From: an uncultured Kordiimonas sp.
GTDB lineage: Bacteria; Pseudomonadota; Alphaproteobacteria; Sphingomonadales; Kordiimonadaceae
Assembly (NCBI GenBank): GCA_947500295.1
Contig: CANMRM010000003.1
Span: forward strand, 62,001 to 126,000
Reading direction: 5' to 3'
Length of the DNA: 64,000 nucleotides
Part shown: piece by piece, positions 1-64,000 of the stretch
Layout: every line of letters starts with the position of its first letter
How positions within the stretch are numbered: position 1 is the first letter of the stretch
Position numbers and translations under genes: made by a program
The notes under the pieces: model-generated
Database searches by the model: none
What the model saw: only the letters and a program-made list of their open reading frames with translations
Told to the model about the DNA's origin: nothing

Positions 1-465
1 GCCCAACCGCTTGAATTGTTCGCGCTGCACATTGATCCAGTGATCGGCAAACTCGCGGCACTCGCGGCGAAATTCGACCGGATCAACGTCATCTTTATTT
101 TTCTTTTTCTTGCGGTACTTTTCTTCGATCTTCCATTCGATCGGCAGGCCGTGGCAATCCCAGCCCGGAATAAAAGGCGCGTCCTTGCCCTGCATCTGCT
201 GGGATTTGACAATGATGTCCTTCAGAGTTTTCTGCATGGCGTGACCAAAGTGAATGTCGCCGTTCGCATAAGGAGGCCCGTCATGCAGTACAAATTTTTC
301 CTTGCCGACGCTGTCGGAGCGCAAGGTCCGGTAAATATCTTCTTTTTGCCACTTGGCCAGAAATTCAGGTTCCCGTTTCGGCAAGCCCGCTCGCATGGGA
401 AAGTCGGTTTGCGGCAGAAATACAGTGTCTCGGTAATCGCGTTTGTCTTGGTTGTCAGCAGACAT
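1..465 (-). CDS. ileS: Isoleucyl-tRNA synthetase, N-terminal part (cut by window edge)
   Basis: Cytoplasmic class I aminoacyl-tRNA synthetase that charges tRNA-Ile. Only the first 155 codons are inside the window; the frame stays open to base 1. The product starts [14 protein letters not shown]. It contains the class I HIGH signature as HFGH at residues 72-75, preceded by the family block [11 protein letters not shown], which is diagnostic of IleS rather than ValRS or LeuRS. The KMSKS half lies outside the window. The next gene on this strand starts about 800 bases upstream of it. The ATG at 465 is the only good start near the conserved N-terminus. Confidence 0.97.
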
Positions 466-717
466 GGAATGTCGTCTCGTTATCTTGGGCGCCCGGTTGG
501 TTGTCGCGCCTCAGTGTGTCATCAATGAATGGAATAAGGAAACTCCCGGTCGCCTCTAGAGCGCCGGGCCAGTAATTCGTATTGGCAGGCTTGATCCTGC
601 GCACGCCCAGCGGCGCGAAAAATGTGCACACGTCAACATGGCTGCGACTTTTATCAGTGAAGCCGGAGAGTGTCGAGCCCAAACCTCACGCATTGATGCA
701 GCAGCATCCCGCGCCAC

Positions 718-1281
718 TCAGCTTTTGATGCCGAACATCGCTTTGCGTTGTTGCTCGATGCCGACAAGCTTGCTTTGTTCCTTGCGTCGCTCCGCATGGG
801 GCCAGGGTGCTTTTGCGGGTCTTCTGCGGTCAGGGCCATTGTAGGCGCTGGTTTGAACGATCGGCTTCATTTCAGCGAGTGTGCTTGTCACGGCCTTAAT
901 CAGGCTCTGGCCTGTGAGCGGCATTGCGACAATTTTGGAGGCGCCCGCATCGCGTGCCTTTAAAACAGATTCCTGATCCGGCCCATGAATGCCGAGGATG
1001 ATGGGGGAGACGGATACAGCAACACTCGTGAGGCGCAGAAAACGACAAAAGTCGTACCCACCCAGTTCCGGGAAGCGATCGTCAATAACGATCATGTTGA
1101 AGTTCATTTCCTTGAGGATCGCCAAAGCATCATAGTTGCTGTCAACGGCGATGGCGCGGCCGATGCCGTTAGAGCGCAAAATCGGCTTGAAAGCTTCTGC
1201 TGCCTGGCTGTTTGACAGAGCCAGTAATACTGACAGTTTTGAGAAAATTTCTGAAGACATAGTACTAAACGCGACCCCCAT
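718..1281 (-). CDS. CheY-like receiver protein with arginine-rich C-terminal tail
   Basis: About 187 residues: one receiver fold (roughly residues 15-135) followed by a basic tail. The phospho-acceptor aspartate is present in VIDDRFPELGG. The conserved Thr/Ser position reads LGIHG and the conserved Lys position reads VAMPL, so two of the catalytic receiver residues appear lost. The tail carries GPDRRR and then ERRK. That resembles the arginine-rich extensions of the Caulobacter Cle CheY-like proteins, which bind cyclic di-GMP (family knowledge; the assignment here is inference). There is no output DNA-binding domain. An in-frame ATG at 1260 is an alternative start (MSSEIFSK). A perfect inverted repeat lies about 45 bases upstream. 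Confidence 0.85.
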   Translation of the reverse strand: MGVAFSTMSSEIFSKLSVLLALSNSQAAEAFKPILRSNGIGRAIAVDSNYDALAILKEMNFNMIVIDDRFPELGGYDFCRFLRLTSVAVSVSPIILGIHGPDQESVLKARDAGASKIVAMPLTGQSLIKAVTSTLAEMKPIVQTSAYNGPDRRRPAKAPWPHAERRKEQSKLVGIEQQRKAMFGIKS

Positions 1282-1326
1282 CGCCTACACAGTGCACCGC
1301 CTTATTTTTCTGAAGCGATGGCCTTG

Positions 1327-1347
1327 AGAAATTTGAACCAAATTTCT
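1327..1347. promoter_or_regulatory. Inverted repeat upstream of the receiver gene
   Basis: AGAAATTTG, a 3-base spacer (AAC), then CAAATTTCT: perfect 9-base arms. It lies 46 bases upstream of the receiver gene start on the minus strand, in an AT-rich stretch. There is no following T-run in the direction away from a gene end, so an operator is more likely than a terminator. No regulator is assigned. Confidence 0.4.
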
Positions 1348-1439
1348 TTATACAGATAAACACTTAATAGAGGTTTAAGCCCTAAATCCAGCGCTTTTCA
1401 CGGCGTAGAGGGCACACAAACGATGAAAGCCCCTCCGGA

Positions 1440-2171
1440 TCAATTATCTTTCTTGGCTGCTCTGGCAAGGCGTCGCCGCCTTGACAAAAGGTTGAGTGTC
1501 TCGACACCCAGTGAAAATGCCATAGCGAAGTAGATGTAGCCTTTCGGTACATGAAAACCGAGACCTTCTGCCACCAGAAACACGCCAATCAACATGATAA
1601 AGGACAGTGCCAATATTTTGAGTGTCGGAAAACGCTGGATGATGCCGGCAATGAATCCGGAAGAAAAAATCATCACCAACATAGCAACGGTCATTGCCGC
1701 AACAATCACCTCGATCACCTTGGTGAGGCCGACCGCTGTCATCACGCTGTCAAACGAGAACACGATATCAATAAGGACGACTTGCGCCACCACAGCGGCA
1801 AACGTGCCACTGTATGTCTTCATGGTTTCCTTGTAGTCGCCGGTGACTTCATCGTGGATGCTGTTGGTGCCCTTGTAGAGCAGGAAACCACCACCAACCA
1901 GCATGAGGATGTCTTTTCCGGATAGCTGGTGCCCCAAAATTTCGAACCAGGGCTCTTGAAGGCTGATGATCCATGCGACGCCAAACAGCAGTGCAATGCG
2001 CATGACCAGTGCAAGGGTCAGCCCGAGAATGCGCGCTTTTTCCCGTTGACCATCAGGCAGGTGTTGCACCATCAGCGCGACAAACACGACGTTATCGATG
2101 CCCAGAATGATCTCGAGCGCAGCAAGCGAGAGAAAGCTGATCCATATATTGTAGTCGAGAAGAAGTTCCAT
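1440..2171 (-). CDS. TerC family integral membrane protein
   Basis: A 243-residue polytopic membrane protein of the TerC/YkoY family, linked to tellurite resistance and more generally to metal-ion (manganese) export during membrane-protein metallation. Seen: the N-terminal block LEIILGIDNVVFVALM with the conserved acidic D-N in the membrane, the second hallmark DIVFSFDSVMTAVG in the middle, about seven hydrophobic segments and a basic C-terminus. The length is normal for short TerC proteins. A GAGG ribosome binding site sits 7 bases before the ATG. It is monocistronic as far as visible. The actual ion cannot be told from sequence. Confidence 0.93.
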   Translation of the reverse strand: MELLLDYNIWISFLSLAALEIILGIDNVVFVALMVQHLPDGQREKARILGLTLALVMRIALLFGVAWIISLQEPWFEILGHQLSGKDILMLVGGGFLLYKGTNSIHDEVTGDYKETMKTYSGTFAAVVAQVVLIDIVFSFDSVMTAVGLTKVIEVIVAAMTVAMLVMIFSSGFIAGIIQRFPTLKILALSFIMLIGVFLVAEGLGFHVPKGYIYFAMAFSLGVETLNLLSRRRRLARAAKKDN

Positions 2172-2211
2172 GCGGGCCTCAGAAATAGGCTGGTCAGTTT
2201 CTAGCCACTTA

Positions 2212-3084
2212 TCACTCTGGTGGTAGAATGCCAGCGTTTATTTGTTCCTGGAGGACGGCGTCCTGTTCATTGTCTGGATACCCGGCAAGATATTTTTGCA
2301 GAATCTCCCGGTATCGGCCGCTCGTCACGAGATTCCTAAATCCTTTGTTGAAGGTATTTTTGAGTGCCTCTCCCTCTGCATTTCGAGTGAAAAGAACGTG
2401 TTGCGTATTTGCAATCCCGCTTGGAACCTGAATGCTGTACACTGGAGGCCACGGTCGCTGTTGTTCCCCCGCCTCTGCGGCTTTCAGTGCATTGAGGTAG
2501 TGAATTGCCGTCATTCTCGGCATGTAAACAATGTTGGTGCGCTCGGCTCTGATCAGCTCCATACAAAAGCGCGGATGCCCGGGAGAAACACGTTGCAGTA
2601 AACCCTGGTCGATCAAAGCGATCAGCTCGTCCGCGACTTTCCAGCCGACCGGCACGCATAATATTGGTTTTGTCCCGTCGGCGCGCGGCTCTGCCAGCTG
2701 CTCCCAGTTCTCGATATCTTCATATGTGGTGAGCAATTGATTTGAGATGCTGAATACAGGCAGGGAAAGATGGAATTCATTCTCCCTTTCTTTGCTGTAG
2801 GCCCATGAATAGGATGCTTCTATTTCGCCAATGGAAACTGCGCGATAGGATCGACGCCAGGGTACCAAAGTGTAGCTGGGCGTGATCCCGGCCCGCTCGA
2901 AGCTTTCTTTAACGATCACGCTCAACACGCCGTCGGCGGGTTGGCTGTCGCTGATGTAGGGTGGAAAATCCAGGAATGTCGCCACCGTTGGGGCAGCTGG
3001 AATCAAATTTCCCGGCGAGTGCTCAGGCTGTGCGCCAGCAGACGGACATAACAGATACAGAAAAACCAGCCACAAAACTTTCAC
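2212..3084 (-). CDS. Periplasmic solute-binding protein, family 3 type
   Basis: A 290-residue secreted protein with an N-terminal signal peptide (VLWLVFLYLLCPSAGAQ) and the two-lobe layout of family 3 extracellular solute-binding proteins, including FPPYISD near the N-terminus, where amino-acid binders usually read PPF/PPY. No ABC permease or ATPase gene is nearby, so it is an orphan. Such solo proteins in proteobacteria are often receptors or sensors rather than transport components (inference). The start is GTG at 3084, with a G-rich stretch upstream. It does not resemble the second orphan binding protein of this window (50592-51365) beyond the family fold. Confidence 0.8.
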   Translation of the reverse strand: MKVLWLVFLYLLCPSAGAQPEHSPGNLIPAAPTVATFLDFPPYISDSQPADGVLSVIVKESFERAGITPSYTLVPWRRSYRAVSIGEIEASYSWAYSKERENEFHLSLPVFSISNQLLTTYEDIENWEQLAEPRADGTKPILCVPVGWKVADELIALIDQGLLQRVSPGHPRFCMELIRAERTNIVYMPRMTAIHYLNALKAAEAGEQQRPWPPVYSIQVPSGIANTQHVLFTRNAEGEALKNTFNKGFRNLVTSGRYREILQKYLAGYPDNEQDAVLQEQINAGILPPE

Positions 3085-3187
3085 CGACGACCCCCAAAGT
3101 CAAATTGCTGGGCAGATCGTTTCGCGACCAATCATAAATTGCAAGGGAAAATCTGAGTGTAAACAACCGACGCCGACTCGTCCAAGT

Positions 3188-4216
3188 CTAGCGGGCCCGA
3201 ACATGTGGCTTCGGAAACAACTCGAGATAGCGTTGCAGCATGGGCGCTTCGAGCCGGTCCGCGCTGTTTTCCGGTTCTGCCAACACAATCTTGGCAATGC
3301 GACTGTCGGTCCTGATTTGAGCGGTCAGGGCCTCAATGCCATCAAATTTCTGCTCTTCCCGAAGGAATGCCACAAGCTGGACACGTAGATGTTTGTTGTA
3401 GAGGTCTCCCTCGAAGTCGAACAGATGTACCTCCAGCAGCACGTCCCGCTTGTCGAACGTCGGGCGCTTGCCGATATTGGCCACGCCGTTGAAGGTTTGA
3501 CCCTCGTTTTCGACACTGACGCGTACGGCATAGACGCCAAGTTTTGGTTGCAGGCTTTCACCGAGTTCGATGTTGGCGGTTGGAAAACCAATTGTGCGGC
3601 CACGCTTGTCGCCTTCACTCACACGACCATTGATGCTCCACCAGTGCCCCAGCAGGGCCGCAGCTTTGCGCGCCTCGCCGTTCTGCAAGGCTTTGCGTAC
3701 AAGGGTGGATGAATATACATCGCCCGCATAACCTTCAAGACCGACCGTCACAGGCTGAATGACGGACAGGCCAAAGCCTTCCATATCTCCCATCCAGCCA
3801 AGCACGTCAGTGCCACCGCCGCGCGCCTTGCCGAATCGGTAGTCATAGCCGACACAGACATGCAGGGCGCCGACCGCTTTTACCAGTATGTCATTGACAA
3901 AGTCCTGAGCAGCGAGGCCTGCGAGCTGTTTGTCAAACGGTAAAACTAGCAGCTGATCAACGCCAAAGGCCTCCAGCAGCTGGGCGCGTTCCCGAAAGGG
4001 TGTTAGCCGGAAAGCGGGTGCATTGGGCGCAAAAAAACTCACGGGGTGTGGCTCTGTGACGATAACCGTCAGGTTAACGCCCATGTCGCGGGCGAGGCGA
4101 CCAGCCTCGCCGATGACCACCTGATGGCCACGGTGAAAACCGTCAAAGTTGCCAAGCGCAACGACGGCACCGCGGTCTTCTTCAGTGTATTCGTCTGGAT
4201 GGCGAAATACGCGCAC
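3188..4216 (-). CDS. ribF: Bifunctional riboflavin kinase / FAD synthetase
   Basis: Cytoplasmic enzyme that phosphorylates riboflavin to FMN and adenylylates FMN to FAD. The N-terminal nucleotidyltransferase domain shows ALGNFDGFHRGHQ (HxGH motif, about residues 20-35). The C-terminal flavokinase domain begins near residue 185 and shows GRTIGFPTANIE, the ATP/flavin-binding signature. At 342 residues it is slightly longer than the usual 305-320, because of a C-terminal extension. The start is GTG at 4216 with AAGGGATG upstream. In many bacteria ribF precedes ileS; here three genes separate them. No FMN riboswitch is visible upstream. Confidence 0.96.
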   Translation of the reverse strand: MRVFRHPDEYTEEDRGAVVALGNFDGFHRGHQVVIGEAGRLARDMGVNLTVIVTEPHPVSFFAPNAPAFRLTPFRERAQLLEAFGVDQLLVLPFDKQLAGLAAQDFVNDILVKAVGALHVCVGYDYRFGKARGGGTDVLGWMGDMEGFGLSVIQPVTVGLEGYAGDVYSSTLVRKALQNGEARKAAALLGHWWSINGRVSEGDKRGRTIGFPTANIELGESLQPKLGVYAVRVSVENEGQTFNGVANIGKRPTFDKRDVLLEVHLFDFEGDLYNKHLRVQLVAFLREEQKFDGIEALTAQIRTDSRIAKIVLAEPENSADRLEAPMLQRYLELFPKPHVRAR

Positions 4217-4519
4217 CGATCAGGCATCCCTTTCTGGATGTGGCTTCTGTCAGGCGACAGAGTGCATGTTTCCGGCTGGATACACCAATCAACCTGCTTG
4301 CCTCAACACTTAATCTGTTACGACTGCGTATCAATCATTGGATATCAAGTTGTAAATACTGTATTTTCAGCTCATGAAATAATTGAATGTTAGTCACTAT
4401 TCAATTAACCAATTCTTCATTAGATCGGGTCTAGTGTCCGGTTCTGGGGGCGAGCAGACGAGGCTGATGCGAGCCTTTCTGCTGGTCTGAAGTGCAACTG
4501 ATAAGTCTGAGGTATTATT
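4217..4519. other. Divergent intergenic region between ribF and cheY
   Basis: A 303-base AT-rich gap between divergently transcribed ribF (minus) and cheY (plus). It has no credible coding frame. It contains a perfect inverted repeat at 4381-4406 and a short CTGTC/GACAG hairpin near 4247-4261. It must hold promoters for both flanking genes, but I could not pick convincing -35/-10 pairs by eye. Confidence 0.6.
4381..4406. promoter_or_regulatory. Inverted repeat upstream of cheY-cheZ
   Basis: AATTGAAT, 10 bases, ATTCAATT: perfect 8-base arms, about 115 bases before the cheY start. The spacing is compatible with one helical turn between half-site starts, as in many dimeric repressor or activator sites. 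No protein is assigned. Confidence 0.35.
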
Positions 4520-4906
4520 ATGGCCGTTGATATGGGTATGCCGATCCTGATCGTCGACGACTACAAAACAATGTTGAGAATTGTGCGCAATCTTCTCAAG
4601 CAGCTTGGTTTCAATAATGTGGATGAAGCTACAGATGGAGCACAGGCGCTCGAGAAATCTCGTGCAAAGCAATATGGGCTCATTATTTCTGACTGGAATA
4701 TGGAACCCATGACCGGATACGAATTCCTGAAGGAAGTCCGGGCCGACAACCAGCTGAAAGATACACCTTTCATCATGGTGACGGCGGAGTCGAAGACAGA
4801 CAATGTGATTGCAGCGAAAAAAGCCGGTGTAAACAACTACATTGTCAAGCCGTTCAATGCAGCGACACTGAAAACCAAACTGGTGGCTGTTGTCGGAGAG
4901 TTCTGA
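4520..4906 (+). CDS. cheY: Chemotaxis response regulator CheY
   Basis: A 128-residue single-domain receiver that, when phosphorylated, binds the flagellar switch. All receiver residues are present: the acidic pair in IVDDYKTM, phospho-acceptor Asp in IISDWNMEPMTG, Thr in FIMVTAESK, and Lys in YIVKPF. The W right after the acceptor Asp and the NMEPM block are typical of true CheY. The start codon ATG at 4520 follows GAGG at a normal distance. The stop overlaps the cheZ start (TGATG), so the two are translationally coupled. No other chemotaxis genes lie in the window. Confidence 0.95.
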   Translation: MAVDMGMPILIVDDYKTMLRIVRNLLKQLGFNNVDEATDGAQALEKSRAKQYGLIISDWNMEPMTGYEFLKEVRADNQLKDTPFIMVTAESKTDNVIAAKKAGVNNYIVKPFNAATLKTKLVAVVGEF

Positions 4907-5901
4907 TGGTTGATAGCGGTCTTTCCAAACAGATCGAACTTCTGGTCGACAATCTGCGCAAGCAGAACACAGCATCGATGTCACTGACTGAGGTGGCGTC
5001 TGTGACCGAGGTGCTGATAGGCACCATGAATGTGTTTTACAAGTCGATCGATACGTCGATCTACCGGGAATGCCGCGCGTTAAGCGACTATATCACCAAT
5101 GCCCGCAAGGAAATTGCATCCTTGCAGCCGGTTGACCTTGAAAGTGCCCGCATTCCTCGGGCAGGCCTGGAGCTGGACGCCATTGTTCAGCAGACGGAAG
5201 AGGCGACCAATACGATCATGGAAGCTGCCGAGGAAATCATGGGGGCCGATACATCGAACCCCGAAGCCTATCAGGCGACCACTCAGGACGCCGTGATGCG
5301 CATCTTCGAGGCGTGTTCTTTTCAGGATATTACCGGACAGCGGATTTCCAAGGTGGTGCAGACTTTGTCGCACATTGAGGAACGAGTGCTTGAACTTCGA
5401 AACCTGATGGGTGTGACCGACGAAGACATTCAGGAAGCTATGGAAGGCACCGAACCGGAAGGCGACGCAGCCTTGCTTTCGGGCCCGGCTCTGGATGGTG
5501 AAGGCATAGACCAGAGCCAGGTGGACAACTTGATGGGTGGAGAAGCTGCGGCTTCAGCGCCTGCACCGGCGCCCGCACCGGCTCCAGCCCCTGCTGCGCA
5601 GCCAGCAGCAGCTCCCGCACCGGCTCCAGCACCAGCACCTGCGCCGCCACCGGCGCCCAAACCTGAAGCGCCGAAGGCCGTCAGTCCTGCGGAGCTTGAT
5701 GCCATGTTCGATGAAGATTTCGACCCGGTTGCAGAGCTTGAAGACAAAAAGCAGGCTGAAGCGGACGAGAAAAAAGCCGAAGAAGACAAGAAAAAGGCGG
5801 CTGAGGAGGCAAAACCGGCAGAAAAAGGACCTGAAAAGGAAGTTGACCTGCCGGCGGGCGAAGAAGTCAGCCAGGATGATATCGACGCTTTGTTTGGTTG
5901 A
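4906..5901 (+). CDS. cheZ: CheZ-type CheY-P phosphatase with long disordered tail
   Basis: The 331-residue partner of the preceding CheY; it dephosphorylates CheY-P. Residues 1-170 are helical. The catalytic signature CSFQDITGQ places Asp141 and Gln145 where E. coli CheZ has Asp143 and Gln147. Residues 216-252 are an Ala-Pro repeat linker, then come a Lys/Glu/Ala-rich charged stretch (280-310) and a conserved-looking end VSQDDIDALFG. That end resembles the CheY-binding N-terminal peptide of FliM. Two weaker relatives, QSQVDNLMGG (203-212) and SPAELDAMF (260-268), lie on either side of the linker. The family is usually about 210-250 residues, so the tail is an addition. Confidence 0.92.
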   Translation: MVDSGLSKQIELLVDNLRKQNTASMSLTEVASVTEVLIGTMNVFYKSIDTSIYRECRALSDYITNARKEIASLQPVDLESARIPRAGLELDAIVQQTEEATNTIMEAAEEIMGADTSNPEAYQATTQDAVMRIFEACSFQDITGQRISKVVQTLSHIEERVLELRNLMGVTDEDIQEAMEGTEPEGDAALLSGPALDGEGIDQSQVDNLMGGEAAASAPAPAPAPAPAPAAQPAAAPAPAPAPAPAPPPAPKPEAPKAVSPAELDAMFDEDFDPVAELEDKKQAEADEKKAEEDKKKAAEEAKPAEKGPEKEVDLPAGEEVSQDDIDALFG

Positions 5902-6153
5902 TCCGATTCCGTAACCATTTGTCCAATGCTTTCCGGAAAATTCAGAGACGGATGAATCCAGGTTTTTGTGCGGCAGTCCTATTTGTCGGATGAGCAGCCG
6001 GTGAACGGCACCGTCAAATAAAAATTTCCGGTCGCTCAATTCGGGCGCCCCTCTTTTCCGAAAACTCAAAAGTCTTGCTGCGTCGGTGGTGAAAACACCC
6101 CTGTCTTCGAAATAGTCAGCGTTCAGGGGCTGGGGCGGCGAGAATGTTGTTTG

Positions 6154-7065
6154 TTACCAAATCAGGCTCTTGCACATGGTTGTTGGCACCGGTTTGCCTT
6201 CTCCGAACACTTTGTGGAAGTCAGCTTTCAAAAGCTGCTGGTCCTTCAGGTGGGCAATAGCGTGCGGCCATTCTTCACGGTGAATACCACCCGCAATAAA
6301 AAGGCTGCCAAACCCTGCGGCGTTGGCGCCGGCAACATCGGTTTGCAGGCTATCTCCTACCATCAGGATCCGGTCACCAGGCGTGGCGGTATCAAGCCCG
6401 CGTTCAACCACGCAGGTTCTTAGCGATTCGGGCGTTGGTTTGCCAAACCATTCAACCGGGCCGCCCATATCGTGATAAAAGTCTGCGAGCGTGCCGGCGC
6501 AGATGAATAATTTGTCGCCCACATGCACCACCCGGTCCGGGTTTGCACACAAAAGCGGCACCTGTTTTTCGCATGCGCCGACCAGCCGGTCCCGGTGCAT
6601 TGCCACGTCCCGGTGCTCAAGCCCGGTGGCCAGAATAACCTCAGCATCATTTGGGTCACTGACTTCCTCAACCTTCAGGCCTTCGACCGTGTTTCGGTCC
6701 CCGTCTGGCCCCAGATGGTAGAGTTTTGCGCCTTCGAACCGGTCACGGACAGCGTCTCGTGCCAATCCGCCTGATGTCACGATATAGTCCGTCAGTGTCT
6801 CGGGCATGCCCATGCCCATCAGCTGATCCCGCACGTGATACCTCGGTCTCGGCGCATTTGAGAGAAACACGCTGGCAACACCGGTATCCCGCAGGCGGCT
6901 GATCGCATCCACAGCGCGATCGTTGACGGAAACGCCGTTGTGCATGACACCCCACAAATCACAGATGACCAGATCAAGCACCGGAGCAAGTTCCGCCAAT
7001 CCACCAACATGCCGCACAGCGTTCGGGCCGTCGCTTGCGACGGCAGGGTCGTTTGACACGATCAT
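6154..7065 (-). CDS. HAD-superfamily class IIA hydrolase (TIGR01459-like)
   Basis: A 303-residue cytoplasmic phosphatase-like protein of the NagD/class IIA HAD group. Seen: motif I LVICDLWGVMHNG (nucleophile and acid Asp), motif II VFLSNAPRP, and motif IV ILMVGDSLQTDVAGA near residue 240, followed by the FGSLFIAGG block. The substrate is unknown; relatives act on small sugar or nucleotide phosphates. I place the start at ATG 7065 (MIVSNDP). A longer frame would run back into the upstream gene, whose stop is 22 bases before this ATG. It is probably co-transcribed with the EAL gene. Confidence 0.88.
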   Translation of the reverse strand: MIVSNDPAVASDGPNAVRHVGGLAELAPVLDLVICDLWGVMHNGVSVNDRAVDAISRLRDTGVASVFLSNAPRPRYHVRDQLMGMGMPETLTDYIVTSGGLARDAVRDRFEGAKLYHLGPDGDRNTVEGLKVEEVSDPNDAEVILATGLEHRDVAMHRDRLVGACEKQVPLLCANPDRVVHVGDKLFICAGTLADFYHDMGGPVEWFGKPTPESLRTCVVERGLDTATPGDRILMVGDSLQTDVAGANAAGFGSLFIAGGIHREEWPHAIAHLKDQQLLKADFHKVFGEGKPVPTTMCKSLIW

Positions 7066-7087
7066 GGAACTGTTTGCGCTCTCTGTT

Positions 7088-8695
7088 TTAGAGGTCGGTG
7101 TCGATTTCTTCCGCCGACAGGGGTTCACCAAAGAGGTACCCTTGAGCGAGCTCAATCTGATTGTCAAGCGCCTCGATTACCATCTCTTCGCCTTCGATCT
7201 TGCTGGCGATAAGTTGCATGCCGCGGCGGCGCAGGTAACTTTTCTGTTCCTCAATCTCGCCGGGCTCGGGGTGCATTTCCAGAATGTCTGTAAGGTCGGC
7301 CTTGATATATTTGAAATTGCGTTTTTCCAGTTCGGCAAAATCCTGATCAAAATCGTTGACCATATCCATCGAGAAGGCAAAGCCCTTGCGACCCAGTGTA
7401 TTCAGGCGGTCAACAGCTTCGTCCTCAAGGGTTAAATAATCTTCCTGAGAAATTTCGAACACCATGCGTTCGGCAAACTCCACGTTCGATGCCATGAAGT
7501 CGATGAACTGCGGCAGGAATTCTTTGTCTGCGATTGAGTAGCGCGACATGTTCAGGAAAAAACGTACATCCGGACGCCGCCTGCCCAGTTTGCGCACCAG
7601 CTGGATGAGCCTGAACAGCAACAGATTGTCGATCGTGCCAATCAAGCCGCGGGTTTCCGCGACTTTCATATATTGGCGTGGCAAAACCACCCGGCCTTCC
7701 TCGTCCCGCACACGCGAGAAGCACTCGAAATGCGCGGTTTTGCGGGCAGGCAGCGAAACGATAGGCTGCAGATACAAGTCAACCCGGTTTTCCGACAAGG
7801 AATTCTTGATAACCGACAGCAGCTGGTCTTCGCGTTTGATCAGCCGGATTGGCGCTCTTTTCTTGACCGCTGCGGCACGGCGCTGCGCATGTGTCTGCAA
7901 GCGCTGGGGCTGAGTGCCGGGTTTCGGTTCTGCTTTCGCAGTTGGTTTTGCCGGAACTTGTTTTGCCGGACCTTGTTTTGCCGGACCTTGTTTTGCCAGA
8001 GCGGGTGGCGGCATTTCCGCTTCAGGCGGCTCTTGCCCTATCTCTGTTACGGTTTCTTCGGCCTTTTTCTTGTCGGGTTGCTGCGTGTCAGCGTCATCCT
8101 CTGACGGATCGTCTGTAACCTTAAGCTCTTCTTCGCGCTCTGCTTCGTCGAGGGCTCTGGCAATATCTTCCTCGCTTGCCATGTCGTTTTCGTCCTCATC
8201 AACGATAACAAGTGCAGCTTCCTCTGGTGCAAGTCCCAGCTCTTCAATCTCTTCGGCGGTCATTTGCTCGCCGTCGTCGGCTGCCGCTGCGCTCGGCTTG
8301 GCGCTTTTTGCCGGGGTTTTCTTGCCTTTCGACTCTTTCTGCATCACCTGGATCAGGAACTCCTGCAGCATCTTCAATTCGGAAACGAGCTTTTTGTCTT
8401 TGGCATCACCCTTCTCGTTCTGCTCCTCAACCGCCTCCTGCAGTCCTTCAACGTCCTTGCGCAGTTTCAGCGCCAGTTTCTCAATCTCTTCAATGCGATG
8501 CATATCGATCGGATCGATTTCGTCACCACTTTGGCTGAAAAACGAGAGCTGCACCTGCCAGGCCCCAATGAAGACAAGCACACCAATAATTTGCGCAGTT
8601 GCGGCTGTCACGCCAAGGAATGGCAGCAGGACGGCCGCCGCTACGCCAAAAACGGCATAGGAGAGGAGCAGCAGAAGCTGGGTCACCTTGTTCAT
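7088..8695 (-). CDS. TipF-like membrane protein with degenerate EAL domain
   Basis: About 535 residues: two N-terminal transmembrane segments, a coiled coil, a long acidic and Pro/Ala/Lys-rich linker that includes a PAKQG-type triplet repeat, and a C-terminal EAL domain. The EAL motif itself reads HFECFSR, and the usual DDFGTG metal loop reads NDFDQDF, so phosphodiesterase activity is unlikely. The domain may instead bind cyclic di-GMP. This architecture matches Caulobacter TipF, which marks the site of flagellum assembly (family knowledge; the identity is inferred). The start is ATG 8695 with AAGGAA upstream. Confidence 0.85.
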   Translation of the reverse strand: MNKVTQLLLLLSYAVFGVAAAVLLPFLGVTAATAQIIGVLVFIGAWQVQLSFFSQSGDEIDPIDMHRIEEIEKLALKLRKDVEGLQEAVEEQNEKGDAKDKKLVSELKMLQEFLIQVMQKESKGKKTPAKSAKPSAAAADDGEQMTAEEIEELGLAPEEAALVIVDEDENDMASEEDIARALDEAEREEELKVTDDPSEDDADTQQPDKKKAEETVTEIGQEPPEAEMPPPALAKQGPAKQGPAKQVPAKPTAKAEPKPGTQPQRLQTHAQRRAAAVKKRAPIRLIKREDQLLSVIKNSLSENRVDLYLQPIVSLPARKTAHFECFSRVRDEEGRVVLPRQYMKVAETRGLIGTIDNLLLFRLIQLVRKLGRRRPDVRFFLNMSRYSIADKEFLPQFIDFMASNVEFAERMVFEISQEDYLTLEDEAVDRLNTLGRKGFAFSMDMVNDFDQDFAELEKRNFKYIKADLTDILEMHPEPGEIEEQKSYLRRRGMQLIASKIEGEEMVIEALDNQIELAQGYLFGEPLSAEEIDTDL

Positions 8696-8957
8696 AACAC
8701 TTACGTTCCTTCTTGGTCGCTGGGCATCAGTTTTCCCCTGCAACAGTCAGGCCAGTCGCTTAATGCTCTGGAATTTTTGCCCCATGCGTTTCCACGCGGT
8801 GGCATGCTGGCATATTGGAAGCCTAAGGTTAAGACATTTGTCGTGACGTTTTTTCGGGAGGAAGATACATTATCTTGCCTTATTGGCATTCTAGTCTTGA
8901 GCAAGTATCAAAGAGCTTAGGGGTCGCCGCGAAGATCGCGCCGAACGGAGAGAAAAG

Positions 8958-9707
8958 ATGAAAAAACTGTTTTTTGGCCTGCTGATTCTGGTTTTGCTGG
9001 TGGGTGTTGTTGGCTACACGCAAATGAACACACTGGTGAAAACAGGCGTTGAAACAGCAGGGCCCGAAGCGCTTTCTGTGCCTGTGACTGTGGGAAGTGT
9101 TTCCATATCGCCCTTGTCAGGCCGCTTGCAGGTCAAGGACTTCGCGGTTGGCCAACCGGATGGCTTTGGCGAAGGTTCGATGGTGCAGTTGGGTGCGCTT
9201 GATCTGAAGGTGGATACGAACACCATCCTGGACGACCATATCATTGTCGACGAAATCATCATCGACAAACCCATGTTCGATGCCCGGGTGATAGGCAGTC
9301 AGTCAAACTTTCAGGCATTGCAGGAGAAGCTGATGGCAGGCGCTGGTCCCAGCGAAATTGATGGTCAGCCAATCACACTGACTATCCGGCGCCTGGCTGT
9401 TAGAAACCCGCAGATATCTGTTCAGAAAGAGGGCGGCCTTCTGCAAGTTGACGAAGACGTTAATCTGGCAGACTTCACACTCACCGATCTCGGTACCGAC
9501 GAGCAAGGTTTGGCGCCCAGAGAAATTGCACGCCACATCATGGATACGCTTCAGCCACAGATCACCAGGGCTCTCGTGGCGGCTGGTGCAGGCGATACAT
9601 TGAAAGGTATTGCCAAGAATGCACGCGGCGAGCTGGAGAAACAGGCGGGCAGTCTTTTGAATAAGCTCAGAAGTAAACGCAAAAGCGAAGATGACTCGAA
9701 TAACTGA
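8958..9707 (+). CDS. AsmA-like / DUF748-type envelope protein
   Basis: 249 residues, one N-terminal membrane anchor (LFFGLLILVLLVGVVGY), then a periplasmic domain with the beta-rich pattern VSISPLSGRLQVKDFAVGQP and LDLKVDTNTILDD, typical of AsmA/DUF748 proteins thought to bridge or shuttle lipids in the envelope. There is a GGAG ribosome binding site before ATG 8958. It is followed closely by an SCP2 lipid-binding protein and a DUF1499 protein, so the trio may be one lipid-related operon (inference). Confidence 0.75.
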   Translation: MKKLFFGLLILVLLVGVVGYTQMNTLVKTGVETAGPEALSVPVTVGSVSISPLSGRLQVKDFAVGQPDGFGEGSMVQLGALDLKVDTNTILDDHIIVDEIIIDKPMFDARVIGSQSNFQALQEKLMAGAGPSEIDGQPITLTIRRLAVRNPQISVQKEGGLLQVDEDVNLADFTLTDLGTDEQGLAPREIARHIMDTLQPQITRALVAAGAGDTLKGIAKNARGELEKQAGSLLNKLRSKRKSEDDSNN

Positions 9708-9761
9708 TTGATTTATGGACGCTTCGGTCCAATATTCTGTTCATCGTCAACGGAGATACCT

Positions 9762-10061
9762 ATGAACCTCGACCAAATTACAGAAGAAATGCGCGGCCGC
9801 GTTGGAGCGCACTCACCCATTTCCGCCATCATCAAGTTTGATTTTGGCGACGACGGCGTTGTGCGGATTGACGGCAAGTCTTCTCCGACCGTTATCGACA
9901 ATGAAGACAGCGAAGCGGATTGTACCGTGAAGGTTACGATAGAAAACTTCCTCAAGGTGGCGTCTGGCGACCTGAATCCGCAGATGGCCTTCATGACCGG
10001 AAAAATCCGGGTTGAAGGTGACATGAGCCTTGCATTGCAACTGGGATCCATTCTCGGTTAG
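9762..10061 (+). CDS. SCP2 sterol-carrier domain protein
   Basis: A 99-residue stand-alone SCP2 domain. Such domains have a hydrophobic pocket for fatty acyl or sterol-like lipids. Seen: AIIKFDFGDDGVVRIDG, the SEADCTVKVT strand pair, and the end block GDLNPQMAFMTGKIRVEGDMSLALQL, which is the conserved SCP2 C-terminal helix region. The start MNLDQITEEM at ATG 9762 is chosen because a GGAG lies 8 bases upstream and the earlier in-frame residues are not conserved-looking. It lies in the same direction between the AsmA-like and DUF1499 genes. Confidence 0.9.
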   Translation: MNLDQITEEMRGRVGAHSPISAIIKFDFGDDGVVRIDGKSSPTVIDNEDSEADCTVKVTIENFLKVASGDLNPQMAFMTGKIRVEGDMSLALQLGSILG

Positions 10062-10078
10062 TCACCAGGACACATGTC

Positions 10079-10615
10079 ATGCTGGACCGCTTTCGCTCAT
10101 TGATTATTGGCCTGAGCCTGATTGTTATAGTCGGGCTGCTGGCCGTTTATTTCATCGTGCAGCTGGGCGGCGGCGAAGACATTTTTGGCGGCCGGGAAGG
10201 GTCCTTGCCGCCGGTTGAATTCACTTCACTAGACTATTCGCCGGACGACGTTGGCTATCTGATGTGTCCGCCGGAAGCCTGTGGCAGCGCGGTTGCTGAC
10301 AGTGTGTCTCCCGTTTTTCCGGTAGATGCCGGGCAACTCAGGCAGCTGCTGGCAGATTTCGCTGACAGTAATCCGACGATAGAAACGTTTCGTTTTAATC
10401 TGCCGGATAATCAGTTTGATTTTACGGAGCGCCTGCCAGGTCAAACGTTTCCCGCTGTAGTGACCATCAAGGTTATTGAGGTGGACGCCTACAATTCAAC
10501 GATTGCGGTCTATAGTCGGCAGCCCGTGGGGCGCAGTGCAAAACCAGACCATGGTGACCGCGTAACCCGGTGGCTCAGAGTGCTGCTGACCGCGACTGGC
10601 GCGCCGCAAACCTAG
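10079..10615 (+). CDS. DUF1499 family membrane-anchored protein
   Basis: 178 residues with a single N-terminal transmembrane helix and the DUF1499 pattern: YLMCPPEACG near residue 60, VSPVFPVDAGQLRQLL, and the C-terminal SRQPVGRSAKPDHGDRV. Function is unknown in the family. It follows the SCP2 gene by 17 bases with CAGGA before the ATG, consistent with an operon. It is the last gene before the divergent metallothionein. Confidence 0.85.
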   Translation: MLDRFRSLIIGLSLIVIVGLLAVYFIVQLGGGEDIFGGREGSLPPVEFTSLDYSPDDVGYLMCPPEACGSAVADSVSPVFPVDAGQLRQLLADFADSNPTIETFRFNLPDNQFDFTERLPGQTFPAVVTIKVIEVDAYNSTIAVYSRQPVGRSAKPDHGDRVTRWLRVLLTATGAPQT

Positions 10616-10663
10616 TCCCTGAATCGCGCATAAACACCTGCAATATGAAAGCCGGCTAGCTGG

Positions 10664-10686
10664 AAAACCCGCACGCAACATGCGGG
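10664..10686 (-). terminator. Rho-independent terminator of the metallothionein gene
   Basis: On the minus strand CCCGCA, 7 bases, TGCGGG followed at once by TTTT. It begins 16 bases after the metallothionein stop codon, which supports that short frame being an independent transcription unit. Confidence 0.75.
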
Positions 10687-10701
10687 CCTTCCATCCTGTT
10701 T

Positions 10702-10815
10702 TTATTTGCAGCAACAGCAATTGCAAGCCGCGCTGCATTTACAGTCTGGCTTACAATTGCAATCGCATTTCTCACAGGTCTTGCAGTTACAGCACTCTTT
10801 GTTTTCATCATTCAT
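10702..10815 (-). CDS. Small cysteine-rich metallothionein-like protein (37 residues)
   Basis: A short frame, easily missed. The 37-residue product begins MNDENKECCNCK and has 14 cysteines (positions 8, 9, 11, 14, 17, 19, 21, 25, 27, 31, 33-36) plus eight lysines and four aspartate or glutamate residues. It has no aromatic residue, a classic metallothionein composition for thiolate clusters of Zn, Cd, Cu or Hg. Four consecutive cysteines close the chain. It has a strong AAGGAA ribosome binding site, its own terminator, and a divergently placed MerR-type regulator with a dyad promoter between the two. I do not recognise it as SmtA/BmtA (no zinc-finger-like histidine motif). The metal is not decidable from sequence. 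Confidence 0.85.
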   Translation of the reverse strand: MNDENKECCNCKTCEKCDCNCKPDCKCSAACNCCCCK

Positions 10816-10849
10816 GTTTATTTCCTTCTCTTGTGAATTTGATTCTTCA

Positions 10850-10880
10850 AGCCTACAATCTGTAGTGACTACAGATTCAA
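10850..10880 (-). promoter_or_regulatory. MerR-type promoter/operator for the metallothionein gene
   Basis: Read on the minus strand: -35 TTGAAT, a 19-base spacer, -10 TAGGCT. The over-long 19-base spacer is the hallmark of promoters twisted open by MerR-family activators. The spacer region holds a perfect dyad AATCTGTAG, TCA, CTACAGATT (10857-10877). It is similar in look to Cd/Pb/Zn-type MerR sites with CTGTAG half sites. It lies 35 bases upstream of the metallothionein start and 13 bases before the merR-like gene on the other strand, so it would serve both. Confidence 0.75.
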
Positions 10881-10889
10881 GAGAAAAAT

Positions 10890-11351
10890 ATGAGATATTC
10901 GATAGGAAGACTTAGTACCGAAACCGGCGTGAATATTGAGACGATCCGCTACTATGAGCGCATCGGTCTTTTGCTTGAACCATTCAGAAGCGAAGGCGGG
11001 CACCGTATTTACGATGAGCAGCATCAGGCGCGACTTTTGTTTGTAAGGCGTTGCCGCGACCTGGGCTTTCCGATTGAGGATATACGCGACCTGCTTTCGC
11101 TTGCGGACGAAGGCAAACCATGTGGAAGCATGCGTCCTGCTCTCAATGCCCAGTTGTCGCTAGTCCGCGCAAAAGTTGACGCGCTTAAGGCAATGGAGTC
11201 GGCCTTGAATACCATTCTGGAGAGCTGCTCTGATTGTGCAGCACCGGAGTGCAGTTTGCCGGATGCTCTGTACGGTTGCGCGCAGAGTAGCTGTGCCTGC
11301 TCGGGGACATGCGATCTTCAGGTGTCGGAGAGTGGATCGGCGCTGCCTTGA
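10890..11351 (+). CDS. MerR-family metal-responsive regulator with Cys-rich tail
   Basis: 153 residues. The N-terminal winged helix shows YSIGRLSTETGVNIETIRYYERIGLL; the RYYE motif is universal in MerR. A dimerisation coiled coil follows (about 80-118). Metal-site cysteines: one at the CGSM position near residue 76, and CSDCAAPEC in the C-terminal loop. Unusually, the chain continues with further cysteines (YGCAQSSCACSGTCD), a small metallothionein-like tail. It is divergent from the 37-residue metallothionein and very probably controls it. Zn/Cd/Pb-type sensing is inferred from the operator and the Cys layout. Confidence 0.9.
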   Translation: MRYSIGRLSTETGVNIETIRYYERIGLLLEPFRSEGGHRIYDEQHQARLLFVRRCRDLGFPIEDIRDLLSLADEGKPCGSMRPALNAQLSLVRAKVDALKAMESALNTILESCSDCAAPECSLPDALYGCAQSSCACSGTCDLQVSESGSALP

Positions 11352-11372
11352 AACAGTGAATTATGAGGCCTG

Positions 11373-11801
11373 TCAGGCTGAAGTGTCTTCTGAGTGTGTC
11401 AGGGAAATTGAAGGTTGGGCATCGGAACCGGCTGCAGCAAGCTTGGTGAAGCCGATGGTTTCCCGAACCGCTTCCTGACTTTGTGCGTAACTTAGCGTGG
11501 CCTGATCCAGTGTGGACCGGTCAATAAAGTCAGACTGTTCTTCCTGTGTCCGTGTTTCAGCCAGAATGAGTTGTACCGAACTGGAAAGCCTGCCGTTGCC
11601 GGGCTCTAATGATATTGGGGCAGCAGGTTCTTCGCCTCCCTGACGGGCGACAGTAAATGCCTGGGTGAAGGATTGGCTGGTTGGTGCAACAGCCGAGACA
11701 GGCCTGAGCGCACCCACACGCGGTGAGCCGCTGGCGCCACCAGGACGCGAAACTGTATTTCCACCCGCGACCGATCCGGACGCGACGGTTACATCTGCCA
11801 T
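11373..11801 (-). CDS. Hypothetical protein
   Basis: 142 residues starting MADVTVASGSVAGG. The first half is Gly/Ser/Pro/Ala-rich and looks disordered; the second half (from about residue 65) is predicted helical, with a Gln/Glu-rich stretch and the segment SYAQSQEAVRETIG. There is no signal peptide or membrane span. I recognise no family. It is kept because no other frame in this stretch is better and the composition is protein-like. The start could also be the GTG four codons earlier. Confidence 0.55.
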   Translation of the reverse strand: MADVTVASGSVAGGNTVSRPGGASGSPRVGALRPVSAVAPTSQSFTQAFTVARQGGEEPAAPISLEPGNGRLSSSVQLILAETRTQEEQSDFIDRSTLDQATLSYAQSQEAVRETIGFTKLAAAGSDAQPSISLTHSEDTSA

Positions 11802-12074
11802 AATGGCACCCACTAATTACCCAGTTTCAGTATAAACGCCGACAGGTAAAAAACCAGTTAAAGTCGGATAACAGCACTTCAAACTGGTGTGAATTGGCTC
11901 GGACAGCGGCGTTTTGCTGAGGTTTCGCACGATTCCGTTCTGGAATGCTGGGTTTGCTTGTGCTATCGCTCGCCGTCGAACAGGGTGTGGGGTGCACCAA
12001 TGTCGGCATCTGGGGATTTGTGCCGATCGCTCCCGACACCGCCGAAACAGATAAAGAACGAGACACAAGCTGTT

Positions 12075-12848
12075 ATGGATACCAATACGCTCGCAATTTA
12101 CATTCACGAACTGCGCAATCAGTGCCTGCACACAGAAGCAGCCTTCAATCTTTTTAACCAGGCAATGAACAACCGCGCCGGACCTGGCGTCTTGTTTGCC
12201 AGTCAGATGGTGCTGATGCCGTCGAGCCAGATTGCTGCCCTGCTGTGGCCGACACGGGCACGTTCCAGGGGCCGCGGTGAAGCGATCCGCAAGGTTTTGC
12301 AGTTGCCGGAGAAGCATCCGTTGAATGACCGTCGTCTTGCCGAGCTTTGGGAGCGGACAGACCAGAAAACGGAAGAATGGGTGACCACAACCAAGGGCAA
12401 ACAGGTTGTGTTCGATTATGTTGGTGATTTGGCGCAGCTCGGTGATGGCAACACACCGGAAGAGTGCCTGTACCGGGCGTACAGCACCCAAACGCGCATT
12501 TTTTATTATCAGGGTGTCGGTTACAATTTCCAGGCTATTGCCGATGCGATCTCCGACGTTGCGGGACGGGTGAATGCCGTGTACCGCCAATTGTTCCCGG
12601 ATCTCGCCAAGCAGGAAGACGAGGAGCGTGCGAAGGCGCAGGCGGCACAGCAAGCGGCTGCTCAACAGGCTACAGCGCAGCCAGCAGCGGCGAACGATGC
12701 GCCGGCGCCGGAAGCAGCTGAAGCACCTGCTGAGAAACCTGCGGCAAAAAAAGCCCCGGCCAAAAAGGCTGCAGCCAAGAAAGCCCCGGCAAAAAAAGCG
12801 GCTCCGAAAAAAGCAGCCGCCAAGAAGACCGCCGCGAAGAAAGACTGA
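12075..12848 (+). CDS. Unknown helical protein with histone H1-like Lys/Ala/Pro tail
   Basis: 257 residues. Residues 1-175 form an unrecognised, mostly helical domain (MDTNTLAIYIHELRNQ at the start, EECLYRAYSTQTRIFYYQG in the middle). A Gln/Ala-rich segment follows, then from about residue 215 a repeat of PAKKA and AAKKA units to the end, ending AAKKD. Such tails occur in bacterial histone-like proteins (AlgP/AlgR3, HctB-type) and bind DNA or polyphosphate. The start ATG 12075 is chosen because the frame further upstream gives an unlikely N-terminus overlapping regulatory DNA. No operon partner is apparent. Confidence 0.8.
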   Translation: MDTNTLAIYIHELRNQCLHTEAAFNLFNQAMNNRAGPGVLFASQMVLMPSSQIAALLWPTRARSRGRGEAIRKVLQLPEKHPLNDRRLAELWERTDQKTEEWVTTTKGKQVVFDYVGDLAQLGDGNTPEECLYRAYSTQTRIFYYQGVGYNFQAIADAISDVAGRVNAVYRQLFPDLAKQEDEERAKAQAAQQAAAQQATAQPAAANDAPAPEAAEAPAEKPAAKKAPAKKAAAKKAPAKKAAPKKAAAKKTAAKKD

Positions 12849-12961
12849 TCAGCCGCATTGAGTAATGGCCCGGCGCGTTCATTTGCCATTTATGTCAAAT
12901 TGCGTAAAATGTGCCGGGTAATCCTCGGTATTTGGGTTTGTAGTTGAGTGAGACGATCATC

Positions 12962-13315
12962 ATGAGAAAAATTTCTGTCCTTTTTGTCGGTTTGGCTGCG
13001 ATGACCAGCGTGTCAGCGCACGCTAAGGATTGTGGTCAGCCACCTGTTGACATGCCATTTGTTCCAGGCGGGGAGCAGGCATCTGCGGATGATATCCGGG
13101 TTGCCCGGGATCTTGTGCTCGCCTACTCGAATGAGGTTGATGCATTCATTAACTGCATGGAACAACGCACGCCGCTGATCGCGCCATACATGACCAAAGA
13201 CCAGATTACGCGCCGTCAGGAAGACCTGAATGACCTGCACAATGATCGACGTGATTTGCAGATCAAGTTGAACGAAGCCATCCGGGCTTACCGCCGGGCA
13301 CAGCAAAGCAGTTGA
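12962..13315 (+). CDS. Small secreted hypothetical protein
   Basis: 117 residues with a clear signal peptide (MRKISVLFVGLAAMTSVSAHA, cleavage near residue 22). The mature part has two cysteines (near residues 24 and 61) that could form a disulfide, then a charged helical C-terminus (RRQEDLNDLHNDRRDLQ). I recognise no domain. ATG 12962 is preferred over the upstream GTG because it puts the basic residues directly before the hydrophobic core. A strong terminator follows. Confidence 0.75.
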   Translation: MRKISVLFVGLAAMTSVSAHAKDCGQPPVDMPFVPGGEQASADDIRVARDLVLAYSNEVDAFINCMEQRTPLIAPYMTKDQITRRQEDLNDLHNDRRDLQIKLNEAIRAYRRAQQSS

Positions 13316-13341
13316 CCTGAAAAAAAGCTGTTGATGTTTCG

Positions 13342-13363
13342 AGGGGCCATGCGGCCCCTTTTT
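13342..13363 (+). terminator. Rho-independent terminator
   Basis: AGGGGCC, loop ATGC, GGCCCCT, then TTTT. It lies 26 bases after the stop of the small secreted protein gene. Confidence 0.85.
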
Positions 13364-13489
13364 CTTTGTTGCCCGCGCAAGGAGATAAAAAGTGGACCGA
13401 CCAGTCCATAAAATTTGACTTGGGGGCCGCAGCGCCCCATCTTCTTTGTCGAGGAGAGGACCCAAAGTCCATTTCGGGAGAGATTTATC

Positions 13490-14629
13490 ATGTTGGCGCA
13501 GCGCGCGATTTACGAAGAAGAACATCACATTTTCCGCGATGCGGTGCGGAAGTTCTTTCAGGCCGAAGCCACACCTTACGGTGAAGAGTGGAGCAAAGCG
13601 GGGCAGGTGCCGCGGGAGTTCTGGAACAAACTGGGTGATGCCGGGCTGCTGTGCCCGCAGATGCCGGAAGAGTACGGCGGGGTTGGCGGTGACTATCGCT
13701 TCAACTGCATCATTAACGAAGAGCAGGTTTATAACCGGGCAGGCGGTGCCGGCATTGCGGTGCATTCAGATATTGTTGCGCCTTATCTTCAGGACTATGG
13801 GTCCGACGACCTGAAGGAGCGGATCCTGCCGAAGATGGCAACGGGCGAAATGGTTGGCGCGATCGCCATGACCGAGCCCGGGACGGGCAGTGACCTTCAG
13901 GGCATCAAAACCACGGCGAAACTTGATGGCAACCACTATGTGGTCAACGGCTCCAAGACCTTTATCTCGAACGGCCAGAACTGCGACTTCGTGATTGTTG
14001 CCTGCAAGACTGACCCGGATGCGGGCGCACGCGGCGTCAGCCTGATTGTGGTTGAGGCGGACAGGGAAGGTTTCAGGCGGGGGCGCAACCTCGACAAGAT
14101 CGGCCAGCACTCATCAGACACGTCCGAGCTGTTTTTCGACGAAGTGCGCGTGCCGGCCACCAACATGATCGGCCAGGAAAATGCAGGGTTCATCTATCTG
14201 ATGCAGCAGTTGCCGCAAGAGCGCTTGTCGATCGGATTTATCGCCATGTCCGGCGCGCAGCGGGCGTTCGACATCACGTTAAAATATGTGAATGAGCGGG
14301 AAGCCTTCGGCAAGCCGATCATGAAGTTTCAGAATACGCGCTTCAAGATGGCGGAAATGAAAACCGAGCTTGAAGTGGGTTGGGCGTTTGTCGATCAGTG
14401 CCTGGCAAAACACATCAAGGGCGAGCTTGATGCTGCCGGCGGCGCTATGTCCAAGTTGTGGACCACGGAAATGCAGGGCCGGGTTGTTGATACGTGTGTG
14501 CAACTGCACGGCGGATACGGGTTCATGTCCGAGTATGAAATCGCCCATCATTACACCGACAGCCGGGTGCAACGCATCTATGGTGGCACATCGGAAATTA
14601 TGAAGGAGCTGATTGGCCGCACTCTTTAG
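13490..14629 (+). CDS. Acyl-CoA dehydrogenase
   Basis: A 379-residue FAD enzyme that oxidises acyl-CoA to enoyl-CoA, passing electrons to ETF. Seen: the signature AMTEPGTGSDLQGI (FAD/substrate block), the ISNGQNCDFVIV strand, VPATNMIGQENAGF, and the C-terminal PROSITE-type block QLHGGYGFMSEY with RIYGGTSEIMKELI. The last gives the second flavin loop. The catalytic base is expected near TDSRVQRIYGG. Length is normal. The start ATG 13490 is set by GGGAGAG upstream; an earlier in-frame start would be internal to structured leader DNA. It is monocistronic, closed by a strong terminator. Substrate chain length is not decidable. Confidence 0.96.
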   Translation: MLAQRAIYEEEHHIFRDAVRKFFQAEATPYGEEWSKAGQVPREFWNKLGDAGLLCPQMPEEYGGVGGDYRFNCIINEEQVYNRAGGAGIAVHSDIVAPYLQDYGSDDLKERILPKMATGEMVGAIAMTEPGTGSDLQGIKTTAKLDGNHYVVNGSKTFISNGQNCDFVIVACKTDPDAGARGVSLIVVEADREGFRRGRNLDKIGQHSSDTSELFFDEVRVPATNMIGQENAGFIYLMQQLPQERLSIGFIAMSGAQRAFDITLKYVNEREAFGKPIMKFQNTRFKMAEMKTELEVGWAFVDQCLAKHIKGELDAAGGAMSKLWTTEMQGRVVDTCVQLHGGYGFMSEYEIAHHYTDSRVQRIYGGTSEIMKELIGRTL

Positions 14630-14661
14630 AAGAGCTGACGGGCTTTCTGAAAGCTTTAGAC

Positions 14662-14697
14662 AAGAGGCGGCCGTTCAGAGCCGCCTCTTTTTGTTTT
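14662..14697 (+). terminator. Rho-independent terminator after acyl-CoA dehydrogenase
   Basis: AAGAGGCGGC, 8-base loop, GCCGCCTCTT (perfect 10-base stem) followed by TTTG and TTTTT. It separates this gene from the convergent MATE gene. Confidence 0.92.
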
Positions 14698-14705
14698 TGG
14701 TGTAA

Positions 14706-16106
14706 TTACCTGTTTGTGCGCCAGGCCATCCACCATAGTCGACCACCCAGAAAAACCGATGCAGCAATCAGCCCGGCCGTCAGGCCATACCAGATGCCAA
14801 CGGCGCCAAGCGGTGTCCGGAGCCCGAGAAACAGAGCCACCGGAAACCCAATCAGCCAATAGCTGATACCGCTCAGATACATCGGCCACTGCACGTCCTT
14901 GAGACCGCGCAGCAACTGGTTCGCAGCCACCTGAGCCGCATCGAACACCATGAAGATGCCGGCAATCGGCAGGAACAAAAGCACCAGCTCGATGACCGCA
15001 GCATTTGCCGGGTCATCGGGTTCCAGATAAAACGCTGCAACATTCATCGGGAACAAGGCGATGGCAAGTGCGAGTGCAACCACCGACAGAGTGGCAGCCA
15101 CGAGCGTAACGGACGCAGACCGCTTGATGGCAGCCGTGTTTTCAGCACCCTTGGCAAGGCCGATACGAACCGCCCCCGCCATCGAAAGACCCCACGGCAG
15201 CATAAAGGCGAGCGCCACCACATTGATTGAAATCTGGTACGCGGCCACTTCCATGATGCCAATCAACCCCATCATGATGACGGCTGTATTGAACAGCATG
15301 CCTTCAAAAATGGTGGTGAGGCTGATCGGCCAGCCAAGCGCAACAACCTCACGCAGACGCTGCCAGTCCGATTTCCAAAACCGATGAAACAGGTCGAAGG
15401 TTTTGGCGCGTTTGTCGAGCGTAATGTACGCCACGAACAGGAAAAAGCCGGTCGTATACGACAATGAGGATGCAATACCCGCACCCACAAGTTCCAGCCG
15501 GGGAAAGCCAAACGTGCCAAAAATCAGCAGATAGTTCAGCCCCGCATTCAGGAGTGTTGTCACCGCCGCAAGCAAAAGCGGTATTTTGGTCTTCTCAAGC
15601 GCCGCCAGAAAGTTCCGGAGTGCCATGGTTGCAAGTGCAAACGGCCAGCCGAACGCCAGCGCCAGAACATAGTCCGCCGCTTTACTTGAAACCGTGGGAT
15701 CCTGGCCAAGAGCCAAGGCAACCGGTTCGGTGAGCGCCAACGCCAACAGCACAACAGGAAACATGAGAAAAATCGCCCACAGTGCCATGCGGACAGACCG
15801 CCGCACATCCCGGGTGTCATTCTGGTTGGCACCAAGCGCCTGACTGACGAGCGGCGAGACCGCCATTACTGGCCCTGAGCCCACCATCCAGAGGGCGAAG
15901 TAAATCACCGTGCCAATCGACGCGGCCGCAAGGTCTTCAGGCGAAATACGACCGATCATCAACACATCGATGGTATAAACGGCAAAAGCGATCAACTGCG
16001 TCAGTGCCATGGGCACACCAAGCGATAGCAAAACACGGGTTTCGCCCTGCCAGCTTTTGGGGAGCTCTATTTTTTGAATAGTATTTTCTGAGGCTAAAAC
16101 AGCCAT
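14706..16106 (-). CDS. MATE family multidrug/cation antiporter
   Basis: A 466-residue inner-membrane protein with 12 predicted hydrophobic helices in two similar halves. The start of the first half, LLSLGVPMALTQLIAFAVYTIDVLMIGRISPEDLAAAS, carries the NorM-type pattern, and LVSQALGAN follows near residue 95. Members export cationic drugs, dyes or metabolites using Na+ or H+. There is no regulator beside it. The gap upstream is long and AT-rich. Confidence 0.93.
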   Translation of the reverse strand: MAVLASENTIQKIELPKSWQGETRVLLSLGVPMALTQLIAFAVYTIDVLMIGRISPEDLAAASIGTVIYFALWMVGSGPVMAVSPLVSQALGANQNDTRDVRRSVRMALWAIFLMFPVVLLALALTEPVALALGQDPTVSSKAADYVLALAFGWPFALATMALRNFLAALEKTKIPLLLAAVTTLLNAGLNYLLIFGTFGFPRLELVGAGIASSLSYTTGFFLFVAYITLDKRAKTFDLFHRFWKSDWQRLREVVALGWPISLTTIFEGMLFNTAVIMMGLIGIMEVAAYQISINVVALAFMLPWGLSMAGAVRIGLAKGAENTAAIKRSASVTLVAATLSVVALALAIALFPMNVAAFYLEPDDPANAAVIELVLLFLPIAGIFMVFDAAQVAANQLLRGLKDVQWPMYLSGISYWLIGFPVALFLGLRTPLGAVGIWYGLTAGLIAASVFLGGRLWWMAWRTNR

Positions 16107-16463
16107 AATATCAATTCCGTATCGGGAGTTCAGAAAACGCTACGGAAAGGAAATGATCATATCCGAGCGCTGAAGAAAGCTCGGATGGAAAGAAGAGAAG
16201 CGGTTAGGTCTGATCACTATCACCCGAGCATAGACGCACTGCTGTTACTGAGCGGCAAGCGCCGGTCACAAGCAGGGTTCTATATGTCGAGCAGACTATC
16301 ATGGGTTCTCTCTTTTTTTTCTGGCGCAACCGATAAGAAAAATACAGGCTTGCGTCAATCTCCATTGTTTCCGAAAGCTGCCGGCCTGCGAAAAGAAGCC
16401 GTTTTTGTTGCAAAAGAGCAACTGCTCGGCTTAACTGAAACCTCATTCAAATACGGACATTAG
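16107..16463. other. Intergenic region between MATE and glycosyltransferase genes
   Basis: A 357-base gap between divergent genes. One perfect hairpin, ATCCGAGC / GCTCGGAT (16161-16186, 10-base loop), has no T-run. A possible frame across 16185-16463 lacks a ribosome binding site and recognisable composition, so I treat the stretch as non-coding. It should contain the promoters of both flanking genes. Confidence 0.55.
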
Positions 16464-17429
16464 GTGCCGGAACATTCTGTGTCAGACCCCAAATTAACCG
16501 CTGTCATCTGTTTCGCCAACGAAGGCGACGAAGTCGGGCATACGGTGCGCGGTATTCGCGAAACCTGCCAGGAAGCCGTTGATGTCTTGCTGATCAATGA
16601 CGCGTCGGATGACGGGCGCGACTATGAAGCCGTCGCTGACCAATATGGCTGTCGTTATCTTGAGAACGAGGCACGGATAGGCCCGGCCCACAGCCGCCAC
16701 AAAGGGCTGACCTGGGCAAAAACCGAGAATGTTATTTTCCTCGATGCGCACATGAGATTTTACGAGGCCGGCTGGCACGACGTTGTAAATCAGGCAATCG
16801 AGCAGGATCCGGACGCATTATATTGCACGCGGAGCAAACCGTTGAAGCCAGGGGGTGCACCAAGTGGGGCGCCGATGGGCATGGGCGCAAGCATTGAAAT
16901 GGAGGCGCCTAAATTTGAAGACTGGCTTAAGGCCGAATGGAATGTTCGCCCGCGCGGCGAGGGCGCGACCATTTATGTGCCGTGCGTGCTGGGTGGCTGC
17001 TATGCCGTGCGCCGCGATTTCATGCTCAATTATGATGGGTACAGGGGCTTGCACCGCTATGGTGGGGAAGAACCCCTGATCAGCATCAAGGCCTGGCTCT
17101 CGGGCGGCAGCTGTCAGGTTATCAATGATGTGGTGATTGGGCATATCTATCGGGGCGGCAAACCGGCGCCCTGGAAGGACACGATCCGGTATTTTCATTT
17201 CAACAAGTTGGCTACGGCCCGTATCGTTATGGAGGATGCTGGCTTCCAGCATGCAGGTGATATGCTGGCCGCCGTGCCGAATGCGCAATTGGTACGTGAT
17301 GTCTATAAAAGCAGGCAAACGTTTGTTGATACGGCGCGCAAGGGGTTCCTGCGTGTTCAGCAGCGGCCACTGGAATATTTCCTGCGACTCAATGCGGCCT
17401 TTCGGCGCGGTGAATTGATCACGCCGTAG
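16464..17429 (+). CDS. Family 2-type glycosyltransferase (GalNAc-transferase-like fold)
   Basis: 321 residues, GT-A fold. Seen: LTAVICFANEGDEVGHTVRGI (nucleotide-sugar pocket start), DVLLINDASDDG, and the metal site as DAH in VIFLDAHMRF instead of the usual DxD. VLGGCYAVRRDF and GGEEPLISIKAW follow, close to the polypeptide GalNAc-transferase block with GGEN. There is no membrane helix, so it acts in the cytosol or peripherally. The acceptor is unknown. The start is GTG 16464 directly after a stop codon, with no good ribosome binding site; GTG 16479 is an alternative. Confidence 0.85.
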   Translation: MPEHSVSDPKLTAVICFANEGDEVGHTVRGIRETCQEAVDVLLINDASDDGRDYEAVADQYGCRYLENEARIGPAHSRHKGLTWAKTENVIFLDAHMRFYEAGWHDVVNQAIEQDPDALYCTRSKPLKPGGAPSGAPMGMGASIEMEAPKFEDWLKAEWNVRPRGEGATIYVPCVLGGCYAVRRDFMLNYDGYRGLHRYGGEEPLISIKAWLSGGSCQVINDVVIGHIYRGGKPAPWKDTIRYFHFNKLATARIVMEDAGFQHAGDMLAAVPNAQLVRDVYKSRQTFVDTARKGFLRVQQRPLEYFLRLNAAFRRGELITP

Positions 17430-17529
17430 CCTGAAACCCCAGCGCAAACGTACGTTGACGGCAGACGATTGCAGGGCGCTCTTGCCCGTGCTACAGGACT
17501 GCCTAGATCAACTCCCGAGGGCAGGGCAC

Positions 17530-17703
17530 ATGGCACGCAAGCGAGTGACACTGAAAGCAACACTGAAACGCGGCGAATTCTACTGGGTGACCGAGGTCGA
17601 CGCCGAAAGTGAAGAAGAAGCAGTTGTGGCAGCCGAAAACCTGTTTCTCTCTGAAATGGACCGTATTGATGAATGGGAATTCACAGACTTTGATGTCTCC
17701 TGA
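17530..17703 (+). CDS. Small hypothetical protein (57 residues)
   Basis: Product MARKRVTLKATLKRG... with a strongly acidic second half (DAESEEEAVVAAENLF) and the end EWEFTDFDVS. It looks like a small alpha/beta fold: a beta strand (YWVTEVDA), then a helix, then a strand. I recognise no family. AGGGCA lies just before ATG 17530. The longer in-frame version back to 17455 has no such site. Confidence 0.65.
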   Translation: MARKRVTLKATLKRGEFYWVTEVDAESEEEAVVAAENLFLSEMDRIDEWEFTDFDVS

Positions 17704-17715
17704 TACCTCGCCTGG

Positions 17716-18105
17716 TCAAATCAGGTTGCTGTTCCAGATCAGATAAACCGAGCCCCACAAAACCACGACAATGTTTGTAAAAGCGCCCACTGCGCGCAGG
17801 GGATGAGGTTTTTTGTCCTCACGGATCAGCCCGATGCCATGGAAAAGGCGGGCAAGTGCATAGGCGCCTGCAAGGCCTGCAAGCATGCCGTATCCGGCCC
17901 CCGCGTATTCCATGCCTGCAATCAGCAATACAGCAATGGGCGCCCATTCTGCCAGATTTCCGTGTGCCCTGATGGCGCGCATCAGCCGTGGGTCCTCGCC
18001 CGGACCAAGCAGGGTATTGGTGCGCGCGCGCATTACACCCACATAAATTCCAAAAGTGAGATACAGGAGGCCCAGCAAGGCAACCAGAGTGAGTGTAATC
18101 GGCAT
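17716..18105 (-). CDS. MAPEG family membrane protein (copy 1)
   Basis: A 129-residue protein with four hydrophobic helices in the MAPEG (membrane-associated eicosanoid/glutathione) family. Seen: the hallmark RAHGNLAEWAPIAVLL (E-x-x-P in helix 2 region), ALARLFHGIG, and RAVGAFTNIVV. Bacterial members may be glutathione transferases or peroxidases; activity is unproven here. A paralogue lies at 18881-19270 on the other strand. Confidence 0.9.
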   Translation of the reverse strand: MPITLTLVALLGLLYLTFGIYVGVMRARTNTLLGPGEDPRLMRAIRAHGNLAEWAPIAVLLIAGMEYAGAGYGMLAGLAGAYALARLFHGIGLIREDKKPHPLRAVGAFTNIVVVLWGSVYLIWNSNLI

Positions 18106-18183
18106 AAGTTTGCTCCATTTTGATGCAGTTAGTCACCCAACGCACGAAAGCGGAGAGTGGTTCGCAAAAAATGGAGAAGTTTT

Positions 18184-18762
18184 TTATCTGCCCGTTTGCG
18201 GCGCGCACACCGTGTCTTCAATGGAGACCCAGCGCTCCATTGCGTCCAGTGACGACGCAAGGCGGTTTTCGTGGATGGCACGCTGACTGAAAAACCAAAA
18301 GCGGTCCAGATAGTCTGCTGGTTCGATAATTTCCTCGATCATCAGTTCGGTTCGGCAGGTGTCCAGCACGTCAAGCGTCATGGTAACCCAGCGCGTGTCA
18401 ATGTCTGAGGATTGGATCATACCCAGCACTCGACCCGACAGCATGTCGCGTGTGCGCTCGACCGATTGCCATCGCCTCAAACCCCGCTGCCAGAATAAAA
18501 GTCTGGTGGCACCGGCTTCCGTCGTTGGCCCGGTCAGTTCAACCAGGTCGATCATCTCCGCCTGCCATTTGTCACGTTCTTCATCGGTCGACATCAATGA
18601 CCAGATTGTTTCGGCACTTGCAGCAATAACGCGTCTGTCACTGACTTCAAATGCAGTGTCGATCACCAGCACCGCGCGCAGCACGACACCAAACGCAATT
18701 GCCGCAACAAAGGCCGCAACGCATTTGTGATAGATATTCCAGTCGCGGAAGCGATCCTTCAT
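18184..18762 (-). CDS. Membrane-anchored SRPBCC-like protein
   Basis: 192 residues: a short cytosolic N-terminus, one transmembrane helix (CVAAFVAAIAFGVVLRAVLVI), then an SRPBCC/polyketide-cyclase-like domain starting VSDRRVIAASAETIWSLMSTDEERDKW, the typical first strand plus helix of that fold. Ligand unknown. It sits between two MAPEG genes and runs in the same direction as copy 1, 78 bases away. Confidence 0.75.
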   Translation of the reverse strand: MKDRFRDWNIYHKCVAAFVAAIAFGVVLRAVLVIDTAFEVSDRRVIAASAETIWSLMSTDEERDKWQAEMIDLVELTGPTTEAGATRLLFWQRGLRRWQSVERTRDMLSGRVLGMIQSSDIDTRWVTMTLDVLDTCRTELMIEEIIEPADYLDRFWFFSQRAIHENRLASSLDAMERWVSIEDTVCAPQTGR

Positions 18763-18880
18763 GGCAAAACCCTGTGTGATTTTTCCGGGTCACGGCATCA
18801 AATCATATGGTCTCAAGCCTTGACCATGATCCAAATCCCGACCAGTCTGTGGTGGGGACAAGACCATCGGGAGAGACCTT

Positions 18881-19270
18881 ATGACCATCACACTGATCTC
18901 AGCAAGTTTTTTGGGCCTGCTATTAGTTTATCTATCTTACAATGTATCGAAAAACCGGCTGCGGGCGAAAGTCGATTTGGGCACAGGTGACGATGCCGGG
19001 CTGCTGGCAGCCAGCCGTGCGCAAGGTAATCTGATCGAGTATGGTCCTATGGGACTCATTTTGGTCGGGCTCTTGGAATACTCGCGTGTCAGCTGGTATT
19101 TGGTAATGGGAGTTGCTGTGGCGCTGGTTGTTGGTCGCTACATGCACGGCCTGACACTTGGTAAGTTTGAAGGTAAAAATCCATTTCGTTTTTATGGCAC
19201 GTTGTTGACGTGGCTTTCCATTCTCGTGGCAAGTATTGCTGGCCTGTTGAAAGGGTACGGTGTGCTTTAA
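18881..19270 (+). CDS. MAPEG family membrane protein (copy 2)
   Basis: A 129-residue paralogue of the gene at 17716. It has the same core, with RAQGNLIEYGPMGLILVGLLEY aligning to RAHGNLAEWAPIAVLL of copy 1, and YMHGLTLG to LFHGIGLI. Four membrane helices. It is divergent from the SRPBCC gene, with a 118-base promoter gap. A terminator follows 40 bases after the stop. Confidence 0.9.
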   Translation: MTITLISASFLGLLLVYLSYNVSKNRLRAKVDLGTGDDAGLLAASRAQGNLIEYGPMGLILVGLLEYSRVSWYLVMGVAVALVVGRYMHGLTLGKFEGKNPFRFYGTLLTWLSILVASIAGLLKGYGVL

Positions 19271-19311
19271 CGCAGGATTATGAACCCAAGGTGCCTCACG
19301 AGCATCTTGAT

Positions 19312-19345
19312 AAGACCCGCCCAGTCTGGGACGGGTCTTTTTTTT
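19312..19345 (+). terminator. Rho-independent terminator after MAPEG copy 2
   Basis: AAGACCCG / CGGGTCTT outer stem with an inner CCCA / TGGG stem and one bulged base, followed by eight T. Confidence 0.92.
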
Positions 19346-19451
19346 AAATTGTTGCGAAGGGAAAGCCAACCAGGCGCCGTACAATTATCGGGGAACGAGT
19401 GCAGGTGTGGTTTTAAGGGAGCCATACCAATATGAGGATTGGATTTTTCCT

Positions 19452-20918
19452 ATGCGATTTTTGAACAGTGGCAAGCGCCTTGCCAAGGCAGCGGCATGTC
19501 TGTCTGCCCTTGTGCTTGGTGCTTGCAACGGTGGTGAAGACTCAGGCACGGCAACCACAACAGGCGGAACAACAACAGTGGCAGCCACGACTAACAGCGC
19601 ACCGACAGTCAACAACTCGGTACCCGACCAAATAGCAACAGTTGGAATTTCACTCACATTCGATGCGTCACAGGGAGACACAACTTTCTCTGATGCCGAT
19701 GGTGACCTTCTGACCTATGAAATCAGCTTTGATATTTCAGGAACCGGTCTCTCGGGGAACGCTGGTGTCGTGACAGGCGTGCCCACGGTGGCTACGACCG
19801 TTGTTGCCACCATCACGGCGGACGATGGAAACGGCGGCAGCGCATCCGACAGTTTTCTGATTACCATCGCGGCTGCATCCGCAGACCAGCCCAATTTGCC
19901 AGTCGCCTTGTTCAATTATGCCAATCAGGACTTGCCAGACCATTACACGCAACCGAATGCTGCGCTGGGCAATGTGGTGCGTACAGACAATACACCCGGC
20001 AATAATCCGATCACGGATGAGGGTGCGACGCTTGGCCGTGTTCTGTTCTACGACAAAAAACTTTCGGCTAACGACACTGTGGCTTGCGCGTCCTGTCATA
20101 TTCAGGCCAACGGGTTTGGAGACCCGGCTGTCCTGAGCGTTGGATTTGATGGCGGCGAAACCGGACGGCATTCCATGAGGCTTGGAAATGCACGCTATTA
20201 TGACCGGGGTCGTTTTTTCTGGGACGAACGGGCGGAAACGCTGGAGGATCAGGTGTTGCAACCAATCCAGGATGCCGTCGAAATGGGCATGACCTTGACC
20301 CAGCTTGAAGCGAAGCTGATGGATGTGGATTATTACGGACCCCTGTTCGAGGATGCCTTTGGCGATGATACAGTAACGTCGGATCGTATTTCCCTGGCTC
20401 TGGCGCAATTCGTGCGCTCGCTCACGACCTATCAGTCACGGTTCGATGAAGCCTATATCGCCGCCGACGGTGATCCAGATGATTTTGATCTGGTCTTCAA
20501 CGCTTCTGAGATGAGGGGCATGGGCATTTTTCGCGGGCGCGGGCGCTGTGACCAGTGCCACAGCACAAGCGCGCATGTCAGTGACGACGTGCACAACAAT
20601 GGCCTTGATGTTGGCACAGCGGGTGACCAGGGTGCAGGAGACCAGGAGTTCAAGTCGCCTTCGTTGCGGAACGTGGAAGTGGGCGGGCCCTTTATGCACG
20701 ATGGCCGGTTTGAAACGCTGGATGAAGTTGTCGACTTCTACAGCGATGACGTCCAGGCTAACCCGAATTTGTCGAATCGGCTCAGAAACCAGAATGGCAC
20801 GCCGCGACGCCTTAATTTGAATAATGGCGAAAAAGAGGATTTGATTGCGTTTCTGGAAACCTTGACCGACCAGACGTTTTTAACCGATGAGAAATTCTCG
20901 GATCCCTTTACCAACTAG
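19452..20918 (+). CDS. Di-haem cytochrome c peroxidase/MauG-type lipoprotein with cadherin-like domain
   Basis: 488 residues. Residues 1-25 are a lipoprotein signal ending LVLGAC with Cys25 as the lipid site. Residues about 30-145 are Thr-rich and then resemble a putative-Ig/cadherin-like module (SFDISGTGLSGNAGVV ... ITADDGNGGSAS). From about 185 comes a di-haem peroxidase domain: LGRVLFYDKKLSANDTVACASCH (haem 1, 212-216) and CDQCH (haem 2, 366-370), with a C-terminal GPFMHDGRFETLDEVVDFYS block. It acts outside the inner membrane. Start ATG 19452. The stop overlaps the convergent DUF457 gene by four bases. Confidence 0.92.
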   Translation: MRFLNSGKRLAKAAACLSALVLGACNGGEDSGTATTTGGTTTVAATTNSAPTVNNSVPDQIATVGISLTFDASQGDTTFSDADGDLLTYEISFDISGTGLSGNAGVVTGVPTVATTVVATITADDGNGGSASDSFLITIAAASADQPNLPVALFNYANQDLPDHYTQPNAALGNVVRTDNTPGNNPITDEGATLGRVLFYDKKLSANDTVACASCHIQANGFGDPAVLSVGFDGGETGRHSMRLGNARYYDRGRFFWDERAETLEDQVLQPIQDAVEMGMTLTQLEAKLMDVDYYGPLFEDAFGDDTVTSDRISLALAQFVRSLTTYQSRFDEAYIAADGDPDDFDLVFNASEMRGMGIFRGRGRCDQCHSTSAHVSDDVHNNGLDVGTAGDQGAGDQEFKSPSLRNVEVGGPFMHDGRFETLDEVVDFYSDDVQANPNLSNRLRNQNGTPRRLNLNNGEKEDLIAFLETLTDQTFLTDEKFSDPFTN

Positions 20919-21439
20919 AACCGTCCTCGCCTTGCAGTTCTCAGCCCAAGTGCGAGAACTGCAAGGGGGACTAGAACCCAAATCAGTTCGGACAGTATGA
21001 CCTGCAGGCCTCGCTCGGTAAAAAACCTGACCCCGATTGGTGAGACTTCAAGCGGTTGCCAGGGCATGAAATAGCGTGTGCTGTCTACCGGCCAGAACCA
21101 GGCAACGCCGAGACCACCATTGGTCAGGCTGTCCAGCAGCGGATGGGAAAGCGTCGAGCCAAAAACCAGCCAGAAAGCCGCGGGGGCCGTACTGTTCAAC
21201 TGGCGGGCACCAGCTGCTGCCATCACGCCAACCAAGCACGCAAATGCGATTGAATGGGTAAATCCCCGGTGCCCGAACGGGTCTGAATAAGAGACACCAA
21301 AATAAAAAGACACGACATCGGCGTCAGGCAGGATTGTTGCCAGGGCAGCAAGCCAAAGAAGGCGGTTTGAAACAACCTCTCTTCCCAGCACCGTGCGCGC
21401 CGCAACCGGCACCAGTGCATGTGTAAATATTGTCGCCAT
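20915..21439 (-). CDS. DUF457 / YdjM-type membrane-bound metal-dependent hydrolase
   Basis: 174 residues, four hydrophobic helices. Seen: the metal-ligand blocks FTHALVPVAA, ILPDADVVSF, GHRGFTHSIAFA and LSHPLLDSLTNGG, which together define the DUF457 family (predicted membrane-bound hydrolases, LexA-regulated YdjM relatives). Substrate unknown. Start ATG 21439 (MATIFTHAL). It is divergent from pabBC. Confidence 0.9.
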   Translation of the reverse strand: MATIFTHALVPVAARTVLGREVVSNRLLWLAALATILPDADVVSFYFGVSYSDPFGHRGFTHSIAFACLVGVMAAAGARQLNSTAPAAFWLVFGSTLSHPLLDSLTNGGLGVAWFWPVDSTRYFMPWQPLEVSPIGVRFFTERGLQVILSELIWVLVPLAVLALGLRTARRGRF

Positions 21440-21511
21440 TGAAACCGTCCCGTTGAGCGGCACAACCCTAGTTGCTGCTCCTGCTGTGCACAAGCGGGCT
21501 AAAGGGGGCGG

Positions 21512-23416
21512 ATGGTTGACGTCGACCTGCTCAGGTTACATAAGGTCGCCAGCCATTTTGTCCGCTGGAGCCCAAAGGTGATCGCTGAAGATCTTTCATC
21601 GCCATTCGTTTTGCTTGATGACAGCCGAAGCCCTTCGGATGCGGGCCGGTCGCTTCTGTTTCAATCACCGGACCGGGTTATCTGTGCCCGTACCATTGAT
21701 GAGGTGCCGCTGTCACTTGCCCGGATCGATCAGGCTGTGGCCGACGGGTTTCATGTTGCTGGATGGATCGCCTATGAAGCATCTGCGGCATTTGAAGACC
21801 GCATCGCAAAGGCCATCAGATATTGGCCGAAGGAACCCCTCATATATATGCTGGTCACCCGCGACTGCAGGGAGATGAGCCCTGACGAAGTGCACCAGTG
21901 GGTTGAAAGTCATGCCGGCAATGCCAGTGCCGCACACCTTGTATTCGGAGCCAACGGCGATTCAAAAGCCTGCTACCGCCAGAGTGTGGACCAGATTCAA
22001 AACTATATTCTGGCGGGGGACATTTATCAGGCCAATTACACTTTCCCGCGCGCGTGCAGGGTCTCCGGCCGTACGATCGATCTCTATCGGGCCCTGAGGC
22101 AAGCGCAGCCCGTTGAGTTTGGCGCCTTCATTCATACCGACGATCATACCATTCTGTCTTTTTCGCCTGAGCTTTTTGTTCGGCGGGTTGATGATCGGCT
22201 GGAAGCGCGCCCGATGAAAGGAACAGCGGCCCGGTGTGACAACATCGTTGAAGACCGGGAGGCAGCGATCGCTCTTTCTGCCGATGCCAAGTCCCGCGCG
22301 GAAAATCTGATGATCGTTGACTTGATTCGCAATGACCTCAGCCGCGTTGCGGTCAGGGGATCGGTTTCAGTGAGCGACCTTTTCACAATCGAGAGCTATC
22401 CAACCCTGCATCAAATGACATCGGGCATCGAGGCGGGTTGCCAGCCGGACCTCAAACCCTCCGAATTGCTGGAAGCGCTGTTTCCCTGTGGCTCCGTAAC
22501 CGGTGCTCCCAAGATCAGGTCGATGGAGATCATCGCTGATATGGAGCGTTCAGCGCGCGGTGTTTATTGCGGGGCGATTGGTCATTTCAGTCCGGCAGTG
22601 GAAGGTGCCCCAGCGCGCTGGTCGTTGAATGTTCCGATAAGGACTTTTGTTTTCGATGCCGAAGGTGACGGGCGGCTGGCCGTTGGCAGTGGTATTGTGG
22701 CGGATAGCCAGGTGGCGGCGGAGTATGATGAGTGCCTGCTGAAAGCTGCTTTTGCGCAGAGTGTTGCCAGACCGCCCTTTGTTCTCATTGAGACCATGCG
22801 GATGGTGGATGGCAAGATTCCCTGGCTGGATGCGCACCTGGAACGACTGCTGGGAAGTGCCGCGTATTTCGGCATTCCTGCGCATCGGCAATCATTGCTG
22901 GATGCTGTGGCCGACGTTATGGGAGCTGGCGGCCCGTTTCGGGTTCGGATGACGCTTGATGAACAGAGCGCAGTGAGCGCCGAACGCGACCCTCTTGAGA
23001 TAGTGAATTCCGGAGAATTGAGTGTGGCCGTCTCGTCAACCCGGCTGAACTCGCAGGATATGTGGCTGCGCCATAAAACCAGCAATCGCTCACTATATGA
23101 TCGGGCGACCGAGGTGGCCCGGGCATCCGGATTGGCGGACATCCTGTTCCTGAACGAACGCGGCGAAGTGGCAGAAGGTGCCATCAGCTCCGTTTTTCTG
23201 GAAACGGAGGACGGGTGGGTTACACCGTCGCTGGACAGTGGTGTTCTGCCGGGTGTGCTGCGTGCGCAGCTGCTGGCGGACCCCGAGCGTTCCATCAAGG
23301 AAAAACCTGTAACGCTGGACGACCTGTATCAGGCCAAGACAATCCATATCGGGAATGCATTAAGAGGCCTGCGGCAGGTCACTCTTCGTGAGGGGTTCAT
23401 TGATATCTCTGTCTGA
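21512..23416 (+). CDS. pabB: Aminodeoxychorismate synthase component I fused to 4-amino-4-deoxychorismate lyase
   Basis: A 634-residue fusion that makes p-aminobenzoate for folate. Residues 1-410 are PabB: ILAGDIYQANYTFP, RPMKGTAAR, the NLMIVDLIRNDLSRV helix, LFPCGSVTGAPK and the IESYPTLHQMTSGI block. Residues about 420-634 are a PLP fold-type IV PabC lyase: LIETMRMVDGKIPWLDAHLERL, KTSNRSLYDRA with the expected PLP lysine, and LNERGEVAEGAISSVFLE. No pabA glutaminase is in the window, so the amidotransferase is supplied elsewhere. The fusion itself is a known arrangement. Confidence 0.95.
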   Translation: MVDVDLLRLHKVASHFVRWSPKVIAEDLSSPFVLLDDSRSPSDAGRSLLFQSPDRVICARTIDEVPLSLARIDQAVADGFHVAGWIAYEASAAFEDRIAKAIRYWPKEPLIYMLVTRDCREMSPDEVHQWVESHAGNASAAHLVFGANGDSKACYRQSVDQIQNYILAGDIYQANYTFPRACRVSGRTIDLYRALRQAQPVEFGAFIHTDDHTILSFSPELFVRRVDDRLEARPMKGTAARCDNIVEDREAAIALSADAKSRAENLMIVDLIRNDLSRVAVRGSVSVSDLFTIESYPTLHQMTSGIEAGCQPDLKPSELLEALFPCGSVTGAPKIRSMEIIADMERSARGVYCGAIGHFSPAVEGAPARWSLNVPIRTFVFDAEGDGRLAVGSGIVADSQVAAEYDECLLKAAFAQSVARPPFVLIETMRMVDGKIPWLDAHLERLLGSAAYFGIPAHRQSLLDAVADVMGAGGPFRVRMTLDEQSAVSAERDPLEIVNSGELSVAVSSTRLNSQDMWLRHKTSNRSLYDRATEVARASGLADILFLNERGEVAEGAISSVFLETEDGWVTPSLDSGVLPGVLRAQLLADPERSIKEKPVTLDDLYQAKTIHIGNALRGLRQVTLREGFIDISV

Positions 23417-23587
23417 GCATGCCTGGATTCAGGTCCGGAGTCGGGCGATTCGATGACAGCGGTTGTCTTTTTGACGGCTTAGCCTTCGCTAAATCATCCG
23501 TTAATCTTTTATTCGGAACTCATCGATAAAATAATGTGGTGAATGGAGCGGTGGCAGCGTTCCACGTGTTTAGACAAAGAGTGATGT

Positions 23588-23791
23588 ATGAGTTCGAGTC
23601 CTGCTTTTGATCCAACTATCAATATGAGTTCCACGTCTGGTGTTTCTGATCAAACCAGAGCATTGGCTCGGCGGCTTGCCGGGCACATGGGACTTGATGG
23701 AGCAATCCAGATCAGCTCCGAAAACCAATGGCATGGCGTCGTTTCGGTCTTGCTTGAGATGAAGAACGGCGCGGCAAAAGACGCCAGCTGA
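23588..23791 (+). CDS. Small hypothetical protein (67 residues)
   Basis: Begins MSSSPAFDPTINMSS and contains an amphipathic helix (DQTRALARRLAGHMG) and a beta-like WHGVVSVLLEM segment. No signal peptide and no recognised family. AAAGAG lies about 10 bases before the ATG. It is the only plausible gene in the stretch between pabBC and the TonB cluster. Confidence 0.5.
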   Translation: MSSSPAFDPTINMSSTSGVSDQTRALARRLAGHMGLDGAIQISSENQWHGVVSVLLEMKNGAAKDAS

Positions 23792-24354
23792 GCTTCCCAT
23801 ATCGATCAATCTTAATCCTGCATAATGATTCTCCGTGCGTGCCGGTTTTGTGCCGTGCGCACAGCATGAATTTCTTTGACAATGAACATCATTTAGTTAT
23901 ATTATTACATAATCTGGATTGTTATGGGTACCTGCCGTCCCAAGCAATTCGTGCAATTCACATGGGAGAAAATAAGAAAAGTAAAATTTTTGCTTGGAAT
24001 CGAGCAAGATTCTTGGATGATAGGTTCCGAGCTGGGTCAGCGGCTTTTGTCAGTATGCACCATCAGGTGCGTGATGACGCAAAACAGATTGCCCGACGAC
24101 TGTTTGAAAACAGTTGATCAAAGGGCGGCGAAAGCCAGGCAAAGCAATTTGTCAGTGACCCGGACAATTGGGAGAGGTACGGGAAAACCATTATTTGGGC
24201 ATGTATTCAAACCAGGCTGAAGTTTGGTCGGGTTGTGGATGTGTGTTGATCGCCACCCAATTCATTAGGGGTAAAGGTTCGGAGTAAGGAACACTCTCCA
24301 GATCTTTATAAGGTTAAAACAGCCGTAGAGGCATTCAGGTAACTGGAGACCAAA
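23792..24354. other. Long upstream region of the TonB cluster
   Basis: A 563-base gap. It holds AT-rich patches (TTATATTATTACATAAT around 23896-23912). Two overlapping short frames without ribosome binding sites are not convincing as genes. A GGAG in front of ATG 24355 ends it. It probably contains the main promoter, and possibly a structured leader, of the seven-gene TonB operon. I see no classical Fur box and no known riboswitch. Confidence 0.5.
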
Positions 24355-25152
24355 ATGGCATTATTAAACCCATGTGGGCAGAAAATGGATAAGGCTAAAG
24401 TGAAACGGATAGCTGTCTCAACAGCGGCGGTCGCCTCGATCCTTCTTGGGGCTACTGTGGCAAATGCACAAGATCAGCGCCTCAAATCGATCGTAGACGA
24501 GGTGAATGAAGCCAATAAACTCGCGATACAATCGCAGCAAACAATTGACGGCGTTGCCGACGCAACCCAGAGACTGTTTGGCGATTATCGGGGCGTCCTC
24601 AAAACAAACGCGGGTCTGGAAGCTTACAACGCCCAGCAAAACCGCGTCATCACGAAACAGTTGGAAGAGATCGAAAAGATCAAAACTTCCATTGGTCAGA
24701 TTGATGAAATCAAACGGCAAATCACGCCATTGATGCTCGACATGATCAACAACCTCGAAGACTTTATCAATGCGGATGTGCCGTTCTTGCTTGAAGAGCG
24801 TCTTGACCGTATCCAGAGTCTTCGTGATGCGATGGATGATCCGAACGTCAGTGACCCTGAGCGGTTCCGTATCGTTCTTGAGGCCTACAAAACGGAAGTT
24901 CAGTATGGCCGAACCTTCTTTGCTTATGAAGGCGCTCTCGATGATGGCCGCACGGTCAACTTCGTACGTCTGGGCCGTGTCGGCTTTTACTACCAGACAA
25001 AAGACACCACCGAAACTCGGGCCTGGGATGGTTCGCAGTGGGTGGACGTTTCTGGTGAGTTCACGACACCGGTTCGCCAGCTGATCCGCATGGCTCAGCG
25101 CCGGACCCAGTCTGACGTAACTGTTCTGCCAATTTCAGCGCCGGGGAATTAA
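24355..25152 (+). CDS. DUF3450 secreted coiled-coil protein of TonB cluster
   Basis: 265 residues. Signal peptide (RIAVSTAAVASILLGATVANA), then a long helix-rich mature part (KSIVDEVNEANKLAIQ through EEIEKIKTSIGQIDEIKRQI) typical of DUF3450, and a C-terminal beta part (TVNFVRLGRVGFYYQTKDTTETRAW). In marine proteobacteria this family is always found with TtpC-type TonB systems, and it probably assists energy transfer in the periplasm. The start ATG 24355 follows GGAG; ATG 24385 would remove nine non-essential residues. The next gene starts one base after the stop. Confidence 0.88.
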   Translation: MALLNPCGQKMDKAKVKRIAVSTAAVASILLGATVANAQDQRLKSIVDEVNEANKLAIQSQQTIDGVADATQRLFGDYRGVLKTNAGLEAYNAQQNRVITKQLEEIEKIKTSIGQIDEIKRQITPLMLDMINNLEDFINADVPFLLEERLDRIQSLRDAMDDPNVSDPERFRIVLEAYKTEVQYGRTFFAYEGALDDGRTVNFVRLGRVGFYYQTKDTTETRAWDGSQWVDVSGEFTTPVRQLIRMAQRRTQSDVTVLPISAPGN

Positions 25153-25153
25153 G

Positions 25154-26512
25154 ATGAAGAAGATTATCACATCCGCCGCCCTGCTGGCATTGGGGCTTAC
25201 AGCAACCGTTTCTGCTCAGGATGCAGACATGGGTTCGCTTCTGAACAAGGTGCGCGAAGGTCGTGTATCTGAATCCGCTGAGCATAAAGCACGTGAGGCC
25301 GAGTTCCTTGCACGCCGTGACCAGCAAGAGCAATTGCTCGCACAGGCGCGTCAGCGTCAGCAGGTACTGGAGCGCGAAAGTGCGCGCCTTGAAGGTGTCC
25401 GCCGCGACAATGAAGAGGAAATCACCCGCCAGCTGGAAATCCAGCGCGAGCGTCTCGGTCAGCTTTCTGAGCTGTTCGGTGTGCTGCAGCAGGCTGCCGG
25501 TGATGCCCGCTCAATCATTTCGAGCTCGCATGTATCGATTGATAACGAAGGTCGCATGGCTGAAATCGATACACTGGTATCAAAAGCTGCCGAGTCTTCT
25601 GAGCTGCCAACACTTGCGGAAATCCGCGCATGGCCAGCACAGATGATGATCGAAATGATGGGTTCTGGCGAAGTGAAGAAATTCACGCACAATGTTCGCA
25701 TGAACGATGGCACGCTGACACCGATGGAAATCGTGCGCGTTGGTGACTTTGGTCTGGTTGGTGACGGCAAATTTCTTCAGCTCACCTCTTCAGGTGAAGT
25801 TGCTGAACTGCAGCGTCAGCCCTCCGGGCGTTTCACAAGCACCATCGCACCGTTTCAGGCGGCTTCAAATGGTCTGTTGGGACTTGGAATCGATCCAACC
25901 CGCGGTCAGCTCCTGAACCTGGAGATCGACAAGCCGACTTATAAAGAACGGCTCGACCAGGGTGGACCGATCGGATACTTCACTCTGTCTTTGGGTGTTG
26001 TAGGTGTCCTTCTGGCGATTTTCCAGTGGATCTATCTCTTCATGGTTGGTCAGAAAGTGAAAAAGCAGGTCAAGTCTGAAGTTGCAGACGTGAACAACCC
26101 GCTTGGTCGCGTGTTGGCCGTTTATGACCAGAACCGCAATGTGGACGTTGAAACGCTTGAGCTGAAGCTTGATGAAGCGATCCTGAAGGAAACGCCGGCA
26201 CTTGAGCGCTTCCTGACGATCGTGAAGTTGATCTCTGCTGTTGCGCCGCTGTTCGGTCTTCTCGGTACTGTTGTCGGCATGATCGAAACTTTCCAGGCCA
26301 TCACGCTGTTTGGTACCGGTGACCCATCCCAGATGGCAGGCGGTATTTCTGCAGCTCTGATGACAACGGTGGAAGGTCTGTTGGTTGCTATTCCGACCTT
26401 GATGCTTCACAGCTTCGTGTCCGGTGCCTCTAAAGGCGTTGTTCATGTTCTGGAAGAGCAGTCGGCTGGCATCATTGCGGTCCATGCCGAGAAAGAGCAC
26501 GCGAATGCTTGA
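25154..26512 (+). CDS. ttpC: TtpC-like long ExbB/MotA/TolQ-family proton channel protein
   Basis: 452 residues. Signal peptide (1-21) and a periplasmic coiled-coil domain (about 30-130, rich in Arg/Gln/Glu), then a beta-rich segment. Three membrane helices follow in a MotA/TolQ/ExbB domain from about residue 275, with PLFGLLGTVVGMIETFQAITLFG as signature. This matches TtpC of Vibrio TonB2 systems, which works alongside a normal ExbB. The first gene of the channel set starts one base after the DUF3450 stop. The symbol is used by analogy with Vibrio. Confidence 0.88.
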   Translation: MKKIITSAALLALGLTATVSAQDADMGSLLNKVREGRVSESAEHKAREAEFLARRDQQEQLLAQARQRQQVLERESARLEGVRRDNEEEITRQLEIQRERLGQLSELFGVLQQAAGDARSIISSSHVSIDNEGRMAEIDTLVSKAAESSELPTLAEIRAWPAQMMIEMMGSGEVKKFTHNVRMNDGTLTPMEIVRVGDFGLVGDGKFLQLTSSGEVAELQRQPSGRFTSTIAPFQAASNGLLGLGIDPTRGQLLNLEIDKPTYKERLDQGGPIGYFTLSLGVVGVLLAIFQWIYLFMVGQKVKKQVKSEVADVNNPLGRVLAVYDQNRNVDVETLELKLDEAILKETPALERFLTIVKLISAVAPLFGLLGTVVGMIETFQAITLFGTGDPSQMAGGISAALMTTVEGLLVAIPTLMLHSFVSGASKGVVHVLEEQSAGIIAVHAEKEHANA

Positions 26513-27023
26513 GGCCTTTGACGCGATCAGGGCGTTCATGGAACAGGGTGGTGACGTCCTGTTCCTGATCCTCGCGGTCACGTTTGTTATGTGGGTTCTG
26601 ATCATCGAACGCATCTGGTTCTACTCGCTTGAATTTAAAAAGCACCGGAACCGGGTTGTGGGCGCATGGGAAGCCAGAGCAGAACGGAAATCATGGTATG
26701 CGCATAAAATCCGCACGGCCATGATCTCCGAGGTCAGTCACGAACTGTTTCAGGGCGTGAATTTGATCAAGACGCTCGTTGCTCTCTGTCCGCTGATTGG
26801 TCTGCTTGGCACAGTGACAGGCATGATTGACGTGTTTGATGTAATGGGCAGCCAGGGTAGTTCGAATGCCCGCGCCATGGCGGCGGGTGTTTCGAAGGCC
26901 ACGATCCCGACAATGGCGGGTATGGTGGCAGCGCTTTCGGGCGTATTCCTGAGCACATACATTGAGCGGAAAGCCAAACGCGAGGCAGAGCGTCTCGAAG
27001 ACAGCCTGACAATGGATCACTAG
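26505..27023 (+). CDS. exbB: ExbB-type proton channel subunit
   Basis: 172 residues. Three transmembrane helices; signature LCPLIGLLGTVTGMIDVFDVMG and the C-terminal SKATIPTMAGMVAALSGVFLST. Inner-membrane motor subunit that drives TonB with the proton gradient. The start at ATG 26505 overlaps the upstream stop by eight bases and follows GAGAAAGAG, so it is translationally coupled. The first start in frame (26424) would add 27 residues unlike the family. Confidence 0.92.
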   Translation: MLEAFDAIRAFMEQGGDVLFLILAVTFVMWVLIIERIWFYSLEFKKHRNRVVGAWEARAERKSWYAHKIRTAMISEVSHELFQGVNLIKTLVALCPLIGLLGTVTGMIDVFDVMGSQGSSNARAMAAGVSKATIPTMAGMVAALSGVFLSTYIERKAKREAERLEDSLTMDH

Positions 27024-27044
27024 GCGAAGGTGGAGATTTAACAC

Positions 27045-27464
27045 ATGCGTAAATTCTCAAAAGGCGAGGACGAAGCTGAAGTCAACATGACCCCGATGCT
27101 CGACATCGTGTTCATCATGCTGATCTTCTTCATCGTGACTGCGTCCTTCGTGAAGGAATCCGGCATCGAGATCAATAAACCTGAGGACGACAATACTCAG
27201 AATGATCCGCCGCCACCAGACGATGAAACCCGCGCGATTGCCTTCATTGTTGATGAAAACAATCGCATCACGCATGACTTCCTGCGTGTGGATATCTCGT
27301 CGGTGTCTTCGATCATCAAAAAGGAAAGCGTCGAGCGCCCGAAGGCCCCAGTGGTCATTCAGGCGGCCGAAGGCTCCCATCTGGGCCTGTCCATCCGTAT
27401 CTATGATGCGGCTCGCGATGTTGGTATCGCGCAGGAACAGATTGTGATGACGCCAAAAAAATAG
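27045..27464 (+). CDS. exbD: ExbD-type subunit, copy 1
   Basis: 139 residues. One N-terminal transmembrane helix with the protonatable Asp in MTPMLDIVFIMLIFF, then a periplasmic domain of the usual length (KPEDDNTQND ... VQAAEGSH ... QIVMTPKK). GGAG precedes the ATG. The central 34 nucleotides of the TM region are identical to copy 2. Confidence 0.93.
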   Translation: MRKFSKGEDEAEVNMTPMLDIVFIMLIFFIVTASFVKESGIEINKPEDDNTQNDPPPPDDETRAIAFIVDENNRITHDFLRVDISSVSSIIKKESVERPKAPVVIQAAEGSHLGLSIRIYDAARDVGIAQEQIVMTPKK

Positions 27465-27465
27465 C

Positions 27466-27569
27466 CGGTATCGGGGCACTCCGCCCCGGTATCCAATTCC
27501 TGCGGCGGCATGGCCGGATGCAGGTAACCAGTTAGGGGCTAGGCACCCGGTGTTTCGGGTGAAGTGGAG
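27466..27569 (+). promoter_or_regulatory. Two hairpins between the exbD copies
   Basis: The intergenic RNA between exbD copies 1 and 2 can form a strong stem CGGGGC / GCCCCG (27472-27488, extended by mixed pairs to about 27467-27493). A second stem, CACCCG / CGGGTG (27544-27561), lies right before the GGAG of copy 2. Neither has a T-run, so processing, stabilisation or attenuation of the downstream genes is more likely than termination. Confidence 0.5.
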
Positions 27570-27575
27570 AATAGA

Positions 27576-27974
27576 ATGCGTAACCATTCGCAACAGGAAG
27601 ACGATACTGAGATCAACATGACCCCGATGCTCGACATCGTGTTCATTATGCTGATCTTTTTTATCGTGACAGCGGTTTTCGTTAAGGAAGCTGGTGTCAA
27701 CGTGTTTAAGCCGACAGCTGAGACCGCCGTGCTGCAGAGGCAGGTCAGTATTCTTATCGCTGTGACGGCCGATGATGAAATCTACATCAACCGCGAAGCA
27801 ACCAAGATTGAGGCTCTTCGCACCGCAGTGGAAAAGCTGCATGCGGAAAACCCGAAAGGGTCGGTGGCGATCCAGGGTGACGAGGAAGCCGACGCGGTTC
27901 TTGTGATGAAAGTTTATGACGCTATCCGCGACGCTGGTGTCGAGACGATAGCTATAGCAACGGAGACCAACTGA
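27576..27974 (+). CDS. exbD: ExbD-type subunit, copy 2
   Basis: 132 residues with the same membrane helix and Asp as copy 1 (MTPMLDIVFIMLIFFIVTAV), but a different periplasmic part (KPTAETAVLQRQ; VAIQGDEEADAVLVMK). Start ATG 27576, eight bases after GGAG. The stop overlaps the tonB start (TGATG), so coupled. Two different ExbD per motor is a known feature of TtpC-type systems. Confidence 0.93.
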   Translation: MRNHSQQEDDTEINMTPMLDIVFIMLIFFIVTAVFVKEAGVNVFKPTAETAVLQRQVSILIAVTADDEIYINREATKIEALRTAVEKLHAENPKGSVAIQGDEEADAVLVMKVYDAIRDAGVETIAIATETN

Positions 27975-28591
27975 TGATTGTCCGTTTTGCCACTGCATTA
28001 GCTGCCTCGTCCGGAGTTACCTTCGGCCTGTTTCTCGTGATGAATTTCCTTGTCGCGGGTGATGGCGAAGTAAATCTGGACGATAATCAGCGTGCCCGGT
28101 TTGTGGATGTGGTTCAAGACATCGACGAACAGCCACCACAGCGTATGGAGCGCGAAGTTGAAAAGCCGCCGGAAGTGGAAGCACCGCCTCCGGAAATTGA
28201 TACACCTCAGCTGGACATCAAGGGTCCCGACAAGCTTAATCTGTCAATTGGCCGGGCCAACACCGGTGCTGGTGTTGACCTTGGCAGCATCGACCTTGGC
28301 CCAAGTTCTGACGGTGATTATCTGCCGCTTGTTCGTGTGCAGCCGCAGTACCCTCGTCGTGCACAGGAGCGCGGTATCGAAGGCTACGCCATTGTTGAAC
28401 TGACAGTGGCCGAGGATGGAACTGTTCCACCTGAGTCTATTCTGGTCATTGAGGCGGAGCCAAAGGGATACTTTGAACGTGCAGCCATCAAGGCAGCCCA
28501 GAAGTTCAAGTACAAGCCGAAGGTTGTAAACGGTAAAGGTCAGAAAGTGACCGGCGTTCGCTACCGCTTTAGTTTCAACCTGGCAGAATAG
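27974..28591 (+). CDS. tonB: TonB energy-transducing protein, copy 1
   Basis: 205 residues. N-terminal membrane anchor, then a Pro/Glu-rich periplasmic spacer (about 35-85; PPEVEAPPPEIDTPQ). The C-terminal TonB domain begins near residue 115: PLVRVQPQYPRRAQERGIEG, where YP is the conserved core motif, then EPKGYFERAAIKAAQKFKYKP. It transmits force to outer-membrane TonB-dependent transporters. Clearly paralogous to 30496-31113. Confidence 0.94.
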   Translation: MIVRFATALAASSGVTFGLFLVMNFLVAGDGEVNLDDNQRARFVDVVQDIDEQPPQRMEREVEKPPEVEAPPPEIDTPQLDIKGPDKLNLSIGRANTGAGVDLGSIDLGPSSDGDYLPLVRVQPQYPRRAQERGIEGYAIVELTVAEDGTVPPESILVIEAEPKGYFERAAIKAAQKFKYKPKVVNGKGQKVTGVRYRFSFNLAE

Positions 28592-28609
28592 AACAGTCAA
28601 AAGAAAGGT

Positions 28610-29971
28610 ATGAGCATGGTTAAGTTTATTAGATCCATACCGATGGCCCTGGCGGCCGCAGCAATCCTTGCTGTAACGCCCGTCCCAGAGGGATCACCGC
28701 TGTCGGCGGTAGCAGCCGCTCAGGACGCGCCGAAGAAGAAGCAGAAAACCCGCAAGGTGCCTGCCATGAGCCTGGAAGTGCACAAACAGGTGCAGAAGGC
28801 TCAGGAAGCGATGGACCTGAGCGATATTCCGGCTGCTGAGGAGTATCTGGAAAAGGCCTACGGCAAGCGTAATATCAATGATTACGAGAAGGCCGTTGTG
28901 TGGCAGATGCGTGCCATGATCGCCTTCGAGAAGGAAAATACCCGCGACACGATCAAAGCTTACGAGATGATTTTGACGTTCAAGGAAAGCATTCCGGAGG
29001 CTCTTGAGCTTCAGATCATGTTCGGGCTTGGCCAGCTCTACTTCAGCGAAGAAAACTATGAGAAGGCGCTGGAGTATGTGCAGCGGTGGGAACGCACTGT
29101 GGACCCGACCCTTATCGGTGTCAGCCAGCTTACCTTTATCGGCCAGTTGCATTATCAGTTGACCAATTTCCAGAATGCTCTCGACTATATGTACCGGGCT
29201 ATTGCTCAGGCCGAGTCCATCGATACCATCGAAGTAAAGGAAAATTGGTACAATCTGGCACTGTCAGCGCACTGGGAATTGAACCAGTATGACAAAGTGC
29301 GTGATGTGCTGGAAATCCTGCTCATTCGGTGGCCGAACCCGACATACTGGACACAGCTTGCCGGCATCTATCAGGAACTTGGTGAAGAAGAGACATCTTT
29401 CTCGCTGACGGAAGCCGCTTACAAGCAGGGCTTTCTTGATGAAAAGCCTCAACAGCTTATCAATGTTGCGCAAATCCAGCTCGCGCGGGAAGCCCCGATC
29501 AAATGTGCCTGGATCATGAAACGTGCGCTTGAAGAAAGCCTTGTTGAAGACGATGCAGACAACCAGCGCTTGCTTGGCCAGTGTTATCTGGCTGCCAGCG
29601 AGTACAGGAAAGCGCTTGAGCCACTGTCCGTGGCAGCGGCTGAGGAAAGCGACGGCGACTTGTGGTTGCAGATCGGTCAGGTGCAAATGCAGGTTGACAG
29701 ATTGGCGGATGCTGAAAAGTCTTTCGCGAAAATGCAAACGGCATTTGAGGACGATGAAGAGAATAGCTCCAAGAATGCTGCCAAGCTTCTCGCCGGTGTT
29801 ATGATGCATGGTCAGGTATTGACCGAGCTGAAGCGTTTTGATGAAGCCAAGCGGGCCTTCTCCAAGGCATCCCGTCTGGCCAAGTCACAACGTGACCGCC
29901 GTCAGGTAACGCAATGGCGGAGCTACCTTAATGCCGAAGAGGCGCGGGAGCAGATGCTGACGGGTCGCTAG
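28610..29971 (+). CDS. TPR-repeat periplasmic protein of TonB cluster
   Basis: 453 residues. Signal peptide (about 1-35, AAAAILAVTPVPEG), a lysine-rich linker, and then repeated 34-residue helical units of TPR type from about residue 60 to the end (for example LEYVQRWERTVDP, LGQCYLAASEYRKALEPL, FDEAKRAFSKASRL). It belongs with DUF3450/TtpC in known TonB2-type operons, where it is called the TPR protein. Likely a periplasmic adaptor. AGAAAGG precedes the ATG, 18 bases after tonB. A strong terminator follows. Confidence 0.88.
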   Translation: MSMVKFIRSIPMALAAAAILAVTPVPEGSPLSAVAAAQDAPKKKQKTRKVPAMSLEVHKQVQKAQEAMDLSDIPAAEEYLEKAYGKRNINDYEKAVVWQMRAMIAFEKENTRDTIKAYEMILTFKESIPEALELQIMFGLGQLYFSEENYEKALEYVQRWERTVDPTLIGVSQLTFIGQLHYQLTNFQNALDYMYRAIAQAESIDTIEVKENWYNLALSAHWELNQYDKVRDVLEILLIRWPNPTYWTQLAGIYQELGEEETSFSLTEAAYKQGFLDEKPQQLINVAQIQLAREAPIKCAWIMKRALEESLVEDDADNQRLLGQCYLAASEYRKALEPLSVAAAEESDGDLWLQIGQVQMQVDRLADAEKSFAKMQTAFEDDEENSSKNAAKLLAGVMMHGQVLTELKRFDEAKRAFSKASRLAKSQRDRRQVTQWRSYLNAEEAREQMLTGR

Positions 29972-29996
29972 GCGACAGCATTTTCAATGGGTATTG

Positions 29997-30023
29997 AAAC
30001 GGCGCTTTCGGGCGCCGTTTTTT
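29997..30023 (+). terminator. Rho-independent terminator of the seven-gene TonB operon
   Basis: AAACGGCGC, 6-base loop, GCGCCGTTT plus TTTT. It ends the unit 26 bases after the TPR gene. It also rules out a TTG start at 29994 for the following frame. Confidence 0.93.
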
Positions 30024-30086
30024 GTATCCGTGGCTCGGTTGGCAAAAGCTGGTTTTCTTGTTGCCGGGGGCATCGTAAGATCAGGC

Positions 30087-30392
30087 ATGGTTTATGTGGC
30101 ATTATGTTCGTTTGTTATTGCGCTCGGCGTTCTCTTCATGATGCGCGATGAGTTGACGACCGGGTATTTCCGTTGGCAGGATCATCTGGTGACGACACCG
30201 CTCCTGTATGGTGCCGCTGCCCTTGTTCTTGTGTTTGATGCCTTATTGCCCGCAGGAACAGGTATTTGGTCATATCTTCTCTATGTGTTGCGCGCCTTTC
30301 TTGCCTGTTTGCTGTTTGTTGTTGTGTGGGGTGGTACATTGACCGCAGGGGCGATGCTGATCCGCCTGCTTTCTCACCGTTCTGCTCCCTGA
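30087..30392 (+). CDS. Small membrane protein
   Basis: 101 residues with three hydrophobic helices (VYVALCSFVIALGVLF, PLLYGAAALVLVFDALL, LYVLRAFLACLLFVVVWGG). I recognise no family. The start ATG 30087 is a guess; the frame extends upstream to a GTG at 30030 but then crosses a terminator. It lies between the two tonB loci with no obvious link to them. Confidence 0.5.
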   Translation: MVYVALCSFVIALGVLFMMRDELTTGYFRWQDHLVTTPLLYGAAALVLVFDALLPAGTGIWSYLLYVLRAFLACLLFVVVWGGTLTAGAMLIRLLSHRSAP

Positions 30393-30457
30393 TCACATCT
30401 TTAGCTGTTAAGCCTCAAATAAAATGCAACAGTATAACTTTACATTAAACTAATGAT

Positions 30458-30486
30458 CCAGTATTGTTACTATATAACAATACTGG
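30458..30486. promoter_or_regulatory. Perfect 12-bp inverted repeat over the tonB-2 ribosome binding site
   Basis: CCAGTATTGTTA, five bases (CTATA), TAACAATACTGG. The last two bases of the right arm are the first two of the GGAG ribosome binding site of tonB copy 2 (30485-30488), and the start codon is 10 bases further on. Perfect arms of this length are not expected by chance. It could be a repressor operator at the promoter, or an RNA hairpin hiding the ribosome binding site. Confidence 0.75.
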
Positions 30487-30495
30487 AGATTGGCT

Positions 30496-31113
30496 ATGAA
30501 ATCGTCAAGAGTTTATGCAGCGGGCCCGCTCGCCGGCATTGCCACCGGAGCACTTTTTTACGCCATGCAGGGCCTTGTTTCCGATAACGGTGAACTGCAG
30601 TTGGACAGCCCACAGGTGTTTCCACTGGTCGACTATGTGCAGGAACCTGAAAAACCACTTGTTCCTGAAGACAAATGGGATGTTAAAAAGCCTGAAGTTG
30701 TCGAGATCGAAGAGACAAGGGTCATTGTTGACCCTGTATTTGGGGACCCGGAAGGCATCCCCATTGCACCGCCGCAGCGCCCTCAAATTGGAGGGGGAGA
30801 CCTTGAGCGTATAGACCTTGGTATTCATTCGGAAGGCGACTATATGCCGCTTGTTCTGGTACAGCCGACCTATCCGCGCCGCGCCCAGGATCGCGGTATC
30901 GAGGGGTACGTGGTGGTTGAATTAACCGTCGCCCCTGACGGGTCTGTACCGGCGGACTCCATATTCGTGGTTGCGGCTGAACCCAAAGGCTACTTTGAGC
31001 GAGAGGCCCTCAAAACCGCGGCTAAATTCAAATACAAGCCGAAGGTGGTTGATGGTATCGCGCAGGCGACGACAGGCGTTCGTTACCAGTTTACGTTTGA
31101 AATGCAGGATTAG
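30496..31113 (+). CDS. tonB: TonB energy-transducing protein, copy 2
   Basis: 205 residues, same layout as copy 1: membrane anchor, Pro/Glu/Lys spacer (EPEKPLVPEDKWDVKKPEVV), C-terminal domain PLVLVQPTYPRRAQDRGIEG and EPKGYFEREALKTAAKFKYKP. The two C-terminal domains are close paralogues, but the spacer differs, which could select different outer-membrane receptors. Start ATG 30496 with GGAG eight bases before. It is followed by an exbD but by no exbB. Confidence 0.93.
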   Translation: MKSSRVYAAGPLAGIATGALFYAMQGLVSDNGELQLDSPQVFPLVDYVQEPEKPLVPEDKWDVKKPEVVEIEETRVIVDPVFGDPEGIPIAPPQRPQIGGGDLERIDLGIHSEGDYMPLVLVQPTYPRRAQDRGIEGYVVVELTVAPDGSVPADSIFVVAAEPKGYFEREALKTAAKFKYKPKVVDGIAQATTGVRYQFTFEMQD

Positions 31114-31117
31114 GGCA

Positions 31118-31513
31118 ATGAAACCAAAGCTGAAGAAGGCCAATGTTGCTCATGCAGACATGACGCCGATGCTTGACGTCGTATTTATTCTGCTCATCTT
31201 TTTTGTGGTTACGGCGAGCTTTATTCATGAAAAGGGATTGCTCCCCCGTAGAGCCGAAGGCCCGCCCGTCCCGCCGGTTGAACTGGCACCCAATCTAACC
31301 TTCGAGTTATTGCATGACTACCGTATTCGTCACGCAGGAAGACTAATAGATGTCTGGTCGGCGCAGGCCTTGATCAAGCGATTTCATGTCGAGCATACAG
31401 ATCGGCCAATTTCGATCCGGTTGCTGGAGGGGGCTAAACATGGAACCCTCGTTCGCATGATCGATGTTGCGCGACAGTCAGGCGTTCCTGCCCGGCAGAT
31501 AGTTGTGCTGTAA
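31118..31513 (+). CDS. exbD: ExbD-type subunit, copy 3
   Basis: 131 residues with the functional Asp in MTPMLDVVFILLIFF and a divergent periplasmic half (LLPRRAEGPPVPPVELAP; SIRLLEGAKHGTLVRMI). Four bases separate it from the stop of tonB copy 2, so the two form an operon. With no exbB beside it, it presumably uses the ExbB or TtpC channel made by the upstream operon. Confidence 0.9.
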   Translation: MKPKLKKANVAHADMTPMLDVVFILLIFFVVTASFIHEKGLLPRRAEGPPVPPVELAPNLTFELLHDYRIRHAGRLIDVWSAQALIKRFHVEHTDRPISIRLLEGAKHGTLVRMIDVARQSGVPARQIVVL

Positions 31514-31539
31514 AAAAAGCGAGCCAGGGCCCGCTTTTT
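31514..31539 (+). terminator. Terminator between tonB-2/exbD-3 and the convergent hydrolase
   Basis: AAAAAGCG / CGCTTTTT stem with a partly paired interior, immediately after the exbD stop. The A-run on the left makes it usable from both sides, so it can also serve the convergent gene. Confidence 0.8.
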
Positions 31540-31560
31540 CGAATTGCTTTGTAGAAGCGC

Positions 31561-32838
31561 CTATTCCGCGTCAACAGCGCGGTAGATCTGGTCTCTCAGT
31601 TCATTCCTGAGCGGGTAGATGCCTGACGGCAGAATATTGGTCATGAAAATGGCAACCATCTCTTCACTTGGATCAATCCAGAAGATGGTATTGGCCATGC
31701 CGCCCCAGAAATATTCACCGACATTTGTTTTGCCGCCCTGTTTTTCAACATCGTGTACAACGGCGAACCCAAGTCCAAAACCCAGACCCTGTTTCCCGCC
31801 GGCAATGCCGTTCAGGTTTTCCGGCAGGTGGTCGCGGCGCATCATGGCAACCGTGTCCGGCTTAAGCAGGCGAACACCATCAAGCTCACCACCATTTGCT
31901 ACCATCTGGGCAAATTTCCAATAGTCGAGCGTCGTGGACACGAGCCCGCCACCACCAGACTCAGACTTGGGCTGCACGGTGAAATCACCAAAGAAATCAC
32001 CGCGATAGGCGACAAGCTGTTTCTCTTCTTCGCTGGGAGCATAAATTTCGACAAAGCGGTCCAGCTGGTCGGGGCGAACAAAAAAGCCCGTATCAGTCAT
32101 GCCAAGCGGGGCGAAAATTCGTTGCTCGAAAAACTCGCCAAGCGACTGGTCCGAGAGCACCTCAATCAACCGGCCCTGTACGTCAACAGACAGGGAATAT
32201 ACCCACGCCTGTCCGGGCTGATACAAAAGTGGCAGGCCGCCAAGAATTTTGGTCTGGTCTGCCAGTGTCAGTTCCGGGTTGAAAACGCCGGCTTTGATGT
32301 AAAGCTGGTCCACAGGTGTGTTACCAAAAACACCATAAGTGAGGCCTGATGTATGGGTGAGCAAATCACGCACCGTCATCTCGCGCTCGACCGGTACGGT
32401 CCTCAGCGAACCGTCTTCGTTAGCACCTGCAAACACACGCTGGTTTGCAAACTCGGGCAGGTATTTTGAAACCGGATCATCCAGTTTAAACTTGCCTTCT
32501 TCCCACAGCATCATCAGGCCAACGCCAGTGATGGGCTTGGTCATTGAATAAATCCGGAACACAGCATCTTTCGACATTTCTGTGCCGGCTTCCTTGTTGA
32601 TGTGCCCGTAGGTTTCGAAATGAGCGATCTTGCCTTTTTTGGCAACGAGCGTAGTTGCACCGACAAGCCTGCCGTTTTCGACATAAGCGGCAATATGTTG
32701 TTTCAGTCTTTCGAGGCCCTCGCCGGAAAGACCAACCTCAGTCGGCGCGGCATAGTCGGTTGCCAAAGCCATCGGCGTGACGGCTGTTGCCATGCCTGTT
32801 ACCAGCATAGATGCCGCGATTAGATATTTTTTGAACAT
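31561..32838 (-). CDS. Secreted serine hydrolase, beta-lactamase class C / family VIII esterase type
   Basis: 425 residues. Signal peptide (MFKKYLIAASMLVTGMATAVTPMALA), then a penicillin-binding-protein fold. Nucleophile SxxK as SMTK near residue 98; the tyrosine motif reads YSLSVD rather than YSN, as in EstB-type family VIII esterases. LFFGDFTV-like and GMANTIFWIDP blocks follow near the end. A carboxylesterase or transesterase is more likely than a true beta-lactamase. A second member of the family lies at 34486. Confidence 0.9.
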   Translation of the reverse strand: MFKKYLIAASMLVTGMATAVTPMALATDYAAPTEVGLSGEGLERLKQHIAAYVENGRLVGATTLVAKKGKIAHFETYGHINKEAGTEMSKDAVFRIYSMTKPITGVGLMMLWEEGKFKLDDPVSKYLPEFANQRVFAGANEDGSLRTVPVEREMTVRDLLTHTSGLTYGVFGNTPVDQLYIKAGVFNPELTLADQTKILGGLPLLYQPGQAWVYSLSVDVQGRLIEVLSDQSLGEFFEQRIFAPLGMTDTGFFVRPDQLDRFVEIYAPSEEEKQLVAYRGDFFGDFTVQPKSESGGGGLVSTTLDYWKFAQMVANGGELDGVRLLKPDTVAMMRRDHLPENLNGIAGGKQGLGFGLGFAVVHDVEKQGGKTNVGEYFWGGMANTIFWIDPSEEMVAIFMTNILPSGIYPLRNELRDQIYRAVDAE

Positions 32839-33061
32839 AGAAACTCTCCCACGCTGTCATGTAGCGCGCGCCAGCCTATCGTCAACGCGCAAACGGTACA
32901 AAAGAAAAGCTGTTTCCTGCGTCCGAATATGGTCAGGACCTTGCAAAACCCGGTCTGAATGTTCGCTGAACAAAGACGCGTGCTGTTGTATCGAAAGCGT
33001 GTTGCGGTTTGTGGCCACGCCGCCTATTTTCGAAGGCCATCAGCCTGAACGGAGATAACGC

Positions 33062-34489
33062 ATGACCGCAGCAAGTACAGCCCTTCTGGATGCCTACAAG
33101 CAAAACGGAGACGGCCTGGGCGTTGCCAACCCCGCAACCGGTGCGCATCTTGCGACGGTGAAAGATTACAGCCTTGATGAGGTAACGGCTTGCATCGAGG
33201 CCGCGAGCCAGGCCATGCCAGCATGGGCAAAACGTACCGCAAAAGAGCGGGCAGGCATTTTACAGCGCTGGTTCGCCCTGGTCATGAAGCATCAGGAAGA
33301 GCTTGCCCATCTTGTCACGGCCGAATGCGGCAAGCCGCTCGCTGAAGCGCGGGGCGAGGTCGCATACGGGGCGTCGTTCATTGAATGGTTCGCCGAAGAG
33401 GGCAAGCGTGCCTACGGCGAGGTAATCCCGACCCACAATCCGGGCGCCCGCATCGTTGTTGTCAAACAGCCTGTTGGCGTCGTGTCTGCGATCACACCCT
33501 GGAACTTTCCGGTTGCCATGATCACACGAAAAGCAGCGCCTGCGCTTGCCGCAGGCTGCCCGATGATCGTCAAGCCTGCTGAAGCAACGCCGCTGTCAGC
33601 ACTGGCCCTTGAAGCGTTGGCATATGAAGCGGGTGTCCCTGAAGGCGTATTCAAAGTTGTTACCACGCGGGAGCCAGCCGAGGTTGGCAGGGTGTTGACC
33701 ACTCACCCGGCGGTGCGGAAAATTTCATTCACCGGGTCAACGGCTGTCGGCAAGATTTTAATGCGGCAGGCGGCTGACACAGTTAAGCGTGCAAGCATGG
33801 AGCTTGGCGGCAACGCACCTTTCATCGTATTCGATGATGCGGATCTGGATGCCGCGGTTGCAGGCGCGATGGCGTCGAAGTATCGAAATGCCGGGCAAAC
33901 CTGTGTGTGCGCCAACCGCTTTTACGTGCAGGCTGGTGTTTATGACGCCTTCATCGAAAAATTCTCAGAGAAAGTTGCGGCATTGAAGGTGGGTGACGGC
34001 GCGCAGGACGGTACAGACGTCGGGCCGCTTATCAATTCAGCGGCGCTTGAGAAAGTGACCAGTCTTGTCAAAGGGGCGATGGATGCAGGTGCGCGGGCTG
34101 TGGTTGGCGGTAAAGCAGCTGACTTCGGTGGTAACTATTACACGCCGACTGTGCTCGCGGACACCACACCAGACATGGCGATTTCAAACGCAGAGATTTT
34201 TGGACCTGTCGCGCCCGTTTTTAAATTCCATGATGAAGAGGATGTGATCCGTATGGCGAACGACACGCCTTATGGGCTGGCTGCGTACTTCTATGCCCGG
34301 GATCTGGGGCGTGTGTGGCGTGTTGCGGAAGCTTTGGAGTATGGCATGGTTGGTATCAACGAAGGTATTCTTTCAACAGAGGTGGCCCCTTTCGGCGGTG
34401 TGAAAGAAAGTGGTATCGGGCGTGAGGGTGCTCGTCAGGGCCTCGATGAGTACCTTGAAGTCAAATATATGCTGATGGGTGGCCTTTAG
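33062..34489 (+). CDS. gabD: NAD(P)-dependent succinate-semialdehyde dehydrogenase
   Basis: 475 residues, ALDH superfamily. Seen: VVSAITPWNFPVAMITRK (NAD pocket), FTGSTAVGKIL, the general base in MELGGNAPFIVFDDADLD, and the catalytic cysteine in NAGQTCVCANRFY with a second Cys two residues later, as is usual for GabD. AECGKPLAEARGEV is characteristic of SSADH. It oxidises succinate semialdehyde to succinate, the last step of GABA use. GGAG precedes ATG 33062. No gabT is next to it. The stop overlaps the convergent hydrolase by four bases. Confidence 0.94.
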   Translation: MTAASTALLDAYKQNGDGLGVANPATGAHLATVKDYSLDEVTACIEAASQAMPAWAKRTAKERAGILQRWFALVMKHQEELAHLVTAECGKPLAEARGEVAYGASFIEWFAEEGKRAYGEVIPTHNPGARIVVVKQPVGVVSAITPWNFPVAMITRKAAPALAAGCPMIVKPAEATPLSALALEALAYEAGVPEGVFKVVTTREPAEVGRVLTTHPAVRKISFTGSTAVGKILMRQAADTVKRASMELGGNAPFIVFDDADLDAAVAGAMASKYRNAGQTCVCANRFYVQAGVYDAFIEKFSEKVAALKVGDGAQDGTDVGPLINSAALEKVTSLVKGAMDAGARAVVGGKAADFGGNYYTPTVLADTTPDMAISNAEIFGPVAPVFKFHDEEDVIRMANDTPYGLAAYFYARDLGRVWRVAEALEYGMVGINEGILSTEVAPFGGVKESGIGREGARQGLDEYLEVKYMLMGGL

Positions 34490-35838
34490 CGTCGCCCGGG
34501 TCCTGCGTAACGCCTTTTTCCAAGCCACCAGCGCAGTATGTCTTCTTCAACCCGGTAAAGCGGGCTGGTGCCTGCAGCTGCTTTTGCAGGATTGTCTGCA
34601 CTGCCGGTGATGATGGTTGCGATACCGTCGCCGGTTTCAGGATCATACAAGGCATGGCTTAAAACGCCGTAGGCTTCGCCGAGGTGTCCGACAAGCAGTT
34701 TTGGCCTGTCGCCCATGCCCCACTCAGGCAGAGAAACCCTGTGGACCGACAGGCCGTAGCTTGTCATCAAACCCTCTGTCGGGCCGCCCGGCTCGTCTTC
34801 GCCTGTTGTATTGCCGTTGCGAGTGTGCAGGTCGTAGGCCCATACGGGAGTAAGCATAGTTTCCACGGAGTTGGCCGTGAGAATATTCCGGCCTTTGTGG
34901 CGACCGGTATTTGCCAGCATTTGCAAGATCACAATCAAATCGTCGGCGCTGGCACGCAGCCCGCCTTGCGGTGAAAAAAGGGTGCCATTGCTGCCGAGCT
35001 CATAGGCCTTTTCAACACGTGCGACTGCTTCAGGATCATCAGTTTGCATGCCGTAAAAGCACAAGGGGATGCCGGCATCCACCTGCGCGCGCCAGGCCCC
35101 TGCCGGGTGCCAAACGCCATCAGCATCACGTTTGCGAAACGCGGCAGCCCGCAAATCATCCTCAATGTCACATGGGTTGTAGCTTGCGTTCAGTCCCATG
35201 GGGGCAAGTACATTGGTTTTCATATACCGGTCGAAACGCTGGCCGCTCGCAATCTCGATCAAGCTGCCGAGTAGGCCGAAGTTCAGATTCGAATAGTTGA
35301 AATATTGTCCCGGTGCTTTGCCTGCACCGGCCGCAAAGTGTGCGCCGTCTTCGTATGCTTTTGTGCCGGTTGAGAAAAAGTCACGGATATTTTCTCCGAC
35401 CGGCAGCCAGTAACGACTACCGTCCCGGAGGGAAGATGTGTGGGCAAGCAATTGCCTTGCGGTGATCGGCCTTTCAGGGAAATGCGGGTTGCGCAAGCGC
35501 CAGCCAAGAACGTCAGATACATCAGCATCGAGATCAAGTTTTCCTTGCTCGACGAGCTGCATGAAACCAATGGCAAGCACCAGCTTTGATATGGACGCGA
35601 TACGTATCTTGTGGGCGCTGGAAAGTGGCACCTGGCCGTCGTCTTTGATCTGTGCGAACCCATAGGCATAGCTGACTGATTTTTCGCCCTGTTGCATCAG
35701 ACTAACCTGCAAGCCACTCAGGGCCGCTGTATCGGATTGCCCGGCTGCAATCGCAGCAAGACTGTCGTCGGCTTGCGCAGAGGGCATTGTTCCAGCCATG
35801 ACCAAAAAAACCGCGGACAGTGTCGCTTTCACGCTCAT
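34486..35838 (-). CDS. Secreted serine hydrolase, beta-lactamase family (second copy)
   Basis: 450 residues. Signal peptide (ATLSAVFLVMAGTMPSAQA). Motifs: SxxK as SISK near residue 82, then YSN (YFNYSNLNFGLLG) as in class C enzymes and DD-peptidases. C-terminal VGHLGEAYGVLSHALYDPE takes the place of the KTG/HxG strand. It could be a peptidase or esterase. Its start codon overlaps the stop of the patatin gene (ATGA), so the two are translated together. Confidence 0.9.
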   Translation of the reverse strand: MSVKATLSAVFLVMAGTMPSAQADDSLAAIAAGQSDTAALSGLQVSLMQQGEKSVSYAYGFAQIKDDGQVPLSSAHKIRIASISKLVLAIGFMQLVEQGKLDLDADVSDVLGWRLRNPHFPERPITARQLLAHTSSLRDGSRYWLPVGENIRDFFSTGTKAYEDGAHFAAGAGKAPGQYFNYSNLNFGLLGSLIEIASGQRFDRYMKTNVLAPMGLNASYNPCDIEDDLRAAAFRKRDADGVWHPAGAWRAQVDAGIPLCFYGMQTDDPEAVARVEKAYELGSNGTLFSPQGGLRASADDLIVILQMLANTGRHKGRNILTANSVETMLTPVWAYDLHTRNGNTTGEDEPGGPTEGLMTSYGLSVHRVSLPEWGMGDRPKLLVGHLGEAYGVLSHALYDPETGDGIATIITGSADNPAKAAAGTSPLYRVEEDILRWWLGKRRYAGPGRR

Positions 35839-38171
35839 GCGCCAAACTCCGTTCTTAATTTTTTTAGTAGGTCAGCACTGTGCAGGGTGTGTTGACTTTC
35901 GGTTTCAACGATTGACAGGACCAGCCGTTTTCGAAGCGCTTCGATATCGTACCCCTTGCAGAGCTGTTCTTTGCCAGCTGCGTCACACAGGAAATCAACC
36001 AACCTGTTGGCGGCATGAATACGGCCCCAGATATAGTCGTTTTCCCGGGCTTTCCTGCTGAAAAAGGCACCGAAATTATAGAGCTTTTCACCCATGAGGG
36101 GGCTCTCGCCGTCATCATGCAGATTGCCACAATCAAGCGGGCTGATGCGGTCAACTCTGATTTCGTCGATCTCCAGCAAATCATTGTGGGCAGTCATTGG
36201 CAGGGTGAGGATGTCGTAAAAGGCAAACCCGACATAGGCGCGAAACAATTCAAGCTTCAGCGCTTCGTCATCAATTTCATTGATTTCCTGCGCGATCTGC
36301 CTGTCTTGCTCGAAATCCAGATCTTCAAGTGCCATCAGGCTGCCGATGCTTTCCATGGTTCCGGCAGTTGAATCATCGAAGGCAATTTTGCCATAAAACT
36401 CAGGCTGCCAGCGTTTGCGGTAATTTGCGATGCTGTCATAGATATGGGATTTCAATCTTGAAAAGCTTGCCTGAACCGGTCCGCCGCGGTGATTTTGCAG
36501 GTAGCGATTGAGGCGCTTGATCATGAACCTTAGTCGCCGAACCCGGAAATCCACATCATATGTCCTGAAGAAAGGAATTACAGACCGGCAAGTGGGGTCA
36601 GTGCTCTCCAGATATTCCAATTCTCTGGCCCAATCCGACAGGGCCGCGATAGAAGTAATGTCTCTCGATTTGATGGCGTCGGCGGCATTCTTCTTGGAGA
36701 GGAACTCGCTCAGGCGTTCCACCAGTTGTATTGCCTTGGCTTCAACGTAACTGCCGTAGGCAAAGCCTGCTTCCTGGTGGGCTTGCTCGTGCGCTCGCTC
36801 GCGCCAACTCGCCAGCATGGCAGTTGAGACCTGTTTCCCGCTTTCCAGCGTGATGATCCGGTCAACAAGCGTCGCAACTTCTGTATCGATGCGCCGCATA
36901 ACGGCTTCAAATCGCCGGGCTTCCCGGTTTTGTTGTTCGATATCCTTGAGGTCGTCAAGGATTGGTTCGTCGCGGGGGATGGCGGCCAAAGACGACAAGA
37001 TGGTACGGAAGAATCCCGGCTGGTCTTTTTTTCCGCCGCTGATCTCATTGCCAGACGTTTCGTCTGGGCGTGGGTCGACAAAAATGACCCGCCGATCAAC
37101 CTCCCGGTGCGCTGGTTTGTCGACAATCGCATCAATGGCGCTGGCGAAGGGTTTGTTGTTGGTGACGCCGCCATCAATGAAGCACATGGCTTCAATTTCT
37201 GCGGGTTTTTCCCTCAAGTGCCCAAAATTCTTTTCCATGAAAACATTCTGATGAGGCCAATCGAGGCTTTCTTCCGCAAGATATGTTTTCAGGTCCGACA
37301 GACGCATTGGTGGAAAGGCGCCGGGAAAGCTCGATGTTGCGCGTGCCGCAAATCCGAGCCCGGCAATATTGTTATCTCCAAAATCGGTTTCTCGCGGTGC
37401 ATTCCTGCCCTGACGGTGGCTAAATTCGAGCGTGACCTTGTGTTGTTGCTCGTCGATGCGCACCGGGTCGTGCATGGCAACCGACTGCCGCTGACCATAG
37501 AAATTCGTCAGGCTGACAAAAAGGTCGAGCTGGTGTCCCCTGGGTAGCAGGCTTTTGCCTCGCTCCGCTTGTCCCATGTTGCGATTGGCGTCAATCATCC
37601 ACTTCAGCATGCGCCTGCCAGAAAAAGGAGGCTCGAACCAGCGGGATCGCAGGAAACGAGACAGCTTACGGCGTGCTTCAGCGTGAGGCTTCTCTCCTTT
37701 CCAGATGCGGTCGCCAAACAGCCAGATGAGCGGATACATGTATATCTTGCTCCAGCGTTCCGCGAGCGTTTCGTCTTCCATCAGCTCTTCAACGTCCCCA
37801 AGCTTGGTCCACATGTCCCGAAGCGGGTCGAAATCAAGGTCAAAAGCCAGCGCCCGGGCAAGGAAGATGCCATTGATGCCGCCAGCGGACGCACCGGAGA
37901 TCACATCAACAACAACACGCATATCAATGGTGCTGCCAACCGCTCGCAGGAGATCAAAATATGCTGTTTCGGTATCCGTTGTGTAGGCAAGAGGACCGGC
38001 ACATTCGGCATAGGAAAGACTTGTGTCCGCCTTCTGTTCGGCTGACAGCGCGTGATATACTTTGGAGGCGCGCACGAGCTTTAACACCTCGTGCGAAACA
38101 CCGTTCATATATACAGCCAGTGACGCGCCGCCAAAACATACGAGCGCAAGACGAACCTCGAGTTCCCGCAT
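35835..38171 (-). CDS. Long patatin-like phospholipase
   Basis: 778 residues. The N-terminal patatin domain (1-375) has an oxyanion block LVCFGGASLAVYMNGVSHE, nucleophile elbow ISGASAGGINGIFLA (GxSxG) and catalytic Asp in FIDGGVTNNKPF. The C-terminal half is long and helical with many Arg/Lys, matching the patatin-related (DUF3376-type) proteins. No signal peptide. Predicted lipid acyl hydrolase. It is upstream of, and coupled to, the beta-lactamase-fold gene. Confidence 0.92.
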   Translation of the reverse strand: MRELEVRLALVCFGGASLAVYMNGVSHEVLKLVRASKVYHALSAEQKADTSLSYAECAGPLAYTTDTETAYFDLLRAVGSTIDMRVVVDVISGASAGGINGIFLARALAFDLDFDPLRDMWTKLGDVEELMEDETLAERWSKIYMYPLIWLFGDRIWKGEKPHAEARRKLSRFLRSRWFEPPFSGRRMLKWMIDANRNMGQAERGKSLLPRGHQLDLFVSLTNFYGQRQSVAMHDPVRIDEQQHKVTLEFSHRQGRNAPRETDFGDNNIAGLGFAARATSSFPGAFPPMRLSDLKTYLAEESLDWPHQNVFMEKNFGHLREKPAEIEAMCFIDGGVTNNKPFASAIDAIVDKPAHREVDRRVIFVDPRPDETSGNEISGGKKDQPGFFRTILSSLAAIPRDEPILDDLKDIEQQNREARRFEAVMRRIDTEVATLVDRIITLESGKQVSTAMLASWRERAHEQAHQEAGFAYGSYVEAKAIQLVERLSEFLSKKNAADAIKSRDITSIAALSDWARELEYLESTDPTCRSVIPFFRTYDVDFRVRRLRFMIKRLNRYLQNHRGGPVQASFSRLKSHIYDSIANYRKRWQPEFYGKIAFDDSTAGTMESIGSLMALEDLDFEQDRQIAQEINEIDDEALKLELFRAYVGFAFYDILTLPMTAHNDLLEIDEIRVDRISPLDCGNLHDDGESPLMGEKLYNFGAFFSRKARENDYIWGRIHAANRLVDFLCDAAGKEQLCKGYDIEALRKRLVLSIVETESQHTLHSADLLKKLRTEFGA

Positions 38172-38259
38172 CCCCTGTTGCCTTTCTGGTGGATACTGCT
38201 TGCTTTCGTCGTCATTTTGCAGCGAACGGCTTCAATTCGGAAGCGATTAGTGAATGCTA

Positions 38260-38823
38260 TCAGCCAGATATGTCTGTGGGAGACAGGATAAGGAGCCTTT
38301 GTTGGCCCTGCACGCGGTCGTCAAGAACGTTCAAGCCCTGGGGCGGGTCAAAGGTTTCGTCACTTGCCAATTCGCATACCAGGGTGGACTGATCACCCAG
38401 CCAGCCTTGCGCCAGCAGGCGTTTGATCGTCGGGTCGAGCAGGTTTTTCCGATAAGGCGGGTCCATAAAGACAAAATCGTACGGCGCTTCTGCCTTGGGT
38501 ACTGTTGTTGCGGACATAGCAAGGACTTTGCAACAGTCTGCGGCTCCGAGTGTTTCAATATTGGCACGCAGGGCCTTCAGGGAAGGGCGGGCCTGCTCGA
38601 CAAAAGTAGCGGCGGAGGCCCCGCGGGAAAGGGCCTCGAGCCCGAGAGCGCCGGTGCCAGCAAACAAGTCTGCGACCCGGGCACCTTCAAACGCCGGGTA
38701 TCGGGCGTGAGAAAGCATGGAAAACAGGCGCTCGCGCATGCGATCAGTGGTTGGCCGCACATCCCTGCCGGAGGGAACCGATAGTCGGCGTCCCTTTAGT
38801 CGTCCTGCGATGATGCGTGTCAA
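38260..38823 (-). CDS. rsmD: 16S rRNA (guanine-966-N2)-methyltransferase
   Basis: 187 residues. Seen: MTRIIAGRLKGRRLSVP, RPTTDRMRERLFSML, the SAM pocket VADLFAGTGALGLEALSRGA and the catalytic DPPY in FVFMDPPYRKN. It modifies G966 of 16S rRNA. It overlaps rluB by four bases, and tadA is divergent upstream of rluB, a common alphaproteobacterial RNA-modification neighbourhood. Confidence 0.96.
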   Translation of the reverse strand: MTRIIAGRLKGRRLSVPSGRDVRPTTDRMRERLFSMLSHARYPAFEGARVADLFAGTGALGLEALSRGASAATFVEQARPSLKALRANIETLGAADCCKVLAMSATTVPKAEAPYDFVFMDPPYRKNLLDPTIKRLLAQGWLGDQSTLVCELASDETFDPPQGLNVLDDRVQGQQRLLILSPTDISG

Positions 38824-39836
38824 GGCTTCGGGCCTCTTCTGGTCGGCTTGCTTCGGTTTGCGGTGCGGCCACCACTATTGCCTTTTCGGTCTTGTTGTGA
38901 CCGCCGCGTCTTCGGTTGTTGCTCGGCACCTGGAGGTCCTTTGCGCCTGCGGGACGCTCCCGGTTTTTTACCGGTTTCTTTTTTTGCCTTGGCCCATTTT
39001 GACGGGTCGCGCTTTTTCTGGGGTGCCGCAACGGAAGTCGGCGCTTCGCCAAAAAAGTCGCTCAGCACATCGTGGAGCTGCTTGTCGTTTACCTGCGCAA
39101 CTGTACCGATTGGCAGAGTTCCGAGCGAAAACGGACCATAATGCGTGCGGATCAGTCGATTAACCGTTAGGCCGAGATGTTCCATCACGCGGCGCACTTC
39201 CCGGTTTTTACCTTCGCGGATAGCGACTGTCAGCCAACTGTTCGCTGCGGATTTTTGCGCCGTTTCGTTGTCGGCTGATTTTTTTGGCCTGCTCTCGAGT
39301 CTGGCGTCCACTTCGCCGTAGTGCACACCGTCAATCGTTATGCCGTCTTTAAGGCGTGCCAGCGCCTTCTCATCAACCCGGCCGTAGGCCCGCACCCGGT
39401 ACCGGCGGATGAGCGCGTTGGACGGCAGCTCCATCCAGCGTGCTAGCGCGCCATCGTTTGTCAGGAGAAGCAAACCCTCTGTATTCATGTCCAGACGGCC
39501 GACGGAAATGACCCGGCCCATGTGCGCCGGTAGTTTTTCAAAAACTGTTTTCCGGCCTTCCGGGTCTTTGTGGGTGGTAAGGGTGCCTCTCGACTTGTGC
39601 ATCCGCCAAAGCTTGGTTTCCGCGGCTTGTTCAACCACTTCCCCGTCGACACGGATGCCTTTCAGGCTGGTTACAAGCACCGCAGGGGTCTGGAGCGTTT
39701 TACCATTGAGGGAAATCCGGCCGTCTTCGATCATGCGCTCCACATCGCGGCGCGATCCCACGCCGGCGCGTGCCAGTGCTTTTGCAATGCGTTCGCCGCG
39801 GTCTTCGGCAGGTGGCGTATTTTCATCGTTGCTCAT
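38820..39836 (-). CDS. rluB: 23S rRNA pseudouridine synthase RluB
   Basis: 338 residues. N-terminal S4 RNA-binding domain (about 15-75: RIAKALARAGVGSRRDVERMI), RsuA-family catalytic domain with the active Asp in GRLDMNTEGLLLLTNDG, and IREGKNREVRRVMEHLG. The C-terminal 60 residues are a Lys/Arg/Gly/Pro-rich disordered tail. I chose ATG 39836 (MSNDENTPP), which leaves a normal domain start; ATG 39848 would add four residues. A far longer frame upstream would run through the tadA gene on the other strand and is not credible. Confidence 0.93.
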   Translation of the reverse strand: MSNDENTPPAEDRGERIAKALARAGVGSRRDVERMIEDGRISLNGKTLQTPAVLVTSLKGIRVDGEVVEQAAETKLWRMHKSRGTLTTHKDPEGRKTVFEKLPAHMGRVISVGRLDMNTEGLLLLTNDGALARWMELPSNALIRRYRVRAYGRVDEKALARLKDGITIDGVHYGEVDARLESRPKKSADNETAQKSAANSWLTVAIREGKNREVRRVMEHLGLTVNRLIRTHYGPFSLGTLPIGTVAQVNDKQLHDVLSDFFGEAPTSVAAPQKKRDPSKWAKAKKETGKKPGASRRRKGPPGAEQQPKTRRSQQDRKGNSGGRTANRSKPTRRGPKP

Positions 39837-39953
39837 GCGGCGCACCATAGGCGCAGCAAGGTAGCGAGACAAGTTAATAGCGATGCTGGTCTTGACGGCA
39901 AAGGGTTTCTCATGGATAGGTTGGGAGGGGTTTGTCACAGATAGGTACAGGTA

Positions 39954-40406
39954 GTGATTGACGATTTCCCCTTCATGCGCCAGGCTCTTCAGGAAGCCCG
40001 GTTTGCTTCTGCACGCGGCGAGGTGCCTATTGGCGCGGTTATTGTCGGCCCGAAAGGGCGCATTGTTGCAGCGGCCGGCAATGACATTGTGGGCCCTAAA
40101 GACCCGACCGGTCATGCCGAACTGATTGCCATCCGAAAAGCTGCAGACATCCTTCAGTCCGAACGATTGGAAGGCTGCGACATGTATGTAACGCTGGAGC
40201 CATGCGCCATGTGCGCGCAGGCGATTGCGTTTGCCCGAATCCGGCGGCTTTATTTTGGAGCGGAAGACCCGAAAGGGGGCGGTGTTACCGTGGGTGCACG
40301 CATATTTGAGCAGACTACCACTCACCACAAACCCGAAATCTATGGCGGTATTCTGGAAAATGAAGCCGCTCAATTGCTTAGAGACTTTTTTGCCGAACGA
40401 CGCTAA
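39954..40406 (+). CDS. tadA: tRNA-specific adenosine deaminase TadA
   Basis: 150 residues. Zinc deaminase motifs HAE (GHAELIAIRKA) and PCAMC (LEPCAMCAQAI). It converts A34 of tRNA-Arg(ACG) to inosine and is essential. The start is GTG 39954, or ATG 39975 (MRQAL) with less N-terminus. It is divergent from rluB and followed 9 bases later by the MscS gene. Confidence 0.96.
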   Translation: MIDDFPFMRQALQEARFASARGEVPIGAVIVGPKGRIVAAAGNDIVGPKDPTGHAELIAIRKAADILQSERLEGCDMYVTLEPCAMCAQAIAFARIRRLYFGAEDPKGGGVTVGARIFEQTTTHHKPEIYGGILENEAAQLLRDFFAERR

Positions 40407-40415
40407 GCTCTTGCC

Positions 40416-41720
40416 ATGGAAGAGGGAATTCTAGAGCAGGCAACGGTCTATTTGCTGAACAGCTGGGCCTGGATACAGACCAATTTTCTGGAACCGGAAC
40501 GGCTGATTGAACTCGCTATAATTGGTGTGGCGATCCTGTCCTCCAATTTCGCCTGCAAATGGATTCACAAAGGAATTCTGCGCGCCGTTGGCGAACATCC
40601 GCTTGTCCAGAAAGCTGATCGACGGTTTCTGCATCCTGTACTGACGGCGGCAATCTCAATTCTTTTAATTTTTACCGCCCGGCTCCTGCTCGAGCCGCTG
40701 ATGGCAACCTATCTCCTCAACATTGCGGTCAGCCTCCTGACTGCCTGGCTCGTGATCCGCCTTGCGGTTGGTCTGCTGGCAAACCGGGAACTTGCTCGCC
40801 TTATCGCTGGTGGTGCGTGGACGCTTGCTGCTCTTAACATCATGGGGCTGCTTGATCCCATTACAACCGTGCTCGGCGAAGCTCAGCTGTCGCTTGGAGA
40901 TGTGGAAATCAGCGTTCTTGATATCCTGACAGGGATCATCAGTTTTGCCTTCCTGATGTGGATGGCCTTTGCTCTGTCGTCGCTGCTCGAAAAACGCCTG
41001 CAGAATGTGGACAGTGTGCCGCCCAGTATTCGTGCATTGATGACCAAGTTTGGCAAAATCCTGCTTGTTTCCATCGCGTTTCTCATTTCACTCAATGCGA
41101 CGGGTATCGACCTAACAGCGCTCGCAGTCTTTGGTGGTGCGCTCGGTGTTGGTATCGGTTTTGGCCTGCAGAAGGTCGTTGGTAATTTTATATCCGGTAT
41201 TATCCTGCTCGTGGACCGCTCCATTAAACCCGGAGATGTGATTGAAACAGGTGGCACCTATGGCACCATCAACCGCCTTGCCGCTCGTTACACGTCTGTA
41301 ATAACGCGCGACGGCACCGAGTTCCTGATACCGAACGAAGACATGATCACGCAACCGGTGACCAACTGGTCGCATACGCACCGATTGGTCCGGCGTAAAA
41401 TTCCGGTTCAGGTTGCCTATGAAAGTGATGTCAAGAAAGCGATGGCATTGATGGTGACCGCGGCGGCAGAACAATCGCGCGTTTTGAAAGTTCCGGAGCC
41501 CAGAACTCTGATGAAAGGTTTTGGCGAAAGTGGCGTTGACCTTGAGTTGCGGATGTGGATCGACGACCCGCAGCACGGCGTTTCCAATATTGCCAGTGAT
41601 GTGATGATCCGCATTTGGGACCTGTTCCATGAGAACGATATCGAGTTTCCGTATCCACAAAGGGTTGTTCATGTCAAAAATGAAGGACATCAAACGACAA
41701 AAGGATTGAGTGAGGAGTAG
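40416..41720 (+). CDS. MscS family mechanosensitive channel
   Basis: 434 residues. Several N-terminal hydrophobic helices, then the MscS pore helix (LTALAVFGGALGVGIGFGLQKVVGNFISGIILL), the beta domain (IKPGDVIETGGTYGTINRLAARYT) and the C-terminal alpha/beta domain (VDLELRMWIDDPQHG). It releases solutes at hypo-osmotic shock. Longer at the N-terminus than E. coli MscS (286 residues). It is next to tadA, probably by chance. Confidence 0.94.
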   Translation: MEEGILEQATVYLLNSWAWIQTNFLEPERLIELAIIGVAILSSNFACKWIHKGILRAVGEHPLVQKADRRFLHPVLTAAISILLIFTARLLLEPLMATYLLNIAVSLLTAWLVIRLAVGLLANRELARLIAGGAWTLAALNIMGLLDPITTVLGEAQLSLGDVEISVLDILTGIISFAFLMWMAFALSSLLEKRLQNVDSVPPSIRALMTKFGKILLVSIAFLISLNATGIDLTALAVFGGALGVGIGFGLQKVVGNFISGIILLVDRSIKPGDVIETGGTYGTINRLAARYTSVITRDGTEFLIPNEDMITQPVTNWSHTHRLVRRKIPVQVAYESDVKKAMALMVTAAAEQSRVLKVPEPRTLMKGFGESGVDLELRMWIDDPQHGVSNIASDVMIRIWDLFHENDIEFPYPQRVVHVKNEGHQTTKGLSEE

Positions 41721-41746
41721 TTAACTTACCTAAAGGGGAGAGGGGT

Positions 41747-42169
41747 ATGTCTATTGGTAAATACTTGCTGCATGTTGTGATCGCCTATGTGATTTATGCA
41801 GTCCTGTATATTTTGCTCACCATGGTGGTGTTTGGGGACCTGTTTATGGCCAACGCAGATTTGATGCGATCGCCTGAAGACCCGGTTGCCATGTATGCCT
41901 ACATTGGGCACTTCCTGCAAACGTGTGTGGTTGTGGCGCTGTTCAATATGGCTGTCGGCAGTGATGATGTTGGCAAAGGTGTGCGTTTCGGCCTGTTGAT
42001 GGGTGGCTACCTGGCGGCAACCGACATGGCCATGTATTTCGGCATGAAGTTTTCGACCGCACCGCTTGCAATTTCTATCGTGATCCATCTGGTAGTTGGT
42101 GCAATCATCGGCTTCACACTCGCGAAGCTAAATGGCATGGGCAAGTCATCTGATGAGGCGGCAGCCTGA
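41747..42169 (+). CDS. Hypothetical membrane protein
   Basis: 140 residues, four hydrophobic helices (LLHVVIAYVIYAVLYILLTMVVFG; FLQTCVVVALFNMAVG; GYLAATDMAMYFGMKF; AISIVIHLVVGAIIGFTLAKL). No family recognised. GGGGAGAGG precedes ATG 41747, the strongest ribosome binding site around. The stop abuts the convergent dat gene with zero gap. Confidence 0.8.
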   Translation: MSIGKYLLHVVIAYVIYAVLYILLTMVVFGDLFMANADLMRSPEDPVAMYAYIGHFLQTCVVVALFNMAVGSDDVGKGVRFGLLMGGYLAATDMAMYFGMKFSTAPLAISIVIHLVVGAIIGFTLAKLNGMGKSSDEAAA

Positions 42170-43021
42170 TCAGTCGTCCATAAAATCGAAGTATGCCTCA
42201 ACAAGGCGTTTGGCGACGGGACCTGGAGTGCCGTCGCCAATTTTTTGACCATCCAGTTCGACGATTGGCATGGCACAGCTTGTGGAGCTTGTCAGGAACA
42301 TTTCCTGTGCCGATAGAGCCTCATTAACGCTGAAACTTTCTTCCTCTACCTGAATCTGAAGTTTTTTGGCGATGGACTTCACGCGGGCACGGGTAATGCC
42401 GGCCAGAATATTGTCCTCGGTTGAGCGGGTCTTCAGCACGCCATTATGGGTCACGATCCACATGTTGGTGCTGCTGCCTTCCGTGACATAACCATCGTTG
42501 TCGACGAGTACCGCCTCGAAGCCACCCGCTTCACGGGCAGCCTGTTTGGCCAGAATGTTGGGCAAGAGTGATGTGCTTTTCACGTCGCAGCGGCCCCACC
42601 GGATGTCGGGCTGCGTCGAAACTGCGATGCCGCCTGTTGCTCGCGCTCGAACACCGGCCAGGTTCAGCCGCCGACATGTGGCGACAAAGGATGGTATGCT
42701 GAACTCAGGGAACGCATGGTCGCGCACAGCTTCGCCGCGGGTGACCTGCAGGTATAGAAAACCATCTGATATGCGATTTCGGCGGATCAGTTCCCTGAGC
42801 ACAATCCGCATGGGGCCGCGCGCCATGGGTGCATCCATTTTAAGCTCGCGCATGGACCGCCATAACCTGTCCAGGTGCGGCTCAAGGTCAATCATCTGTT
42901 TGCGGCGCACGGTAATGCCTTCGTAAACTCCGTCTGCAAACTGAAAACCCCGGTCGTTGATATGGACAAACGCATCTGCTGTCGGCACGTAGCTACCATT
43001 GACGTAGGCAATCCGAGACAT
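42170..43021 (-). CDS. dat: D-amino-acid (D-alanine) transaminase
   Basis: 283 residues, PLP fold-type IV. Seen: AYVNGSYVPTADAFVHINDRGFQFADGVYEGI (family N-terminus), the PLP lysine in CDVKSTSLLPN, and GYVTEGSSTNMWIV (phosphate-binding block). It interconverts D-alanine and 2-oxoglutarate with D-glutamate. It could in principle be a branched-chain or aminodeoxychorismate enzyme, but the KSTSLLPN block favours Dat. The MFS gene lies 10 bases upstream, so they may share a transcript. Confidence 0.9.
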   Translation of the reverse strand: MSRIAYVNGSYVPTADAFVHINDRGFQFADGVYEGITVRRKQMIDLEPHLDRLWRSMRELKMDAPMARGPMRIVLRELIRRNRISDGFLYLQVTRGEAVRDHAFPEFSIPSFVATCRRLNLAGVRARATGGIAVSTQPDIRWGRCDVKSTSLLPNILAKQAAREAGGFEAVLVDNDGYVTEGSSTNMWIVTHNGVLKTRSTEDNILAGITRARVKSIAKKLQIQVEEESFSVNEALSAQEMFLTSSTSCAMPIVELDGQKIGDGTPGPVAKRLVEAYFDFMDD

Positions 43022-43031
43022 GTGAGATCCT

Positions 43032-44267
43032 CTATTCTTGCTTTGGTTCAGTTTGAGCCGGGGGCTCGAACGGGTCGATGAATACCATTAGCAACAAGCA
43101 GGGCAAGACGATGGCAAAAACGGCAAGCGTCAAAGTCCACAATCCAACTGTAATGAAGGGTGCAACAAGAGCTGTGCAACCTGACGCGATCAGGGTGACA
43201 AAAAAGATCAAAAGCGCAGAGGCCCGGTCGTCGTCCCCCTCGGCTGCGGAAAGTGCGCGCACAAACCCGGGTCCGCCGCGCACGCCAAGTCCGGCATTCA
43301 GTATCCAGAATAGAAATTTGAGCTTCGTTGGATCGTTGTCACCCCAAACTGAATAGGCGAGCAGAATACTGCTGCCTGCAACAGCAACCAAAGTGCCTGC
43401 CATTATCACCGGTTCGACGCCGAACCGCGCCACAAGGTGCCCGGCAATATTGGCGGACACAATGAAGACCGAAACGCCGACAATCTGCATAAGGATAAAA
43501 TCATCGATGGTTCCGCCCATGGTTTGCACAATTACGGCTGGGGCAGAAAACACAAAGGTTAACAAGCCGCCGAGCACTAGCGCATGACCGAGCGAATAGC
43601 GCAGATACTTTGCGTTCCCGAGCAGCTTTTTATAACTACCGGCACTGTCCACCTGTTTGGTGCCGATACTGGGGAGCAGCCCCGGACGCACAACAATCAC
43701 GATTATAAGAACAGAGGTAAGAGCGGCCGTGAGAGTGAATGACGCCTCCCAGCCGTAGTAGCTGAAGAGCCAGGCACCAAGGATGGGGGCTAGGCCCGGC
43801 GTCAGGCTTTCAATGCTTCCCATGGCGGCGATTGCCCGGATTGCGCCCAGTTCCGAAAACAGGTTTCGGATCAGACCTGGCGCCAGCACGGCAGGACCGC
43901 TTGCCGCTGCTCCCTGCAGAAACCGTGTGATGTTCAGGACTTCGATGGATGTGGCCAGCGCTCCTACAGCTGAAAAAATCGCAAACAACACCAGCGACAG
44001 GATGAAGAGCCGCCGCCGGCCGATAAAGGCTGCCAGGCTGCCAAACGTCAGGAGGCCGACAGCACTTCCGGCAACATAAAGTGCGAGCACAAGCTGCGAA
44101 GCAGGAATACTGGTATCAAACACATCCGGCAGGGACGGAACTGCAGGCAAAACGAGGTCCATTCCTGACAGGCCCAATACGGTTCCACTGATGATGACGA
44201 TGCAAGCCAGCAGTGCGGTCAGCCGGGTGGGCCGCGACGACGTTGCATATGCTTTTTCCTGTGTCAT
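43032..44267 (-). CDS. MFS drug-resistance type transporter (Bcr/CflA-like)
   Basis: 411 residues, 12 hydrophobic helices. SGMDLVLPAVPSLPDVFDTS near the start and the loop 2-3 motif GSLAAFIGRRRLFI, followed by FLQGAAASGPAVLAP, match the Bcr/CflA group of drug or sulfonamide exporters. Upstream of dat in the same direction. Substrate not decidable. Confidence 0.9.
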   Translation of the reverse strand: MTQEKAYATSSRPTRLTALLACIVIISGTVLGLSGMDLVLPAVPSLPDVFDTSIPASQLVLALYVAGSAVGLLTFGSLAAFIGRRRLFILSLVLFAIFSAVGALATSIEVLNITRFLQGAAASGPAVLAPGLIRNLFSELGAIRAIAAMGSIESLTPGLAPILGAWLFSYYGWEASFTLTAALTSVLIIVIVVRPGLLPSIGTKQVDSAGSYKKLLGNAKYLRYSLGHALVLGGLLTFVFSAPAVIVQTMGGTIDDFILMQIVGVSVFIVSANIAGHLVARFGVEPVIMAGTLVAVAGSSILLAYSVWGDNDPTKLKFLFWILNAGLGVRGGPGFVRALSAAEGDDDRASALLIFFVTLIASGCTALVAPFITVGLWTLTLAVFAIVLPCLLLMVFIDPFEPPAQTEPKQE

Positions 44268-44367
44268 TTTGTGTGCTCATTCTTCAAATCAGAGAACGCA
44301 AGCAGTATCTCAAAGAAAGAGCCGTTGGAAGCGGAGAGTTGCGAGATAGCCAGGAGTTGTCCTCAGT

Positions 44368-45090
44368 TCAGGCACCCGTAAACTCTTCAGCGTTGCCTTT
44401 GGCCTGTTGAAACAGCCACCAGGCAAACCAAAGTCTGACGCCAACCTGCAGCGGTCCATAAATCCAGCTGTACCATCCTTGCACAAGCGGGTTCGCGGCG
44501 GAAAGTCCGGCATAATAGGACGCAAATGCTACCAGACTCATCACGCCAATCAGGCAATTGATGGCGCCAATAGGCCGGGCTTGGCCGCTTTCCTGCATTA
44601 ATGCGGCTCCCAGAAAAATTGATCCGGCACCAAAGCAAAACACGACCACAAAATATTGGCTGTCACTGATGCCATTGAGCCCGGTAATAAGAGTGCGCCA
44701 CAATTCCCTGTCTTCTGCAGCCGCGGCCAAGTAGGCGGGGCGCCATATCTGGTTCAAGGCGTCAATCAAATAGGCCTGTTGGCTCATTTCCGTGATCGCC
44801 CAGGTGGCAAGGTAAAACAGTGCAATTGATACCAGAGCAGGTGACCGTTTTATCACAAAGTATCCTGCTGATAATGCCGCGATAAAGGCAAATTGCGGAT
44901 GAAAAAATAGCACCCACTTTTTGTAAAGGTGCAGTAGGTTTGAATGCAATTCCTGCGTTGCGTCAAACCCGTCAGGCACGGTTGCATTGGGGCCATACAT
45001 CAATGTTGCTGTTGTAATCGCCGACAGGAAAGCTGCCCAAGCACCAACTTTCAGGAATGTACTGTTGGTTTTCACCGTATGTCTCCCCAC
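44368..45090 (-). CDS. Membrane protein with shared C-terminal tail
   Basis: 240 residues with about six hydrophobic helices (GAWAAFLSAITTATLMYG, FAFIAALSAGYFVI and others). No family recognised. It ends QQAKGNAEEFTGA. The alpha/beta hydrolase gene just upstream (45218-46141) ends KQAKGNAEEYTKA. Apart from this tail the two proteins are unrelated. Same strand, 127 bases apart, perhaps one transcript. Confidence 0.8.
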   Translation of the reverse strand: MGRHTVKTNSTFLKVGAWAAFLSAITTATLMYGPNATVPDGFDATQELHSNLLHLYKKWVLFFHPQFAFIAALSAGYFVIKRSPALVSIALFYLATWAITEMSQQAYLIDALNQIWRPAYLAAAAEDRELWRTLITGLNGISDSQYFVVVFCFGAGSIFLGAALMQESGQARPIGAINCLIGVMSLVAFASYYAGLSAANPLVQGWYSWIYGPLQVGVRLWFAWWLFQQAKGNAEEFTGA

Positions 45091-45217
45091 ACCAGACTCA
45101 TCATCCAGACCTCAATGGATTGGCCATAAGGAAAGCTGGGTCACCGTGCAATCAAGATGAGACTACAGGAGCCGTCAATAGGATCAGGTGTTTAGAGGCT
45201 GAAGCAGGCATAAAGGC

Positions 45218-46141
45218 TCAGGCTTTTGTATATTCCTCCGCGTTGCCCTTGGCCTGTTTTTCAACAATGCAGTCATGAAATTTGAGCACCAGCTCTGACA
45301 CAGCCGCTGGTGCTTCAATTTGCGGGAAATGGCCAATGCCCGGTAGGCGGGCAAGCTTGGCTTTCGGGACCAGTTTGGCAAATCCGTCCGCCGCATGACC
45401 ACCGGAAACCGGGTCGTCGATGCCATTGATCATCATCATCGGCAGTTTTGCGTCCCGGATCGCGCCGACCCATCGTTCGGCGTGCTGCCGGCGTTCTGCC
45501 ATATATCGAATGCGCCGGGCCATGGCGCCGCGGCCATTCACACCGGTGATCACAGGCCACATTTCGTCCAGTTGCCTGCCTTCAGGGCGGGTGTTCGGTC
45601 CAAACACTTCTGCCAGCCCGTTAAGCATTTTACCCTTGGGGGCGATGCGCGCGAACAATGGGCCAAACGGACCCGCGAGAAGTTGCTGAGCAGGGCGCGG
45701 TCGGTGGAGGTCCGGTATCAATCCGCCATTGAGCAGGATCACGCTCTTGATCCTGAACGAGAGCGTGCTTTCATTGTGGCGTGCGATCAGTTCCTGGGCG
45801 ACTGTGTCACCAAGATCGTGAGCGAGAATATGCGCGTCCGCCAGATTGCGGTGCGCCATCAGCGCTTCGATCATGTCCGCTTGCTGGATCACAGAACAAG
45901 GTTTTTTGCCGGCATTGAGGGACAGGCCGTAATCAAGCAGATCCGGCAACAGCATGTGGAAACGATTGACCAGGTTTTTCGAAATCCAGCACCAGTCCCA
46001 GGATGCCGTCGGAAACCCGTGAATCATCAACAACGGTTCCCCAGTGCCGCCGCGCTGGTAGAACACGTGATGGTCGCCCCATTCAAAATACTTGCCGCAC
46101 TGGCTCCATTTCTCAAAGGAAATGGGGGCTGGTTCCAACAT
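45218..46141 (-). CDS. Alpha/beta hydrolase, epoxide hydrolase/haloalkane dehalogenase type
   Basis: 307 residues. Seen: LLMIHGFPTASWDWCWI (oxyanion HG), nucleophile elbow ILAHDLGDTVAQEL with Asp in the place of Ser as in epoxide hydrolases and haloalkane dehalogenases, a cap region (about 150-210), and the His in LPGIGHFPQIEAP. Cytoplasmic. It ends with the same QAKGNAEE tail as the next gene. Substrate unknown. Confidence 0.88.
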   Translation of the reverse strand: MLEPAPISFEKWSQCGKYFEWGDHHVFYQRGGTGEPLLMIHGFPTASWDWCWISKNLVNRFHMLLPDLLDYGLSLNAGKKPCSVIQQADMIEALMAHRNLADAHILAHDLGDTVAQELIARHNESTLSFRIKSVILLNGGLIPDLHRPRPAQQLLAGPFGPLFARIAPKGKMLNGLAEVFGPNTRPEGRQLDEMWPVITGVNGRGAMARRIRYMAERRQHAERWVGAIRDAKLPMMMINGIDDPVSGGHAADGFAKLVPKAKLARLPGIGHFPQIEAPAAVSELVLKFHDCIVEKQAKGNAEEYTKA

Positions 46142-46173
46142 AGGTTTGTCCGCTCATTTTTATGCTGACGATC

Positions 46174-46512
46174 TCAACGTTTTTTGATCGACGTGCGACG
46201 GTAGAAATCCGGGTGTTTTTTCGAAACCCACTTCAGGAACTTCTGAATGTCCTCATTCGCCTGCAAGGCATCGATCGAATTGTAAGTGCGCGCCAGCTCT
46301 TTTTCGTTAAATAGGGCGTGTACCTTCCTGTGGCAAATCGCATGCAGCGGAACTGTGTGGGTGCCGCCCTGTGACTTGGGAACAAGGTGATGTTTTTCCG
46401 TGCGTTTTCCAAGTGGCCGCCTGCAAAGGGCGCAGCAATTTTCATGGCAGGATTCAGAGGATTCTACTGATTTTTGCTTTCGAGTGCTTCGTATGTCGCG
46501 AAATCTTGTCAT
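46174..46512 (-). CDS. Stand-alone HNH nuclease-fold protein
   Basis: 112 residues. The HNH module: zinc Cys pair CALC (near residue 28), EKHHLVPKSQGGTHT with the His-His active-site start, then LHAICHRKVHALF. Basic at both ends. It could nick or cut DNA or RNA, as in McrA-like or intron-free HNH proteins; role unknown. No phage or restriction gene is nearby. Confidence 0.82.
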   Translation of the reverse strand: MTRFRDIRSTRKQKSVESSESCHENCCALCRRPLGKRTEKHHLVPKSQGGTHTVPLHAICHRKVHALFNEKELARTYNSIDALQANEDIQKFLKWVSKKHPDFYRRTSIKKR

Positions 46513-46597
46513 TGAACACTTGCGAGGGCGGGCTCCGTCGAATAACCAATGAGGCAGGAATGTTAGACACGCTGGATAAATCCAGAAAGAGGAAATC

Positions 46598-47821
46598 GTG
46601 CCAAAATCCTATATTACGCACCTTGAATGCAGTTTAACCGGCAAAAGGGATTATGCAGCTGGCGCCGTTCACAACCTGTCAGAAGCGGGCCGTCCGTTGC
46701 TCTCGCGGTACAACCTTGAAAGCCTGAAATCCGACGTCAGCAAAGAAGAGGTCTGGGCACGGCCGGGCGGATTTTGGAAGTGGCGCGAATTGTTGCCAGT
46801 GCAGGAGGACCGGAATGTGCTCTCGCTGGGTGAAGTCGAAACACCGCTCACGCGCCTGGACAAAGCAGCAGCGATTTTTGGACACAAGGGCGAGTTGATC
46901 GTGAAGGACGAGGGCCACTTGCCGACCGCCAGCTTCAAGGCGCGCGGTCTCAGTGTAGCTGTTTCGATGGCAAAAGAACTCGGCCTTACGCGTCTTGCGA
47001 TGCCTACGAACGGCAACGCGGGTGCTGCGCTGGCGGCTTACGCTGGCCGAGCCGACCTCGAGACGTTCATTTTTTGCCCCGATGACACACCGCACATCAA
47101 TGTGGAAGAAGCGGCGCTACTGGGGGCAAAAATATGGCGGGTAAATGGCTATATTGACGATTGCGGTCACATCGTCGCCGATGGCATCGAGAAGATGGGC
47201 TGGTTCAATCTCTCCACACTCAAAGAGCCATATCGACTTGAAGGCAAAAAGACCATGGCCTTCGAATTTGCCGCCCAGTTTGGATGGGAATTGCCAGACG
47301 TGGTTTTTTTCCCGACAGGAGGTGGCACCGCGCTTATTGCCATGTGGAAAGCCTTTGACGAAATGGAGGCACTTGGGTGGATCGGGTCGAAACGGCCCAA
47401 GATGGTTGCTGTACAGGCGGCAGGATGTGCACCGCTTGCAAAGGCTTTTGAAGAGGGTGAGCGGTTTGCTACACGCTGGGAAAACGCCTATACGAGAGCT
47501 GCTGGTATTAGGGTGCCTCAGGCCGTTGGTGATTTTCTGGTTCTGGATGCTCTGCGTGCGTCCGGTGGCAAAGGCATCGCCATTGAAGAAGACGAAATAT
47601 TCGATGCTCAGGCTGCGGTTGGTTCGTCGGAAGGCTATATGGTCTGCCCGGAAGCGGCAGCGTGTTTCGTTGCCTTGCAGCGCGGTGTGAATGATGGCTG
47701 GGTTGCGCCGACCGACAAAGTTCTGATCATCAACAGCGGCAACGGACTTAAGTATGACATGCCAGACAGTGCTGGTACGCTGGACGTGTCCCAACCCATA
47801 GATTTTGACGGACTGCTCTGA
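46598..47821 (+). CDS. thrC: Threonine synthase
   Basis: 407 residues, PLP enzyme making threonine from O-phosphohomoserine. PLP lysine in LPTASFKARG, glycine loop PTNGNAGAALAAY, and VVFFPTGGGTALIAMW. The N-terminus (ITHLECSLTGKRDYAAG) is the short threonine-synthase cap with one Cys left of the usual pair. It is the archaeal/plant-like type rather than the E. coli long type. The start is GTG 46598, fixed by AGAGGA seven bases upstream. Confidence 0.93.
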   Translation: MPKSYITHLECSLTGKRDYAAGAVHNLSEAGRPLLSRYNLESLKSDVSKEEVWARPGGFWKWRELLPVQEDRNVLSLGEVETPLTRLDKAAAIFGHKGELIVKDEGHLPTASFKARGLSVAVSMAKELGLTRLAMPTNGNAGAALAAYAGRADLETFIFCPDDTPHINVEEAALLGAKIWRVNGYIDDCGHIVADGIEKMGWFNLSTLKEPYRLEGKKTMAFEFAAQFGWELPDVVFFPTGGGTALIAMWKAFDEMEALGWIGSKRPKMVAVQAAGCAPLAKAFEEGERFATRWENAYTRAAGIRVPQAVGDFLVLDALRASGGKGIAIEEDEIFDAQAAVGSSEGYMVCPEAAACFVALQRGVNDGWVAPTDKVLIINSGNGLKYDMPDSAGTLDVSQPIDFDGLL

Positions 47822-47963
47822 GCCAACTCCCCTTTGTTTTGCGTGCGGCGAAATGATCGTTACGCGGCCTTGTGTGTCGTGCTGCGACCCGTTAGGCTCG
47901 CCTTCACATTTTAGGGGCGGGGTATTGGGCGTATTCCTGCCAGCGTTTGGGAAGGGACACGTC

Positions 47964-50573
47964 ATGCATAAAAATATACGCGATATCGCTCTGGCAATTG
48001 CTTTGCTGCCACTTGTGGCTTTTTCAAAAGTGGCAGCTGAGCCACTGGACTATTTTCTGGTAAATGGCGTTTCCTATGATCAGACGGTACTAAAGCCTAC
48101 AGAGGTGTTTGGTCATGACATTGGTGACCAGCCTGCCAGGCATGACCTGATGGTGTCCTATATTCGTCAACTGGCTGAAAACAGCCCGCGCATGATGGTC
48201 GAGACCATCGGGTTTAGTCACGAAAACCGCCCGATATTGTTTGTAACAGTTAGTTCCCCGGAAAACCTGGCGCGCATTGAAGAGATCAAGGCGCAGCATC
48301 TGTTGCGTACCGACCCGGAGCGTGCAGACGAAGCCTCCGATGATTTGCCGGTGGTTACATGGGTGAACTATGGTGTGCACGGCGCGGAGGCAAGCGGCAT
48401 GGAAGCGGCAGCGCCAACACTGTACCACCTTGCGGCTGCGCAAGACGATGCGACGCGTACCCAGCTTGAGAATAGCGTGATTCTGATCACAGCGGTTTTC
48501 AACCCGGACGGTCATTCCCGGCGTATCAGCTGGATCAGTCAATACGGGTCAGACGTGCGGGCAACCGACCCCGCGCATGAAATTCACAATCAATATTGGC
48601 CGGGCGGTCGCACCAATCACTATTGGTTCGACCTCAATCGCCAGTGGTTGCTGCAAACTCAACCCGAAAGCCGCGCCTGGCTTGCGAAATGGCACGAATG
48701 GCGCCCTCAGGTTTCGGCCGACATGCATGAAATGGGGCCGAACAGCACCTATTATTTCCATCCCGGCGTTCCAACACGCAAGTACCCGCTTGTGCCAGAC
48801 CGGGCGCGCGAACTGCTTGTTGAAATTGCAGGTTACCATCAGGCCTTCATGGACAGCGAAGGCAAGCTGTATTTCTCGGAGGAAGGCTTCGACAATTATT
48901 ACATCGGCAAAGGGTCTACATATCCGCAGGTCAATGGTTCGCTCGGCATCCTTTTCGAGGCAGGCGCCCAGATGGGCATCGCCCGCGAAAGCGACCAGGG
49001 GATCAAGACATTTGCCAACAATATTCGAAATCATTTCCGGACAAGCCTGACAACCATTGAGGGCGCTGCTGCGATGCGGCAGAAACTTCATGATTTCCAG
49101 CGGGATTTTTACGCAGAAGCAGAAGACCTGGCGCGGGCTGACAGGGTGAAAGCGTACGTGTTTCGCGCGCCCGAAGACACGGTGCGCCTGAATATGTTCC
49201 TGGACCTGCTTGCACGCCACCGGGTGGAAGCGCACCGGGTTTCAGGCAGTGTGCGCGCAGGCGGAAAAACCTATGGTGAAGAAAGCTACATCGTCAGCCT
49301 GAACCAGTCGCAGTACCGTATGGCTAAGGCCATGTTCAATCGGATCACCGAATTCCCAGACAAGGTTTTCTATGATGTATCGGGCTGGACTCTGCCGCTT
49401 GCCTACGGTCTTGAGTATGACGAAGTCACCGGCAATCCGTCGAACAGGCTGGGTGCTCGGGCGCAAGCTTCGTTTGCACCAGGGCCTGCGCCTGATGAGA
49501 CGCCCTATGCCTACGTGTTTCGCTGGTCAGACTATTATGCGCCGCGCGCTGTAAATGAGCTGTTGCAGGCAGGTGTGATGGCACGGGTGTCCAAAGAGCC
49601 GATCCGCGTGCAGACAACGCGGGGCGTTGTGGCGTTTGAGCGCGGTGCAATCATTGTGCAAAGGGAGCTGCAGACGGTATCGCAGGCGGAAATTCATGCA
49701 ATGATGCAACGTTTTGCCGCGCGCGATGGCCTGACCATTCATGCCGCCACATCCGGGCACACACTGGACGCTGGCGCCGACCTTGGTGGCCGTAATTCGG
49801 TATCTGACCTGCAAGCGCCGAAAATTCTTCTGGTTACCGGGCCGGGCGTCACATCCTATGACGCTGGTGAGGTTTGGCACCAGTTAGACCATCGCATGAA
49901 TATACCCGTGACGCTGGTTCGCAAAGAACGCCTCGGTGGTGTTGACCTCACTGGTTACAGCCACGTCATTCTGGTGGGCGGTAACCGTGCACGTCTGAAC
50001 AACAGCATGACTGAAAAAGTCGAGGCCTGGGTGCGCGCGGGCGGCACCTTTGTCGCACACCGACAAGGCGCTAACTGGGCGGCGAAAAACCTGTTTGCCA
50101 AAAAGGAAAAGAAGAAAGACGAGAAGAAGGCACTGACAGAGCGTCTTGCATACGCTGACAAAGGTCAGAAAGATGCAGAGCATGTCATTGGCGGCGCTTT
50201 GTTCGAGAGCGATGTGGATATCACGCACCCAATGGGCTTCGGTTACGTCAGGCGGCTTGTCGCCACTAACAGAAACACCAGTATCGTATTGCCTGTTCCT
50301 GAAGACCCCTATGCGCAAGTTGCAGTTTACACCGAGCAACCCCTGTTGTCGGGCTACGCTTCGCCGAAACGAATCGGGGAAATCAGCGGTACACCAATGA
50401 TTACCGCGGAGCGCCACGGGCGCGGCGCGGTCGTACTGTTCGCAGACAATCCAAACTTTCGCGCCACCTATCTGGGAGCAGAAAAACTATTCCTGAATGC
50501 TTTGTTTTTCTCCACTGCATTTGATCGTTCCCGAGCGGATGAGGACGCGGAAGAACAGGCGGTCGAGGAGTAA
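47964..50573 (+). CDS. Secreted M14-type zinc carboxypeptidase
   Basis: 869 residues. Signal peptide (LAIALLPLVAFSKVAA), zinc motif HxxE in NYGVHGAEASGMEA (near residue 145), the third ligand His in SADMHEMG, and catalytic Glu in LGILFEAGAQ. Downstream is a beta-rich part, then a class I glutamine-amidotransferase-like segment (ILVGGNRARLNNSMTEKVEAWVRAGG), often seen at the end of long bacterial M14 peptidases. It probably degrades peptides or murein peptides in the periplasm or outside. The start is ATG 47964 with GAAGGGA; a longer frame overlaps thrC and lacks a signal. Confidence 0.92.
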   Translation: MHKNIRDIALAIALLPLVAFSKVAAEPLDYFLVNGVSYDQTVLKPTEVFGHDIGDQPARHDLMVSYIRQLAENSPRMMVETIGFSHENRPILFVTVSSPENLARIEEIKAQHLLRTDPERADEASDDLPVVTWVNYGVHGAEASGMEAAAPTLYHLAAAQDDATRTQLENSVILITAVFNPDGHSRRISWISQYGSDVRATDPAHEIHNQYWPGGRTNHYWFDLNRQWLLQTQPESRAWLAKWHEWRPQVSADMHEMGPNSTYYFHPGVPTRKYPLVPDRARELLVEIAGYHQAFMDSEGKLYFSEEGFDNYYIGKGSTYPQVNGSLGILFEAGAQMGIARESDQGIKTFANNIRNHFRTSLTTIEGAAAMRQKLHDFQRDFYAEAEDLARADRVKAYVFRAPEDTVRLNMFLDLLARHRVEAHRVSGSVRAGGKTYGEESYIVSLNQSQYRMAKAMFNRITEFPDKVFYDVSGWTLPLAYGLEYDEVTGNPSNRLGARAQASFAPGPAPDETPYAYVFRWSDYYAPRAVNELLQAGVMARVSKEPIRVQTTRGVVAFERGAIIVQRELQTVSQAEIHAMMQRFAARDGLTIHAATSGHTLDAGADLGGRNSVSDLQAPKILLVTGPGVTSYDAGEVWHQLDHRMNIPVTLVRKERLGGVDLTGYSHVILVGGNRARLNNSMTEKVEAWVRAGGTFVAHRQGANWAAKNLFAKKEKKKDEKKALTERLAYADKGQKDAEHVIGGALFESDVDITHPMGFGYVRRLVATNRNTSIVLPVPEDPYAQVAVYTEQPLLSGYASPKRIGEISGTPMITAERHGRGAVVLFADNPNFRATYLGAEKLFLNALFFSTAFDRSRADEDAEEQAVEE

Positions 50574-50591
50574 GTTGCCTCAGTTCTCCGC

Positions 50592-51365
50592 TCAGTTCTC
50601 AACTGGCTCGGCCCGGACAAGGCCGGGCAAGCGGAGGATTGTGTCGAATGTGCCGTCAGCAAGAGCTTCATTAAAAGCAGCCTTCAAGGCCTCAACTTTG
50701 TCAGCATGGCGTTTGTGCACCAGATGATAGAAGGCCATTTTGGCCCAAGGGTGAATGCGGAGAGCTGCCGGGTTGTCCAAAAAGCTGGCGCGCAGGAAGT
50801 TGGCGCGAACACCGTCGGTTGCAAACACCTCAAACCGGCCTCTTTCCAAAAGATCGCGAATGGGCATTGCAGCCGGGATTTCCACCGTTTCCGCCCCGAG
50901 TGAAGGAAGGTTCTGTTCAATCCATCGAAAGCCGGCTTGATACCCCACTCTTCGGCCCGCCACGTCAGCCGGGCTGCCATCAAAATCTGAGTTTGCCAGC
51001 GAGACAAAAACAGCTTCAAGGCGAAACAGCGGGGCCGGGATAGGCAATAAATCAGGATTGAATTTTTCCGTGTACCCCTCAACCCGCACCCAGTCCCCAT
51101 CAAGGGTTCCTGCCTTGAGCATTTGCTCAATGCGCTTGGGCGACAAGGGGACCGACTGAGCGCAAAATCCAGCGCGCTCATAGACGCCTTTAATCACCCC
51201 GTCGAACAAAGAGTAAAATTGCGCGAGGCTTTCATCTGCGCCCAGCTTTAAGCAACTTTGGGTTTCATTGCCTTGTGTAGCCGATGAAGCGAGTGATATC
51301 GACGACGCCGATACAAGTATCAGCACACACCGGATCAGGTTTTTGATGTTTCCTCGCGAAGCCAT
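50592..51365 (-). CDS. Periplasmic solute-binding-protein-like protein (orphan)
   Basis: 257 residues. Signal peptide (LIRCVLILVSASSISLASSA). Two-lobe family 3 fold with LFRLEAVFVSLANSDFDGSPADVAGRRVGYQAG as the conserved hinge region. No permease nearby. Its start lies inside the 3' end of the LysR gene (31-base overlap), so translation follows the regulator. Could be a ligand sensor linked to that regulator (inference). Confidence 0.8.
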   Translation of the reverse strand: MASRGNIKNLIRCVLILVSASSISLASSATQGNETQSCLKLGADESLAQFYSLFDGVIKGVYERAGFCAQSVPLSPKRIEQMLKAGTLDGDWVRVEGYTEKFNPDLLPIPAPLFRLEAVFVSLANSDFDGSPADVAGRRVGYQAGFRWIEQNLPSLGAETVEIPAAMPIRDLLERGRFEVFATDGVRANFLRASFLDNPAALRIHPWAKMAFYHLVHKRHADKVEALKAAFNEALADGTFDTILRLPGLVRAEPVEN

Positions 51366-52234
51366 TCCACGAAATCTTGTACTCGCTCATTCTTAATTTT
51401 CTCTTTAGGGTAGACAATATAATGCGCGAAATCGATAGGCACTGCTTCACCAAAAGGTTTGATCAGGCGACCGGCCTTGACATCCTCTTCTGCGATTGCT
51501 GACCGGGCAAGCGCTATGCCGCGTCCTGCAACAGCAGCTTCGATTGCCAGTGCATTGGTGTTGAAATGCAATGCAGGCACACCCTCTGGTGGTGAAACGC
51601 CAGCAGCCTTCAACCACATTGCCCAGTTGGGCGCGCTTTCATCTTCAACCGTGCTGTCGTCATGAATGAGTGTGTGGCTCAGCACGGCACACGGCGTTGC
51701 GGCCTCGCCGTCGAACATGCCCGGCGCACAAACCGGAAAAATCGTTTCGCGCAGCAGTTCCTCGGAACAGAGCCCATCATAGTTGCCGAGCCCGTACCGG
51801 ATGGCGATGTCCATGTCTTCCGATTTGAAGTCCGTGACCTGCATGGTGGCGCTGATCTTGACGATTGCATCGGGCCTGCGCTCATAATAGCTGGCAAGCC
51901 GAGGCACCAGCCACTTGCTGGCAAATGAAGGTGACACGCTGACGCGCAGGACATTGGACGTAATCGAATCAGTTATGATGTCGACAGCCTCTTCCAGTTT
52001 TTCGAAACCTTCCTTCAGCGGGGCAAGAGACAGTTGCGCGGCATCGGTTAACACCAGGGACCGGTTGGTCCGGCGGAACAGGTCGACGCCGAGAAAATCC
52101 TCCAGGGATCTTATTTGCTGACTTATTGCCGCAGGCGTTACCGACAGATCGTCCGCCGCTTGTTTAAAACTCATGTGCCGGGCCGCCGCATCAAACGCCC
52201 GAAGTGCATTCAAGGGAAGAAGAGACCGTTTCAT
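51335..52234 (-). CDS. LysR-family regulator, GcvA-like
   Basis: 299 residues. N-terminal winged helix: ALRAFDAAARHMSFKQAADDLSVTPAAISQQIRSLEDFLG. The effector-binding domain follows from about residue 95, with RYGLGNYDGLCSEELLRE and AGRGIALARSAIAEEDVKAGRLI, closest in look to GcvA (glycine cleavage activator) and AmpR. Start ATG 52234 (MKRSLLPL) with AAAGG; an earlier ATG at 52252 is possible. It precedes the solute-binding gene on the same strand. Confidence 0.93.
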   Translation of the reverse strand: MKRSLLPLNALRAFDAAARHMSFKQAADDLSVTPAAISQQIRSLEDFLGVDLFRRTNRSLVLTDAAQLSLAPLKEGFEKLEEAVDIITDSITSNVLRVSVSPSFASKWLVPRLASYYERRPDAIVKISATMQVTDFKSEDMDIAIRYGLGNYDGLCSEELLRETIFPVCAPGMFDGEAATPCAVLSHTLIHDDSTVEDESAPNWAMWLKAAGVSPPEGVPALHFNTNALAIEAAVAGRGIALARSAIAEEDVKAGRLIKPFGEAVPIDFAHYIVYPKEKIKNERVQDFVEWLREETSKT

Positions 52235-52391
52235 AAGGCCAACGCCTTTCAAATCATCAGAGACAAAGCGAAATATAGGTTAGAAAATCTAACGAGCCCA
52301 TCCTAGATGGTGTCTGTCCAAACTCAAAACAATAGAGATATGAATTTTCTGTGAGTGTGGTCATTCATTTGCGAATGACACCGGCCCTTTA

Positions 52392-53144
52392 TCAGTTTGA
52401 TGACAGGATCTTGTTGTTTTCAGAGACGGTCAGGTGAATACCACATTCGGTTTTGCTCTGGCCCCGCCAGCGTCCTGCACGCTCGCTCTCACCTTCTTCA
52501 ATCCGGTCGGTGCAGGGCATGCAGCCGATCGAAGCGAAGCCCTCATTGACTAGCGGATGCCGGGGCAGGCCATGTTGTTCTCTATAATCAACAACGTCGT
52601 CTTTGGTCCAGAAAGCCAGAGGGTTTACCTTCACGCGCCCATCAGATGCTTCGAAATGCGGCAGCAGGGAACGTACACCGCCCTGGAAGCGCTTGCGGCC
52701 TGAGGCCCAGCCTTCAAATCCTTGCAGTGCCTGCGAAAGCGGTACGACCTTGCGGATATAACAACATGCGTTGGTGTCACTGGCCCACAATGCGCCTTTG
52801 GGATCCTTGGCGTTCAGATCATTTACGTCCGGCGTCAAGGTGCGAACATCGTTGAGGTCCAGCTCTCCAATAAGCTGGTCCCGGTATCTTTTGGTTTCCC
52901 CAAACAGTTTTCCTGTATCCAGGAACAACACAGGAATGTCTTTGGAAACCTCCGAGGCGATGTGCAGAAGCACTGCTGACTCCGCACCAAAGGATGAAAC
53001 CAGTGCAAACCGCCGCCCAAAATATTTGAGTGCGCCATCAATGACATCATGCGGTGATGCACTCGCGTAGCGCGCGTCCAGATAGTCGACCGCCGACAAT
53101 GTGTCGAAATAGCTGACGTTTTCTATGGCGGCAACCGCGGTCAC
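52392..53144 (-). CDS. cysH: Adenylylsulfate (APS) reductase
   Basis: 250 residues. PAPS/APS reductase fold: LVSSFGAESAVLLHI (P-loop) and LDTGKLFGETKRYRD. Two Cys pairs, CCYIRK and GCMPC, indicate an Fe4S4 cluster and thus the APS form rather than the PAPS form. ECGIHL at the C-terminus is the catalytic Cys. It reduces APS to sulfite. Last gene of the cys operon; its ATG overlaps the DUF934 stop by four bases. Confidence 0.95.
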   Translation of the reverse strand: MTAVAAIENVSYFDTLSAVDYLDARYASASPHDVIDGALKYFGRRFALVSSFGAESAVLLHIASEVSKDIPVLFLDTGKLFGETKRYRDQLIGELDLNDVRTLTPDVNDLNAKDPKGALWASDTNACCYIRKVVPLSQALQGFEGWASGRKRFQGGVRSLLPHFEASDGRVKVNPLAFWTKDDVVDYREQHGLPRHPLVNEGFASIGCMPCTDRIEEGESERAGRWRGQSKTECGIHLTVSENNKILSSN

Positions 53145-53650
53145 GATGCTTTCCTTTGCCCCTCGGCTGAATGTCGGGTATGAGCGACCGAAACCTGGCC
53201 TCCAAAGTCTGACTGATAGAAGGCGGGGAAACGTTCCAGCGCAGCTTCAAACGCTGCCTTGCGTTCGCCAGAGGCTTCAACTGTGTCGAACCCGGCGCGC
53301 AGCAAAAAGAGCGCCTGATCAGGAATCACAGGCCCAACCGCCCGAATTTCACCCTTGAAGCCAAAATCCTTACGCAACCGCACCGCGAGCGAGAAGCCGC
53401 GCCCGTCGCCAAAGGCGGGAAATTCAATTACGGCAAAATCGATCTTGCCAACGATATCACCGAGTGCATCGAACGGCGTCTCCGTACCAATGATCGCACC
53501 AACGCTGCCTGCTGTTGCGAACAAGTCCGCATTTTCTTCAATAAGCTGGGCAACCGGTACAGCGATTGTTTCGCCTTCGCCCGGCTTCGCCTCGTCAGCG
53601 AGTGCCGTATAGTCGATGGGCTGAATACCTGTGAGATTAATGAGAGCCAT
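53141..53650 (-). CDS. DUF934 protein of sulfite-reduction operon
   Basis: 169 residues. The DUF934 pattern is in EFPAFGDGRGFSLAVRLRKDFGFKGEIRAVGPVIPDQALFLLRAGFD. The family is always found beside cysI and cysH; function is unproven (thought to help sulfite reductase). Start ATG 53650 with a perfect AAGGAGG before it. The start overlaps the end of cysI by 14 bases. Confidence 0.92.
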   Translation of the reverse strand: MALINLTGIQPIDYTALADEAKPGEGETIAVPVAQLIEENADLFATAGSVGAIIGTETPFDALGDIVGKIDFAVIEFPAFGDGRGFSLAVRLRKDFGFKGEIRAVGPVIPDQALFLLRAGFDTVEASGERKAAFEAALERFPAFYQSDFGGQVSVAHTRHSAEGQRKAS

Positions 53651-55292
53651 ATACCGCCTCCTTGAATACGTCCGGCCCAAGCCGCCTGTATGCCGCAAGA
53701 AATTCTTCACCGTCTTCCCGCTCTCCGAGATAGACAGCCACAACTTTTTCAACTGCGTCCACGATGCCGTGCTCGTCAAAACCAGGGCCGAGGATCGCTG
53801 CTTTAGACGCATCTTCCGCGCCCGAGCCTCCCAGCAACAGCTGATAGTTTTCAGTGCCTTTGCGGTCCACTCCGAGGATGCCAATGTGCCCTGCGTGGTG
53901 ATGACCACAGGAATTGATGCAGCCCGAGATTTTGATCTTGAGCGGACCAATATCCATCAGTCGCTTGAGGTCGTCAAAGCGCTCGGTAATTGTCTGCGCA
54001 ATCGGGATGGAGCGCGTGTTGGCGAGCGAGCAATAGTCAAGCCCGGGGCAAGCGATAATGTCTGTCAGCAAGCCTGCGTTCGGCGTGCCTAGACCAGCCG
54101 CATCAAGCTTTGCCCATAGTGCGGGCAGGTCTTTGCGTGCGACGTGTGGCAAAATGAGGTTCTGCTCATGGCTAACGCGGATTTCACTCTGACTGAACGC
54201 GTCAGCAAGGTCTGCAACCAGATCCATCTGTTCATCGGACGCATCACCCGGAATGCCACCATGTGGCTTCAGGGAAATAGTCGCATTCACATAACCCGGT
54301 ACCTTGTGCCTGCCGGTATTGTTGGCAAGCCAGGACTTGAAAATGAAGTTTTTGGCTGCGAGATCATCCACCTCTGCAACTTCATCCGAAAGGACAGCAA
54401 GCGGCGGTGGTGCAAAGAATGATTTGATGCGTGCTACTTCTTCGTCCGGCACATCAATGGGGATATGGCGAATTTTTTCCCATTCCTCTTCAACCTGACG
54501 GGTGTATTCCTCGACGCCCATCGCCTCGACCAAAATTTTGATTCGGGCTTTGTATTTGTTGTCACGTCTGCCTTGTTCGTTGTAGACCCGCAACATCGCC
54601 TCAAGATAGCTGAGCAGATCTTTAACGGGCAGGAAATCACGCATGGTTTTTGCAATAACTGGTGTGCGCCCCATGCCACCACCGGCAAGAACTTCAAAAC
54701 CGATCTCGCCTTCTTTGTTTTCTTTCACCACGAGGCCGATATCGTGCCACTTAACCGCAGCGCGATCTTCTTGCGCACCTGTGATGGCGATCTTGAACTT
54801 GCGCGGCAGGAAAGAAAACTCGGGGTGGAAAGAGGACCATTGACGAATTAGCTCTGCATAGGGCCGCGGATCAGCCACTTCGTCGGCCGTCGCTCCTGCG
54901 AACTGATCAGTCGTCACGTTGCGGATACAATTGCCGGATGTCTGGATGGCGTGCATTTCCACATCCGCCAGTTCCTGAAGGATGTCCGGTGTTTCCGAAA
55001 GCTTGGGCCAGTTATATTGGATGTTCTGACGGGTTGTGAAATGGCCATACCCCTTGTCATAGCGCCGCGCGACATGGGCGAGCTTGCGCATCTGGACCGA
55101 TGACAAGGTGCCATACGGAATGGCCACACGCAGCATATAGGCGTGCAACTGAAGATACAGGCCGTTCATCAAGCGAAGTGGGCGGAATTCTTCTTCCGTC
55201 AATTCGCCAGTCATGCGGCGATCGACCTGATCGCGGAATTCGGCGACACGGGCATTTACCAGCGCATGGTCAAAAGTATCGTACGCGTACAT
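53637..55292 (-). CDS. cysI: Sulfite reductase haemoprotein (siroheme/Fe4S4)
   Basis: 551 residues, two ferredoxin-like/siroheme half repeats. Siroheme-Fe4S4 ligands: ACPGLDYCSLA (Cys-x5-Cys) and GCINSCGHHHAGH (Cys-x3-Cys). TTRQNIQYNW gives the siroheme-binding Arg region. Length and motifs fit an alphaproteobacterial CysI that takes electrons from ferredoxin or a partner reductase (no cysJ in the window). Makes sulfide for cysteine. In one operon with cysG, DUF2849, DUF934, cysH. Confidence 0.94.
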   Translation of the reverse strand: MYAYDTFDHALVNARVAEFRDQVDRRMTGELTEEEFRPLRLMNGLYLQLHAYMLRVAIPYGTLSSVQMRKLAHVARRYDKGYGHFTTRQNIQYNWPKLSETPDILQELADVEMHAIQTSGNCIRNVTTDQFAGATADEVADPRPYAELIRQWSSFHPEFSFLPRKFKIAITGAQEDRAAVKWHDIGLVVKENKEGEIGFEVLAGGGMGRTPVIAKTMRDFLPVKDLLSYLEAMLRVYNEQGRRDNKYKARIKILVEAMGVEEYTRQVEEEWEKIRHIPIDVPDEEVARIKSFFAPPPLAVLSDEVAEVDDLAAKNFIFKSWLANNTGRHKVPGYVNATISLKPHGGIPGDASDEQMDLVADLADAFSQSEIRVSHEQNLILPHVARKDLPALWAKLDAAGLGTPNAGLLTDIIACPGLDYCSLANTRSIPIAQTITERFDDLKRLMDIGPLKIKISGCINSCGHHHAGHIGILGVDRKGTENYQLLLGGSGAEDASKAAILGPGFDEHGIVDAVEKVVAVYLGEREDGEEFLAAYRRLGPDVFKEAVYGSH

Positions 55293-55295
55293 CTG

Positions 55296-55619
55296 TTACT
55301 GCTCCCAATTTGGAGAAACTTGGTAGCCAAGGTCGGCGCGCACACTTGGCCCCCTGGACTGCATTGCAAACTTGATATGGGCAGGTGCCAGGGCTTTACC
55401 GCTCTCGTCCGCAGCCACGGCAGTGACACTGACCACCTGATTGGCGACCTCTGCGGCCTGAGCAACAGACATGAGGTTTTCCAGTTCATCGTCACTGTTT
55501 GCCACGGCAGCGTCAGCAACCTGCTTTGACCATTCGCCGGCCGCTGTCAGGAACACGGCGCGGCCGTCGTCGAGCCGGTTTGCGAGTATGAGTTGAGGTC
55601 CTGTTACTTTCTTAGCCAT
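55296..55619 (-). CDS. DUF2849 protein
   Basis: 107 residues. VTGPQLILANRLDDGRAVFLTAAGEWSKQVADA is the family core. Known almost only from alphaproteobacterial cys operons between cysG and cysI, as here. Function unknown. It starts 11 bases after cysG and ends 3 bases before cysI. Confidence 0.9.
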   Translation of the reverse strand: MAKKVTGPQLILANRLDDGRAVFLTAAGEWSKQVADAAVANSDDELENLMSVAQAAEVANQVVSVTAVAADESGKALAPAHIKFAMQSRGPSVRADLGYQVSPNWEQ

Positions 55620-55630
55620 TTTTCTCTCCG

Positions 55631-57049
55631 TTAAACGGCTTGCGCCTGAAGAAGCGGTAGGTATTTGTCGATATTCAGATCGCGGGCATTTCTAACCACG
55701 TCGCCAATCAAAAGAAGGGCAGGGCTCTTGACCGCGTTTTGCTTCACAAGTTCGGGCAAGGTTTCGATGGTGCCGTAGAACCGGCGTTCGCTGGCGCGCG
55801 TGCCGTTTTCAACCACCGCAACGGGTGTGGAACCCTTGACGCCTTCGCCGATCAGTCCTGCCGAGATTTTCGGTGCGCCGCGCACACCCATGTAGACGGC
55901 CAGCGTCTGGCCTTCTCCTGCGAGCCGCGCCCAGTCCTTGAACGCGCCGTCCTTCAGGTGACCTGTCACCAGGGTCAGGCTGGAGCTATACTCTCGGTCC
56001 GTCATCGGAATTTGCGTTGAAGCGGCAATGCCCTGGAAGGCGCTGATGCCCGGTACCACCTCTACATGAATGTCGTTGGCGCGCAGAGCATCCAGCTCTT
56101 CGCTGGCGCGCGCGAACAGCATTGGGTCGCCGCCTTTCAGGCGTACAACCCTTTTGCCCTTCAGGGCTTCTTCAACAAGAATTTTGTTAATGCCATCCTG
56201 CCCGACGCCGTGCTCGCCTTCGCGTTTGCCGACAAACACAAGGTCTGCATCGCGGCGGGCAAGCGCCAGCACGTCACGGCTCACGAGCCGGTCATAAACG
56301 ATCACGTCTGCCTGCTGAAGGGCGCGGTGGGCCTTGATGGTCAACAGGTCCGGGTCGCCGGGGCCTGCGCCCACTAGCTGAACCTGGCCGGTTGTTGCGC
56401 CGACGCGGTGGTTTTTCGCTGCCTCAATGACAAGCTTTTCCACCTCGTTCTGCTCCATGTCGGCATACAGGCCAGCATTGTCATACAGCCGATCCCAGAA
56501 AAGACGACGCCGCGTCGCGTCCGGGATGAGGGATTTAATTTTGCCGCGCATGTTGCCGGCGGCTTCCGCCAGCACGCCGAGCGAAGGCGGCAGAATGCGC
56601 TCGAGGCTACTTCTCAGGCGGCGCACAAACACCGGCGCAGACCCGCCGGAGGAAAAGGCCACCTGAAGGGGGCCACGGGTAAATTGCGCCGGTGTGATGA
56701 AATTGCTTTTGGCAGGCTTGTCGATAACATTGACCGGCATCCTGCGGGCGCTCGCTAGCCGGAGGACACGCTCTTCGGTGATGTCGTCCTCAACCCCGAT
56801 ATACACAAGTGTTTTGCCAACCAGGTCGTCCTCGGCAAAGGGGCGGTCATGGATTGCCAGTGTCTCAACGCCAGTAAGGTCCGGACTGAGGCCCGCTGCT
56901 GCTGCCGCACCAAGGCTGCCGGGACCAACAACGGTGATCCGCACGCCGGTGCTCATAAACAAAGCAAGCTTTGCCATAGCGGCAGACGTTGCTCCCACAA
57001 GCAAGAGATGATGCTTTTCTGCGGTCAGGTAAACCGGAATGTTTGTCAT
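55631..57049 (-). CDS. cysG: Siroheme synthase
   Basis: 472 residues, trifunctional. N-terminal dehydrogenase/ferrochelatase (HLLLVGATSAAMAKLALFMSTG ... Rossmann fold), then a uroporphyrinogen-III C-methyltransferase from about residue 220 (VGAGPGDPDLLTIKAHRALQQADVIVYDRLV, GDPMLFARASEE). Makes the siroheme that CysI needs. Start ATG 57049 with AAGGAG; the in-frame ATG at 57088 lacks it. First gene of the operon, with AT-rich palindromic DNA upstream. Confidence 0.95.
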   Translation of the reverse strand: MTNIPVYLTAEKHHLLLVGATSAAMAKLALFMSTGVRITVVGPGSLGAAAAAGLSPDLTGVETLAIHDRPFAEDDLVGKTLVYIGVEDDITEERVLRLASARRMPVNVIDKPAKSNFITPAQFTRGPLQVAFSSGGSAPVFVRRLRSSLERILPPSLGVLAEAAGNMRGKIKSLIPDATRRRLFWDRLYDNAGLYADMEQNEVEKLVIEAAKNHRVGATTGQVQLVGAGPGDPDLLTIKAHRALQQADVIVYDRLVSRDVLALARRDADLVFVGKREGEHGVGQDGINKILVEEALKGKRVVRLKGGDPMLFARASEELDALRANDIHVEVVPGISAFQGIAASTQIPMTDREYSSSLTLVTGHLKDGAFKDWARLAGEGQTLAVYMGVRGAPKISAGLIGEGVKGSTPVAVVENGTRASERRFYGTIETLPELVKQNAVKSPALLLIGDVVRNARDLNIDKYLPLLQAQAV

Positions 57050-57319
57050 GGCCCTGTCTCCTTCAGTCCTCCCTGCCGTTACTCGCAAGGAGGCCGTCCA
57101 ACACTGCTAGAAATAGGTTGTGGAACCAATTCCTACAAACGAGAAGAAATTACCGCATAAAGTAGAAAAATTTTCTTCAATAAGGCGCACAAAAGCGTGA
57201 ATTCGAAAAATTTTGTCGAATAATTGAAAAAAATAGGGTTTCAGAGCCAACAAGGCTCACATAATAGAATATTCTTCGCTCTATTTCGGCCATGCTGGAA
57301 GGCCGCTTCAAGATTCCTC

Positions 57320-57348
57320 TTGACGTGGGAGATATTCCTCCCTAAATG
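57320..57348 (+). promoter_or_regulatory. Candidate promoter of the XRE trio with operator-like repeat
   Basis: -35 TTGACG, 17-base spacer, weak -10 TAAATG. The spacer contains the inverted repeat GGGAG / CTCCC (57327-57342). Hand-picked, so low confidence. Confidence 0.35.
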
Positions 57349-57369
57349 TAACCTAAAGGTATCAGTATG

Positions 57370-57384
57370 GGTATTATAAATACC
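57370..57384 (+). promoter_or_regulatory. Dyad before the XRE trio
   Basis: GGTATT, ATA, AATACC: perfect 6-base arms, 18 bases before the first start codon. A plausible autoregulatory site for the small XRE protein encoded by the second gene. Confidence 0.4.
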
Positions 57385-57402
57385 AAAATGTGAACTAGTT
57401 GG

Positions 57403-57897
57403 ATGAGGCTGATTGTGACAGACAAGAAAGAGACGCTAGCCCAGTTTTATGAACGCCTGCAGCAGCGCGTTGCCCTGTGTGTAATGATGATGTCGGTTGC
57501 TTACGGATTCGGTACAGCCCAGTATTTTGTTCCGGCGGTTGCGGGCCAGCTGGATACCCTGCAGACAATTGTTGCTGTTGCAGCTGCGCTGTTGGTATTG
57601 CCACTTACTATTCAGGCCACTTTGAAAAGAACACGAAATCGCAAAGCCTGCAAAGAACCCGAAGGCTTTATCGCTGAAGCGGCCCGAAAGGCAGGTTTCG
57701 GCGCATGGACAGCGACCTTCATTGCACTGGTTTTCCTGTCCGCCGTGACACGCCGAACCCTCGTCGACGTGCCGGCGGAGACAATTGTCCAGATGGTTCT
57801 ATCTGTCTCGCTGGCAGCATTTGCCATCGCGTTCTTTTGGTTAAGCCGGGACGTCGTGGATGACGAAGATGAATTTGCGGATGAGGCAGACCAATGA
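57403..57897 (+). CDS. Membrane protein paired with XRE regulator
   Basis: 164 residues with four hydrophobic helices (VALCVMMMSVAYGFGTA, TIVAVAAALLVLPLTI, AWTATFIALVFLSAV, VSLAAFAIAFFWL) and an acidic C-terminus (DDEDEFADEADQ). No family recognised; membrane protein plus small XRE protein is a recurring pair in bacteria. The start is ATG 57403 or GTG 57415 (MTDKKETLAQF); ATGAGG would serve the latter. It overlaps the XRE start by four bases. Confidence 0.8.
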   Translation: MRLIVTDKKETLAQFYERLQQRVALCVMMMSVAYGFGTAQYFVPAVAGQLDTLQTIVAVAAALLVLPLTIQATLKRTRNRKACKEPEGFIAEAARKAGFGAWTATFIALVFLSAVTRRTLVDVPAETIVQMVLSVSLAAFAIAFFWLSRDVVDDEDEFADEADQ

Positions 57898-58100
57898 GCG
57901 GGGAGCTGAATAATCGCATACGTGTCTTTCGAGCCGAGCACCGCATGAGCCAGGGTGAATTGGCGGATGAGATTGGCGTCTCAAGAAAGACCATCAGCAC
58001 AATCGAGGTAGGGCGCTTTGTACCGTCTACGGTGATTGCCCTGAAGATTGCCCGGTATTTCGATGCGCCGGTGGAAGAGATTTTTTCACTGGCTGATTAA
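57894..58100 (+). CDS. Small XRE-family DNA-binding protein
   Basis: 68 residues, only a Cro/C1-type helix-turn-helix: NRIRVFRAEHRMSQGELADEIGVSRKTISTIEVGRFVPSTVIALKIARYFDAPVEEIF covers the whole chain. Typical of YozG-like regulators that act with a membrane protein. Coupled by ATGA overlap to the membrane-protein gene, so presumably autoregulatory. Confidence 0.92.
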   Translation: MSGELNNRIRVFRAEHRMSQGELADEIGVSRKTISTIEVGRFVPSTVIALKIARYFDAPVEEIFSLAD

Positions 58101-58193
58101 TAGGCCCGTCAGCGAGGGCATAACCCCGCAGGCCGATTTAAGGCCGGGTCACGACAGCAACCAAAATCCAACAAAGAGAGAGAGGATATAACT

Positions 58194-58409
58194 ATGTCGA
58201 CAAAAAACGCAGGAAGAAAAAATATCATCAATGCTCTGGTCTGGGCCGCAGCCATTTTGGTGTCCAGCTATCTGATCAAAGACACCAAGGATGCATCCAT
58301 CATGCTCTTTATTATGATTGCCGGGTTTTTCGCTACCAATTCACTGATTGCGCAAGGGCAGGGCTTTCGCGAGGAGTGCAGGTGCTTACTCAATAAACTT
58401 CGCGGCTAG
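58194..58409 (+). CDS. Small membrane protein of the XRE trio
   Basis: 71 residues: a basic N-terminus (STKNAGRKN), two hydrophobic helices (NALVWAAAILVSSYLI, SIMLFIMIAGFFATNSL), then a Cys pair (ECRC) near the end. GAGAGGA ribosome binding site 8 bases before ATG 58194. 93 bases after the XRE gene, and followed by a strong terminator, so it closes the unit. Confidence 0.8.
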   Translation: MSTKNAGRKNIINALVWAAAILVSSYLIKDTKDASIMLFIMIAGFFATNSLIAQGQGFREECRCLLNKLRG

Positions 58410-58463
58410 TTTTCCATGTCCGGTCGCTTTGTCACCTGATGCCGCGATATGGATTTCACGCAA

Positions 58464-58492
58464 AAAAAGCCGCCTTATCGGGCGGCTTTTTC
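58464..58492. terminator. Bidirectional terminator
   Basis: AAAAAGCCGCC, 6-base loop, GGCGGCTTTTT (11-base stem). A-run and T-run on both sides let it end both the XRE trio and the convergent M20 peptidase gene. Confidence 0.93.
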
Positions 58493-58514
58493 TTATTGAA
58501 CTGCGTAATCTATT

Positions 58515-59918
58515 TTATTCGGCGATAGCCTTCAGGAGAATATACCAGTGCGCCAGATTGTCATAGAAAGTCTGTTGCAGGATGCGCTCGTTCAGTCCAT
58601 GGGCAAAGGTGTCGTTGGCTTTGCTGTAGCCGCCATTAACGCCGTAGCTCGGGATGCCCGCCGCGCGGAAATGCATGCCGTCCGTGCCGCCTGACGACAT
58701 GTAAGGAACGATTTCCAGCCCCGGAAACTTGTTATCCACGGCTTTCTGAAGGGCTGCCAAAACATCGTCCCGAAGGGGCGACGGGTCGGTCTCGGTTGGA
58801 TTAGAAATCATATTGAACTGAACGCCGTCATTGCTTACGACCTGTTTCAGTGTTGCTTCTGTTGCCGCTACGCCTTCGCCCGGAAAAATGCGGCAGTTGA
58901 CTGTTGCGGTCGCGGATTGGGGCAGCGCATTTTCGGCATGGCCGCCTCTCAGCATCGTGGCAACGCAGGTTGTGCCCGTTGTGCCCACATAGCCAGGGTC
59001 CTTGCGCAGCGCTGCGATAGCGGTTTTGCTGGTGGGATCAGCTGCAAAAGCACGCATGGCGTTACCCAGCTCGCCGGGCGTGCGTTCTCCGGTGAAATCA
59101 AAAAAGCGACGCGTAAGCTCGTTGGCGCGCACAGGAAACTTGAAGTTTCTGATTTTGAGGAGCGCATCCGCGAGCTCGTAAATCGCGTTGTCATCACGCG
59201 GCCGGCTTGAGTGACCGCCGGGGTTTGTGACCGTCAGCTCCCACGTTGCATATGTTTTTTCAGCCGCCTGCATGTTGTAGCTTGAGGGCCTGCCACCGTC
59301 CGGCGGCAGCAAGGCGCCGCCTGAATCAGCATTCAAAACAAATTCACTGTTGGTGAGCGCCAAATGCTCCTGCACGAGCGCACGGGTGGTGAGCATGCCG
59401 GTCTCTTCATCGCCCGAGAAAGCGATAATCAGGTCACGAGCTGGTACCCAGCCTTCAGATTTCAGGCGCAGAAAATTTGTTGCGACAGCAGTCATGCCAA
59501 GCTTGTCATCGGCGGAGCCACGGCCAAAGAAATAGCCGTCTTCCGCGATCAGGGTAAAGGGGTCGCGCTCCCAGTCGTCAGGATTGGCTTCCACCACGTC
59601 CATGTGTGCGGAGATGCTGACGGGCCTTTTGCCAGATGAGCCATCACCGCGATAGCGCACGATCAGCCCGGCGGCGTTGCCGATTTCGAACAGGAAGATG
59701 TCTTCCTCGGCAAAACCGCCGTTCCTGAACTCATCGGCAAGGAACCGCGCCAGTTCTGGCGTTTCACCATGATTGGCTGTTGATTTAATACCGATGGATG
59801 TGCGGTAGATATCAAGTGCCTTGGCACCAAAAGGCATGCCCGGGTGGGCGTCTTCGGCCATTGCGGACATGCTGGTTGCTGCGGCAAGCGCTGCCGCTAC
59901 AAGTGTTTTTCTGATCAT
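58515..59918 (-). CDS. Secreted M20 family metallopeptidase
   Basis: 467 residues. Signal peptide (MIRKTLVAAALAAATSMSAMA). Zinc and catalytic blocks: SISAHMDVVEAN, GRGSADDKLGM, FSGDEETGM (catalytic Glu pair), NADSGG and SSGGTDGMHFR. Closest to the M20/M25/M40 group (carboxypeptidase G2/dipeptidase-like). Acts in the periplasm on small peptides. Followed upstream by the S9 peptidase gene, 3 bases away, so the two are one operon. Confidence 0.93.
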   Translation of the reverse strand: MIRKTLVAAALAAATSMSAMAEDAHPGMPFGAKALDIYRTSIGIKSTANHGETPELARFLADEFRNGGFAEEDIFLFEIGNAAGLIVRYRGDGSSGKRPVSISAHMDVVEANPDDWERDPFTLIAEDGYFFGRGSADDKLGMTAVATNFLRLKSEGWVPARDLIIAFSGDEETGMLTTRALVQEHLALTNSEFVLNADSGGALLPPDGGRPSSYNMQAAEKTYATWELTVTNPGGHSSRPRDDNAIYELADALLKIRNFKFPVRANELTRRFFDFTGERTPGELGNAMRAFAADPTSKTAIAALRKDPGYVGTTGTTCVATMLRGGHAENALPQSATATVNCRIFPGEGVAATEATLKQVVSNDGVQFNMISNPTETDPSPLRDDVLAALQKAVDNKFPGLEIVPYMSSGGTDGMHFRAAGIPSYGVNGGYSKANDTFAHGLNERILQQTFYDNLAHWYILLKAIAE

Positions 59919-59921
59919 CAG

Positions 59922-62015
59922 TTACTCCCCGTCGCTGAGTTTCTTGAGCGCATAAACTGCCTGCAGGGCATCTGTATAGGCGCGCTGTTTGAGGTTTGCG
60001 GCGGCGGAATGGCCACCTTCTGTGTTTTCATAGTAGATAACGGGTTTACCAAACTCCATCAAACGTGCCGTCATCTTGCGCGCGTGCCCGGGGTGCACCC
60101 TGTCGTCCTTGGTTGACGTGTAGATGAACATCTCGGGGTAATCCGTATCCGGACTGACATTTTGATAGGGCGAATAGGCGCGTATGAAGTCACGTTCTTC
60201 CGGCACATCCGGGTCTCCATATTCACCGACCCATGATGCCCCCGCGAGCAATGTGTGGTAGCGCATCATGTCCAGAAGCGGCACCGCGCAAATAACGGCG
60301 TTGAAGAGGTCCGGGCGTTGGGTCGCCATTACGCCAACCAGGAGGCCGCCATTGGACCCGCCCCGAATGCCCAGGTTTTGGGGTGACGTCAGGCCGGACG
60401 AGACAAGGTGTTCCGCAACCGCAATGAAGTCATCATAGGCTCGTTGGCGGTTCTCTTTTAAGGCAGCCTGATGCCAGCTTGGACCATATTCGCCGCCGCC
60501 CCGAATGTTGGCGATAACGTAGGCGCCGCCATTTTCAATCCACAGCTTCCCAAAACCCTGCAGATATGTCGGTGTCAGGGAAATCTCGAACCCGCCGTAG
60601 CCATAGAGCATGGTCGGCGTGCTGCCGTTCATCTCAGTGTCTGCTTTGCGGATCACGAAATAGGGCACCTGTGTGCCATCCGCGCTGACGGCAAATTTCT
60701 GCTCTGTTATCAGTCCCTCCGCTGCAAATCGGGCGGGCAGCGATTGAACGGCTTCCGGCTCGATGCCGCGCTCGACGGCATAGAGTGTGTCAGGCTGCAG
60801 GAAGCTTTCATAGTTGAAAAACGCCGCGTCCCACCAGTCGTCAACGCTGACGATATTCAGGGAGCCGTTTTCAGGGAGATCAACAGTCGTTACCTTCCAG
60901 CCTTCGTTTGAGGGTTCGGCGGTCAGCAATTTGCCTGTTACATCTTCAAGTACACTGATGAACAGACGATTTTTGCCGAGATCAACGGCATCGATGGATC
61001 CGTTATCTGCGGGTGCGTAAATGACTTTGAGGTTTGCACCTGTGGAGCCGCCAATTGCATCTGCGATATTTACGGAGACAAGCGCCCCGGCAGACAGGTC
61101 CCGGTCGCCCACGCGCCAGTCCTTTCGCAGTTGAATGATTACGTCATTACCAAAGATGCCCTTGAAATCGATGGCAAGCGGCAGGTCCAGCTGATCCATT
61201 TCTTCGTTTTCGACATCATAGATGTGAATTTTCTGTGTGAAGAAATCCGGGGACTGGATCACGCCTACATAAGTGCCATCCGGCCGGTGGCTGGCAAACG
61301 GGAAGCTGCCAACATCAGTGACGTCGCCTTCATGCACAAGCCTTTCAGAGCTGAGAGGGTATCCCCGGCGCCAGACCTTGGTTCGGTTGGCATAGCCTGA
61401 TTCAGTCATTGAACCTTCGCCAAAATCAGTACCGATCAGGACCGTGTCAGCATCGATCCAAACCACTTCCTGCTTGGCTTCTTCGGTAACAAAACCGCCG
61501 GGCGCCCAGCGTTTCATTACGGCATCAAACTCGCGGGTAACGATGGCATCGCCGCCACCGCGTGAGAGCTCAACAAGGCAGCGTCCAAAATCCGGTGGCA
61601 GGCACTTGCGACCCTTGAGGACCCAGTTTTCACCCTCTTCCTCGGCGACTGCGTCAAGGTCCATGAGGTTGACCCAGCGGGGATTGCCCGACTTGTAGGA
61701 GCGGAGGCTGGCTCGTCGCCACAAGCCACGAACGTTTTTTTCATCCTGCCAGAAATTATGAACCGATCCGCCCAATAGCCGGCCATAGGCGATTTTATCC
61801 TGCGCGTTATAGTCTCTGAGTGCGCTCTCTTTCAGGGCTTCAAAGCGCTCATCAGCCTCCAGAATACCGAGCGAATGTTTGTTGCGTTCTTCAACCCACT
61901 CCAGCGCCTGTTCGCCTTCGACTTCCTCAAGCCAGATGTAAGGATCTTCGTCCTGCGCGCCCGCTGCGCCCACTATTGCTGCACTCATAACCAGTCCTGC
62001 CAATATTTGCTTCAT
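59922..62015 (-). CDS. Secreted prolyl oligopeptidase family (S9) peptidase
   Basis: 697 residues. Signal peptide (MKQILAGLVMSAAIVGAAGA), N-terminal beta-propeller (about 30-430) and alpha/beta-hydrolase domain. Catalytic Ser in IRGGSNGGLLVG, Asp in STKDDRVHPGH, His in NTEGGHSAAANL. It cuts after proline in short peptides. Three bases separate it from the M20 gene, so one operon for peptide degradation. Confidence 0.95.
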   Translation of the reverse strand: MKQILAGLVMSAAIVGAAGAQDEDPYIWLEEVEGEQALEWVEERNKHSLGILEADERFEALKESALRDYNAQDKIAYGRLLGGSVHNFWQDEKNVRGLWRRASLRSYKSGNPRWVNLMDLDAVAEEEGENWVLKGRKCLPPDFGRCLVELSRGGGDAIVTREFDAVMKRWAPGGFVTEEAKQEVVWIDADTVLIGTDFGEGSMTESGYANRTKVWRRGYPLSSERLVHEGDVTDVGSFPFASHRPDGTYVGVIQSPDFFTQKIHIYDVENEEMDQLDLPLAIDFKGIFGNDVIIQLRKDWRVGDRDLSAGALVSVNIADAIGGSTGANLKVIYAPADNGSIDAVDLGKNRLFISVLEDVTGKLLTAEPSNEGWKVTTVDLPENGSLNIVSVDDWWDAAFFNYESFLQPDTLYAVERGIEPEAVQSLPARFAAEGLITEQKFAVSADGTQVPYFVIRKADTEMNGSTPTMLYGYGGFEISLTPTYLQGFGKLWIENGGAYVIANIRGGGEYGPSWHQAALKENRQRAYDDFIAVAEHLVSSGLTSPQNLGIRGGSNGGLLVGVMATQRPDLFNAVICAVPLLDMMRYHTLLAGASWVGEYGDPDVPEERDFIRAYSPYQNVSPDTDYPEMFIYTSTKDDRVHPGHARKMTARLMEFGKPVIYYENTEGGHSAAANLKQRAYTDALQAVYALKKLSDGE

Positions 62016-62050
62016 CGTCTTCTCCTCCGAGCCATAGTTGGTTCGACAGG

Positions 62051-62827
62051 TTAAAAATTGTCCTTGCGCTTCCTGACTTCGGCAAAAACCGCTGTGATGG
62101 GAGCGCCGATCAGGCCTACTGTCTCCTGGATGTGGTCGCTCATGGGGCGCATGAAGGGGTTGGTCGCTTTCTCGATGCCGATACTGGTCGGCACGGTCGG
62201 GATGCCGTCCGCGCGCAACCGTTCCACTTCAGCCATGCGGGCTTTAAGGTCCGGGTTTTCAGGGTCAACTGTCAGCGCAAACCTGCCGTTAGCCATAGTG
62301 TACTCATGGGCGCAGTAAACCGCCGTGTCGTCCGGCAAAGACATGAGTTTTGTCAGGCTGGACCACATCTCGTCAGGTGTGCCTTCAAACAAACGCCCGC
62401 AGCCCATGGCAAACAGCGTGTCGCCGCAGAAAAGCACTTTTTCGCCGGCGAAATGATAGGCGATGTGACCGCTGGTATGTCCAGGTACAAAAATCACGTC
62501 CGCCGCAATGTCCCCCAGGTGCACCTGATCACCTTCGCCTACGGCTATGTCAATGCCGGGAATGCGGTCACGGTCTGCGGCAGGGCCAATTATTGTAAGG
62601 CCGTAGCGTTCCTTGAGTGCGAGATTGGCACCCGTATGGTCCCAGTGGTGATGGGTGTTGAAAATGTGTGTGGGGGTCCAGCCCCGCGCATTTAGCGCCG
62701 CGACAGTATCTTCCTCAATGGCGGGGTCCACAATGGCCGTTTCGCCAGAAGTGGGATCATGAATCAGAAAAAGATAATTGTCGCTCAGTACGGGGATTTG
62801 CGCAATTTCAAGCCTGCTGTTGTTCAT
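62051..62827 (-). CDS. gloB: Hydroxyacylglutathione hydrolase (glyoxalase II)
   Basis: 258 residues, metallo-beta-lactamase fold. HxHxDH in FNTHHHWDHTGAN, VPGHTSGHIAYHF, FCGDTLFAMGCGRLFEGTP and the C-terminal glutathione-site block. It hydrolyses S-D-lactoylglutathione. The start is ATG 62827 (MNNSRLEI); a GTG five codons upstream is possible. The S9 gene lies 35 bases downstream on the same strand. Confidence 0.95.
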   Translation of the reverse strand: MNNSRLEIAQIPVLSDNYLFLIHDPTSGETAIVDPAIEEDTVAALNARGWTPTHIFNTHHHWDHTGANLALKERYGLTIIGPAADRDRIPGIDIAVGEGDQVHLGDIAADVIFVPGHTSGHIAYHFAGEKVLFCGDTLFAMGCGRLFEGTPDEMWSSLTKLMSLPDDTAVYCAHEYTMANGRFALTVDPENPDLKARMAEVERLRADGIPTVPTSIGIEKATNPFMRPMSDHIQETVGLIGAPITAVFAEVRKRKDNF

Positions 62828-62939
62828 GAATGTCACCCACACCCGGTTTTTGTCAGCTTACGGAATGGTCACTATAGCGGGCAACCAAAGCCTGATCGAG
62901 TCTCAATCAGGTGCATCCTGTAAGTGCTTGCTTTTGCCT

Positions 62940-64000
62940 TCAATTCCCGAGATTTTGAACGAGTTTATTTGACCGCTGAAAATTGACCTTGGCATCGGAA
63001 CCCGTGGCCAGCTGCCAGCCTGTTTTCTGGCTGAATAGTCCGGAAAAAGGTTTGAATTCACAGTTCTCACGAGAAGCCATGTACGCGGTCAGCAATGCAA
63101 CTTGGTCGGCATAAAACAGCTTCATCTTCCTGTTCCGGCAATAGTCGATCTGATCTGCGAGGGTGTTGGCGGTGCGCCAGGCAAACCTCAGATTGCTGGG
63201 CGTATTGGAGATAGCGAGCGAGCCGGCGGCGATGGCTTCCCACAGAAGGCGTGCAGAGGTCCATTTGTTGCTGACAAGGCGACTTGCAAGCCCGATCGCG
63301 GTGTCGCCGTCCTGCCAGATGTCGGCAATTGAGCGCTGGATAACGCCGTCAACATCACTGATTACAAGTTTGCCGTAGCGTTTCAGGTAACGCGGCATAA
63401 AGAGATACCGGGCGGCAGCACAGTAGCCGTGAAACAGGTTATTCTCTTTAAGGAACTCCGCGCATCGGTCCTCTGTGGAATTGATTTTGACATTGGCTGC
63501 AACCTCCAGCGCCTCGCGCTTTTTGTCGTGGATATGGAAGTCAACACAATGTAAATGAACAAGGCCTCCCGGGTTCCAATGCCCGAAGGATTTGAGAAAA
63601 ATCTCGGCATATTGCTCGAAATAAACTTCATCCAGCGAGATCAGCAGCGTACCCCGGCCATCCGTCGGATGATTGATTTGGTCTGTGAGGCGTTCGGCAA
63701 AAACAGCTGCAGCTTTGCCGGGTCGGTCCAACGGTGTTGAAGTGTCGGCAAACAACTCAAGGCGCTCGAATAGAACGATGAGTTTGCCGGGCAGGCGTTG
63801 TGCCTGCGCGATAAGGTCCACAGCTCCGTCTATATCGCCGCGCAGGGACGCGATGAGGCTGCGGTAAAATGCGATATTCTTGGTATCCTCACCCAGGCAG
63901 TCAGCACAGGACTGCACGATTGAATCGAACGCCTGAATGTCATCAGGATCAATTTTGTTGCGGTCAAATTTCTTGAGGAGCAGACGGTAGTTCGCAAGTA
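62940..64000 (-). CDS. TPR plus glycosyltransferase-like protein (cut by window edge)
   Basis: Frame open to base 64000, so the N-terminus is missing. About 352 residues visible. N-terminal part is helical and TPR-like (NYRLLLKKFDRNKI, RSLIASLRGDIDGAVDLI). Then a Rossmann-like domain (TLLISLDEVYFEQYAEIFLKSF; VISDVDGV with a DxD in the middle; WEAIAAGSLAISNTP), consistent with a GT-A glycosyltransferase. It could modify a surface polysaccharide or protein. Family uncertain. Confidence 0.7.
   Translation of the reverse strand, partial: LANYRLLLKKFDRNKIDPDDIQAFDSIVQSCADCLGEDTKNIAFYRSLIASLRGDIDGAVDLIAQAQRLPGKLIVLFERLELFADTSTPLDRPGKAAAVFAERLTDQINHPTDGRGTLLISLDEVYFEQYAEIFLKSFGHWNPGGLVHLHCVDFHIHDKKREALEVAANVKINSTEDRCAEFLKENNLFHGYCAAARYLFMPRYLKRYGKLVISDVDGVIQRSIADIWQDGDTAIGLASRLVSNKWTSARLLWEAIAAGSLAISNTPSNLRFAWRTANTLADQIDYCRNRKMKLFYADQVALLTAYMASRENCEFKPFSGLFSQKTGWQLATGSDAKVNFQRSNKLVQNLGN

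Follow-up and report, generated by a model that had tools for sequence, protein, structure and literature searches.

Metal sinks and MerR-type switches in bacteria

Metallothioneins, in the functional sense, are short, very cysteine-rich proteins with CxC or CC motifs and few or no aromatic residues. Among the bacterial examples, SmtA is controlled by a regulator of the ArsR/SmtB family. In the parts of the literature covered here, bacterial metallothioneins belong to a few families, and the cyanobacterial ones, BmtA and NmtA, are likewise under ArsR/SmtB-family regulators (PMC11591864; PMC8790569).

Metal-sensing regulators of the MerR family are characterized by a palindrome inside a promoter spacer of 19-20 bases and by the presence of at least two of three metal-binding cysteines (PMC1526738). 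At the position of C78 in the regulator described below, sensors of divalent metals have cysteine and sensors of monovalent metals have serine (PMC11591864; PMC3431237). In PbrR of Cupriavidus metallidurans there is in addition a C-terminal C-V-C motif formed by C132 and C134, and C134 is indispensable to the Pb response (PMC3431237). In Pseudomonas aeruginosa PAO1, CadR, a MerR-family sensor of Cd and Zn, activates Zrd, a small and previously unstudied cysteine-containing protein that its authors liken to metallothioneins (PMC12301328, 2025).

The window analysed here, a stretch of 64,000 nucleotides from an uncultured Kordiimonas sp., carries a locus that resembles these systems in part. As with PbrR and the CadR-PbrR regulators, a promoter with a 19-base spacer and a dyad is combined with a regulator that has cysteine at the divalent position (PMC3431237). 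Unlike them, the Kordiimonas regulator scores below the CadR-PbrR cut-off and has C113, C116 and C121 as its loop cysteines, and its target is a micro-protein instead of an ATPase. The locus shares with CadR-Zrd the pairing of a MerR-family sensor with a small cysteine protein, though in Zrd two zinc-ribbon motifs, CXXC-N10-CXXC, are predicted to form mononuclear sites, whereas the Kordiimonas protein is a cysteine-cluster micro-protein (PMC12301328). Furthermore, the zrd gene is not located next to cadR, and the pump gene cadA is a further target of CadR, while the Kordiimonas micro-ORF is divergent from its regulator and has no adjacent pump. By analogy, CadR-Zrd can be taken as a conceptual precedent for a MerR switch joined to a small cysteine protein. 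An earlier note on this DNA had read the locus as a self-contained metal sink plus sensor, a reading that is supported by the present analysis; metal binding, the metal concerned and transcription are treated below as predictions.

The small gene and its product

The metallothionein-like protein gene occupies 10702-10815 of the minus strand, stop codon included, and was read directly as a frame with syntenic counterparts. As the earlier note had stated, its product, MNDENKECCNCKTCEKCDCNCKPDCKCSAACNCCCCK, has 37 residues of which 14 are cysteines; His, Phe, Trp and Tyr are all absent. The cysteine fraction of 14/37 = 0.38 is the highest among the 836 ORFs of 20-80 residues in the window, while 40 dinucleotide shuffles of the window reached at most a fraction of 0.292 and a count of 10. 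The ribosome-binding site claimed for the gene is likewise present, as AGAAGGAAA at 10821-10829 of the minus strand.

Beyond the stop codon, RNA folding places a hairpin at 10661-10693 on the minus strand (-25.6 kcal/mol, z -3.56), which is a probable and perhaps two-way terminator. The earlier claim of a terminator belonging to the small gene holds for the hairpin but less well for its ownership: the U run behind the GC-rich stem is just four long, a consensus terminator scan of the minus strand does not list the hairpin, and it may serve both genes because it is located between two convergent ones. The convergent gene at 10079-10615 had been labelled DUF1499, but that label is unsupported, since neither Pfam nor NCBIfam yields a match to its product at E<=1.

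With 14 cysteines in 37 residues, no His, Phe, Trp or Tyr, and a CxCx3CxC motif found in all six of the small proteins described below, the product has the sequence features of a metallothionein in the functional sense. None of the six has a significant match in Pfam, NCBIfam or the PDB; PDB searches returned nothing below E 7, and one protein has a non-significant match (E 0.73) to PF02068, a plant family. The profile comparison with metallothionein families suggested earlier came back empty, as the window protein matches 0 Pfam families at E<=10 and thus has no match to the bacterial metallothionein family PF02069. In the 19 genomes of the genus, PF02069 is above its cut-off in none and below it, at E 0.009-0.037, in three, all of which are without the cassette. 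The bacterial metallothioneins SmtA and PmtA (PF02069) are similarly small, cysteine-rich and set in a metal-stress context, in contrast to the window protein in having a Pfam family.

Promoter and operator

On the minus strand, the promoter of the small gene consists of a -35 hexamer, TTGAAT (10875-10880), and a -10 hexamer, TAGGCT (10850-10855), with the 19-base spacer reported earlier between them. Sequence comparison identifies a CadR-type operator without strand at 10857-10877, AATCTGTAGT-C-ACTACAGATT, extending from the -35 hexamer into the spacer. The earlier note had described a perfect 9-base dyad; the dyad is indeed perfect, but its actual form is 10-1-10. A possible merR promoter, TTGTGA-17-TACAAT (10831-10859, plus strand), proposed from its match to the consensus, overlaps the operator flank, and ATTGTA, the complement of its -10 hexamer, is retained in all six compared sites.

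When up to 3 mismatches are allowed, the 25-base operator has 0 matches in 100 shuffles. The core, CTGTAG-N3-CTACAG, has no other mismatch-free copy in the genome to which the window belongs, and there neither of two cores with one mismatch has a promoter with an 18-20 base spacer. The operator pattern also has 0 matches in viral contigs. The palindrome within a 19-20 base spacer that is typical of the MerR family is present in 6/6 loci having the micro-ORF. Compared with the published Hg-MerR consensus, TCCGTAC-4-GTACGGA, the window operator is dissimilar (PMC1526738). In two related genomes, G012 and G016, the 15-base operator core is identical to the one within the cadA/cadR site of P. aeruginosa (PMC12301328).

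The regulator and its candidate metals

The regulator, of 153 amino acids, is encoded on the plus strand at 10890-11351 and was assigned by Pfam, NCBIfam, structural relatives and alignment; it carries C78, C113, C116, C121 and a C-terminal C135-A-C137. It contains both the MerR helix-turn-helix and the MerR DNA-binding/dimer helix domain, with PF13411 (MerR_1, 2.4e-20) and PF09278 (3.4e-14) above cut-off. The best curated models are all of metal sensors, in agreement with the metal-sensing type proposed earlier, though each is below its cut-off: Hg-MerR (TIGR02051, 102.6 of 150.85 bits), CadR-PbrR (TIGR02047, 97.5 of 151.45 bits) and ZntR (84.9 of 167.95 bits). CadR chains are among its best solved structural relatives.

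In seven MerR orthologues, C55, C78, C116, C121, C130, C135 and C137 are invariant, and C113 is present in six, being absent from G001. Of the three cysteines by which metal-sensing MerR proteins bind metal, two or more are accordingly present (C78, C116 and C121 in 7/7; C113 in 6/7). The C-terminal C-x-C is placed similarly to the C-V-C of PbrR as published. Taken together, the CadR-type operator core, C78, the C-terminal C-x-C and the dissimilarity of the operator to the Hg-MerR consensus point to Cd and Pb as the first candidates for the sensed metal, followed by Zn and Hg. On plasmids, all relatives of the regulator are below 60% identity (424 records), and in the 4 plasmid neighbourhoods opened, the genes nearby are for resistance to mercury or arsenic, or else none is a listed metal gene.

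Conservation of the cassette in Kordiimonas

A search with the 37-residue sequence in 98 genomes, its own included, found no relative at E<0.01, and the small-protein family was reached instead through the regulator, which was searched in 196 genomes including its own. A close MerR orthologue (60-75% identity) is present in six other genomes of the same genus, giving the set G000 (the window), G003, G012, G016, G007, G001 and G008. Among the matches listed, all others, including those at 78 named loci outside these genomes, have at most 52% identity, and the seven proteins form one clade with support of 100/98.

In six of the seven genomes, the window included, a divergent cysteine-rich micro-ORF lies in the gap beside merR, with G008 as the exception. 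Probable homologues of the small frame, a point on which the earlier note had staked its reading, are thereby found as cysteine-rich frames at the equivalent place in five further Kordiimonas genomes. Apart from that of the window, start codons were picked by ribosome-binding site, giving lengths and cysteine counts of 37/14 in G000, 36/13 in G003, 36/10 in both G012 and G016, 42/11 in G007 and 63/13 in G001. All six proteins share CxCx3CxC and an Asp/Glu-rich start, and none contains His, Phe, Trp or Tyr. Their sequences are very divergent, the family profile doing no better than E 0.047 for the G007 member, and their kinship is proposed from position, operator and cysteine motif. In the closest pair, G012 and G016, the sole micro-ORF change is non-synonymous, so that this pair shows no sign of purifying selection.

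The operator is retained along with the frame. All six promoters have the form TTGAAT-N19-TAnnnT enclosing the dyad, whose conservation in relatives had also been anticipated; it has 9/9 pairs in four loci and 8/9 in G012 and G016, where the innermost pair is missed. G001 has CCGTAG/CTACGG as its arms: both have changed together and the dyad is still perfect, so that the symmetry itself is retained. The pattern CYGTAGNNNCTACRGATT is present in exactly 6 of the 19 genus genomes, those with the micro-ORF, and absent from the other 13; run backwards as a control, it gave one match, in G003. An extra operator, TTGATT-N19-TATTAT, occurs once each in G012 and G016, 5' of a PEMT/ICMT-type methyltransferase gene (L139:1501-2159 and L135:1501-2159, respectively), and the 198-residue methyltransferase may be a second protein under the control of the regulator. 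Hairpins after the micro-ORF stop are supported in 3 of the 5 loci folded, those of G007 and G001 being unsupported.

The cassette is found in two chromosomal settings, next to genes for a 178-residue protein and an SCP2-type protein in G000 and G003, and next to cobalamin adenosyltransferase and/or GluQRS genes in G012, G016, G007, G008 and G001; neighbour families were confirmed for one copy of each and judged by eye for the remaining copies. In the window, the 178-residue protein (10079-10615) has a hydrophobic N-terminal stretch, and the protein encoded at 12075-12848 has a long Lys/Ala-rich tail (KKAPAKKAAAKK-like); both also adjoin the locus in G003 (L005).

G008 has an intact MerR gene and no cysteine-rich frame in the gap, and the family profile has no match in this genome, an incomplete bin that is 76% complete. 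Beside merR, at L009:2058-2088, lies a promoter of the usual spacing, TTGAAT-N19-CAGCCT. For TTGAAT, GATTG and AGCCT, 16/16 probe bases are found at the usual spacing in the gap, against a maximum of 13 in 1000 shuffles, with a probe chosen after the site had been seen. The usual operator core is absent, yet 7 of the 9 dyad positions pair, in the sole such window of 347 in the gap, suggesting an operator that is eroding or, alternatively, has drifted. As G008 groups with G012, G016 and G007 in the MerR tree with moderate support (84/88), loss of the micro-ORF is the simplest reading, though not a forced one. The regulator can evidently persist without an adjacent micro-ORF target.

Distribution beyond the genus

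A profile of the six small proteins was searched against 396 genomes of the order (E<=0.1), 385 of the class (E<=0.01) and 398 of the phylum (E<=0.001), and no further believable member was found at those limits, of which the class and phylum ones are too strict to pick up a protein that has diverged as far as that of G007 (E 0.047). Three order hits, G194 (0.041), G038 (0.061) and G052 (0.071), were rejected, having no such micro-ORF and, by a simple motif test, no GTAG-N3-CTAC dyad or MerR-like frame. The class match G762 (5.6e-4) was also set aside, being the cysteine-rich N-terminal part of a longer frame that appears thioredoxin-fold-like by eye; at this locus (L161), the stretch CACGPDCKCGCGCGCGCG precedes a hydrophobic segment.

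The earlier note had suggested looking for the same gene pair in other alphaproteobacteria. Outside the clade, no divergent cysteine-rich micro-ORF was seen at 7 cysteines per 25 residues, a rule that would miss sparser metallothioneins, in 101 MerR loci, which include one Kordiimonas locus (L017) and at least one place twice (L013 = L057). The GTAG-N3-CTAC dyad occurs somewhere in 82 of these 101 loci, suggesting that the switch is common and the partner new. Other frames with at least 7 cysteines per 25 residues in the 123-locus scan were set aside by eye. That at L043 is in a locus not fetched through MerR, those at L051, L104, L108, L109 and L110 are separated from the MerR gene by at least 1.4 kb, and that at L075 is Arg-rich and lies on the strand of MerR, about 350 bases upstream.

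Proposed function and alternative explanations

The genes, their signals, their conservation in six genomes and the family of the regulator are the observations from which a function can be proposed. With a probability of roughly 0.8, the small protein acts, in the manner of a metallothionein, as a sink for a soft divalent metal and is induced by a dedicated MerR activator in a two-gene metal-stress divergon. By analogy with the MerR family, a regulator dimer on the dyad within the 19-base spacer would hold the promoter poor at rest. A soft divalent metal may then bind to C78 of one subunit and C113, C116 and C121 of the other, possibly also to the C-terminal C-A-C, and the metal-bound regulator, as elsewhere in the family, would distort the promoter and switch on the 37-residue protein. 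This protein is predicted to wrap the metal in thiolate clusters, and removal of free metal would reset the sensor.

It is unlikely, though worth weighing, that the small protein is mainly a metal carrier or sensor buffer, bringing metal to an exporter elsewhere or taking it off MerR and so setting the timing of the response. No exporter gene is seen close to the locus, and P1B-type ATPase matches are found elsewhere in 17 of the 19 genus genomes, by a model (TIGR01512) that is undiagnostic in also matching 13 of 14 control genomes. The second 19-base-spacer operator in G012 and G016, before the methyltransferase gene, would also fit, as it indicates that the regulon can exceed one gene. The small proteins vary in length and sequence, which argues against a specific partner surface, and the window's own genome has no second operator core at zero mismatches.

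Cysteine-rich regulatory peptides upstream of other genes occur in other bacteria, and in G012 and G016 a same-strand gene starts about 110 bases past the stop of the small gene. A role as leader peptide, with a downstream gene controlled through its translation, is nevertheless very improbable, since the window, G003, G007 and G001 all have a convergent gene next, leaving nothing to lead, and a hairpin (z -2.24) lies between the two genes in G012. A chance ORF between genes would agree with the small proteins having no significant library match, but this reading is scarcely credible given a cysteine content beyond that of 40 window shuffles and, at the equivalent place in five other genomes, cysteine-rich frames with a ribosome-binding site, the shared motif and the operator.

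Implications

The metal-sink reading leads to a broader proposal, held with somewhat less confidence but still favoured: that these proteins form a rapidly evolving, new family of metallothioneins, found to date in Kordiimonas only, in which each member is tied to its own MerR activator as a pump-free sensor-plus-sink divergon, the sink resetting the sensor. On the best reading of the sequences, what is new would be a metallothionein-like protein family at genus level, while the kind of switch and, from CadR-Zrd, the idea are already known. Among open-licence papers, none on Kordiimonas and metallothionein was found. G008, with a regulator and no micro-ORF, offers a natural comparison. As the family is too short and variable for the models searched and was reached only via regulator and operator, more metal sinks may hide beside MerR genes, and a short cysteine-rich frame divergent from a MerR gene, with a promoter of 19-20 base spacer, provides a rule by which they may be searched for.
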